From: a virus
Virus record (IMG/VR): IMGVR_UViG_3300028103_000041
Span: 1 to 34,771 of that record
DNA length: 34,771 nucleotides
Reading direction: 5' to 3' (one strand)
The notes under the pieces were generated by a model. It saw only the letters and a program-made list of their open reading frames with translations. It was not told where the DNA came from and did not search any database. Positions 1 to 34,771 of the stretch are shown here, in pieces (the stretch's first letter is position 1; each line of letters begins with the position of its first letter). The translations under genes and the position numbers were made by a program.

Positions 1-2
1 AA

Positions 3-230
3 GGCAAGAATCCGAAGGGTGGTCTGAACGCGAAAGGTCGCGCTTCAGCAAAGAAGCAGGGGATGAATCTCAAGCCCCCCGCCCCTCACCCCAAGACCAA
101 AGAATCCGCTGGTCGCAAGGCATCGTTCTGCGCTCGAATGTCAGGTATGAAAAAGAAACTGACAAGCTCAAAGACAGCGAACGATCCTAACAGCCGGATT
201 AACAAATCTTTAAGAGCGTGGAACTGTTAA
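3..230 (+). CDS. Small basic phage protein, DUF6321-like, 5' partial
   Basis: Reading frame 3 is open from the window edge to the TAA at 228-230 and gives 75 residues of a protein that starts upstream. It opens with GKNPKGGLNAKGRAS and continues with PPAPHPKTKESAGRKASFCARMSG in spirit of the DUF6321 family, small basic proteins (KNPKGGLN...KPP...RKASFCAR) that I recall from many uncultured tailed phages. No catalytic motif is visible and the function is unknown. The next gene starts at the very next base, so the two are probably co-translated. The family name is from memory; the open frame and its end are seen directly. Confidence 0.75.
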   Translation, partial: GKNPKGGLNAKGRASAKKQGMNLKPPAPHPKTKESAGRKASFCARMSGMKKKLTSSKTANDPNSRINKSLRAWNC

Positions 231-491
231 ATGGAAATGGTTTTATGGAACACCGCCATCACGGTCATTTTGGCATTGATCGGATGGGGTTGGAGAATCA
301 AAGACAAGGAACTGGAATCTCAGAAGGAAGAACTTCAAAGACTCCAGATCCTGTTGAATCGCACCCGCGAAGAGGTGGCGAAAGAATATGTCACGAAGGT
401 TGAGGTCCATGCAGACATCAATCGGGTTCTAGACCGCCTAGACCGGCTTGATGCAAAGCTAGATAGATTGATGGAGAGAGGTAATGGATAA
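231..491 (+). CDS. Small membrane-anchored coiled-coil protein
   Basis: This 86-residue protein starts with ATG directly after the previous stop. An N-terminal hydrophobic stretch (about residues 3-21, VLWNTAITVILALIGWGW) is a likely transmembrane helix. The rest is charged and heptad-like (KELESQKEELQRLQ, then VLDRLDRLDAKLDRL), so a coiled coil is expected. The plan, one N-terminal helix plus coiled coil, resembles small phage membrane proteins of the XhlA/hemolysin type, but the gene sits among head/neck genes, not in the lysis cassette, so I do not call it a lysis protein. It overlaps the next gene by 8 bases. Function unknown. Confidence 0.8.
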   Translation: MEMVLWNTAITVILALIGWGWRIKDKELESQKEELQRLQILLNRTREEVAKEYVTKVEVHADINRVLDRLDRLDAKLDRLMERGNG

Positions 492-849
492 AGTTCGTAC
501 CGTGATGAAAGAGTTTAAACGTGGTGATCTGAAATCCTCTTCGGGTCAAAAGGTCACCAACCCCAAACAGGCTATTGCCATAGGTCTTTCCGAGGCGGGC
601 CTTTCCAAGAAAGCCAAAGGAGGCGAAATGAAAGAGTCAAAAGCAATGGTCAAGAAGGAAGTGTCGTTCATGAAAAAGAAAGGCGCTCCTGCATCCATGA
701 TCAAACATGAAGAATCTGAGATGAAGGGCAAGGTCAAGAAGATGGCTTCTGGCGGTCTAACCTCTGGGCATAAATCGGCAGATGGCATTGCCAAGAAGGG
801 CAAAACCAAGGGCAAAGACATCAAGATGGCATACGGCGGTAAGTGCTAA
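484..849 (+). CDS. DUF6496-like basic protein with the shared ADGIAKKGKTKG tail
   Basis: This 121-residue protein is very Lys/Gly/Ser-rich. The N-terminal 40 residues (VMKEFKRGDLKSSSG, then KQAIAIGLSEAG) match the DUF6496 pattern I know from phages and bacteria. A middle part carries EVSFMKKKGAPASMIKHEESE. The C-terminus (about residues 82-121) has MASGG followed by SADGIAKKGKTKG, the tail also found on the next three gene products. DUF6496 has no known function; the basic charge would suit binding DNA or a virion surface, which is inference. The start lies inside the preceding gene. Confidence 0.8.
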   Translation: MDKVRTVMKEFKRGDLKSSSGQKVTNPKQAIAIGLSEAGLSKKAKGGEMKESKAMVKKEVSFMKKKGAPASMIKHEESEMKGKVKKMASGGLTSGHKSADGIAKKGKTKGKDIKMAYGGKC

Positions 850-855
850 AAGGAG
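848..855 (+). promoter_or_regulatory. Ribosome binding site deciding the start at 861
   Basis: AAAAGGAG lies 5 bases before ATG 861. It favours this ATG over an upstream in-frame alternative at 843, which would overlap the preceding gene and has no such site. Confidence 0.7.
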
Positions 856-860
856 TTGCC

Positions 861-1817
861 ATGAAAAAGGTCAAGAAATACGCCGGTGGAACTTCTGAAG
901 ACGACATCAGCAAACTTAAAGAAGAAGGTTTGAAGGCATCAAAAGATGACAAGGTTGGGTTATTGGATCGCCTCCGCATGGGTAACATTGACGACCCAAA
1001 ATCTGAGGCTTATAAGCGTTTTGGTGCTGGTCGTGGTCTTGCTGAACGTACTAAGAGTATTCCTGTAGGCGAAATAAAGACCACGGATTCTGGTCGTGGT
1101 GTTCCGGGTTTTGGTGGTCCAATGCTTCCCAAACCCACCCCTGATACCCCAGAAGTTTCCATGCCAGTTGGTTTGCGTGGTGCTTTGACCGCACAGGGAA
1201 CTGGAGAAGGTGGTGTATCTCCCGGTGTAGAGGGTCCTAAAGTTACCCCGCGTCCTCGTCCTCGTCCTGTTGCAAAACAAGACAAAAAACCAATCAATAT
1301 TAGTACTGGTGCAAGTGGTTTTGGCACGGACGAAAAAGGTATTGCACAGCGTCGCATGGAAGGTTTAAAGGCTCCAAAGACATCCGAGCTTCGCAGTGTT
1401 GCTCGTACACGCGCTGGCACTCCAATTAAAGAAACGATGGATGCTAGGAACAGGGCTGGTCAGAAAGTTTCTTCTGGCTCTGATGCTGCATTGCCATTGT
1501 TAGGTCTTGCTGGGCTAGGTCTTGGCGCAGCAGCTTTAAATAAACGAGGATTGCGTGAAATGCAAGATGCCGAAGCTGGGGCAGGAGAAGCTTCCCGTGA
1601 AGCAGAAAGATATGGTGGCAGGGCTGGCAAGTACATCCAAGAAATAGACCCCATGTTTACAGGCAGAGCAGGGTTTGAGCAGGGTCCTATGAAAAAGGGC
1701 GGTAAGGTCAAAGCCAAGCCAGTTAAGAAATATGCATCTGGGGGCAAGGTCAGCAGTGCATCTACCCGCGCTGACGGCATTGCCAAGCGCGGTAAGACCA
1801 AGGGAAGGATCTGCTAA
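861..1817 (+). CDS. Gly/Pro-rich basic phage protein with the shared C-terminal tail
   Basis: The 318-residue product starts MKKVKKYAGGTSEDD. The middle is low in complexity, with Pro/Gly and an RPRPRPVAK run near residue 140. Near residues 210-230 there is one hydrophobic glycine-rich segment (LPLLGLAGLGLGAAAL) that could insert in or lie on a membrane. The end reads VKKYASGGKV, then TRADGIAKRGKTKGRIC, the shared tail. The start is chosen on the strong ribosome binding site. Stop and next start overlap (TAATG). I recognise no enzyme. Such proteins occur near the head genes of uncultured phages; a minor structural role is inference. Confidence 0.75.
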   Translation: MKKVKKYAGGTSEDDISKLKEEGLKASKDDKVGLLDRLRMGNIDDPKSEAYKRFGAGRGLAERTKSIPVGEIKTTDSGRGVPGFGGPMLPKPTPDTPEVSMPVGLRGALTAQGTGEGGVSPGVEGPKVTPRPRPRPVAKQDKKPINISTGASGFGTDEKGIAQRRMEGLKAPKTSELRSVARTRAGTPIKETMDARNRAGQKVSSGSDAALPLLGLAGLGLGAAALNKRGLREMQDAEAGAGEASREAERYGGRAGKYIQEIDPMFTGRAGFEQGPMKKGGKVKAKPVKKYASGGKVSSASTRADGIAKRGKTKGRIC

Positions 1818-2212
1818 TGGCTAAATATGAAAACCAAAACTACAATGATTTGTATGAGAGAAATACAGCAAGATTTGCTGGAGATGATGGCGTAAAAGGT
1901 GCTAAAACCAGAAGGCAATCAAGCTCTACGGTTGATAGATCTGGTAATCCTATGACAGCAGTTAATGTAGGAGTGCAAAGACCTGAAGGTATTCCAAAAA
2001 CATTAAAAAAACCAATAACATCATTTAAAGGCTTTGGCGGTGGTAGTGGTGGCGCAGGTGTATCGGATACCCGCGAAATGCAGTTGGGCGCAGACCTTGA
2101 CCCGAAAGCAATGATGAAAAAAGAAGGCTACAAAAAAGGCGGTAAAGTTTCTGCTTCTAGTCGAGCTGACGGCATTGCCAAACGCGGCAAAACCAAATGT
2201 AAGGTGTATTGA
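1817..2212 (+). CDS. Small basic phage protein with the shared C-terminal tail
   Basis: The 131-residue product starts MAKYENQNYNDLYERNTARF, has a Gly-rich middle (FGGGSGGAGVSDTREMQ), and ends KKGGKVSASSRADGIAKRGKTKCKVY in two joined parts: the GG motif and the shared tail, here with Cys instead of Gly after GKTK. The start ATG overlaps the previous stop by one base, so translation is probably coupled. No domain with a known function is visible. Apart from the tail it does not resemble its neighbours. Confidence 0.75.
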   Translation: MAKYENQNYNDLYERNTARFAGDDGVKGAKTRRQSSSTVDRSGNPMTAVNVGVQRPEGIPKTLKKPITSFKGFGGGSGGAGVSDTREMQLGADLDPKAMMKKEGYKKGGKVSASSRADGIAKRGKTKCKVY

Positions 2213-2214
2213 TC

Positions 2215-2478
2215 ATGGCAGTCACTCCATTAGATGTAGAGCAAGCCAAGCTGGATGCCAAGAATAAAAAGAATCAGGACAACATGGAAACTGGCATCTT
2301 TGGTAAACCAGTCACCCTTCCCGGCAAACCCGGCGATAAGTCCAAGCCTGTCAATTTACCGGGCAAGCCGACTAAAGCTAAGTTTGGTGAGGGCATGACC
2401 AACTACCGCAAGGGCGGTTATGTAAAGGCTGCTGACGGCATTGCCAAAAAAGGCAAAACGAAAGGACGAATCCTATGA
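2215..2478 (+). CDS. Small basic phage protein with the shared C-terminal tail
   Basis: I choose ATG 2215 (MAVTPLDVEQAKLDAKNKKN), three bases after the previous stop; the frame is open a little further, from a TTG at 2209, but ATG is more plausible. The 87-residue product carries a short internal repeat of (L)PGKPGDKSKPVNLPGKP type around residues 35-52, then YRKGGYV and the shared AADGIAKKGKTKGRIL end. It overlaps the next gene by ATGA. Function unknown. Confidence 0.7.
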   Translation: MAVTPLDVEQAKLDAKNKKNQDNMETGIFGKPVTLPGKPGDKSKPVNLPGKPTKAKFGEGMTNYRKGGYVKAADGIAKKGKTKGRIL

Positions 2479-2735
2479 TGGCAAGCCGAGGCATGGGGGC
2501 GATTAGGGAATCCAAAGTTCCCAAGCCTCGAATTGTTAAAAAAAGGGATGGCAATTACCCAGTTGAGATTTACGCCAAAGGCGGTGAGGTTTGGAACAAG
2601 CCCCGCCCGGAAGGACTAGGGAAGCCAAAGAAACTTAGCCCAGCCAAGAAGGCAAAAGCCAAGGCGATGGCAAAGGCTGCTGGTAGGCCCTACCCGAATT
2701 TAGTGGATAACTTAAGAGCAGCGCGTAAAAAATGA
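2475..2735 (+). CDS. Small basic conserved phage protein ending LVDNLRAARKK
   Basis: The 86-residue product starts in an ATGATG pair overlapping the previous stop; 2475 or 2478 may be used. It contains YAKGGEVWNKPRP and an Ala/Lys-rich helix (LSPAKKAKAKAMAKAAGRP) followed by PNLVDNLRAARKK. I recall this helix and ending from small proteins of uncultured tailed phages. No function is known. The stop overlaps the start of the HNH gene, whose own C-terminus repeats the LVDNxRAA ending. Confidence 0.75.
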   Translation: MMASRGMGAIRESKVPKPRIVKKRDGNYPVEIYAKGGEVWNKPRPEGLGKPKKLSPAKKAKAKAMAKAAGRPYPNLVDNLRAARKK

Positions 2736-3178
2736 AACGATGCCCTGTTTGTGAAACAGAGAAAAACTTAGATCAGTTCTGGAAAGGACAGTATCTTTGC
2801 ATACCGTGCCAAAAACACAAACAGAGGAATAGTTGGGAAAGCCGGTCGCCAAAAAAGCGTCTTGAGCAGCATTTAAAGTATAAGTACGGAGTCACCCATC
2901 AAGAGTTTTTAAATGCATGGGACTCTCAAAAAGGTTGTTGTGCCATATGTGATGTAGAGCTTCCTGATTTAATGACCTATGAAAATAGGAAGCGTAAATA
3001 TGCGATTGATCACAATCATGAAACCGGTGATTTTCGCGGTATTTTGTGTCTAAATTGCAATTCATTGCTTGGCATGGCAAAAGATTCTGTTGATGTTCTT
3101 GCAAAAGCCATAAGTTACCTTGAAGAAAAAGGTTCTTACGGTTTAATGCTGGTTGACAACATGAGGGCAGCAAAATGA
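2732..3178 (+). CDS. HNH endonuclease, recombination endonuclease VII type
   Basis: This 148-residue protein is a probable DNA endonuclease of the T4 endonuclease VII/HNH class. An N-terminal zinc knuckle has Cys4, Cys7, Cys23 and Cys26. The HNH core has Cys70-x2-Cys73, then AIDHNHETGDFRGILC with Asp93, His94, Asn95 and His96 as metal and catalytic residues, and Cys106-x2-Cys109 completing the structural zinc site. All key residues are present, so it should be active. It is free-standing and linked to both neighbours by ATGA overlaps. The DNA is more AT-rich than the neck genes that follow. Its last residues (LVDNMRAAK) resemble the end of the upstream gene. Either a mobile homing-type nuclease or a resolvase is possible. 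Confidence 0.9.
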   Translation: MKRCPVCETEKNLDQFWKGQYLCIPCQKHKQRNSWESRSPKKRLEQHLKYKYGVTHQEFLNAWDSQKGCCAICDVELPDLMTYENRKRKYAIDHNHETGDFRGILCLNCNSLLGMAKDSVDVLAKAISYLEEKGSYGLMLVDNMRAAK

Positions 3179-4107
3179 CAACCACCGGCTCCACTCTATT
3201 CAATATGGAGTTCACGGAGATCGCCGAGGAGGCGTGGGAGAGGGCTGGGCGCGAGATGCGCAGCGGTTACGATCTCAAGACTGCTCGTCGTTCCATGAAC
3301 CTTTTGACGATTGAGTGGGCAAACCGTGGTATCAACATGTGGACAATCGAGCAAGGGACGATTACGTTCGAGCAAGGTTTAAACACATACCCACTACCTA
3401 TAGACACGATTGACCTGTTGGAGCATGTAATTCGTACAAACGCCAACCAGCAGAACCTGCAAACTGATTTAAACATCAGCCGCATCAGCGCATCGACCTA
3501 CGCAACAATCCCAAATAAGCTCACTCAAGCTCGTCCAATTCAGATCTGGATACAGCGGTTGTCTGGTCAGGTTGGTCCTGCCGGGGCTACCTTGGTTGGC
3601 AACCTTACTGCCACAAGCAACACGATCACCCTAAGTTCCACAAATAACTTAGCCTCAAGTGGATACATCCGGATTGACAGTGAAGACATCTACTACGGTT
3701 ATATTTCTGGCAACGTCCTGATGAATATATTCCGTGGTCAGAACAACACAACCGCCGCATCCCATACCACTGGCACAACGGTCTATGCGCCGCAGCTTCC
3801 AGCCGTTACTGTCTGGCCTACGCCTGATGGCTCCCAGACCTACACGCTTGCCTACTGGAGACTGCGCAGGGTGCAGGATGCGGGTAACGGTGTCCAGACG
3901 GCAGATATGAACTTCAGGTTCTACCCATGCCTAGTCGCAGGATTGGCTTATTACATCGCCATGAAGATCCCAGAAATGGCATCAAGGCTGGATATGTTGA
4001 AGGCTGTCTATGACGAACAGTTCAATCTGGCGGCAGGAGAAGACCGGGAAAAAGCTGCTCTGAGACTTGTCCCAAGGGCAACTTTCATTGGTGGGAGTTA
4101 TTACTGA
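3175..4107 (+). CDS. Neck/head-tail adaptor-like virion protein with an inserted beta-module
   Basis: The 310-residue product starts MTTTGSTLFNMEFTEIAEEA and has a conserved helical N-terminus (SGYDLKTARRSMNLLTIEWA, residues 30-49) that I know from a common virion protein family of uncultured podovirus-like phages, usually placed near portal and adaptor genes. About residues 134-206 look like an inserted beta-rich module (TITLSSTNNLASSGYIRID, then NIFRGQNNTTAASHTTGTT), after which the adaptor sequence resumes with LPAVTVWPTPDGS. The C-terminal part is helical. Position just before a second adaptor gene supports a neck role. The exact function is inferred. Confidence 0.75.
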   Translation: MTTTGSTLFNMEFTEIAEEAWERAGREMRSGYDLKTARRSMNLLTIEWANRGINMWTIEQGTITFEQGLNTYPLPIDTIDLLEHVIRTNANQQNLQTDLNISRISASTYATIPNKLTQARPIQIWIQRLSGQVGPAGATLVGNLTATSNTITLSSTNNLASSGYIRIDSEDIYYGYISGNVLMNIFRGQNNTTAASHTTGTTVYAPQLPAVTVWPTPDGSQTYTLAYWRLRRVQDAGNGVQTADMNFRFYPCLVAGLAYYIAMKIPEMASRLDMLKAVYDEQFNLAAGEDREKAALRLVPRATFIGGSYY

Positions 4108-4523
4108 TGGGAAACAGATATTCCTCTGGAAAATGGAGCATTGCCCAGTGTGATATTTGCGGTTTTAGGTTTAAACTTAAGCAGCTTCGTTATGAGGTTG
4201 TTAAAACAAAGTTGTACCAATTGAAAGTTTGTGACGAGTGCTGGTCTCCTGATCATCCTCAGTTGCAATTGGGTATGTACCCAGTGGATGATCCGCAAGC
4301 AGTCCGGGAACCGCGTCCAGATACGACCTACTTTACCGCTGGTTTAAACGGTCTACAGGATGCCCCGAATGGTGGAGATGCCGGATACCCCACAGGTGGC
4401 TCACGGGATATTCAATGGGGCTGGTATCCGGTTGGTGGTTCTAGAAATTACGATGCCGTTTTGACACCAAATAATCTGGTGTCTAAGGCGCTGGTAGGAA
4501 ACGCGACTGTAAGTGTGACATAA
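4107..4523 (+). CDS. Conserved phage protein with a two-CxxC zinc motif
   Basis: The 138-residue product begins MGNRYSSGKWSIAQCDICGF; Cys15-x2-Cys18 and a second pair in KVCDECW (about residues 42-45) can form a zinc ribbon. The C-terminal half is Gly/Pro-rich with PTGGSRDIQWGWYPVGGSR and a terminal beta-like VSKALVGNATVSVT. The start overlaps the previous stop (TGATG). I recall this family next to adaptor genes in uncultured phages; a small structural or assembly role is likely but not demonstrated. Confidence 0.75.
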   Translation: MGNRYSSGKWSIAQCDICGFRFKLKQLRYEVVKTKLYQLKVCDECWSPDHPQLQLGMYPVDDPQAVREPRPDTTYFTAGLNGLQDAPNGGDAGYPTGGSRDIQWGWYPVGGSRNYDAVLTPNNLVSKALVGNATVSVT

Positions 4524-4532
4524 GGAGCAAAC

Positions 4533-4697
4533 ATGGATAAGTCAGAAGTTAAGAAGATCGCCGATAAGGAAGTCAAGGCGCATGAAAAACGTATGCATAA
4601 AATGAGCAAAGGCGGCGTGACAAGCTCAGAAATGAAGAAATATGGGCGTAATTTGGCTCGTGCCATGAACCAGCGTTCTACCGGAAGGGGTCGATAA
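4533..4697 (+). CDS. 54-residue basic phage protein
   Basis: A short open frame starts at ATG 4533 after a TAAGGAG sequence that gives both the previous stop and a ribosome binding site. It encodes MDKSEVKKIADKEVKAHEKR, then MSKGGVTSSEMKKYGRNLARAMNQRS. It is Lys/Arg-rich and mainly helical, with one MSKGG motif like those in the tail-tag proteins upstream. The stop overlaps the next start (TAATG). I remember similar short proteins from aquatic phage contigs at this position. The role is unknown; the coding call rests on ribosome binding site, packing and composition. Confidence 0.8.
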   Translation: MDKSEVKKIADKEVKAHEKRMHKMSKGGVTSSEMKKYGRNLARAMNQRSTGRGR

Positions 4698-4954
4698 TGG
4701 CTAAGTTCAGTCACAAAATGGGTGGCAAGGAAGTCGGTCAGGCTAAAACCTATGCCGCGCCCCATGATATGTCTGGTAAGGCAACCAAACCCAAGGTCAA
4801 TACCGAGTCCGGCGCGAAGGTCATGGACAACATGGACATTTCTGTTGGCACGATCAGCAAGGGTAACTACCCAGCCGACAAGACCTCTGGCATCAAGATT
4901 CGTGGCACCGGTGCAGCAACCAAGGGTGTGATGGCGCGTGGTCCAATGGGGTGA
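4697..4954 (+). CDS. Small conserved phage protein
   Basis: The 85-residue product starts MAKFSHKMGGKEVGQAKTYA and ends GTGAATKGVMARGPMG. It is rich in Gly, Lys and Thr, has no membrane segment and no Cys. The segment NMDISVGTISKGNYPADKTS with IKIRGTGAATKG is a pattern I associate with small proteins found beside neck genes in uncultured phages. The start overlaps the previous stop by one base. A second reading frame over the same bases is open but lacks its own initiation signal. Function unknown. Confidence 0.75.
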   Translation: MAKFSHKMGGKEVGQAKTYAAPHDMSGKATKPKVNTESGAKVMDNMDISVGTISKGNYPADKTSGIKIRGTGAATKGVMARGPMG

Positions 4955-4957
4955 TAA

Positions 4958-5881
4958 ATGAACTACGCAGACCTTGTCAGCACAGTTCAGGATTACGCGG
5001 AAAACGATTTTGACTATGCGTCTAACCCGCGAATCATAAACACGTTCATACGTCAGGCAGAGCAGCGCATCTACAACACGGTGCAGATTGCAAACCTGAG
5101 AAAGAACGTGACGGGAACACTTACGTCCGGGAACAAGTACCTCCAGTGCCCGACAGACTTCCTCTCTGTGTACTCCCTAGCAATCTATCCCAGTGGCGGC
5201 GGGGATTACTCCTATTTGCTGAACAAGGATGTGAACTTTATCCGCGAGGCATATCCCGGTCCATCAGACACCGGCAAGCCAAAACACTACGCCCTGTTTG
5301 GTCCTGTCTCATCGAATGTTAATGAACTGACATTCATCGTTGGTCCTACCCCTGATGCAAACTATGGGGCAGAACTGCATTATTACTACTACCCGGATTC
5401 GATTGTTCAAAGCCCGATTTCAACCTTGTCTATTACCAATGCTGGAACGGGATACGCAAACGGAACCTACTTCAATGTGCCTTTGACCAATGGCACAGGG
5501 TACGGTGCGCTGGTCAACATCATCATTTCCGGGAATGTCATTACTTCTGTCAGCTTGGTGGACGGTGGATGTTATTACGTCACTAACGATGTGTTGAGCG
5601 CAGACGCGGCAGATATTGGTGGTCTGGGATCAGGGTTTACGGTAACCGTCGGCACAGTAACCAACGCAACTGGCACGACTTGGCTTGGAGACAACTTTGA
5701 CTCAGCCCTGTTCAATGCCACGATGTTGGAAGCGTTGACATATATGAAAGTCCTGCCTGAAGACAGAGGGTTGTACGAGGATCGTTATACACAGTCGATT
5801 GCTCTTCTCAAGAATCTGGGAGATGGCAAGCAGCGTATGGATGCTTATCGTGATGGTCAGGTCAGATTGCAGGTGAATTAA
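4958..5881 (+). CDS. SU10-adaptor-like neck protein with an inserted beta-module
   Basis: The 307-residue product starts MNYADLVSTVQDYAENDF. The N-terminal helix bundle with FIRQAEQRIYNTVQIANLRKN (residues 30-50, quoted in part) and YLQCPTDFLSVYSLAIYP matches the phage adaptor family named after Vibrio phage SU10, which joins portal to tail nozzle in short-tailed phages. After YYYYPDSIV (about residue 150) comes a beta-rich insert of about 85 residues (SITNAGTGYANGTYFNVPLT, SLVDGG, GGLGSGFTVTVG), and the adaptor resumes with TWLGDNFDSALFNATMLEAL. The C-terminal helices close the fold. The family assignment is from memory. Confidence 0.8.
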   Translation: MNYADLVSTVQDYAENDFDYASNPRIINTFIRQAEQRIYNTVQIANLRKNVTGTLTSGNKYLQCPTDFLSVYSLAIYPSGGGDYSYLLNKDVNFIREAYPGPSDTGKPKHYALFGPVSSNVNELTFIVGPTPDANYGAELHYYYYPDSIVQSPISTLSITNAGTGYANGTYFNVPLTNGTGYGALVNIIISGNVITSVSLVDGGCYYVTNDVLSADAADIGGLGSGFTVTVGTVTNATGTTWLGDNFDSALFNATMLEALTYMKVLPEDRGLYEDRYTQSIALLKNLGDGKQRMDAYRDGQVRLQVN

Positions 5882-6297
5882 TGAGCATCGTCCAGACACA
5901 GACCACAAGCTTTAAGGAAGAGTTGTACAAGGGCGTTCATGACTTGACAACTGACACCATAAAGATAGCCTTATACACAGCAGATGCAAATTTAAACGCA
6001 GATACGACTGTTTATACGGCATCAAACGAGGCAAGTGGGGGCAATTACGTGGCAGGGGGATCTGTCCTTTCTCCTGTTTCTGTGTCTTCTTCTGGGACAA
6101 CGGCATACGTAGATTTCCCAGATGTGTCTTGGACAGGGGCTATAACGGCTAGATGTGCATTGATTTACAACGCAAGCAAGGGCAACAAGTCGATAGCGGT
6201 GCTTGATTTTGGGTCTGATAAGACATCCACGACGACCTTTTTGATAACCATGCCTCCGAATACAGCAACGGAAGCATTAATAAGAAGTACATATTAA
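5881..6297 (+). CDS. Beta-rich virion protein, paralogue of the gene at 6589
   Basis: The 138-residue product starts MSIVQTQTTSFKEELYKGVH. It shares with the protein at 6589 a common plan: TSFK-E-(L/I)-K-VH at the start, TIKIALYT / TFKIALGK, a YVAGG / YTTGG turn, DFPDVSWTGA / DFDNTTWSGA, CALIYN / GAIIYN, AVLDFG / AVLNFGG, and a closing ATEALIR / ATAIIR. Both look like beta-sandwich structural proteins that I recall from many uncultured phages. The start ATG overlaps the previous stop. A decoration or tail-accessory role is plausible but unproven. Confidence 0.75.
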   Translation: MSIVQTQTTSFKEELYKGVHDLTTDTIKIALYTADANLNADTTVYTASNEASGGNYVAGGSVLSPVSVSSSGTTAYVDFPDVSWTGAITARCALIYNASKGNKSIAVLDFGSDKTSTTTFLITMPPNTATEALIRSTY

Positions 6298-6299
6298 TT

Positions 6300-6587
6300 A
6301 TGATCTCTAGCTCTGGCGGCGTTCTTTTGGGAGAAATTAAGGCTGTTTCAGTCTCTGGTCGAGGGTTTACTCCAGAGGAAGTCGCAGAAATGGCGCTAGA
6401 GAAAATTGTTTATGTTGGGGAAAGCTCTCATCCCGTTATCCGAGACCAAGCGGAAGCGTTCAAGAGCCAGATCCGAGCAGTATTGGTGCGGTATATGCGT
6501 CAGGCAGTTGCCTCGCATAACACCACACTGGCAAATCGCCTTCGTGAAGCGGGGCACCCTGAATTGGTAAAACTTTTGGAGAATTAA
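6300..6587 (+). CDS. Small helical conserved phage protein
   Basis: The 95-residue product starts MISSSGGVLLGEIKAVSVSG and contains the signature GFTPEEVAEMALEKIVYVG, then HPVIRDQAEAFKSQIRAVLV and LREAGHPELVKLLEN. I recognise this family as a frequent neighbour of virion genes in uncultured tailed phages; no function is known. It sits between the two paralogous beta proteins. No good ribosome binding site is visible; with only two bases after the previous stop, translation is probably by re-initiation. Confidence 0.8.
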   Translation: MISSSGGVLLGEIKAVSVSGRGFTPEEVAEMALEKIVYVGESSHPVIRDQAEAFKSQIRAVLVRYMRQAVASHNTTLANRLREAGHPELVKLLEN

Positions 6588-6588
6588 C

Positions 6589-7050
6589 ATGCCCGGATTT
6601 ACTACAGCAATGCCGACCTCGTTCAAGGTGGAAATCCTGAAGGCGGTACACAATTTCACAGCCTCTACTGGAAACACCTTCAAGATTGCTCTTGGCAAGG
6701 CTACGGCATCTATTACAGGAACTTACGGCGCAGCTACGACTAGCTACACCAATCTGACGGGCAATTCGGATGAGTTGTCTAATGGAAACGGTTACACCAC
6801 GGGTGGCAACACGTTGACATCAGTTACGCCGGTTGCAGACGGCACGACTGCTGTTTGTGACTTTGATAACACTACATGGAGTGGTGCGACATTTACCACT
6901 TCTGGAGCAATCATTTACAACGATAGCGCCACTGGTGATCCTGCCTGCGCAGTGTTGAATTTTGGTGGTGACCAGCAGGTGAGTTCGGGCGACTTCCAGA
7001 TTCAATTCCCGGCTCCTGCGGCAGCAACTGCAATTATTCGTATTGCCTAA
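6589..7050 (+). CDS. Beta-rich virion protein, paralogue of the gene at 5881
   Basis: The 153-residue product starts MPGFTTAMPTSFKVEILKAV after a GGAG about 7 bases upstream. It aligns along its whole length with the product at 5881 (TSFK, FKIAL, TGGNTLTSVTPVADGTTAV, DFDNTTWSGATF, GAIIYND, AVLNFGGDQQ, IIRIA), with one longer loop (SITGTYGAATTSYTNLTGNS). No signal peptide, membrane segment or enzyme motif is present. It precedes the tail-fibre block. A structural role is inferred from the family's company in other phages. Confidence 0.75.
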   Translation: MPGFTTAMPTSFKVEILKAVHNFTASTGNTFKIALGKATASITGTYGAATTSYTNLTGNSDELSNGNGYTTGGNTLTSVTPVADGTTAVCDFDNTTWSGATFTTSGAIIYNDSATGDPACAVLNFGGDQQVSSGDFQIQFPAPAAATAIIRIA

Positions 7051-7062
7051 TAGGAAGAGAAT

Positions 7063-7986
7063 GTGCCAAACCTTGTCAAGGCTTGGGGTGAAGGTGCGTG
7101 GGGGGATGCCACTTGGGGCGGTATTCCTACGACCAATACATCAGGATGGGGTATCGGCACATGGGGTGAGAATGGTTGGGGCGGCATCATTGAAGCCAAG
7201 ATTGTCACCCCAACAGGAGTATCAGGAACAGGCAGTGTAGGCAGTGTCACTCTAGTTGTAAGCCCATCGATTACCGGCGTTTCCGGTACGGGCAATGTAG
7301 GGAACGTAACTACAACAACAGGGGACATTGTGATCCCGGTTGGGGTCGAAGGAACGGGTCAGGTTGGAACAATCACCCCGTTTATATCCTTCACCACCAC
7401 GGGTGTGCAGGGAGTTGGTCAGATTGGCAACTTCTCTGTACAGGTTAATGACTATGTCATACCGATTGGTGTTGGAGGTGTCGGAGCAGTAGGAAATGTA
7501 ACTGTTTCGTCTGGGCTTATTTATCCTGTTACCGGAGTATCCGGAACTGGATCGGTTGGAACGGTAACCCGCCAAGTTAGCATCACGGCGGTTGGTGTAA
7601 ACGGAACAGGATCAATTGGTTCGGTTTCATTCTCGATTAGCTCAACCTTTGTTGCGACAGGGGTTGGCGGGGTCGGGGCGGTAGGTCAGGTAACGCCATT
7701 CTTTGGAACAGCAGTTGAGGTTACCGGTGTTGGAGGCACAGGTTCTACAGGAACGGTTCGCCCAACACCACAGAAAACTCCAACAGGGGTTTCTGGAACA
7801 GGAGCAATAGGCACAGTCTCCTTTAAGACTGACGATAGCGTAGTAGTAACTGGCGTATCTGGCACGGGGCAGATAGGGTCGGTAGTAATAGGTGGATGGA
7901 CGGTAGTTAGTAATACGCAAAATCCAAACTGGTCTGCGATTGGCAACTACCAAGATCCTAATTGGGTCGAAATTCAAGCGGCATAA
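7063..7986 (+). CDS. Glycine-patterned 11-repeat virion/fibre protein
   Basis: The start is GTG 7063, about 7 bases after AGGA; an ATG two bases earlier is in another frame that soon closes. The 307-residue product opens with a WG-rich part (KAWGEGAWGDATWGG, GWGIGTWGENGWGG), then eleven units of about 20 residues of the form GVxGTGxxGxV (residues 50-277), and ends with NPNWSAIGNYQDPNWVEIQ. Such strict Gly/Val periodicity suggests a stacked beta-repeat fibre or surface protein. The gene begins the tail-fibre block. I know similar GTG repeats from marine and freshwater phages; no function has been shown. Confidence 0.8.
   Translation: MPNLVKAWGEGAWGDATWGGIPTTNTSGWGIGTWGENGWGGIIEAKIVTPTGVSGTGSVGSVTLVVSPSITGVSGTGNVGNVTTTTGDIVIPVGVEGTGQVGTITPFISFTTTGVQGVGQIGNFSVQVNDYVIPIGVGGVGAVGNVTVSSGLIYPVTGVSGTGSVGTVTRQVSITAVGVNGTGSIGSVSFSISSTFVATGVGGVGAVGQVTPFFGTAVEVTGVGGTGSTGTVRPTPQKTPTGVSGTGAIGTVSFKTDDSVVVTGVSGTGQIGSVVIGGWTVVSNTQNPNWSAIGNYQDPNWVEIQAA
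7210..7893 (+). repeat. Eleven-unit GVxGTGxxGxV coding repeat
   Basis: About 60-base units encode GV-[SEQGN]-G-[TV]-G-x-[VIT]-G-x-[VIF] followed by a variable 8-14 residue strand. The units differ clearly at DNA level, so the array is old and held by selection on the protein, not a recent tandem expansion. Confidence 0.85.
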
Positions 7987-7995
7987 GGAAAGAAC

Positions 7996-8934
7996 ATGTC
8001 TAGTACATACAGCAATCTAAAAATTGAACTGATTGCCACTGGTGAGCAGTCAGGTACGTGGGGTATCACAACCAACACGAACTTGGGCACTGCGCTTGAG
8101 GAGGCAATCGTCGGGTCTGCTGACGTTACCTTTGCCAGCGCGGACGTTACCCTGACTCTAACGGATACCAACGCTTCTCAGACGGCGCGTAACTTCCGTT
8201 TAAACCTGACGGGAACGTCGGGCGGGGCAAGAAACCTAATCGTCCCTGCCATTGAGAAGGCTTACATCGTTTACAACGGTGTCGCCGATACAGTCACAGT
8301 CAAGAACTCCACCGGCACCGGCATCGCTGTACCGACAGGCAAGACCATGATGGTCTACAACGATGGCACGAACGTCGTTGATGTGACCACATACGCATCC
8401 TCCATGACACTGGGAGCAGCCCTCCCGGTGGCTTCGGGCGGCACGGGCATTGGCTCTGGCACTTCTGGCGGTGTCCTGTACTACTCAGCTAGTGGAACCC
8501 TTGCAAGCTCTGGTGCGCTGGCAGCAAGTGCGCTGGTTGTGGGTGGCGGTGCAGGTGTAGCCCCCTCGACAATCACGACAGGCACAGGTGTCACGACGGC
8601 TCTGGGGGTCAACGTCGGCAGCGCAGGATCGGTTGTTGTTAATGGTGGAGCTTTGGGTACACCAAGCTCTGGAACCCTGACGAATGCCACAGGTCTACCT
8701 CTTTCAACAGGTGTCACGGGCACTTTACCGGCTACGAACGGCGGTACTGCACAGAGTACCTATACCACTGGTGACCTTCTGTATGCCTCTGCAACTAACA
8801 CTTTGAGCAAGCTGTCAATTGGTTCATCGGGTCAGGTTCTCACGGTAACAGGTGGTGTTCCTGTATGGGGCGCATCAAGTGGTGGTATTTCAACAGGGAA
8901 AGCCATAGCTATGTCCCTTATTTTTGGCTTCTAA
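7996..8934 (+). CDS. Tail fibre protein with conserved N-terminal anchor
   Basis: The 312-residue product starts MSSTYSNLKIELIATGEQSG and goes on with TWGITTNTNLGTALEEAIVG, an N-terminal signature that I associate with tail-fibre or tail-associated proteins in many uncultured phages. Residues 70-140 form a beta domain (NLIVPAIEKAYIVYNG, PTGKTMMVYNDGTNVVDVT). The rest is Gly/Ser/Thr-rich fibre shaft (PVASGGTGIGSGTSGGVLYY, LPATNGGTAQSTYTTGDLLY) of the kind seen in trimeric fibres, ending with a short tip. A ribosome binding site (AAGGAAAG) precedes the ATG. Adhesion or fibre assembly is likely; the receptor is unknown. Confidence 0.8.
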   Translation: MSSTYSNLKIELIATGEQSGTWGITTNTNLGTALEEAIVGSADVTFASADVTLTLTDTNASQTARNFRLNLTGTSGGARNLIVPAIEKAYIVYNGVADTVTVKNSTGTGIAVPTGKTMMVYNDGTNVVDVTTYASSMTLGAALPVASGGTGIGSGTSGGVLYYSASGTLASSGALAASALVVGGGAGVAPSTITTGTGVTTALGVNVGSAGSVVVNGGALGTPSSGTLTNATGLPLSTGVTGTLPATNGGTAQSTYTTGDLLYASATNTLSKLSIGSSGQVLTVTGGVPVWGASSGGISTGKAIAMSLIFGF

Positions 8935-8946
8935 GGAGTTATCAAG

Positions 8947-9354
8947 ATGGCAAATCCTAACATCGTTAACGTAACGGCAATTTACGGTAATACCGCGTAC
9001 GTTATCCCTTCGTCTGCTGCTACAGCCACGACTTCGTGGACGTACAACGGTACGACTTCCCTAACTGGTTTGACTCCAGCTGCGAATACGGTCAACCGTG
9101 TGACTTCAATCACTGCGGCGAACACGACTTCCAGTGCAGCGACAGCTACGATTGCAGTGGGCAACAACGCCACGTTTGGTTCAGCCACGGTGGTTACTTA
9201 CCCGGCTTACCAGATTTCGGTGCCACCTAATGCGACGCTGGTGATTGTGGACAAGACCAATTCTCTGTACATCACGGAGAACCAGTCTGTTGCTGCATAT
9301 TCCGGTACTGCATCTGCCCTGACCTTCACGGCAACCTTTGAAGCTATTACCTAA
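8947..9354 (+). CDS. Beta-rich small virion protein
   Basis: The 135-residue product starts MANPNIVNVTAIYGNTAYVI after AAGGAGTT. It is Ala/Thr/Val-rich, without Cys or membrane segment, with alternating beta pattern (ATATIAVGNNATFGSATVVT, ISVPPNATLVIVDKTNSLYI). The sequence resembles small accessory proteins found beside tail-fibre genes in aquatic phages. Its place between a fibre gene and the LamG adhesins suggests a fibre-associated or decoration protein; this is inference. Confidence 0.75.
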   Translation: MANPNIVNVTAIYGNTAYVIPSSAATATTSWTYNGTTSLTGLTPAANTVNRVTSITAANTTSSAATATIAVGNNATFGSATVVTYPAYQISVPPNATLVIVDKTNSLYITENQSVAAYSGTASALTFTATFEAIT

Positions 9355-9364
9355 TAGGTGAAAC

Positions 9365-9688
9365 ATGCTTTACAGCAAAAACGGTTCTATCCCGTATCCC
9401 TACACGGACGGCACTGAAGGCTGGATTGAAGTCGAGGAGCCGCCTGTTGCCCCTGAAGGCAAGGAAGTTGTCTGGTGGTATCCACCGGGCTGGGTTGTGC
9501 GCGATCCTATGCCGGTGAAGGAAGGGTTCAAGTATTCGTGGAGCCAGTCTGAAGAGAGGTGGGTGGAGCACGCTCTGCCTGTGGTCGAAGAAGTGCCGCA
9601 GGAGCCTGCTGCCAGTGAGCCCGAGGTTGTACTGAGCAGCGAACAAATACCAGCGATGACATCTGCTGACATTTCTGCATTGGAGTAA
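9365..9688 (+). CDS. Acidic small protein of the fibre block
   Basis: The 107-residue product starts MLYSKNGSIPYPYTDGTEGW. It has a Trp/Pro-rich first half (VVWWYPPGWVVRDPMP) and an acidic, flexible second half (VVEEVPQEPAASEPEVVLSS). No enzyme motif. Small acidic proteins beside fibre genes are sometimes fibre-assembly chaperones, which would fit here, but the family is not one I can name. Its last bases (GGAGTAA) provide the ribosome binding site for the LamG gene that follows. Confidence 0.7.
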   Translation: MLYSKNGSIPYPYTDGTEGWIEVEEPPVAPEGKEVVWWYPPGWVVRDPMPVKEGFKYSWSQSEERWVEHALPVVEEVPQEPAASEPEVVLSSEQIPAMTSADISALE

Positions 9689-9691
9689 AGC

Positions 9692-11776
9692 ATGGGCCTG
9701 CGTTATCTGGGCAACATCAACAAGCCGGGCTATAACCCGCTTGCATCGAATATCACGACCAGCCCGAATACTGTCCAGTATCAGGGCGTATTTACGCTAC
9801 AGCAGCAGGCACAGGCTATTACTACAGGGCAGTGGGCTACAGACCCTCTGTTTGACTACAGCACGTTGCTGCTTCAAGCTGACAACATCGCCAACGGTTC
9901 ACAGAACAACACGTTCTTAGACTCGTCTACCAACAACTTCACGATTACTAGGAACGGCAATACTACTCAGGGTGCGTTCACGCCTTTTAGTTTGCAGCCG
10001 GGTGCGTGGGGGAATTATTTTACTGGCACCAGCCACCTTGAAACTTCTTCTACAGCAGTATCAAATTTTGGAACCGGCGCGTACACGCTAGAGTGTTGGA
10101 TATACCCTGAGTCATTTACTGCCGGAGTGGTTCCTTTTATCTTCGGGTGCCCTGCTGTTGGTGGCCCTATTCAAATAAACATTAACTCAACGGGCACCAT
10201 AACCATAGCTGCATCGGGTGGTTCTAATGTGGCTACCTCGACGGGCGCACTGACTTTAAATACGTGGCAGCACCTAGCAATTGTAAGAACATCAACATCG
10301 ACAAACGGACTTGCTTTTTACATAAACGGTGTTTTAGCTGGTACTGCCACAGATGCTACTAACTGGTCTGCAACGCAGCCTTTTCGTATTGCTTCCTCCA
10401 GTTCTGGCGGGTCAGACTGGAGCTTTAAAGGTTACATGTCTAACGTTCGGGTATGTAAAGCCGCAGTTTATACTTCCGGCTTTATGCCTTCAAACGCGCC
10501 TTTTACAACAACGAGCCAAGGCGCATCTAGCTGCGTTCTTCTTTCCTGCCAAAATAACAGGTTTGTTGATAACTCGGCTACGGCTTCAACGTTTACTATA
10601 AACGGCTCTCCCTCCGTCCAAGCCTTCTCTCCGTTCGCCCCACAGTATCAGTGGACATCGAGCGTGATAGGTGGGTCTGGGTATTTTGATGGGACGGGGG
10701 ATTATGTTACTGCGCCCGCAAATGCCGCTTATGCAATGGGGACTGGGGACTTCACTATTGAATGTTGGTTTAATACTGCTTTAACGGGCGCTCGATATAT
10801 TTTTGATATGCGACCATCTGGCACGCAAGCTATCGGCGCTTATGTAAGCTCAAGCAGCCTTTACGTAAATAACGGTTCTACGCTTGACATATTGGCATCT
10901 TCAGCTTTTGTTTTGGGGGCGTGGAATCACTTTGCATATGTGCGTTCTGGCAGCGGAACAAATAATGTTTCTATATTTTTAAACGGGTCGCGTGTCTATC
11001 AAAGAACCGACACCACTAACTATTCTACTAATCCGATAGTTTATATTGGGACAGATAATACTGGTTCATACTCTAATGGTGGATATATCTCTGGGTTCAG
11101 GATATTAAAAGGTACAGCGCAGTACTCTGGGGCTACTTATACAATTCCAACAGCACCACCTACTGCAATCACCAATACTTCGCTCCTCCTCAACTTCACC
11201 AACGCCGGTATCTACGACGGCACGATGAAGAACGATTTGGAGACAGTCGGCAACGCACAGGTAAGCACCAGTGTCGTGAAGTATGGCTCAGGGTCGATGT
11301 ACTTTGATGGGAATGGGGATTATTTAAGACCAAACAGCGGCAATATTTTTAACTTCGGCACGGGAGATTTTACCGTCGAGTTTTGGCTGTACTTAAATGC
11401 TACAACAGCACAAACGTTCATCGATTGTAGACCGGGCTCTGCCGGTGATTACATACTATTTGATTACGACCCTACCCTGCGGTTGTATGTTGGGTCTACT
11501 ACGGTATTGTCTGGCAAATCATTGTCTACTGGACAGTGGTATCACATTGCTCTTGCTAGGTCTGGAAGCACGGTGAAATACTTTGTTAATGGAGTACAGG
11601 AAGCTAGCGCGACAATGACAACAAATCTTTTGAGTGCGTCTAATCCATATATTGGAAGTAATTATATCCCGAGCGCGTATCTTAACGGCTACATCGACGA
11701 CCTTCGCATCACCAAAGGCATCGCCCGTTACACACAGAACTTCATCCCGCCCAGCGTGGCACTGCCAAGGCAATAA
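9692..11776 (+). CDS. LamG-like adhesin / receptor-binding tail protein, three domains
   Basis: The 694-residue product has a short N-terminal part (GLRYLGNINKPGYNPLASNI, likely particle attachment) and three concanavalin-like LamG domains, about residues 105-270, 325-490 and 535-690. Each shows the family pattern: [YF]FDGTGDY, then GTGDFTIECW or GTGAYTLECW, later W-x-H-[FIL]-A-[YLI]-[VA]-R, an [IV][FY][VIL]NG strand, and closing Y[MI][SD][ND][VL]R or a similar strand. Conserved linkers (NNTFLDSSTNNFTITRNGNT; LLNFTNAGIYDG) lie between domains. LamG domains often bind carbohydrate, so a host-surface adhesin is the natural reading. No Cys-based or protease site is evident. Confidence 0.85.
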   Translation: MGLRYLGNINKPGYNPLASNITTSPNTVQYQGVFTLQQQAQAITTGQWATDPLFDYSTLLLQADNIANGSQNNTFLDSSTNNFTITRNGNTTQGAFTPFSLQPGAWGNYFTGTSHLETSSTAVSNFGTGAYTLECWIYPESFTAGVVPFIFGCPAVGGPIQININSTGTITIAASGGSNVATSTGALTLNTWQHLAIVRTSTSTNGLAFYINGVLAGTATDATNWSATQPFRIASSSSGGSDWSFKGYMSNVRVCKAAVYTSGFMPSNAPFTTTSQGASSCVLLSCQNNRFVDNSATASTFTINGSPSVQAFSPFAPQYQWTSSVIGGSGYFDGTGDYVTAPANAAYAMGTGDFTIECWFNTALTGARYIFDMRPSGTQAIGAYVSSSSLYVNNGSTLDILASSAFVLGAWNHFAYVRSGSGTNNVSIFLNGSRVYQRTDTTNYSTNPIVYIGTDNTGSYSNGGYISGFRILKGTAQYSGATYTIPTAPPTAITNTSLLLNFTNAGIYDGTMKNDLETVGNAQVSTSVVKYGSGSMYFDGNGDYLRPNSGNIFNFGTGDFTVEFWLYLNATTAQTFIDCRPGSAGDYILFDYDPTLRLYVGSTTVLSGKSLSTGQWYHIALARSGSTVKYFVNGVQEASATMTTNLLSASNPYIGSNYIPSAYLNGYIDDLRITKGIARYTQNFIPPSVALPRQ

Positions 11777-14025
11777 GGATAGGACATGAGCAACAAATAT
11801 CCCGGTGGAATAATTACTTCAGGTGCTGCGGCTGGGTACTCTGTCTTTTTTGATGGGACAGGAGATTATTTAACTTGGTCTGGTTCTACAGTTGGAACTG
11901 CTGCATATACATTTGAATGTTGGTTCAATGTTTCAAGTTTTACTGCATCACCTGACAACCAAATATGTTTGATTGGGCCTGATTCAACCGTAAATGGCGG
12001 GTTGAACATAAACATAACAAGCAGCACAAATGTAAACATTGATCGTTATGGTGTCAGTGCAGACTCTTACACGGTTGCAACAATGTCATTGAATACTTGG
12101 AACCACATAGCAGTTGTAAGAAATGCTAGTGGAGTAACCACTGTATTTTTGAACGGTGTCAGGTCATCGACTGGAACAAGAACTGATACATACAACTACG
12201 GAAATGTGAAATCTCTTGGTCGCGCAAGTAGTGGCGCTACGAGGTATTTTCCGGGGTACATGGCAAATGCAAGGTACGTCACTGCGGCTGTATATGACCC
12301 TACGCAAACCACAATCAATGTACCAACGCAGTTGTTCAATATTACGAATACACAACTGCTGACCTGCAACTCACCGGCTATCGTAGACCAGAGCAGCAAC
12401 GCTTTTGCCATAACATCTTATGGCGATGCCAAGGTCAGCACGTTCACGCCTTTCACCGGGTACACAGCTTACAACCCCGCACTGGGAGCATCGACCCCCG
12501 GCATATGGTCAGTGTCTGATGCTATACAAGCCCGGCAGACTCGTCGGTGGAACATGTACGACCCGTACTTCCAGAACACGACACTGCTGCTTCACGGTAA
12601 TGGCACGAACGGAGCGCAGAACAACACGTTCCTAGATAGCTCGTCCAACAACTTCAGCATCACCCGCAACGGCAACACGACGCAGGGTACGTTCTCGCCG
12701 TTCTCGCAGACGGGGTGGAGTAATAACGGGAATGGAACAAACTCGTATCTAAGCACGCCGTACAACGCAAATCTCTTGTTGAACGGCGTTGATTCCACGA
12801 TTGAGTGCTGGCTTTATTTGAATGCAACTCCGGGTGGACCGGGTTCCACTCAACCTATCATAGTGCAGGGTACCGGGTTCGTGGGTGGCGTATACGCAGC
12901 AAACTGGGCATTTTTTGCTGATTCAAGCGGCCTAAATTTTTACGGCCCTGGTGCGAGTGCCGCAACTATCCCGTTAGCCAGTGTTCCAATTAACCAATGG
13001 TTCCATGTTGCTGCTGTTGTTACGGCTGGCACGTCGGTTACTTTGTATTTAAATGGCGTTTCCACTGCCACGGCCTCAATTACGGCTATTGGTAACAATA
13101 CTGGGTACGCCAACAACATAATGGGGAATTTCTCTACCGGAGGCGGTGGAGGTACAAACAACTTCTTAAACGGTTACATCAGCAATCTTCGCGTGGTAAA
13201 GGGAAGTCGCGTTTACACCAGCAACTTCACGCCAAGCACGACCCCACTGACGGCAATCTCCGGCACTGCACTGCTCACCTGTCAGTCAAACCGTTTCATC
13301 GACAACAGCACAAACGCATTCGCCATCACGGTCAACGGCACCCCCTCCGTCCAAGCCTTCAGCCCGTTCTACCCGGTTGTTGCATACACGCCAGAGACTA
13401 TAGGCGGCAGTGGGTACTTTGATGGAAGTGGTGACTACTTAACTAAATCAAACATAAATTTTTCAACGAATGCGTTCACGATTGAAGGTTGGTTCTATGT
13501 AACATCTTCTGCTGCAAATGTTAATTATTGGGGTCAGGATAATGGCGGTGGAACAAATCCAAAAATGCTGCTGTACGGCGACAATTCCGGTAATTTTGTG
13601 TTTGAAACAGGGTCAGTTTCTGGAGCGGTTATAAGTGTATCCAGAACTACATATATTAAAGTAAATGCATGGCAACATATAGTTATTGCTAGAGGGGGCA
13701 CGGGCACCAATCAGACAGCCATGTTTATTGATGGTGTTAGAGTTGGTACAGGGACATGCGCTAGTTTAAGCGCAATTACTGCTGCTTTTAATCTAGGATA
13801 CATTGGTGAAGCATTCGGTGTTACGTTCAACGGGTATGTATCAGGTTTTAGAATAGTTAACGGTACGGATGTTTATGGCTATAGCAACACCACAATCACC
13901 GTTCCTACTGCACCCCCTACAAACATAACCAACACTAATACACTGCTTAACTTCACCAACGGCGGCATCATTGATGCCACTGGCAAGAACGTGCTGGAGA
14001 CTGTTGGTAATGCTCAGATAAGCAC
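9863..14025 (+). repeat. Conserved linker segments shared by the two LamG genes
   Basis: Three linker types occur in both LamG genes with high identity: (a) 9863-9990 and 12578-12708, encoding NNTFLDSS[TS]NNF; (b) about 10530-10640 and 13267-13375, encoding C[QV]-type NRF[VI]DNS and PSVQAFSPF; (c) about 11185-11270 and 13940-14025, encoding LLNFTN[AG]GI and ETVGNAQ[VI]ST. Domain sequences between linkers are much less alike. Confidence 0.75.
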
Positions 14026-14536
14026 AGCGCAAAGTAAATGGGGAGGAAGTTCTATTTTATTTGATAATGTTGATGATTGGTTATATACAGTAAATCCAGT
14101 AGTGCCAGCAACAGGCCAATTTACTATTGAGGCATGGATATACCTTAACTCAACAACTGACGAATTAATTTGGTCCCAATTTACTAATGCAGCAGCAGAC
14201 AGAAGTAGTTTAAGAGTCACTTCTGGAAAACTTGTTTTTTATAACATTAATACAAGTAACGTTTCATCAACAAATAATGTTTCAACTGGAACTTGGGTTC
14301 ATATTGCTGTTACAAGAGATTCATCAAATAATTTAAGACTTTTTATTAATGGAAATGTTGAAGCAACAAGTGCAAGTTATACATATAGCATTCAACAAAC
14401 AAGGGCAACTTTTGGCGCATTTTATGACAATAGCTCAGACTTTGATGGGTATATGGACGATATTAGAGTAACGGCAGGTTACGCTCGTTATACCGCAAAC
14501 TTTACACCGCAGACTTCGCAGTGGCAGGATCAGTAA
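11786..14536 (+). CDS. LamG-like adhesin / receptor-binding tail protein, four domains
   Basis: The 916-residue product carries four LamG-like jelly-roll domains, about residues 20-195, 315-485, 545-725 and 765-910, with the same landmarks as in the preceding gene (VFFDGTGDYL, YTFECWFN; STIECWLYLN; YFDGSGDYLT, FTIEGWFY; FTIEAWIYLN; W-x-H-[IV]-A-V or similar; NG strands). The conserved linkers are shared with the preceding protein. Domains 1, 3 and 4 are encoded by more AT-rich DNA than the linkers, most strongly the last one (about 14030-14480). The two genes are adjacent paralogues with different domain sets, probably two adhesins or two parts of one fibre. Confidence 0.85.
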   Translation: MSNKYPGGIITSGAAAGYSVFFDGTGDYLTWSGSTVGTAAYTFECWFNVSSFTASPDNQICLIGPDSTVNGGLNINITSSTNVNIDRYGVSADSYTVATMSLNTWNHIAVVRNASGVTTVFLNGVRSSTGTRTDTYNYGNVKSLGRASSGATRYFPGYMANARYVTAAVYDPTQTTINVPTQLFNITNTQLLTCNSPAIVDQSSNAFAITSYGDAKVSTFTPFTGYTAYNPALGASTPGIWSVSDAIQARQTRRWNMYDPYFQNTTLLLHGNGTNGAQNNTFLDSSSNNFSITRNGNTTQGTFSPFSQTGWSNNGNGTNSYLSTPYNANLLLNGVDSTIECWLYLNATPGGPGSTQPIIVQGTGFVGGVYAANWAFFADSSGLNFYGPGASAATIPLASVPINQWFHVAAVVTAGTSVTLYLNGVSTATASITAIGNNTGYANNIMGNFSTGGGGGTNNFLNGYISNLRVVKGSRVYTSNFTPSTTPLTAISGTALLTCQSNRFIDNSTNAFAITVNGTPSVQAFSPFYPVVAYTPETIGGSGYFDGSGDYLTKSNINFSTNAFTIEGWFYVTSSAANVNYWGQDNGGGTNPKMLLYGDNSGNFVFETGSVSGAVISVSRTTYIKVNAWQHIVIARGGTGTNQTAMFIDGVRVGTGTCASLSAITAAFNLGYIGEAFGVTFNGYVSGFRIVNGTDVYGYSNTTITVPTAPPTNITNTNTLLNFTNGGIIDATGKNVLETVGNAQISTAQSKWGGSSILFDNVDDWLYTVNPVVPATGQFTIEAWIYLNSTTDELIWSQFTNAAADRSSLRVTSGKLVFYNINTSNVSSTNNVSTGTWVHIAVTRDSSNNLRLFINGNVEATSASYTYSIQQTRATFGAFYDNSSDFDGYMDDIRVTAGYARYTANFTPQTSQWQDQ

Positions 14537-14540
14537 GGAG
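14535..14540 (+). promoter_or_regulatory. Ribosome binding site for the GTG start at 14549
   Basis: AAGGAG, overlapping the stop of the previous gene, lies 8 bases before GTG 14549. An ATG at 14547 is in a different frame; the long frame with a sensible N-terminus is read from the GTG. Confidence 0.65.
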
Positions 14541-14548
14541 AGGCCAAT

Positions 14549-15262
14549 GTGGACCCGATCACCATTGCAGCGTGTTTCAAGGCAGCAACAACTGCGATAG
14601 ATCTAGCCAAGCGCGGCATAGCTTTTTACAAAGAAGTTAAGTCAACGGCAGGAGAGGTAGGAGATGTTCTTAAAGACTTAAAAGATCAATACCACAAGAT
14701 TACCTCTCCAAGCCCAGAGCAAACGAGGCAATACAACGAAGAGGTAAAGAGAGTCCAGAAGGTAGCAAACTCTCACCCAAACGATGCTTTAAACGATGTA
14801 TGGGATCACCTTGCGGTATTTGTTGGGGAGTACGAAAAGTTAATGCAGGCGTTCATAGAAGAAGAAGGGAACGCCAAGAAGCTGTACAAAGGCAATGAAT
14901 CCGTAGCGATCAGAGCGCTACGTAGAATTAGAATCAGAACGCAGTTAGATGCAATGTTAGCAACTGTGCGGGAAATGATGGTGTATAACACCCCGCCAGA
15001 ATTGGGGGATGTGTGGACTCGTTTTGAGCGTATGTGGCAGCAGATTGTTCAGGAACAAAACCAAGCCCTCGCTGAAGAAATGAGAAAAACACAAATCATA
15101 TTATGGCGACGCAGAAGGGCAATAAATCAAATCAAAGCTCTAACAACATGGATTGGGGCAGTTCTGTTCGTAGTAGCGTGGATGTGGGGCGTTCTAATTC
15201 TAATAAGGACGAGTCAGACGTATCAGTTGTTGTGGTCATCTGTCTCGCCATCATGGCTTTGA
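14549..15262 (+). CDS. Helical tail-anchored membrane protein
   Basis: The 237-residue product starts (GTG) MDPITIAACFKAATTAIDLA. It is almost fully helical and charged, with a basic stretch RRIRIRTQ near 125-132 and RRRR at 187-190 just before a single transmembrane helix (residues 198-219, LTTWIGAVLFVVAWMWGVLI in part). The basic cluster predicts a cytoplasmic N-terminal domain. I recall the MDPITIAACFKAA start from proteins of uncultured phages near tail/lysis genes, with unknown function. The last 160 bases also encode the start of the next gene in another frame. It could help lysis or DNA entry; neither is shown. Confidence 0.75.
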   Translation: MDPITIAACFKAATTAIDLAKRGIAFYKEVKSTAGEVGDVLKDLKDQYHKITSPSPEQTRQYNEEVKRVQKVANSHPNDALNDVWDHLAVFVGEYEKLMQAFIEEEGNAKKLYKGNESVAIRALRRIRIRTQLDAMLATVREMMVYNTPPELGDVWTRFERMWQQIVQEQNQALAEEMRKTQIILWRRRRAINQIKALTTWIGAVLFVVAWMWGVLILIRTSQTYQLLWSSVSPSWL

Positions 15263-15408
15263 CGTTTGTGCTTGCCATACCCCTGCTTGGCATGGCATAT
15301 GCAGACATGAAAGCCATGACGGACTTGGCGGCAGAGCAGTACAAGCTTATGAAAGAGGAAACCCGCAAGAGCCGGGAGTTACGTGCAAAGATTTTACTGG
15401 GTGAATGA
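15103..15408 (+). CDS. Small single-span membrane protein overlapping its neighbour
   Basis: The 101-residue product has a polar Ser/Asn-rich N-terminus (residues 1-39), one transmembrane segment (about 40-66, VVVVICLAIMALTFVLAIPL in part) and a charged helical tail (AEQYKLMKEETRKSRELRAK). ATG 15103 gives a 160-base overlap with the upstream gene; ATG 15148 (MDWGSS) is an alternative, and neither has a strong ribosome binding site. The unique part after 15262 and the TM segment support real coding. As a pair of small membrane proteins upstream of the endolysin, these two could take part in lysis control; this is inference. Confidence 0.7.
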   Translation: MATQKGNKSNQSSNNMDWGSSVRSSVDVGRSNSNKDESDVSVVVVICLAIMALTFVLAIPLLGMAYADMKAMTDLAAEQYKLMKEETRKSRELRAKILLGE

Positions 15409-16061
15409 TGTCTATTTTTGTGGCTCGGGATGATTTAATTTTTGTTGGTCAAAAGCACGGACACGATATAGTTTTGCCAGAAAAAATTAAAAACCTTATT
15501 AAAAGATACGGCGCATGGTATGAGGGTGATGGTAAAGATAAGATAAAAAGTGTTTCTTATATAGGCTCTTGGGATGACAAACTTGCAAACTTTGTAAAAG
15601 GTTACCCCAAAGAGTTTTTGTTTGTTATTTTTACAAATACGGATGTTAATAAACAACACAAAGTTTTGGTTGGTGATGGAACAATATTTGACAGGATATT
15701 AAATGCTCAAAAAGAGTTTGGGTATTTTAGAAATAAAAGATTTGATGCAAATGATCTCCGTGCGTTTTTATCATCTATGGGTGGAAATTTTTTAAAACGC
15801 AGCAAATTACAAGCAACACCTGATAATGTTATTTCTTTTATAAAAGATGGCGAAAAAGAAATGTGGGATTCTGGAAATACGTCGGCAAGAAAAATGGCTG
15901 ACAAAGCAAATAAATATCGAGATATGTGGCTGTTATCAAGAGACAAAGGAGTTTACTTTGTTGGTTCAGATCATATTGAAGAACTTAAAAAACTGATGGC
16001 GTATAAAAAAAATAATATAGAAAAAGTAAATGTAAATTCAAAAAACTCAAAGTTAATATAG
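15405..16061 (+). CDS. AT-rich orphan gene, unknown function
   Basis: The 218-residue product starts MMSIFVARDDLIFVGQKHGH. It is Lys/Asn/Phe-rich and encoded by much more AT-rich DNA, with AAA, TTT and AAT codons favoured, than the genes on both sides. Visible landmarks are RYGAWYEGDGKDK (about 35-47), EFLFVIFTNTDVN and WLLSRDKGVYFVGSDHIEEL. There is no signal peptide, membrane segment or motif I can assign. It overlaps the previous stop (ATGATG). The following endolysin lacks a ribosome binding site. This looks like a recently acquired accessory gene (a moron), possibly acting on the host or on competing phages. Confidence 0.75.
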   Translation: MMSIFVARDDLIFVGQKHGHDIVLPEKIKNLIKRYGAWYEGDGKDKIKSVSYIGSWDDKLANFVKGYPKEFLFVIFTNTDVNKQHKVLVGDGTIFDRILNAQKEFGYFRNKRFDANDLRAFLSSMGGNFLKRSKLQATPDNVISFIKDGEKEMWDSGNTSARKMADKANKYRDMWLLSRDKGVYFVGSDHIEELKKLMAYKKNNIEKVNVNSKNSKLI

Positions 16062-16070
16062 CAAACAAAA

Positions 16071-16709
16071 ATGCTTACCATTAAACAGTTCAAAGAGTTT
16101 GCGCCCCATACCAAGTACCCTGAGCAGTGGCACGATGCCTTGTTCGCTCCGCAGAAAGAGTTAAACGGAGCAACCCTTTTAAACGACTACGACATCAACA
16201 CGCCGGTTCGTGTCGCTGCCTTCATGGCGCAGTGCCATCATGAGTCTGGCGGGTTCGTATACCTCTCTGAGAACCTGAACTACAAAGCCTCAGGGCTTCT
16301 CAAGACGTTCCCCAAGTATTTCCCAGACATGGCAACGGCTCAAAAGTACGAGCGTAACCCCCGCGCCATCGCCAACAGGGTCTATGCAAACCGTATGGGA
16401 AATGGTCCAGAGGAGTCTGGCGAGGGTTGGAAATTTGCCGGAAAAGGTCTGATCCAATTGACCGGCAAAGACAATATGACCCGGTTTGCGATGAGCTTGG
16501 AGATCACTCCTGAAGAAGCGGCAGAATACTTACAGACCTTCGAGGGAGCAGCCCAGTCAGCCTGCTGGTTCTGGGAGAGCAACAATTTAAACAACTATGC
16601 CGATTCCGGGGATTTTCTTACCCTGACCAAGAAGATCAATGGTGGAACCAAAGGTATGGATGATAGGGAGCTTCAACATGCGCGTATTCGCCGTATTCTT
16701 GGTATTTAG
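16071..16709 (+). CDS. GH19-family endolysin (lysozyme/chitinase fold)
   Basis: The 212-residue product is a glycoside hydrolase family 19 type endolysin, expected to cut peptidoglycan glycan strands at the end of infection. Visible are the catalytic region MAQCHHESGGF (Glu58 as likely general acid), SENLNY with Glu67 as probable second acid, and KGLIQLTGKDN (residues 125-135), typical of the family. It is a single catalytic domain with no cell-wall-binding domain and no signal peptide, so release would need the holin. The bases before ATG 16071 (ATAGCAAACAAAA) contain no Shine-Dalgarno sequence. The end overlaps the lipoprotein gene. Confidence 0.9.
   Translation: MLTIKQFKEFAPHTKYPEQWHDALFAPQKELNGATLLNDYDINTPVRVAAFMAQCHHESGGFVYLSENLNYKASGLLKTFPKYFPDMATAQKYERNPRAIANRVYANRMGNGPEESGEGWKFAGKGLIQLTGKDNMTRFAMSLEITPEEAAEYLQTFEGAAQSACWFWESNNLNNYADSGDFLTLTKKINGGTKGMDDRELQHARIRRILGI
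16665..16670 (+). promoter_or_regulatory. Ribosome binding site deciding the lipoprotein start at 16678
   Basis: AGGGAG lies 7 bases before ATG 16678. This start puts a signal peptide and lipobox at the N-terminus, unlike the longer frame from 16639. Confidence 0.65.
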
Positions 16710-16911
16710 CCTACTGGGGTGCGAGCGGTTCAGATACCCCTGCCAAGACCCTGATAACTGGGAAAACAAAGAGTGTAAACGACCCTACTGCGCAGTGACA
16801 GGAACCTGCCCAGACCAGCTTATGAAACCGGAGGAAATGAAGGATGAACCCGTTAAAGTTGATAAGCCAGTTTCTTGCAATGACGCAGGAGCAGCACGAT
16901 GCAGTAATTAA
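16678..16911 (+). CDS. Cys-rich small lipoprotein of the lysis cassette
   Basis: With the start at 16678 the 77-residue product is MRVFAVFLVFSLLGCERFRY followed by a Cys-rich part. Residues 1-14 are a short signal peptide and LLGC (Cys15) a lipobox, so it should be a lipoprotein in the periplasm or outer membrane. Further Cys at 22, 33, 38, 44, 67 and 75 suggest disulfides; the pattern YPCQDPDNWENKECKRPYC resembles small lipoproteins I recall near lysis genes of marine podoviruses. It overlaps the endolysin end by 32 bases and the holin-like gene by 68 bases. Role in lysis or superinfection exclusion is possible, unproven. Confidence 0.75.
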   Translation: MRVFAVFLVFSLLGCERFRYPCQDPDNWENKECKRPYCAVTGTCPDQLMKPEEMKDEPVKVDKPVSCNDAGAARCSN

Positions 16912-17284
16912 GTTCTGCATCGCGTTTACCTTTTGCTGCACTGTGGTCATCATGGTGGGGGTCAGCCTTTATAGTGTCGTTTTTGTAACGCAACCCATGA
17001 ACGGCATGGCACCTGCGGACAAACAGTTTTTCCTGATCCTGTCCGACATGTCCAAGTACATCCTTGGATCATTAGCAACTCTCTTGGCAGTTAAAGGCAA
17101 AGATGCTCTGCCACAGTTTGTGCCTCCCAATCTCTCGACCAAGGAAGAGCGCGAGGACAAGCCCATGCCTATATCTAAGCGCCAAGAGCCAACCCTTGAC
17201 CCCGTAAGCTCTGCGCCGCCAGTTCAACAAGGCTACAAAGGTAAACCAGCCCCAGTACAACCACCGCATCCGGAGATCGAATAA
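16844..17284 (+). CDS. Holin-like two-span membrane protein
   Basis: The 146-residue product starts MNPLKLISQFLAMTQEQHDA with a strong GGAGG site upstream. Two hydrophobic segments (about residues 23-48, FCIAFTFCCTVVIMVGVSLY in part, and 66-84, MSKYILGSLATLLAV) are separated by a short loop, and a Pro/Gln-rich cytoplasmic-type tail of about 60 residues follows. The size, two spans and place between endolysin and spanin genes fit a holin, which would form the membrane holes that let the endolysin out. The long Pro-rich tail is unusual for a holin. It overlaps the next start by one base. Confidence 0.7.
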   Translation: MNPLKLISQFLAMTQEQHDAVIKFCIAFTFCCTVVIMVGVSLYSVVFVTQPMNGMAPADKQFFLILSDMSKYILGSLATLLAVKGKDALPQFVPPNLSTKEEREDKPMPISKRQEPTLDPVSSAPPVQQGYKGKPAPVQPPHPEIE

Positions 17285-17466
17285 TGAAGCTTATCAAAAT
17301 TGCACTGTTAACTCTTTTGACCCTGACTGTAAACTTAAGCTGGGCTGGCGGTGAGATCAAAGAAGTCTGCACCAAGGAAGTAAAGAAGGGCAAAGAGGTA
17401 GAGGTTTGCAAAAAGATTAAGGTTCACAAGAAGCTTGATGGCACCGCTGTGCCCCCTAAGAAATGA
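17284..17466 (+). CDS. Small secreted protein of the lysis cassette
   Basis: The 60-residue product has a clear signal peptide (MKLIKIALLTLLTLTVNLSW, cleavage probably after AWAG-type SWAGG at about residue 21) and a short basic mature part with two Cys (VCTKEV, EVCKKI) that may form a disulfide, ending HKKLDGTAVPPKK. It overlaps the previous stop and, by ATGA, the Rz gene. It is not a lipoprotein. The function is unknown; export and position suggest an accessory periplasmic factor in lysis. Confidence 0.7.
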   Translation: MKLIKIALLTLLTLTVNLSWAGGEIKEVCTKEVKKGKEVEVCKKIKVHKKLDGTAVPPKK

Positions 17467-17921
17467 TGAACCCTTGGGTCATCCTTGGCGTTGTATTAGC
17501 CGTGATTGCGGCGTTTAGCACCGGCTATTACAAAGGGGATGAATCAGGTCAGGCTTATGTCCAACAGCAGTGGGACAAAGAGAGAGCGGACTCCCTAGCC
17601 CTATACACCGCAGAGGTTGAGAAAGCTAGGGAAAAAGAGCAGAATTGGCAACAGGCTGCGAACAATATCAGGCAGGAAAAAGACCGTGAACTCAAGAATC
17701 TTAATGCTCGTGCTACCGCTTTGGCTAACGGCTTGCGCGACCGCCAAGCCCGCCCCACTGATGGTTCCGTGTCCAGTACTTCCGGCGCTAAACAAGGTGG
17801 ATGTACCGGCAAAGAGCTTTACAGAGAGGATGGAGAATTTCTTGTCAGGGTCGCCAGAGAAGCCGACGAACTCAGAGCAGCCCTCAAGCAATGCTACGCC
17901 CAATACGAATCGGTGAAATAA
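17463..17921 (+). CDS. Rz: Rz-like inner-membrane spanin subunit
   Basis: The 152-residue product, close to the usual 150 of lambda Rz, starts MMNPWVILGVVLAVIAAFST with an N-terminal transmembrane anchor (about residues 5-21). A long coiled-coil periplasmic part follows (WDKERADSLALYTAEVEKAR), then the typical C-terminal region CTGKELYREDGEFLVRVARE. It should act with the Rz1 lipoprotein to fuse the inner and outer membranes in the last step of lysis. Rz1 is encoded inside it in the +1 frame. The gene is linked to its upstream neighbour by ATGA. Confidence 0.88.
   Translation: MMNPWVILGVVLAVIAAFSTGYYKGDESGQAYVQQQWDKERADSLALYTAEVEKAREKEQNWQQAANNIRQEKDRELKNLNARATALANGLRDRQARPTDGSVSSTSGAKQGGCTGKELYREDGEFLVRVAREADELRAALKQCYAQYESVK
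17674..17679 (+). promoter_or_regulatory. Ribosome binding site of nested Rz1
   Basis: AGGAAA inside the Rz coding region lies 6 to 7 bases before GTG 17686 and decides the Rz1 start. Confidence 0.55.
17686..17916 (+). CDS. Rz1: Rz1-like outer-membrane lipoprotein spanin, nested in Rz
   Basis: In the +1 frame within Rz, a start at GTG 17686 gives a 76-residue lipoprotein: a short signal peptide with lipobox LTAC (Cys17, in ILMLVLPLWLTACATA) and a Pro-rich mature part (KPAPLMVPCPVLP), the hallmark of Rz1. AGGAAA about 7 bases upstream supports GTG 17686; ATG 17704 is an alternative, and the longer frame from 17617 would bury the signal peptide. Full nesting of Rz1 in Rz, as in lambda, is a known arrangement. 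The host must have an outer membrane. Confidence 0.85.
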   Translation: MNSRILMLVLPLWLTACATAKPAPLMVPCPVLPALNKVDVPAKSFTERMENFLSGSPEKPTNSEQPSSNATPNTNR

Positions 17922-17922
17922 A

Positions 17923-20238
17923 ATGCCATTAAAGAAACTTCTTTTCAAGGCAGGTGTAAACAGGGAAAACACACGATATACCAATGAGAATGGTTGGTAT
18001 GACTGTGACAAGGTCCGGTTTCGCCAAGGCACACCTGAGAAAATAGGTGGCTGGGAAAGAATTTCTGAGAACACTTTTGACGGTGTCTGCCGGTCTTTGT
18101 GGAACTGGTCAACTTTAAACAGCACCAATCTAATAAGCCTTGGCACGAACAAGAAGTTTTACATCTCTCAGGGCGGGGAATATTACGACATTACGCCCAT
18201 TCGGGAATCTGTCACGCTGACCAATCCCTTTGATACCACCAATGGCTCTTCAACTATCACCGTTACCGATGGTAATGGCGGGTATCAAGTTGGCGACTTC
18301 GTAACTTTCTATGGGAGTTCCGCAACAGGAAACCTGACCATTCTTGGCGAACATGAAATCCTTTCCATTAGCGGGAACGACTACACCATAGCAATGTCTT
18401 CGGATGTGGTGATTACGGCAGCAAGTCCTGCTGTGTTCACAGCATCGTTTAAACTAGCCAACAACACTCCGGTCGTTTTATCTACTACCGGGTCTCTCCC
18501 GCCTCCGTTTGTTGCCGGAACGACGTATTACGTTGTAAACACATCAAGCTATACGTTTAACCTAGCGGCGACTTCTGGCGGCACGGCTATCTCTGCAATC
18601 GGCAGCTCTCAGGCTGGATCTCACACAGTTACCGCCAAGGCAACTTCCACGGTGACCAATGGCGGCGGCACAGTTCAGGCTGTTTACCAAATCAACATTG
18701 GTTCAGAGATTGCTGTGCCTATTACCGGCTGGGGCGCTGGGGAATGGGGCTTTGGCGAGTGGGGGATTGGGACTACTTCTAATCAAGCATTGAGGCTTTG
18801 GAGCCAGACAAACTTTGGTGAAGACCTTGTTTTTGGACCACGGAACGGCAAGCTCTATTACTGGGATGCCAGCGTTGGTGTCTTTGGCACAACGGCTTCT
18901 ATTACCATCGCCAGCCCTGCGGTGATGACGACAGGATCGGTTTTAACCGATGGCATGGCAATTACCCTAACGACCACGGGAAGTCTTCCTACAGGGCTTT
19001 TACCGGGGGTTGTCTATTATGTGGTCAATGCCTCCGGGGTAACCTGTAACCTAGCCGCCACGGCAGGTGGAACGCCTATCAATACATCCGGAAGTCAATC
19101 TGGAACCCAGAGAATCTCTACCAGAGCGATTGCCGTAGAGGACATGAGCGGCGCGTCTAATGTCCCGCTCAAGCAAAACTATCTGACGGTCTCAGACATT
19201 AGCCGGTTCACCTTCTGCTTTGGCTCAAATGATTATCTTGGGACAACCTTTGATCCTATGTTGATCAGGTGGTCTGACCAAGAGAGCGTCACAAACTGGA
19301 CTCCCTCTGCGACCAATCAGGCAGGTAGTGTCAGGCTTTCTCATGGATCTCAAATTGTTACTGTTCTCCAGAGCCGACAGGAAATTCTGGTCTGGACAGA
19401 CACATCGTTGTATTCCTTGCAATACCTTAATCCTCCGATTGTCTGGGGTACCCAATTACTTGGCGACAACCTCTCCATCATCGGGCAAAACGCTACGGCA
19501 TTAGCCAGCGGCGTGGCTTTCTGGATGGGTGTGGATAAGTTCTATAAATACGACGGTCGCGTACAGACCCTGCGATGCGACCTCAGGAAGTTCATTTACA
19601 GCGACATTAATCTAGATCAGGCAGACCAGATATTTGCCGGAACCAATGAAGGCTTCAATGAAGTCTGGTGGTTCTACTGCACATCAGGATCAACCGTGAT
19701 TGACCGGTACGTCGTTTACAACTACGTAGAAGACATCTGGTACTACGGCGACCTTGGAAGAACAGCGTGGCTTGACTCCCCATATCAGCAGGGACCGTTG
19801 GCAACCACCTATATTAACAATACTGTAATCCACGAGATCGGCAACGATAATAAAGAGACAAGCTCAACGCAGCCTATTGAGGCATACATTAATTCTGCGC
19901 AGTTTGATTTGGATGACGGGCACAACTTCTCCTTTGTTTGGAGGGTTCTGCCAGACATTACCTTTGTGGGATCGACCGCCGACAGTCCAACCGCGACGAT
20001 GTATTTAAAGCCATTGAAGAATTCAGGCTCTGGATATACCACCCCGCCATCGGTGGGCGGCTATGCCAGCCATTCGGTTACAAGGACAGCGACTATTCCT
20101 ATAGAAGAGTTCACGGGACAGATTTACACGCGGGTCAGAGGCAGGCAGATGACGCTAGAGCTTCGGTCTACCAACATTGGTGTGGCATGGCAGCTAGGCT
20201 CCCCACGACTTGACATTAGACCTGATGGGCGCAGATGA
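17923..20238 (+). CDS. Large tail nozzle / DNA-stabilization-like virion protein
   Basis: The 771-residue product starts MPLKKLLFKAGVNRENTRYT and has the conserved N-terminus ENGWYDCDKVRFRQGTPEKI followed by GGWERIS, known to me from a large virion protein family of uncultured podovirus-like phages, sometimes annotated as packaged-DNA stabilization or tail nozzle protein. A beta-propeller-like body is suggested by blades such as LISLGTNKKFYISQGGEYYD, LVFGPRNGKLYYWDASVG, ALASGVAFWMGVDKFYKYDG, EVWWFYCTSGSTVIDRYVVY. Two similar beta-modules are inserted (residues about 167-239 and 330-400), and a WG motif lies near 270-283. The exact name is inferred. Confidence 0.75.
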   Translation: MPLKKLLFKAGVNRENTRYTNENGWYDCDKVRFRQGTPEKIGGWERISENTFDGVCRSLWNWSTLNSTNLISLGTNKKFYISQGGEYYDITPIRESVTLTNPFDTTNGSSTITVTDGNGGYQVGDFVTFYGSSATGNLTILGEHEILSISGNDYTIAMSSDVVITAASPAVFTASFKLANNTPVVLSTTGSLPPPFVAGTTYYVVNTSSYTFNLAATSGGTAISAIGSSQAGSHTVTAKATSTVTNGGGTVQAVYQINIGSEIAVPITGWGAGEWGFGEWGIGTTSNQALRLWSQTNFGEDLVFGPRNGKLYYWDASVGVFGTTASITIASPAVMTTGSVLTDGMAITLTTTGSLPTGLLPGVVYYVVNASGVTCNLAATAGGTPINTSGSQSGTQRISTRAIAVEDMSGASNVPLKQNYLTVSDISRFTFCFGSNDYLGTTFDPMLIRWSDQESVTNWTPSATNQAGSVRLSHGSQIVTVLQSRQEILVWTDTSLYSLQYLNPPIVWGTQLLGDNLSIIGQNATALASGVAFWMGVDKFYKYDGRVQTLRCDLRKFIYSDINLDQADQIFAGTNEGFNEVWWFYCTSGSTVIDRYVVYNYVEDIWYYGDLGRTAWLDSPYQQGPLATTYINNTVIHEIGNDNKETSSTQPIEAYINSAQFDLDDGHNFSFVWRVLPDITFVGSTADSPTATMYLKPLKNSGSGYTTPPSVGGYASHSVTRTATIPIEEFTGQIYTRVRGRQMTLELRSTNIGVAWQLGSPRLDIRPDGRR
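18421..19122 (+). repeat. Two copies of a small beta-module inside the nozzle-like gene
   Basis: Segments at about 18421-18639 and 18910-19122 encode the same module: a TTGSLP core, then a tyrosine-rich strand (TTYYVVNTSSYTFNLAAT / VVYYVVNASGVTCNLAAT), GGT-[AP]-I, and SQ-[AS]-G. Between them lies propeller-like sequence, so the module was inserted or duplicated within one gene. The two copies differ at DNA level. Confidence 0.8.
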
Positions 20239-21635
20239 GTACTCAAATTGTTACTACGGAATCAGTGGAACTTTATTCCACCAAGGCTCCTGCATTGCCG
20301 TTTGCGCCAAATGAATACAGCCGGGAATATCACAACCAGCTAAACAGTATTCTGCGTTTGTACTTTAATACACTTGATAACTTTTTGGCGCAGCTTATGG
20401 CTAACTCATCGACACTACCCATCTCAATCGGGGGCACCAATACGGATGCCTTTGGGCGGCTTCGAGTAAGTCAGCCATACACCCTGTTTGACAGCCAGAA
20501 CAGATACGCGGCTGACAATCAATTTGATATAGCTACAACCGGGACAGGCACAACTTCCTTCCTTTCTAATGAAGCAGCGGTGCAGATGCAGGTGACCGGC
20601 GTAGGTGTCGGATCTGTTGTCAGGCAGTCTTATCGGAGTTTCCCCTACCAGCCCGGAAAAGGCTTATTAATTCTTGCCACCTTTGTAATGGATGGGAACG
20701 CCAGTACAAATCTTACGCAGCGTGTGGGCTACTTCAACACTCAGAACGGGGTGTTCTTCCAACGTGTGGATGGTGTGTATTCGTTTGTCTTGCGTTCAAG
20801 CTCTACCCCAAATCCGGGAACCCCTAGCGATATACGCACGGTCAATCAAGATGATTGGAATGGCGACAAGCTAGACGGCACAGGTGCAAGCGGTTACACG
20901 CTAGATCCTTCCAAGGCACAGATTCTGTGGATGGACTTTGAGTGGTTGGGCGTAGGGTCTGTTCGTTGCGGCTTTATTATCAACGGCGAGTACATCGTTT
21001 GCCATACATTCAATAATGCCAACGACATCACATCCGTTTACATGACCACGGCGATTTTGCCTATTAGATATGAGATCACAAGCTCTTCAGCAATAGCGGC
21101 TTCAATGAAGTCTATTTGCTGCTCGGTGGTTTCTGAGGGTGGTTTTGAGCAGACATCGATTGACCATGTAGCGCGACGCACAACAGCGTTTTCCAACATT
21201 GATACAGCGGCAACCTTCTACCCGATTGTGTCGATTCGTCTTGCCTCTGGCAGAACAGGTGCGGTTGTATTGCCAAATCGTGTTCAGTTTCTACCCCTGA
21301 CTTCCCAGAACTATGAGGTGGTTCTGTTAAAGAACCCAACCTTAACGGGAGCAACATGGGCTGCTACGGTTCCTTCAGACAGCAATGTTGAATACGATAT
21401 TGCCGCTACAGCAATTTCTGCCACAGGAAGTATTGTGCAAACAGATTACGTGACCAGCACGGGAAGCGGCGGGGTTTCGCAAACCAGTGCGCCAACGGGA
21501 TATAACTGGGACTTGCAGCTAGGCGTGTCATTAACCAGTGTGAGCGACATTTACACGCTGGCAGTTAGAACAGTAGACGGTGCGACCAAGGGCAGTGGAC
21601 TTGGGTCGATCTCTTTCTATGACTTAACGCAATAG
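20235..21635 (+). CDS. Virion structural protein
   Basis: The 466-residue product starts MSTQIVTTESVELYSTKAPA. An N-terminal helix (EYSREYHNQLNSILRLYFNT, about residues 27-46) is typical of a family of phage virion proteins. It is followed by a beta-rich domain starting TNTDAFGRLRVSQPYTLFDS, a pattern also seen in large virion proteins, and a C-terminal domain with STGSGGVSQTSAPTGYNWDL. No enzyme motif is evident. The gene overlaps the nozzle-like gene by ATGA and precedes the internal virion proteins, so a tail or capsid-interior component is likely. Which one cannot be told from sequence. Confidence 0.75.
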   Translation: MSTQIVTTESVELYSTKAPALPFAPNEYSREYHNQLNSILRLYFNTLDNFLAQLMANSSTLPISIGGTNTDAFGRLRVSQPYTLFDSQNRYAADNQFDIATTGTGTTSFLSNEAAVQMQVTGVGVGSVVRQSYRSFPYQPGKGLLILATFVMDGNASTNLTQRVGYFNTQNGVFFQRVDGVYSFVLRSSSTPNPGTPSDIRTVNQDDWNGDKLDGTGASGYTLDPSKAQILWMDFEWLGVGSVRCGFIINGEYIVCHTFNNANDITSVYMTTAILPIRYEITSSSAIAASMKSICCSVVSEGGFEQTSIDHVARRTTAFSNIDTAATFYPIVSIRLASGRTGAVVLPNRVQFLPLTSQNYEVVLLKNPTLTGATWAATVPSDSNVEYDIAATAISATGSIVQTDYVTSTGSGGVSQTSAPTGYNWDLQLGVSLTSVSDIYTLAVRTVDGATKGSGLGSISFYDLTQ

Positions 21636-21643
21636 GTTTAAAC

Positions 21644-24600
21644 ATGGCATATACCGCCGTCAAACTGGCAGATGTACAAAAAGCTATTGCTGCGGTCACT
21701 GCTGCGCAGAAAAAGTACACCGATGCCCAAGCCAGCACCAAGCCTAGCCAAACGGCAGTTACTACTGCCCAAAAAGCTTTAGATGCTGCCCGTTCCAAAT
21801 TAGAAAGTCTTCAGGCTGCGTTTGATGATCAATCTTACCTAACAAAGAATTCTGGCTATACAAACGCACAGAAAGCTTCTACTGCCGCAGAAAAGGCGCT
21901 TAACAATGCCCGTGAATTTTTAGATTCTGGAAAGTTCTTAAACGACAATTCATCTTATAAAAATGCTGTAACTGCTATGCAGGCAGCAGAAAAAAAGTTA
22001 AATGAATTCCGTAATTACAAAGATTCAGGTCAATATGTAAATAACAATTCGGGCTACAAGTCAGCTTTAAACAATGTTTCTAATGCTGAAAAAGCAAGAG
22101 ACACAGCTCAACGCAATCTTGATAACGCAAATGATAAGAATAGGGCTTCTCTTGAGAGAACTCTAAATTCTGCAAATACAAACTTAGATAGGGCTAATCA
22201 AGCTCTGGACAGAGCAAGAGAAGCTGCTGAAAGAGCCGCAGAAAGCAATCTGCAAAACTTAGATAAGATTTTTTCTGCGTCTCAAACTAACGTAGACAAA
22301 GCTCGTCAAGCCGCTGAGAAAACGGCTCAAGCATCCATTACGTCAGCAGAGAAAACTTACAACACTTCTATGACTGCCTTGGATAACGCTCGTGCTGCGG
22401 CTGAAAGAGCCTATCAAAACGGCACAATCAAACCTGCGCAGGCTGCATTTGACAAAGCCAATACTGCGTTTGATACCGCACAAAACAAGTATCAAGCGGT
22501 CATGGATTCTATCCAGCCATTGGTAGACCAGCGCAACGAAGCGATTAACAATGTCGGTAGCTACATTGACAATATCAGGGGTAGTCTTGGCGATGTTACC
22601 AAGTTTGCTGATGCCAAGTCAGTACAGACTCTTCTGGGTCAGATACAGACTGCCGTTAAAAACACCAAGCTTGATGATCTTATTAAGCCAGTAACATCCA
22701 TGATTTCAGAGATTGATCCTCTGAAAATGGCGAATATTCCTACGGTTAATCTGCCCAAAGCCAATCCTGATTACTTTACAAACATTGACCAAAGCACAGG
22801 ACTTCCACTGCTTGATCAGGGTGCGCTGGATTCTGTGCTTAATAAATACAAGAGCGACACCCTTAACAAAGATCAATATCGAGACAACTACAATGCGTTT
22901 GGTTGGAACGTAAAGTCTGACGGATCTTCTGTTGCCCGTGGTGCGGCAATCTTTGGTCTTGAAAAAACGCAGGCATATGGTGGCGGGGTTTCTTACACCG
23001 GAGACTTTAAAAAGGCGGCAGAACAAGCTGGCGTTGATATATCTGGTCTTAAGACTAATGAGGAAAAGTACAACGCTATCAATGATGCAACTAAGGATTT
23101 TTACGTTGTTGCCAATGCGCTTGATAGGACTGGTGCAGGAGCCAATCAAAAAGCCCCTCATGCTGCTATTTTGTTTAAAGCAGACGGTAGCGGTAACCTA
23201 GTTCCTGTTACCAAACCTGATGGTCAACTTGCTGCCAACTATTTTGATGCGGTGGGCGTTAGCCATGCGGGATGGAGAGGACAGCTTGCCGAACTTGCCC
23301 CTGTAATCCAAATTGCTTCTTTGGTATTTGCCCCGCAACTTGGTCAAGCTCTTTCATCTGCATTAAGTGGTATTCAAGTTGGTACAGCAGCAGCAGTTGC
23401 TCCTACCGCATTTACAGTAGGCGCTCCAGCAACTGCGATCACTTTAGGTCAGGTTGTCGGTCAAACCGGTATATCTGCGCTCACAAGCTCCATCATGAAT
23501 GGCGGCATGGCTGCGCTTACGGGTGGTGATGTAAGCAAGGCTATGCAAGCTGGATTGGTAAGCGGCGCTGTTTCAGCCAATACCTCTGACATTGCAAAAA
23601 CCGTTATGGGGGGTGGAGCAACAGGGGAAGCCAACATTAAAGAGTTAGCAAGGATTTCTAATCTGTCTGTAGATCAAACAGAGAAAATCATTGCAAGCGG
23701 CGTGACCAGTGGACTTGCCTCTACCATTTCAGACCCATCCAACATTGGTGAAAACATTGCTTATAGCATTGTTGGAAACTTTGCTTCAGAAGAAGCCAAG
23801 AACTTTATTACAGGCAGAATAGATCCTAAAAGTTTAAACGGGCTGGAGACATTTGCTAGTAACGCAGCAGGTGTCGCAGCAACTGCCGCTGCCCGTGGTG
23901 ATGACGTAGTAAAGGCATTAGAGAACGCAGGTAAGTCTCTTGCAATTAATGCCGCGAGGGCACAAAAGAATTATGTCCCGCCGGTTGGATCTGGAGCTTC
24001 TGGGTTTCCTCTTACACAAAGAGATGCAGATGCAGAAATACAAGATTACTACGATGCAATTATTGCTTCTGATTTTGATGAAAATGCCGTCGAGCAAATA
24101 AAACAGGCAATACCAAATATTTCAAATGAAGATGCTTTAAGGATTGCTCAAAGTTTATCTGGTAATTACGCAAAATTTTTGCAAGATACGCAGATTGGAC
24201 CTGCCACGGCAGAATTAACTGGCGAACTGCAAACTCAACTTAAGACTCTTCAACCCGGAACGGAAAACTTTAACAGGGACTTTAACAGACTTGTTGAAAA
24301 GGAAATCGACCTAGGCAATGAAGGAAACTTTAGAAAAAATGATGACGGCACGTTAGTAAATGTCACAAACCCAAAAGTTTCTTGGTTTAAAGATGCTAAT
24401 GGAGACTGGAGATTTGTAGACAACAGAGTGAAAGCTTTGTTTGGTATTGGAACGCCAGATCCAAATTCGCCCTATGCTACCTTGTCTTCTGCCTATGGAA
24501 CAGGTGGAGCGTCAGGAGGCGATGCTGAAGATTTTGTTTTAATTGCAAGAGACAAGCTTGGTGAAGATGCGGCTAAACAGTTTATTGATCTTTCGCCAAT

Positions 24601-25576
24601 TCCTGAAACAAAAAAACAAGAACTTCTGACCAAGTTAGAAAATAATAAATTAACTCCGTCGGAAAATTTTAAATCTTCACAAACCAACATAGAAAGCTAT
24701 CAGGCAAAGCAAGAAAGCGGCACTGCTGGCGCTGGCGGGGGCTATGGAAGCGCATTCTCTTCCTTTGCACAAACTCCAACTGAAGAGTATCAATACGTAC
24801 AAAGCTACACCGATCCAACTTCATCATTGGATTTTTTGGTCAAGCAGTTTGCTTCAAATTCCTCTGTCATGAGCGACTATCTAAAAGATGCAGAGATAGT
24901 CTTAAGAAACAGCGGTATTTCTAACCCAAGCGCGGAAGACATTAGAAAAACCGGCATCAATATGATGCGCATGGATTTGGCAGGAGTTTTTGGCTCTACT
25001 ACTGGAGGCGCTACTACTGGTGGTGCAGGCACTGGCACACAAACCGGTGATGTAGCTGGCCCAGGATCTGGTACAGGATCTGGGGCAGGAATAGGCCCCG
25101 GAACAACGACAGGCGCTCCGGGAACCACCACAGAAGGTCCGGGAGGGCAAGGAACTGGGACTCAGGGCACTGGCACAGGGGATGCTGCTGCTCAAGCTGC
25201 TGCCCAAGCCGCAGCACAAAAAGCCGCATTGCAAAAAAGGCAGCAGACTTACAAAGCTCTCATGGGGATTGCGGCACTACCAGCTATTCAACAAGCTGAA
25301 GCCAAAACCTCTGGTCCCTCCGAGGCTTTCTATTATGGCAAGGAATTTAATGCTCCCACCCAGCAGATTGGTTCCAAGGGGGAATTAATTCAACAGCAAT
25401 ACCAACCTCTGAGCGTCACCATGCCGGGTAAAGAGCCTGAGTTTCTTAAGGCAAGGCAGGTTGTGCCCGGAGAGAAAACAGATGAAAATGATATATCTTC
25501 GTTAATTGGCTTGGGTGAGGATATTGATTTAAACGAGCTAATTGATATTTTAGGGCGAGGCACATATGGCATATGA
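21644..25576 (+). CDS. Large coiled-coil internal/ejected virion protein
   Basis: The 1310-residue product starts MAYTAVKLADVQKAIAAVTA. Residues 1-310 are an Ala-rich coiled coil with three exact-length 33-residue repeats at 61-159. About 410-540 is a globular domain (DNYNAFGWNVKSDGSS, GVSHAGWRGQ). Residues 550-645 are hydrophobic and Gly/Ala-rich (APVIQIASLVFAPQLGQALS) and could insert in a membrane. A Gly/Thr-rich low-complexity linker (about 1110-1195) and a short acidic end follow. This build fits a tape-measure or ejected internal protein; with no long tail genes, an ejected protein is more likely. GTTTAAAC lies directly before the start, with a weak AGG. Confidence 0.75.
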   Translation: MAYTAVKLADVQKAIAAVTAAQKKYTDAQASTKPSQTAVTTAQKALDAARSKLESLQAAFDDQSYLTKNSGYTNAQKASTAAEKALNNAREFLDSGKFLNDNSSYKNAVTAMQAAEKKLNEFRNYKDSGQYVNNNSGYKSALNNVSNAEKARDTAQRNLDNANDKNRASLERTLNSANTNLDRANQALDRAREAAERAAESNLQNLDKIFSASQTNVDKARQAAEKTAQASITSAEKTYNTSMTALDNARAAAERAYQNGTIKPAQAAFDKANTAFDTAQNKYQAVMDSIQPLVDQRNEAINNVGSYIDNIRGSLGDVTKFADAKSVQTLLGQIQTAVKNTKLDDLIKPVTSMISEIDPLKMANIPTVNLPKANPDYFTNIDQSTGLPLLDQGALDSVLNKYKSDTLNKDQYRDNYNAFGWNVKSDGSSVARGAAIFGLEKTQAYGGGVSYTGDFKKAAEQAGVDISGLKTNEEKYNAINDATKDFYVVANALDRTGAGANQKAPHAAILFKADGSGNLVPVTKPDGQLAANYFDAVGVSHAGWRGQLAELAPVIQIASLVFAPQLGQALSSALSGIQVGTAAAVAPTAFTVGAPATAITLGQVVGQTGISALTSSIMNGGMAALTGGDVSKAMQAGLVSGAVSANTSDIAKTVMGGGATGEANIKELARISNLSVDQTEKIIASGVTSGLASTISDPSNIGENIAYSIVGNFASEEAKNFITGRIDPKSLNGLETFASNAAGVAATAAARGDDVVKALENAGKSLAINAARAQKNYVPPVGSGASGFPLTQRDADAEIQDYYDAIIASDFDENAVEQIKQAIPNISNEDALRIAQSLSGNYAKFLQDTQIGPATAELTGELQTQLKTLQPGTENFNRDFNRLVEKEIDLGNEGNFRKNDDGTLVNVTNPKVSWFKDANGDWRFVDNRVKALFGIGTPDPNSPYATLSSAYGTGGASGGDAEDFVLIARDKLGEDAAKQFIDLSPIPETKKQELLTKLENNKLTPSENFKSSQTNIESYQAKQESGTAGAGGGYGSAFSSFAQTPTEEYQYVQSYTDPTSSLDFLVKQFASNSSVMSDYLKDAEIVLRNSGISNPSAEDIRKTGINMMRMDLAGVFGSTTGGATTGGAGTGTQTGDVAGPGSGTGSGAGIGPGTTTGAPGTTTEGPGGQGTGTQGTGTGDAAAQAAAQAAAQKAALQKRQQTYKALMGIAALPAIQQAEAKTSGPSEAFYYGKEFNAPTQQIGSKGELIQQQYQPLSVTMPGKEPEFLKARQVVPGEKTDENDISSLIGLGEDIDLNELIDILGRGTYGI
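21824..22120 (+). repeat. Three tandem 99-base coding repeats (33 residues each)
   Basis: Residues 61-93, 94-126 and 127-159 of the large coiled-coil protein align without gaps: D[DS][GQ]-x-[YF][LV]-x-[KND]-NS-[GS]-Y, then x-[NK]-A-rich helix with AEK. The period of 33 is three 11-residue or close to a nine-turn coiled-coil unit. DNA copies have diverged, so the array is not recent. Confidence 0.8.
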
Positions 25577-26327
25577 TTGGAGCGGGAACTACATCCCAGA
25601 CCCCACAACTTCCACTACCGGTGGATCTACTACCGGCTCCTCCTCAAGTATTGGGGACTTCTTCTCCAATATCTCTAGCGGGAACTGGGGTAATGCTTTA
25701 AACACTATCGGCAGTGTCCTGTCCGGCGGTTCCGGGATAGGGACGCAGATTGCCGGTGTGGCTGGGTTGTCCTATCTTTTAAATCAGCTTGGCGCTGGAG
25801 GTGGTGGAACTCCCTATCGCGGTTATACAGGTGGCATCCCAACCTACACCGCAACAAGAGAGCAGACCCCTTACTCCACATCAACGATGACAACCGCAGA
25901 AGGCAAGGTTGTTCCTCGTCGTCCCGGTTCTGGCGGTATTACCTACTTTAAACCTACAACCTACACCAAGGCTGCTGAAGGCGGTCTTATGGATGGTTTC
26001 CCGTCTGAGAATATTATTAGGATGAATGAGGGGGGTATCTCTTCCCTTGGCGGGTATTCAGATGGCGGTCAGCTACTAAAAGGTCCCGGTGATGGGGTCA
26101 GCGATTCTATCCCTGCCACTATTGGAGAGAAACAACCTGCCCGTCTTGCTGATGGCGAGTTTGTTGTCCCGGCGCGGATTGTTTCAGAACTAGGCAATGG
26201 AAGCACAGAAGCAGGAGCAAGAAAGCTCTACGCCATGATGGAACGTATCCAGAAGTCCCGTGGCAAGACGGTCGGCAAGAACAAGGTTGCCGTCAACTCA
26301 AAGGCAGATAAACATTTGCCCGCATAA
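25566..26327 (+). CDS. Virion protein with GPGDGxSDSIPA motif
   Basis: The 253-residue product starts MAYDWSGNYIPDPTTSTTGG, overlapping the previous gene by 11 bases. It has a Ser/Gly-rich N-terminus, a hydrophobic middle (IGTQIAGVAGLSYLLNQLGA, about residues 60-79), Gly-rich motifs (AAEGGLMDGF, MNEGGISSLGGYSDGG) and the signature GPGDGVSDSIPATIGEKQPA followed by RLADGEFVVPARIVSELGNG. I recall that signature from many phage tape-measure or internal virion proteins. It ends basic (KSRGKTVGKNK). A role in DNA ejection or in the virion interior is inferred. Confidence 0.75.
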   Translation: MAYDWSGNYIPDPTTSTTGGSTTGSSSSIGDFFSNISSGNWGNALNTIGSVLSGGSGIGTQIAGVAGLSYLLNQLGAGGGGTPYRGYTGGIPTYTATREQTPYSTSTMTTAEGKVVPRRPGSGGITYFKPTTYTKAAEGGLMDGFPSENIIRMNEGGISSLGGYSDGGQLLKGPGDGVSDSIPATIGEKQPARLADGEFVVPARIVSELGNGSTEAGARKLYAMMERIQKSRGKTVGKNKVAVNSKADKHLPA

Positions 26328-26336
26328 GGAAATATC

Positions 26337-27152
26337 ATGGCAGATACCACTTCCACTGGCGTGACTGGAACAACCAACGCCCCAAACACCTCTCAAAGGG
26401 TAGGTTCAGAATCCTCCACCCTATCTGAATGGGCAGGTCCTTATGTAACGGAGATGCTTGGCAAAGCCAAAGGGCTTGCAGAGACTCCGTATCAGATCTA
26501 CCAAGGACCCATGACTGCCGGTCCATCCGACCTACAGTCAAAGATGTTTCAAGGTCTGGGGAGTCTGTCGTACCCTTCGTTGCTTGGGAAATCCTTTGGT
26601 GATGTTTCCCAGCAATACATGAACCCGTATCTTCAGTCGGCTCTTCAGCCTCAACTGGATGAACTGCGCCGTCAATCTCAAATTACCCAAATGCAGAACG
26701 CTGCCAAGGCAACTGGAGCAGGGGCTTTTGGTGGCACCCGTCAAGCTTTGATGGACACCGAGACCCAGCGGAACCTGATGCAAGAGATGAATAAGACTGT
26801 TGGTCAAGGGTATGCCACGGCGTTTGATAAAGCCATGCAGCAGTTTAATCAAGAACAAGCCCAAGCCAAGACCCTGTCAGATATTCTGGGAGAGGCAGGA
26901 AAGTCCCAAAGAGACATCGAACAACAAGGTGTCACGGCAGATTACAACGAGTTTCTTGCCCAGCGCGACTACCCACAAAAGATGCTTCAGTTCCAGCAGT
27001 CCATGCTACAGAACCTTCCTATCTCCACGGTTAGTTATGCGCCGGGTCAGCAAAGCAATCTTGGTCAGTTTTCCTCGACCGTTGGTGGTCTAGGTAGTCT
27101 GCTGGATTCCTTGAAGGGTCTGGGCGTGAACATCGGATCTATTGCCAAATAA
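26337..27152 (+). CDS. Internal virion protein-like
   Basis: The 271-residue product starts MADTTSTGVTGTTNAPNTSQ after AAGGAAAT. The middle is helical and Gln/Met-rich (PYLQSALQPQLDELRRQSQI, then GAFGGTRQALMDTETQRNLM), which resembles an internal or ejected protein family in uncultured podovirus-like phages. The C-terminus (SNLGQFSSTVGGLGSLLDSL) is Gly/Leu-rich. No enzyme motif. It lies between two proteins of the same type and probably belongs to one functional block with them. The name is tentative. Confidence 0.7.
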   Translation: MADTTSTGVTGTTNAPNTSQRVGSESSTLSEWAGPYVTEMLGKAKGLAETPYQIYQGPMTAGPSDLQSKMFQGLGSLSYPSLLGKSFGDVSQQYMNPYLQSALQPQLDELRRQSQITQMQNAAKATGAGAFGGTRQALMDTETQRNLMQEMNKTVGQGYATAFDKAMQQFNQEQAQAKTLSDILGEAGKSQRDIEQQGVTADYNEFLAQRDYPQKMLQFQQSMLQNLPISTVSYAPGQQSNLGQFSSTVGGLGSLLDSLKGLGVNIGSIAK

Positions 27153-27162
27153 GGTAAAAAAA

Positions 27163-28623
27163 ATGAACCTTATACAAATTCAAGAGCGTTTAAAGGGTCT
27201 GCCTACGCAGGCGGTTGTTTCTTACGCTAATGGCGGGAACCCTGATGTTCCACCTTATCTTGCTCTTGCTGAACTGCAACGCAGGAATGATGTTGAACAA
27301 GCTGCCAAGAAAGCAACTCCCCCAGACATGTCTGTCAAAGACCGGGTGGAACGCAAGGCTATGGAACAGGCTTCCAATCAATTGATGGCAGATCAAGCCC
27401 GTCAACAGCAGGGCGGTCAGCAGTTAGCCCAGCAACTAGCCCAGCCCAGAGAAGAAATCCCTGAGGGAGTTCCCCAGCCAAACCAACTTGAAAGCGTACC
27501 CACATACGCAAACGGTGGTATTACAAGATTACCAACCGGCAATATGTTTAACTTTGACAGCGGCGGTATTGTTGCCTTTGCTGAAGGTGACTACGTAAAA
27601 AATCCTTTTACGGAAGAAGAAAAGCCAAAGCAGGAAAAGAAATCACAGCCCAAAGGGATTGCAACACAACAGCCCAAAGCTTCCCCGGATTACACAAGGA
27701 TGGCTGTGGAACAAGCTATGCAGGATGTGCCTATGCCGCGTAGCCCTATGGAACTTCTTGAGGAGCGCAAGAAGACAAGCCCAATTCTCCAAAAGCCTCT
27801 TGGGGCTGACTATGAAAGCCGTCTAAGAGGGCTTGAGGAACAGGATATTAAGAACCAACAAGCTTTCCAAGAGCGCCAAGAAGCCCAGAAGAAAAGGGAT
27901 TTTTGGAATTCATTGATTGCTGCTGGTGAAGCCACAAGAAGTGGCGGGAATGTATTTGGCGGTTTTGGTTCTGCTTATAACGCAGCCCAAGCTGCTGCTG
28001 ATGAACGATACGCCCGTCAAGAAGCCCAGCGCCGCCAACAGTCTATGGATATGGCAAGGCTGAACTTTGAGATTGCAAACCTCCGCAGAGCAGAAGAGCG
28101 CGGCGATATAGAGGCTATGGCAAAGCATGAGCAGAAGATTGCTGAAATCAAACAAAACATGGCTCAGAACAGGGCTACCGTACTTGGTCATGCAGCAACT
28201 GCCCAAGAAGCTGAAAGATCGCATCGTGCAACAGAAGCACTTCAAGCACAGCAGATTGCTCAGTCCGCTTCGGCATCTAAGGCTTATGCTCAGACTGAGA
28301 TTCAAAAGAATCTTGCTCTTATCCAACAGCTTTACCCCAACCTTCCGATTGATCAGCAACTTGATAAAGCCAAAGATCTGTCTTCCGCTGCCATTAGATC
28401 AGAAGGTGCATTGGATGTTGCCAAACAGAAAGAAGAGGCAGCTATTCGTGCTAAGTACCAGCCATTGATACAAATGGCAAAGGATGAGGCAAGCAAACAA
28501 AAGCTCATCCAAGAAATGGAAGAAGCCATACGTAGATCCAAAAGCGGTGGTATCGCATCAATTCCGACAGCCCCGCCTAATACTGGCAAGGGACAATGGG
28601 GACCAGCACAAGTGGTGAGATAA
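27163..28623 (+). CDS. Gln-rich internal virion protein-like, LKGLP N-terminus
   Basis: I choose ATG 27163 (MNLIQIQERLKGLPTQAVVS); an upstream TTG at 27142 would overlap the previous gene. The 486-residue product has an N-terminal domain with YANGGNPDVPPYLALAELQR that I know from proteins of aquatic phages, glycine motifs YANGGITRLPTG and DSGGIVAFAEGDYV, and long Gln/Ala/Lys-rich helices (QEAQRRQQSMDMARLNFEIA; IKQNMAQNRATVLG). A coiled-coil ejected or tape-measure-like role is likely. It is followed, 3 bases on, by the giant gene. Confidence 0.7.
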   Translation: MNLIQIQERLKGLPTQAVVSYANGGNPDVPPYLALAELQRRNDVEQAAKKATPPDMSVKDRVERKAMEQASNQLMADQARQQQGGQQLAQQLAQPREEIPEGVPQPNQLESVPTYANGGITRLPTGNMFNFDSGGIVAFAEGDYVKNPFTEEEKPKQEKKSQPKGIATQQPKASPDYTRMAVEQAMQDVPMPRSPMELLEERKKTSPILQKPLGADYESRLRGLEEQDIKNQQAFQERQEAQKKRDFWNSLIAAGEATRSGGNVFGGFGSAYNAAQAAADERYARQEAQRRQQSMDMARLNFEIANLRRAEERGDIEAMAKHEQKIAEIKQNMAQNRATVLGHAATAQEAERSHRATEALQAQQIAQSASASKAYAQTEIQKNLALIQQLYPNLPIDQQLDKAKDLSSAAIRSEGALDVAKQKEEAAIRAKYQPLIQMAKDEASKQKLIQEMEEAIRRSKSGGIASIPTAPPNTGKGQWGPAQVVR

Positions 28624-28626
28624 AAC

Positions 28627-31600
28627 ATGGCGCTCTATCAGATTAAAGCACCTGACGGAAAAACTTATCGTATTGAGGGTCCTGATGGAGCTTCTCAAGA
28701 TGATGTTATCCGCGCAGTCGTAGCCCAGCATCCTTATGCTGGTTTCACCACAGAAGAACTCAAGGATCAGCCCAGAGCGCCGATGTCTTTAAAAGACACG
28801 GCTAGAGCCGGGTTGGCAAGTCTTGTTGGTTCTGCTGGGTCGATTGCGTCTGCGTTTGGTGCTGAGTCTGCCCCTGCTAGAGGTCTTAGGGAGTACGCTG
28901 CTGAGATTCAGGCAGGGATGTCGCCGGAGCGTTTGGAAGAGATGCGCCGCCGTGAAGAGATAATGAAGCGGGCAGGAGAACAGGGCGTTGGATCTGAGAT
29001 CATGGCAGGTCTAGGAGCGGTCGCTGAAGCTCCCCTCCAATCCACCGTCTCAGGTATTGCGTCTTCTGTCCCTGCGATTGGCGCTGGTCTTGCTGCGATG
29101 GTTGCGTCTGCTCCCTTGGCGATTGCCAGTGCAGTTGCGTTTACAGCAAGGCTTGCCTTTGGTGCCCTACAAGGAGCTGGTGAAGCTAAAGGGAACATCT
29201 TTGATTCCGTCACCCAAAAACTGATGGATGAGAAAGGTTTGTCTCGTGCAGATGCTGAAGCCCAAGCCACCAAAGCCCAAGAATATCTAAGCTCTAATGC
29301 CCCCGGAATCATGGGCAGTGCTGCTGCCGGGATGTTGGATGCGGTGACCGGCGTGGAATCTGTTTTAGGAAAGACAGCCAAAGCCAAGCCAGCTACCCGC
29401 CCGTTAACCCAGCCTAGCCGTTTAAAAACAGTTGGCGGCGCAACTTTGGAAGAAGCCATCCCAGAAGGTATTCAAGGCGGGGTAGGTCAGATTACCGAGA
29501 ACGTCGCGCTACAGAATGCCGGGATCAATACCGACACCTTCTCTGGTGTGGCTGGAGCCGCTGCACGGGATGCCTTGATGGGTGCCCTAACCGGTGCGGC
29601 AGTCTCTCCTCTCCAGTTATCTCAAGCCCGCAGGGAATACGAGGTAGAGAAGCAACGCGAGAGAGATGAAGCCGCCGCCAAGCTAGACCAAGAGATCGCC
29701 CAAGAGCAAGAAACCCTGCGTCAAGAACAGGAAGCCAAACAGCAAGCCGAGGAACAGGCAGTCATGTCTGCCCCGCCGGTAGAAATCAAGGCTCCGACTA
29801 ACGTCCATCCCATCCGTAATCCATTGGGGGACATCTCCAAGGAAGATCTACAGGCAGAGGGGATTGACCCTTACCTGAACCAACACATTGATGAGTACCG
29901 CAAGACGGTGGGTCTGCCCCCGATTAAGAGCTACTCCATCGAGGACATTGCTGATGCGATGCCCGGTGTAAACCCGGCAGAAGAGCAAAAACAGATAGAC
30001 ACCATCCTTAACTCCCGTACCGGGTATCAGGGTGAGCGTTTAACCGCACGGGATGTGATTGACCAAGCGCAGGCTAAACAGATCCCCACAGACCAAGCTT
30101 TCACGGACTTCCTGACCCGAACCACCGGGACGGGGGATCTGAACTCCATGTCCCAGCCGCAGCTATTTGCTGCGTTTAAATCTATCCAAGCCCTGCCGGA
30201 GAAGGCGGAGCTGGAGACAGGAACGAATGCCATAAGGTTTACAGATCAGCAATACAACGCTGCGATTAAGTCTTTGGACAAGACGATGGGTGACAAGCCC
30301 ATCCTGACCGCAGAAGCCTTGTCGGATATTCGCCTCTCCACCGGACTAAAAGAGGATGCCTACGCCAAATCGATTCTGGACGAGGCGGTACGCCGTGGGG
30401 ATGTGGATAGGCAGGGAGACCAAATATCGCCTCCTACGAGCGCCGCAGTCCTGCCAAAGGGCTACAAGATCCAAGAGGGCATGTTTGAGCGGGGCGAGAA
30501 GCCAGAGGGCTACCAAATCCAAATGGGTGATATCACCTTGCCTGAGGTGTATGCGACCGAGGAAGAGGCTAACGCCCGGTCTCAGGAGTACGTCAAGGGT
30601 CAGGGTAGGCTGGTCAAGGAAATCAACAACCGGATTGAGCAGAACGAAACGACCCTGCAAAAGGCTGAAGAGAAGTTAACCAACATGCAACTTGCTGGGC
30701 AGACCGGCATTGAGTACGACAAAGCCCAAGCCACCCTTGGGAAAATCCGTGTCAAGGTTGCTGAGAATCTTGATCGTTTAAACAAACAGCTTGAACGCGT
30801 AGATCCGGAGAAGGCTCCTGTCTCTGTAATCAAGGCGAAGGCTAAACGGGTCAAGGGCAAGGGCTATACCCTGTTCAAGGACAACAAGGCGGTTCAGGTA
30901 TTTAAATCGCGGGACGAAGCCGAGCGGGCAATTGTCCAAGGTCTGCCTGAGGAAGAGATCCAAGCCCTAACCCAAGCCAAGGGTCGCCGCACCCTAAAGC
31001 GCAGGGCAGAGGAAGAGATCCAAAGAAAGGCAGAAGAGAAGCGCAAAGAAGAATACGCCTCCGTAAGCCAAGTCCTTGAGAACAAGGTAAAGCCACCTCT
31101 ACGTGCGTTGCTTGACCGGTTTGGTCTAAAGGATGTCGCGCTAGAACTTGAGAAGGACATGAAGGCAGAGGGGGAGTACTCCAAGTCTGTCATCAAGATC
31201 GCCCTTGATTCGGCTAACCCTATCAGAACCCTGCGCCATGAGTCCATCCATGCCTTGAAAGAGTTGGGATTCTTCACGCCCCAGCAATGGAAGGCGTTGG
31301 AGAGAGAAGCTAAGACCAAGTGGATAGACACCTACCTCAGGCAAAGAAACATCAATGGTGACCCCCTAGAGGCTGGTCAGCAGTCCCGGTATGACGCATA
31401 CATGAGCGTCTATAAGGGAGACCAGAACGCCATTATCGAAGAAGCCATCGCAGATGCCTTTGGCGACTTTGACATGACTAAAGCCCCTCCGGGGATGATG
31501 TCTGCCATCTTGAAGCGTTTAAAGCTGTTCTTTGAGGCGCTGAAAAATGCTTTTGCCGGGGCTGGGTTCCAGACCTCCGAAGACATCTTTGGCAAAGTTG

Positions 31601-34600
31601 AGCGCGGTGCACTTAAACCGACCAAGCAAGTTGTTAAACCATCCGAGCCTAAGTTTGATCAAAACGATGCTTGGCGTGCTACCCCCCAAGAACGTGAAGA
31701 AGCCTTGGACATGTACGCCACGGACGGATTCTTGCCTTACACATCACAAGGGCGTTTAAACGTACCTATCGATGAGGTTAAATACTCGTTACAGAAGTAC
31801 AACCCTGAGAAGCATCTGTCCTTTGACCCGGCGTTAAATCTTCCCATCAATAAGGACGGGACGATCACCCTGTACTACCACACCACCAAAGATGAGTCTT
31901 TGGCGATTAACAGTACCAAGGTTATCCCGGCGCAGGGTCGGAACCGAATCCATTTAACCAATGAATCCTCTGGAGCCAAGATCTTGGTTGAGAAGGGGGA
32001 CATGGAACAGGATGTGGATGGCAGCACCGTCTTGGTGTATGTCACCCCAGACATGTTGCAGGTAGACAGAATGTACGACGATGGCAGGGTGGATGTGTAC
32101 ATCCCCGTTGCTCAAGGGGAGTACTTCAACAAGAAGATGAAGCAGCATTCCATCCAGAAGGCTAGGTCGGATGCTATTGCCAAGTCTTTTAGTTATGACG
32201 ACCATGAGAAACGTATTACGGATGCCATAAAACAATACAAAGCTGCCACCGTTGCTGAAAGAAAAACTTTAGTAACCAATGCAAGAAAATTGTTGAAACG
32301 GGAACATAATGTTGGTTCCTTATTAACGGAGAACGGTAAGCTAGAGAAGACTCGTATTGGTGATTACAACCTTAACTACGATGGGTTGCCTGTTGCTTCT
32401 CAGGGTTTAGGTTTGGCTTCTGCCCAGAAGATTACTGAAAAGACTTCTACCTGCCCTCGTTCTGCCATTTGTGAAGGTCTTTGCTTGGGCGAGACATCTG
32501 GCGGGAACTTCATGTTTGGCGGCGCGGCGGCTGAAGACGTTGGCAGCATCAACAAAAGTTCTTTCCGCGCAGGGGCAAGGATGGTTCAGTACCTAAAGAC
32601 TGAAGCATTGATTGTGAACCCAGAAGCTTTTGCGGTCATCCTACAGTCAGAGATTGACTCCCTGAGAAAATGGTCTGCTTCTCCGACTGTCCGCAAGAAG
32701 AACGCGGAAACCGGGAAAATGGAGAACATCGCCAAAGACATCTACGCGCCCGCTGTGCGTTTAAACGTCACATCCGATTTCAAGCCCAGCATGTTCCGTG
32801 GCGTTATAGACGGCAACAAGGATGTGATGTTCTATGACTACACAAAGATAAACAGCGACTCTATTGCGCCCAACCATCACCTGACTTATTCCTCCACAGG
32901 ATTTGGTCAGATTGTTGACGGCAAGCCCGTGTTCTTCAAGAACAAGGCTGGCAGGTACGACCACAACTGGGAGACAGTGAAAGACCGTTTAAACAATGGT
33001 TTCAATGTGGCGATGGCTTTCTCAAGCAAGTCTGCCCTGCCCAAGTTTTTGAAAGACGAGAAAAGCGGCAAGACCTATCGCATCTTGGATGGTGATCTGT
33101 ACGATGCCCGTTATCTAGACCAGTACAGTAAAGAGAAGGAAGAGTCTGAGGGTGCCGGGGTCATTGTTGGATTACGCAACAAGGCAGGTACATTAAGCGA
33201 GAAGAACGCCACAGAGAAGACCGATGGTTTCTTTGTTAAATACAACCCGGAAGATGGAGACACCGTCGTTGTTCCAGATCAGGATCAGTTTAAAACGGCA
33301 GAGCCACCACAGCCTGAACCGATTAAAACAATTCCTATCGCCAAAAAGAAATTTAGCCTACGGGATACAAAAGAGTTTAAACAGTGGTTTGGCGATAGCA
33401 AGGTTGTTGATGAAAACGGCAACCCGCTTGTTGTGTATCACGGCACAGGCAAAGATTTTTCAGAGTTTAAATACGACCCAAAGAAAGCTTTGGGAATATG
33501 GACATCTAGTGACCCCAAAGTTGCTTCTGAATATGCTGATATATCTGGCAGATATGTTGGACATCCATCTGTCATGCCTTTGTATCTTTCTCTTAAAAAT
33601 CCTGCCACAAGAAAAGATTATCTAGAAACAAGAAATATTGCTCAAGCGCAAAGTGAAAAAACAGGATGGGGCGATCATGATGCAAGACACAGAAAATTAC
33701 TTCAAGATCGTGGTTTTGATGGAGTAAATTTGGGCGAAGGTGTGTACATCGCTTTTGAGCCAAACCAACTCAAATCTGCCATTGGCAATGTAGGCGCATA
33801 TGACATAACAAACCCTGATATTCGCTATAGCCTACGCGACACGCCACAATTTAAACAATGGTTTGGCGACTCGAAGATAGTCAACGAAGATGGCACTCCC
33901 AAGGTCATGTACCACGGGACTGCGCGTGACATTACTGAGTTCCGTCCCGGACAAGCCAATGCGATCTTTTTGACTGACGATCCTAAATTTGCCGAGAGCT
34001 TTTCGAGCATGTCCGAAGATCGTATGACTTTCGATTTGGCTCAGCAGTTGGATGAGGACCCAAAAGCCAAGCGCGATTTGTTAATTCCTATTATTGACCA
34101 AGCAATCAAAAACAAGGACTTGGGGACTGATAAAAATTCTCGTGGTTTAATTAAGACAACAAGAGAAGAGCATATAAAAAATTACATGGGGTTGCCTCTG
34201 GATCGAGCAATGAATACAGTTGGCATCGGTGATGCGCTACGTGCAAAAATTAAAGAACAGCTCCCTTCTCGCGGAAACATCATTCCGGTTTACGTCAGTG
34301 CGCAAAACCCATTTGATTTTGAAAACCCGGCTCACATTAAGCTAATTAGTAACGAACTTAATTTTAAACCAGACGTTCTTGATAATGTTATTTATGACAT
34401 AAAAAATGGAGAGTGGTCAACCATTGAGTCTGGGGCTGTTCAAGACGCTATACAGTTTGTTGGGTTTGATTCTTTTTATGTTAAAGAAGGTGGTGTAAAG
34501 AATCTTGCTGTTTACAATCCAGAGCAGTTAAAGTCTGCCACTGGCAATGTAGGCACGTTTGATAAGTACAACCCTGACATTCGTTACAACCTGCGTAACA

Positions 34601-34771
34601 CCACTGACCCTGCCATCATGGCTGATGTGGACAGGGTGACTACGGCTCGTGTTGAGCAAGGGTTTGTTGAGCGCATAACCAATGCTCTTTCCCCGGAGTC
34701 CTTCTCCTACTTCCGCGAGAAGGCTTTAAACCGGTACAACCGACTGGGTGAATACGACAGGGCGCTTGTGC
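28627..34771 (+). CDS. Giant polyvalent-type protein: zincin, gp88-like and two ART-like domains (3' partial)
   Basis: ATG 28627 begins a frame of at least 2048 codons that runs off the window. Domains in order: N-terminal MALYQIKAPDGKTYRIEGPD with a GASQDDVIRAV helix; hydrophobic region about 128-185; coiled coil about 336-380 and again near 657-725; zincin-type peptidase with HESIH (871-875, HExxH) and Glu938/Glu939 in EEAIAD; a divergent ART-like YYHTT (1083-1087) with Glu1165; a Cys domain C1276-x5-C1282-x3-C1286 with RLNVTSDF and YDYTK (1378-1407), like phage gp88; two tandem ART-like domains (YHGT at 1604-1607 and 1762-1765). This is the build of phage polyvalent proteins, thought to enter the host with DNA and counter defences. 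Activity and delivery are inferred. Confidence 0.85.
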   Translation, partial: MALYQIKAPDGKTYRIEGPDGASQDDVIRAVVAQHPYAGFTTEELKDQPRAPMSLKDTARAGLASLVGSAGSIASAFGAESAPARGLREYAAEIQAGMSPERLEEMRRREEIMKRAGEQGVGSEIMAGLGAVAEAPLQSTVSGIASSVPAIGAGLAAMVASAPLAIASAVAFTARLAFGALQGAGEAKGNIFDSVTQKLMDEKGLSRADAEAQATKAQEYLSSNAPGIMGSAAAGMLDAVTGVESVLGKTAKAKPATRPLTQPSRLKTVGGATLEEAIPEGIQGGVGQITENVALQNAGINTDTFSGVAGAAARDALMGALTGAAVSPLQLSQARREYEVEKQRERDEAAAKLDQEIAQEQETLRQEQEAKQQAEEQAVMSAPPVEIKAPTNVHPIRNPLGDISKEDLQAEGIDPYLNQHIDEYRKTVGLPPIKSYSIEDIADAMPGVNPAEEQKQIDTILNSRTGYQGERLTARDVIDQAQAKQIPTDQAFTDFLTRTTGTGDLNSMSQPQLFAAFKSIQALPEKAELETGTNAIRFTDQQYNAAIKSLDKTMGDKPILTAEALSDIRLSTGLKEDAYAKSILDEAVRRGDVDRQGDQISPPTSAAVLPKGYKIQEGMFERGEKPEGYQIQMGDITLPEVYATEEEANARSQEYVKGQGRLVKEINNRIEQNETTLQKAEEKLTNMQLAGQTGIEYDKAQATLGKIRVKVAENLDRLNKQLERVDPEKAPVSVIKAKAKRVKGKGYTLFKDNKAVQVFKSRDEAERAIVQGLPEEEIQALTQAKGRRTLKRRAEEEIQRKAEEKRKEEYASVSQVLENKVKPPLRALLDRFGLKDVALELEKDMKAEGEYSKSVIKIALDSANPIRTLRHESIHALKELGFFTPQQWKALEREAKTKWIDTYLRQRNINGDPLEAGQQSRYDAYMSVYKGDQNAIIEEAIADAFGDFDMTKAPPGMMSAILKRLKLFFEALKNAFAGAGFQTSEDIFGKVERGALKPTKQVVKPSEPKFDQNDAWRATPQEREEALDMYATDGFLPYTSQGRLNVPIDEVKYSLQKYNPEKHLSFDPALNLPINKDGTITLYYHTTKDESLAINSTKVIPAQGRNRIHLTNESSGAKILVEKGDMEQDVDGSTVLVYVTPDMLQVDRMYDDGRVDVYIPVAQGEYFNKKMKQHSIQKARSDAIAKSFSYDDHEKRITDAIKQYKAATVAERKTLVTNARKLLKREHNVGSLLTENGKLEKTRIGDYNLNYDGLPVASQGLGLASAQKITEKTSTCPRSAICEGLCLGETSGGNFMFGGAAAEDVGSINKSSFRAGARMVQYLKTEALIVNPEAFAVILQSEIDSLRKWSASPTVRKKNAETGKMENIAKDIYAPAVRLNVTSDFKPSMFRGVIDGNKDVMFYDYTKINSDSIAPNHHLTYSSTGFGQIVDGKPVFFKNKAGRYDHNWETVKDRLNNGFNVAMAFSSKSALPKFLKDEKSGKTYRILDGDLYDARYLDQYSKEKEESEGAGVIVGLRNKAGTLSEKNATEKTDGFFVKYNPEDGDTVVVPDQDQFKTAEPPQPEPIKTIPIAKKKFSLRDTKEFKQWFGDSKVVDENGNPLVVYHGTGKDFSEFKYDPKKALGIWTSSDPKVASEYADISGRYVGHPSVMPLYLSLKNPATRKDYLETRNIAQAQSEKTGWGDHDARHRKLLQDRGFDGVNLGEGVYIAFEPNQLKSAIGNVGAYDITNPDIRYSLRDTPQFKQWFGDSKIVNEDGTPKVMYHGTARDITEFRPGQANAIFLTDDPKFAESFSSMSEDRMTFDLAQQLDEDPKAKRDLLIPIIDQAIKNKDLGTDKNSRGLIKTTREEHIKNYMGLPLDRAMNTVGIGDALRAKIKEQLPSRGNIIPVYVSAQNPFDFENPAHIKLISNELNFKPDVLDNVIYDIKNGEWSTIESGAVQDAIQFVGFDSFYVKEGGVKNLAVYNPEQLKSATGNVGTFDKYNPDIRYNLRNTTDPAIMADVDRVTTARVEQGFVERITNALSPESFSYFREKALNRYNRLGEYDRALV
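33349..34590 (+). repeat. Tandem duplication of ART-like domains
   Basis: Two adjacent segments (about 33349-33840 and 33823-34590) code for homologous domains. Both begin with [KR][FY]SLRDT, FKQWFGDSK and VxYHGT, and end with PxQLKSA-x-GNVG and NPDIRY. The second carries an extra insert of about 75 residues. The domains have diverged, and the duplication is therefore not recent. Confidence 0.8.

Follow-up and report, generated by a model that had tools for sequence, protein, structure and literature searches.

How a single polypeptide chain that joins several unrelated effector domains could give rise to separate effectors is the question raised by the last gene of the virus record IMGVR_UViG_3300028103_000041, whose entire length of 34,771 bases constitutes the window analyzed here. 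Reading of the open reading frames confirmed that an ATG at position 28627 opens a frame of 2048 residues that is still open at the record end (34771), as the initial annotation had claimed. The frame is not broken in related phages: the protein is complete in two IMG/VR relatives, at 2831 residues in the near-identical phage L003 and 2673 residues in L006. In both L003 and L006 the C-terminus, which lies beyond the end of the window, carries an LPD38 domain (E about 1e-38). Because LPD38 is reported only from phage-type polyvalent proteins (PMC5512222), the giant protein is a phage-type polyvalent protein, a known kind; the initial annotation had reached the same reading, to which the several unlike domains and the LPD38 of the complete relatives now lend support. 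The genes considered here are:

17923..21635, plus strand: virion structural genes, a stabilization-type protein and its neighbor (PHROGs; comparison with DSL-LC04)
25566..27152, plus strand: two genes upstream of the giant gene, a probable internal virion block (DSL-LC04 matches, E 2e-10 and 9e-10)
28627..34771, plus strand: gene for the giant polyvalent protein (2048 residues, running off the record; complete in L003 and L006)

The structural genes of the window are similar to those of DSL-LC04 and HMO-2011-like phages, with the second gene in 17923..21635 sharing 69% identity with its DSL-LC04 counterpart; a DNA polymerase A was not found in seven relatives. The two genes at 25566..27152 match the DSL-LC04 gene annotated as ‘tail tape measure’ and the gene that follows, with their order preserved; the giant gene occupies the slot of the DSL-LC04 gene annotated as ‘DNA transfer protein’. 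From this gene position, we infer that the giant protein is packaged in the virion, ejected with the DNA, and so delivered at infection. Elsewhere in the window, two adjacent genes (9692-11776 and 11786-14536) encode tail-fibre-like proteins with C-termini that match the same PHROG baseplate families, as if they had a common tip domain.

Within the giant protein, the following domains and motifs were located:

31072..31581, plus strand: zincin-like peptidase domain, residues 816-985 (invariant HExxH and EE; AlphaFold2 model; no PDB fold match)
31237..31251, plus strand: HESIH, residues 871-875, predicted zinc site (motif; invariance in relatives)
31438..31443, plus strand: Glu938-Glu939, predicted third zinc ligand (motif; invariance in relatives)
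31789..32226, plus strand: YYHTT domain, residues about 1055-1200, a weak ART-like fold (fold match; catalytic residues not conserved)
32314..33246, plus strand: GP88 domain, residues about 1230-1540, with CX5CX3C (Pfam PF17338; invariant cysteines)
33367..33822, plus strand: ART-PolyVal copy 1, residues 1581-1732, an exchangeable cassette (Pfam PF18760; replaced in L003, absent from L004 and L006)
33838..34581, plus strand: ART-PolyVal copy 2, residues 1738-1985 (Pfam PF18760; His1763 and Asp1948 kept)
34597..34771, plus strand: start of the C-terminal module, which ends in LPD38 in complete relatives (comparison with relatives)

All motifs lie where they had originally been placed: HESIH at 871-875, EE at 938-939, C1276/C1282/C1286, SDF at 1383-1385, YTK at 1405-1407, YYHTT at 1083-1087, and YHGT at 1604-1607 and 1762-1765. 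The proposed Cys-rich gp88-like domain matches PF17338 above the Pfam cut-off (E=7.9e-8, 32.9 bits vs. 24.4), and its cysteines C1276, C1282, and C1286 are invariant in 59 aligned sequences. These are the only three cysteines of the whole 2048-residue protein (window 32452-32484), and the CX5CX3C pattern that they form recurs in each of the 80 GP88 ORFs found, including those that stand alone; together this suggests a metal or iron-sulfur site. The GP88 profile had no match in the PDB. The YYHTT domain, taken earlier for a divergent ART, matches two Rhs ART toxin structures among the top three hits (prob 0.87-0.96, E 0.03-0.07), although Glu1165 is a glutamate in only five of 20 relatives and the YYHTT histidine is a proline in seven of 20. 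It is therefore doubtful that the domain is an active ART, and what is retained of the earlier reading is a weak fold resemblance.

The two clear ART-like YHGT domains correspond to two copies of ART-PolyVal (PF18760) above the Pfam cut-off (E=9.5e-41), both of which retain the family His and Asp; the Tyr of the H-Y-D triad is unplaced in the alignment. The interior of copy 2 (window 33992-34473) is not alignable with L003 at the DNA level, its flanks being 87% and 96% identical, and the inside of this copy therefore varies, besides the set of cassettes described below. ART-like domains also occur in large proteins of other phages: in Dolichospermum phage Dfl-JY45 (L266:11539-18702), a 2387-residue protein annotated only as hypothetical contains the YHGT ART domain four times, and Limnohabitans phage DC33 (L270; PQ492659), filed under Inoviridae, has a 39 kb genome and a 3125-residue ART-PolyVal-like protein. 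The Inoviridae taxonomy of the latter looks wrong.

Alignment of near-complete proteins, followed by a scan of each border, uncovered a pentapeptide with the core [KR]-x-S-L-[RK] that sits where one cargo module meets the next. It occurs at four positions in the window:

31780..31794, plus strand: border peptide 1, KYSLQ (1052-1056), Q variant (scan; conserved in GP88-type relatives)
33349..33363, plus strand: border peptide 2, KFSLR (1575-1579), strict (scan)
33823..33837, plus strand: border peptide 3, RYSLR (1733-1737), strict (scan)
34582..34596, plus strand: border peptide 4, RYNLR (1986-1990), N variant (scan; identical in L003, L004, and L006)

Two of these sites are thus strict and two are variants, one ending in Q and one with N replacing S, both conserved in close relatives. 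The limits first drawn for the ART domains (1576-1735 and 1736-1985) coincide with border peptides, whose recurrence had gone unnoticed. Across 80 proteins that contain both the zincin-like domain and LPD38 (non-redundant at 85% identity; expected counts obtained by shuffling), [KR].SL[RK] was observed 249 times between the two domains vs. 8.0 expected and was present in 79 of the 80 proteins, while it occurred at chance elsewhere (observed/expected of 3/2.9 before the zincin, 0/0.9 inside it, and 4/3.7 in the C-terminal module). When 4-mers that recur inside a protein were counted de novo, KLSL, RYSL, and YSLR ranked first. The serine is essential, since replacement by T, N, or A gave counts of 2/7.6, 4/6.9, and 8/11.9 (observed/expected), and acidic ends showed no enrichment. 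In 28 of 79 proteins, no more than 30 residues separate the first site from the end of the preceding zincin alignment, and the distance is almost always 18-27 residues.

Proteins that have one of the same domains and lack this zincin-like domain contain the core peptide at or below chance (0 vs. 1.3 expected in 39 GP88 proteins, 1 vs. 1.8 in seven LPD38 proteins, and 1 vs. 0.9 in five ART-PolyVal proteins), an absence that is partly confounded with phylogeny, as these zincin-free controls are phylogenetically distant. Other large ORFs in the same loci (n=112) contain three copies vs. 3.6 expected, and the border peptide is absent from the 9126 residues of the other window proteins. Two further candidates were rejected: the border peptide is not a mere ART tail, given that only 62 of 298 sites follow one, and RFSI/RFAI peptides near stand-alone GP88 proteins, considered as the same signal, are near chance (9 vs. 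4.5).

The site-to-site segments group into 52 families, many of steady length, and combine into 70 architectures in 79 proteins. GP88 units, which run from the YYHTT domain through the end of GP88, measure 483-524 residues in 18 of 18 cases and have no internal site. Cargo named by Pfam comprises ART-PolyVal, GP88, DUF7178, and topoisomerase IB, most other modules being unnamed, and sub-threshold matches include RelA/SpoT, GNAT, and ddrB-ParB. Individual site-bounded modules match topoisomerase IB (L087:5018-5779; 8e-19), GNAT acetyltransferase (L087:2927-3466; 7e-4), and RelA/SpoT (L189:10574-13684; 1e-4).

Comparison of close relatives reveals whole-module exchange at the sites. In the long blocks that align upstream of the cassette, DNA identity between the window and L003 is 97-99%; homology then ends at 33366, three bases past KFSLR, and is regained at 33835, within RYSLR. 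In place of ART copy 1, L003 carries an unrelated module of about 200 residues, so that between these two phages a whole module is swapped exactly at the border peptides. In L004 and L006 the cassette is missing and a single KLSLR joins the flanks. The nearest relative of ART copy 1 is a cassette of L042 (65%), while the GP88 units of these two proteins are only 51% identical. When all proteins are considered, 30% of homology-block ends lie no more than five residues from a site, vs. 6% for random positions.

On balance, we lean towards the reading that the giant protein is a virion-borne, polyprotein-like effector that would be cut at the border peptides, most likely by its own zincin. The exchange of cassettes at the sites would also be expected if the pentapeptide were a linker or recombination seam only, with modules shuffled at similar linker ends and a protein that works uncut. 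The residues at position 2 are similar within a protein (0.49 vs. 0.32), as copying would give, and an uncut chain has a precedent in the N4 virion RNA polymerase, reported as packaged unprocessed in PMC5512222. Against a mere seam, the codons of the peptide differ from site to site within one gene, the peptide is common to 172 upstream and 129 downstream flank clusters, its serine and basic ends are strictly retained, and GP88 and ART-PolyVal domains in zincin-free proteins do without it. Its absence from the controls and from other proteins, its occurrence at 141 junction types, and the codon variation within a gene suggest that selection acts on the peptide itself and that the sites are not copies of one DNA segment, and we consider a seam without cleavage unlikely.

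If the sites are cut, the zincin-like domain is the probable protease, because it is linked to them in cis and they often start 18-27 residues behind it. Three observations speak against this assignment. Position 2 of the site shows no covariation with the zincin after correction for LPD38 divergence (partial r -0.015), and such covariation, considered as proof of cutting by the zincin, is therefore unsupported; Ruegeria 45A6, a more distant phage, has a zincin-like domain in a protein with no border peptides; and the domain matches no solved zincin. The first two of these would fit true cleavage by a phage head-maturation or host protease, the zincin being itself an effector against host proteins, a role for zincins that is considered in PMC5512222. 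Against such a protease, the border peptide is missing from other virion proteins of the same phage, and sites lie only behind the zincin, never ahead of it above chance; we judge this alternative improbable. In bacterial genomes this zincin occurred at three loci only, two of which lay on fragments shorter than 4.5 kb, and prophages therefore did not supply an independent test.

The nature of the peptidase was evaluated from its sequence and predicted structure. The His, Glu, and His of HExxH and the downstream EE pair are invariant across 76 diverse relatives, and the AlphaFold2 model of the domain is mostly confident and nearly all-helical. A Foldseek search of this model against the PDB found no solved zincin and nothing at E below 0.8, a zincin profile gave only chance matches in the PDB, and trustworthy matches in a viral structure library were only polyvalent and crAss-type RNA polymerase proteins. 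Because no solved zincin fold was matched, ‘zincin-like’ is a motif-based call, made from HExxH...E and the matches to other polyvalent proteins; the signature in the initial annotation is upheld by its invariance, but the fold has no PDB counterpart. The missing fold match and the nearly all-helical model could mean that the domain is not an active peptidase and that the peptides are docking or ejection signals, which the invariance of the predicted zinc-site residues in sequences this diverse makes very improbable.

The self-cleaving, polyprotein-like effector would be ordered as an N-terminal region, the zincin-like peptidase, interchangeable effector modules, and a C-terminal LPD38 module. 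In the window protein the effector modules would be ART-fold plus GP88, ART 1, and ART 2, each bordered by a degenerate pentapeptide. The chain would be packaged and then ejected together with the DNA, and the peptidase would cut at the pentapeptides to free separate effectors, with predicted products of about 1-1054, 1055-1577, 1577-1735, 1735-1988, and 1988 to the end. Whole-module swaps at the sites would bring in new effectors. That phages of one clade deliver a genuine polyprotein in this way, with its own zincin cutting [KR]xSL[RK] and the signals doubling as cassette-exchange seams, has in our estimate about an even chance of being correct.

Phage-type polyvalent proteins as described in PMC5512222 share LPD38, a zincin-like peptidase, ART, and many unlike domains per chain with the giant protein, and Iyer et al. 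2017 proposed in the same source that peptidases process polyvalent proteins. Its available text mentions neither GP88 nor a cleavage signal, and the recurring site peptide and site-to-site cassette swapping set the present proteins apart. No cleavage signal of polyvalent proteins came up in a literature search that ran mostly without subscription papers. What appears new is the border peptide, together with its strict placement and the exchange of cassettes from site to site. With ART-PolyVal proteins the giant protein shares the domain, present here in two copies with the family His and Asp, but ART-PolyVal proteins that lack this zincin-like domain have no border peptide. GP88 proteins such as mycobacteriophage gp88 share the domain and cysteine pattern; they usually stand by themselves, have about 400-1100 residues, and lack border peptides, whereas GP88 is here fused behind an ART-fold-like domain in a giant protein. 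Many phage contigs (L115-L179) were recovered in which GP88 is part of a smaller protein of its own, mostly of 400-1100 residues, with neither zincin nor border peptides.

Eukaryotic viral polyproteins consist of one chain with an internal protease and a recurring site between products. The likeness to the giant protein in these three respects is an analogy only and implies no common descent; the products here would be ejected effectors, whereas eukaryotic viral polyproteins yield a replication set. If true, the proposed system would be a phage equivalent to eukaryotic viral polyproteins. As far as the literature searched shows, its cleavage signal would also be the first to be defined in polyvalent proteins, for which it has been a matter of conjecture since 2017 how one chain becomes effectors with different targets. 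A strongly enriched and exactly placed short peptide leads to testable predictions of cut sites, product sizes, and the effect of a catalytic mutant, and it gives a simple rule for dividing many giant phage proteins into effector modules. Of 30 module samples scanned against Pfam, more than half had no family match, and these modules may therefore hold unknown anti-host activities.
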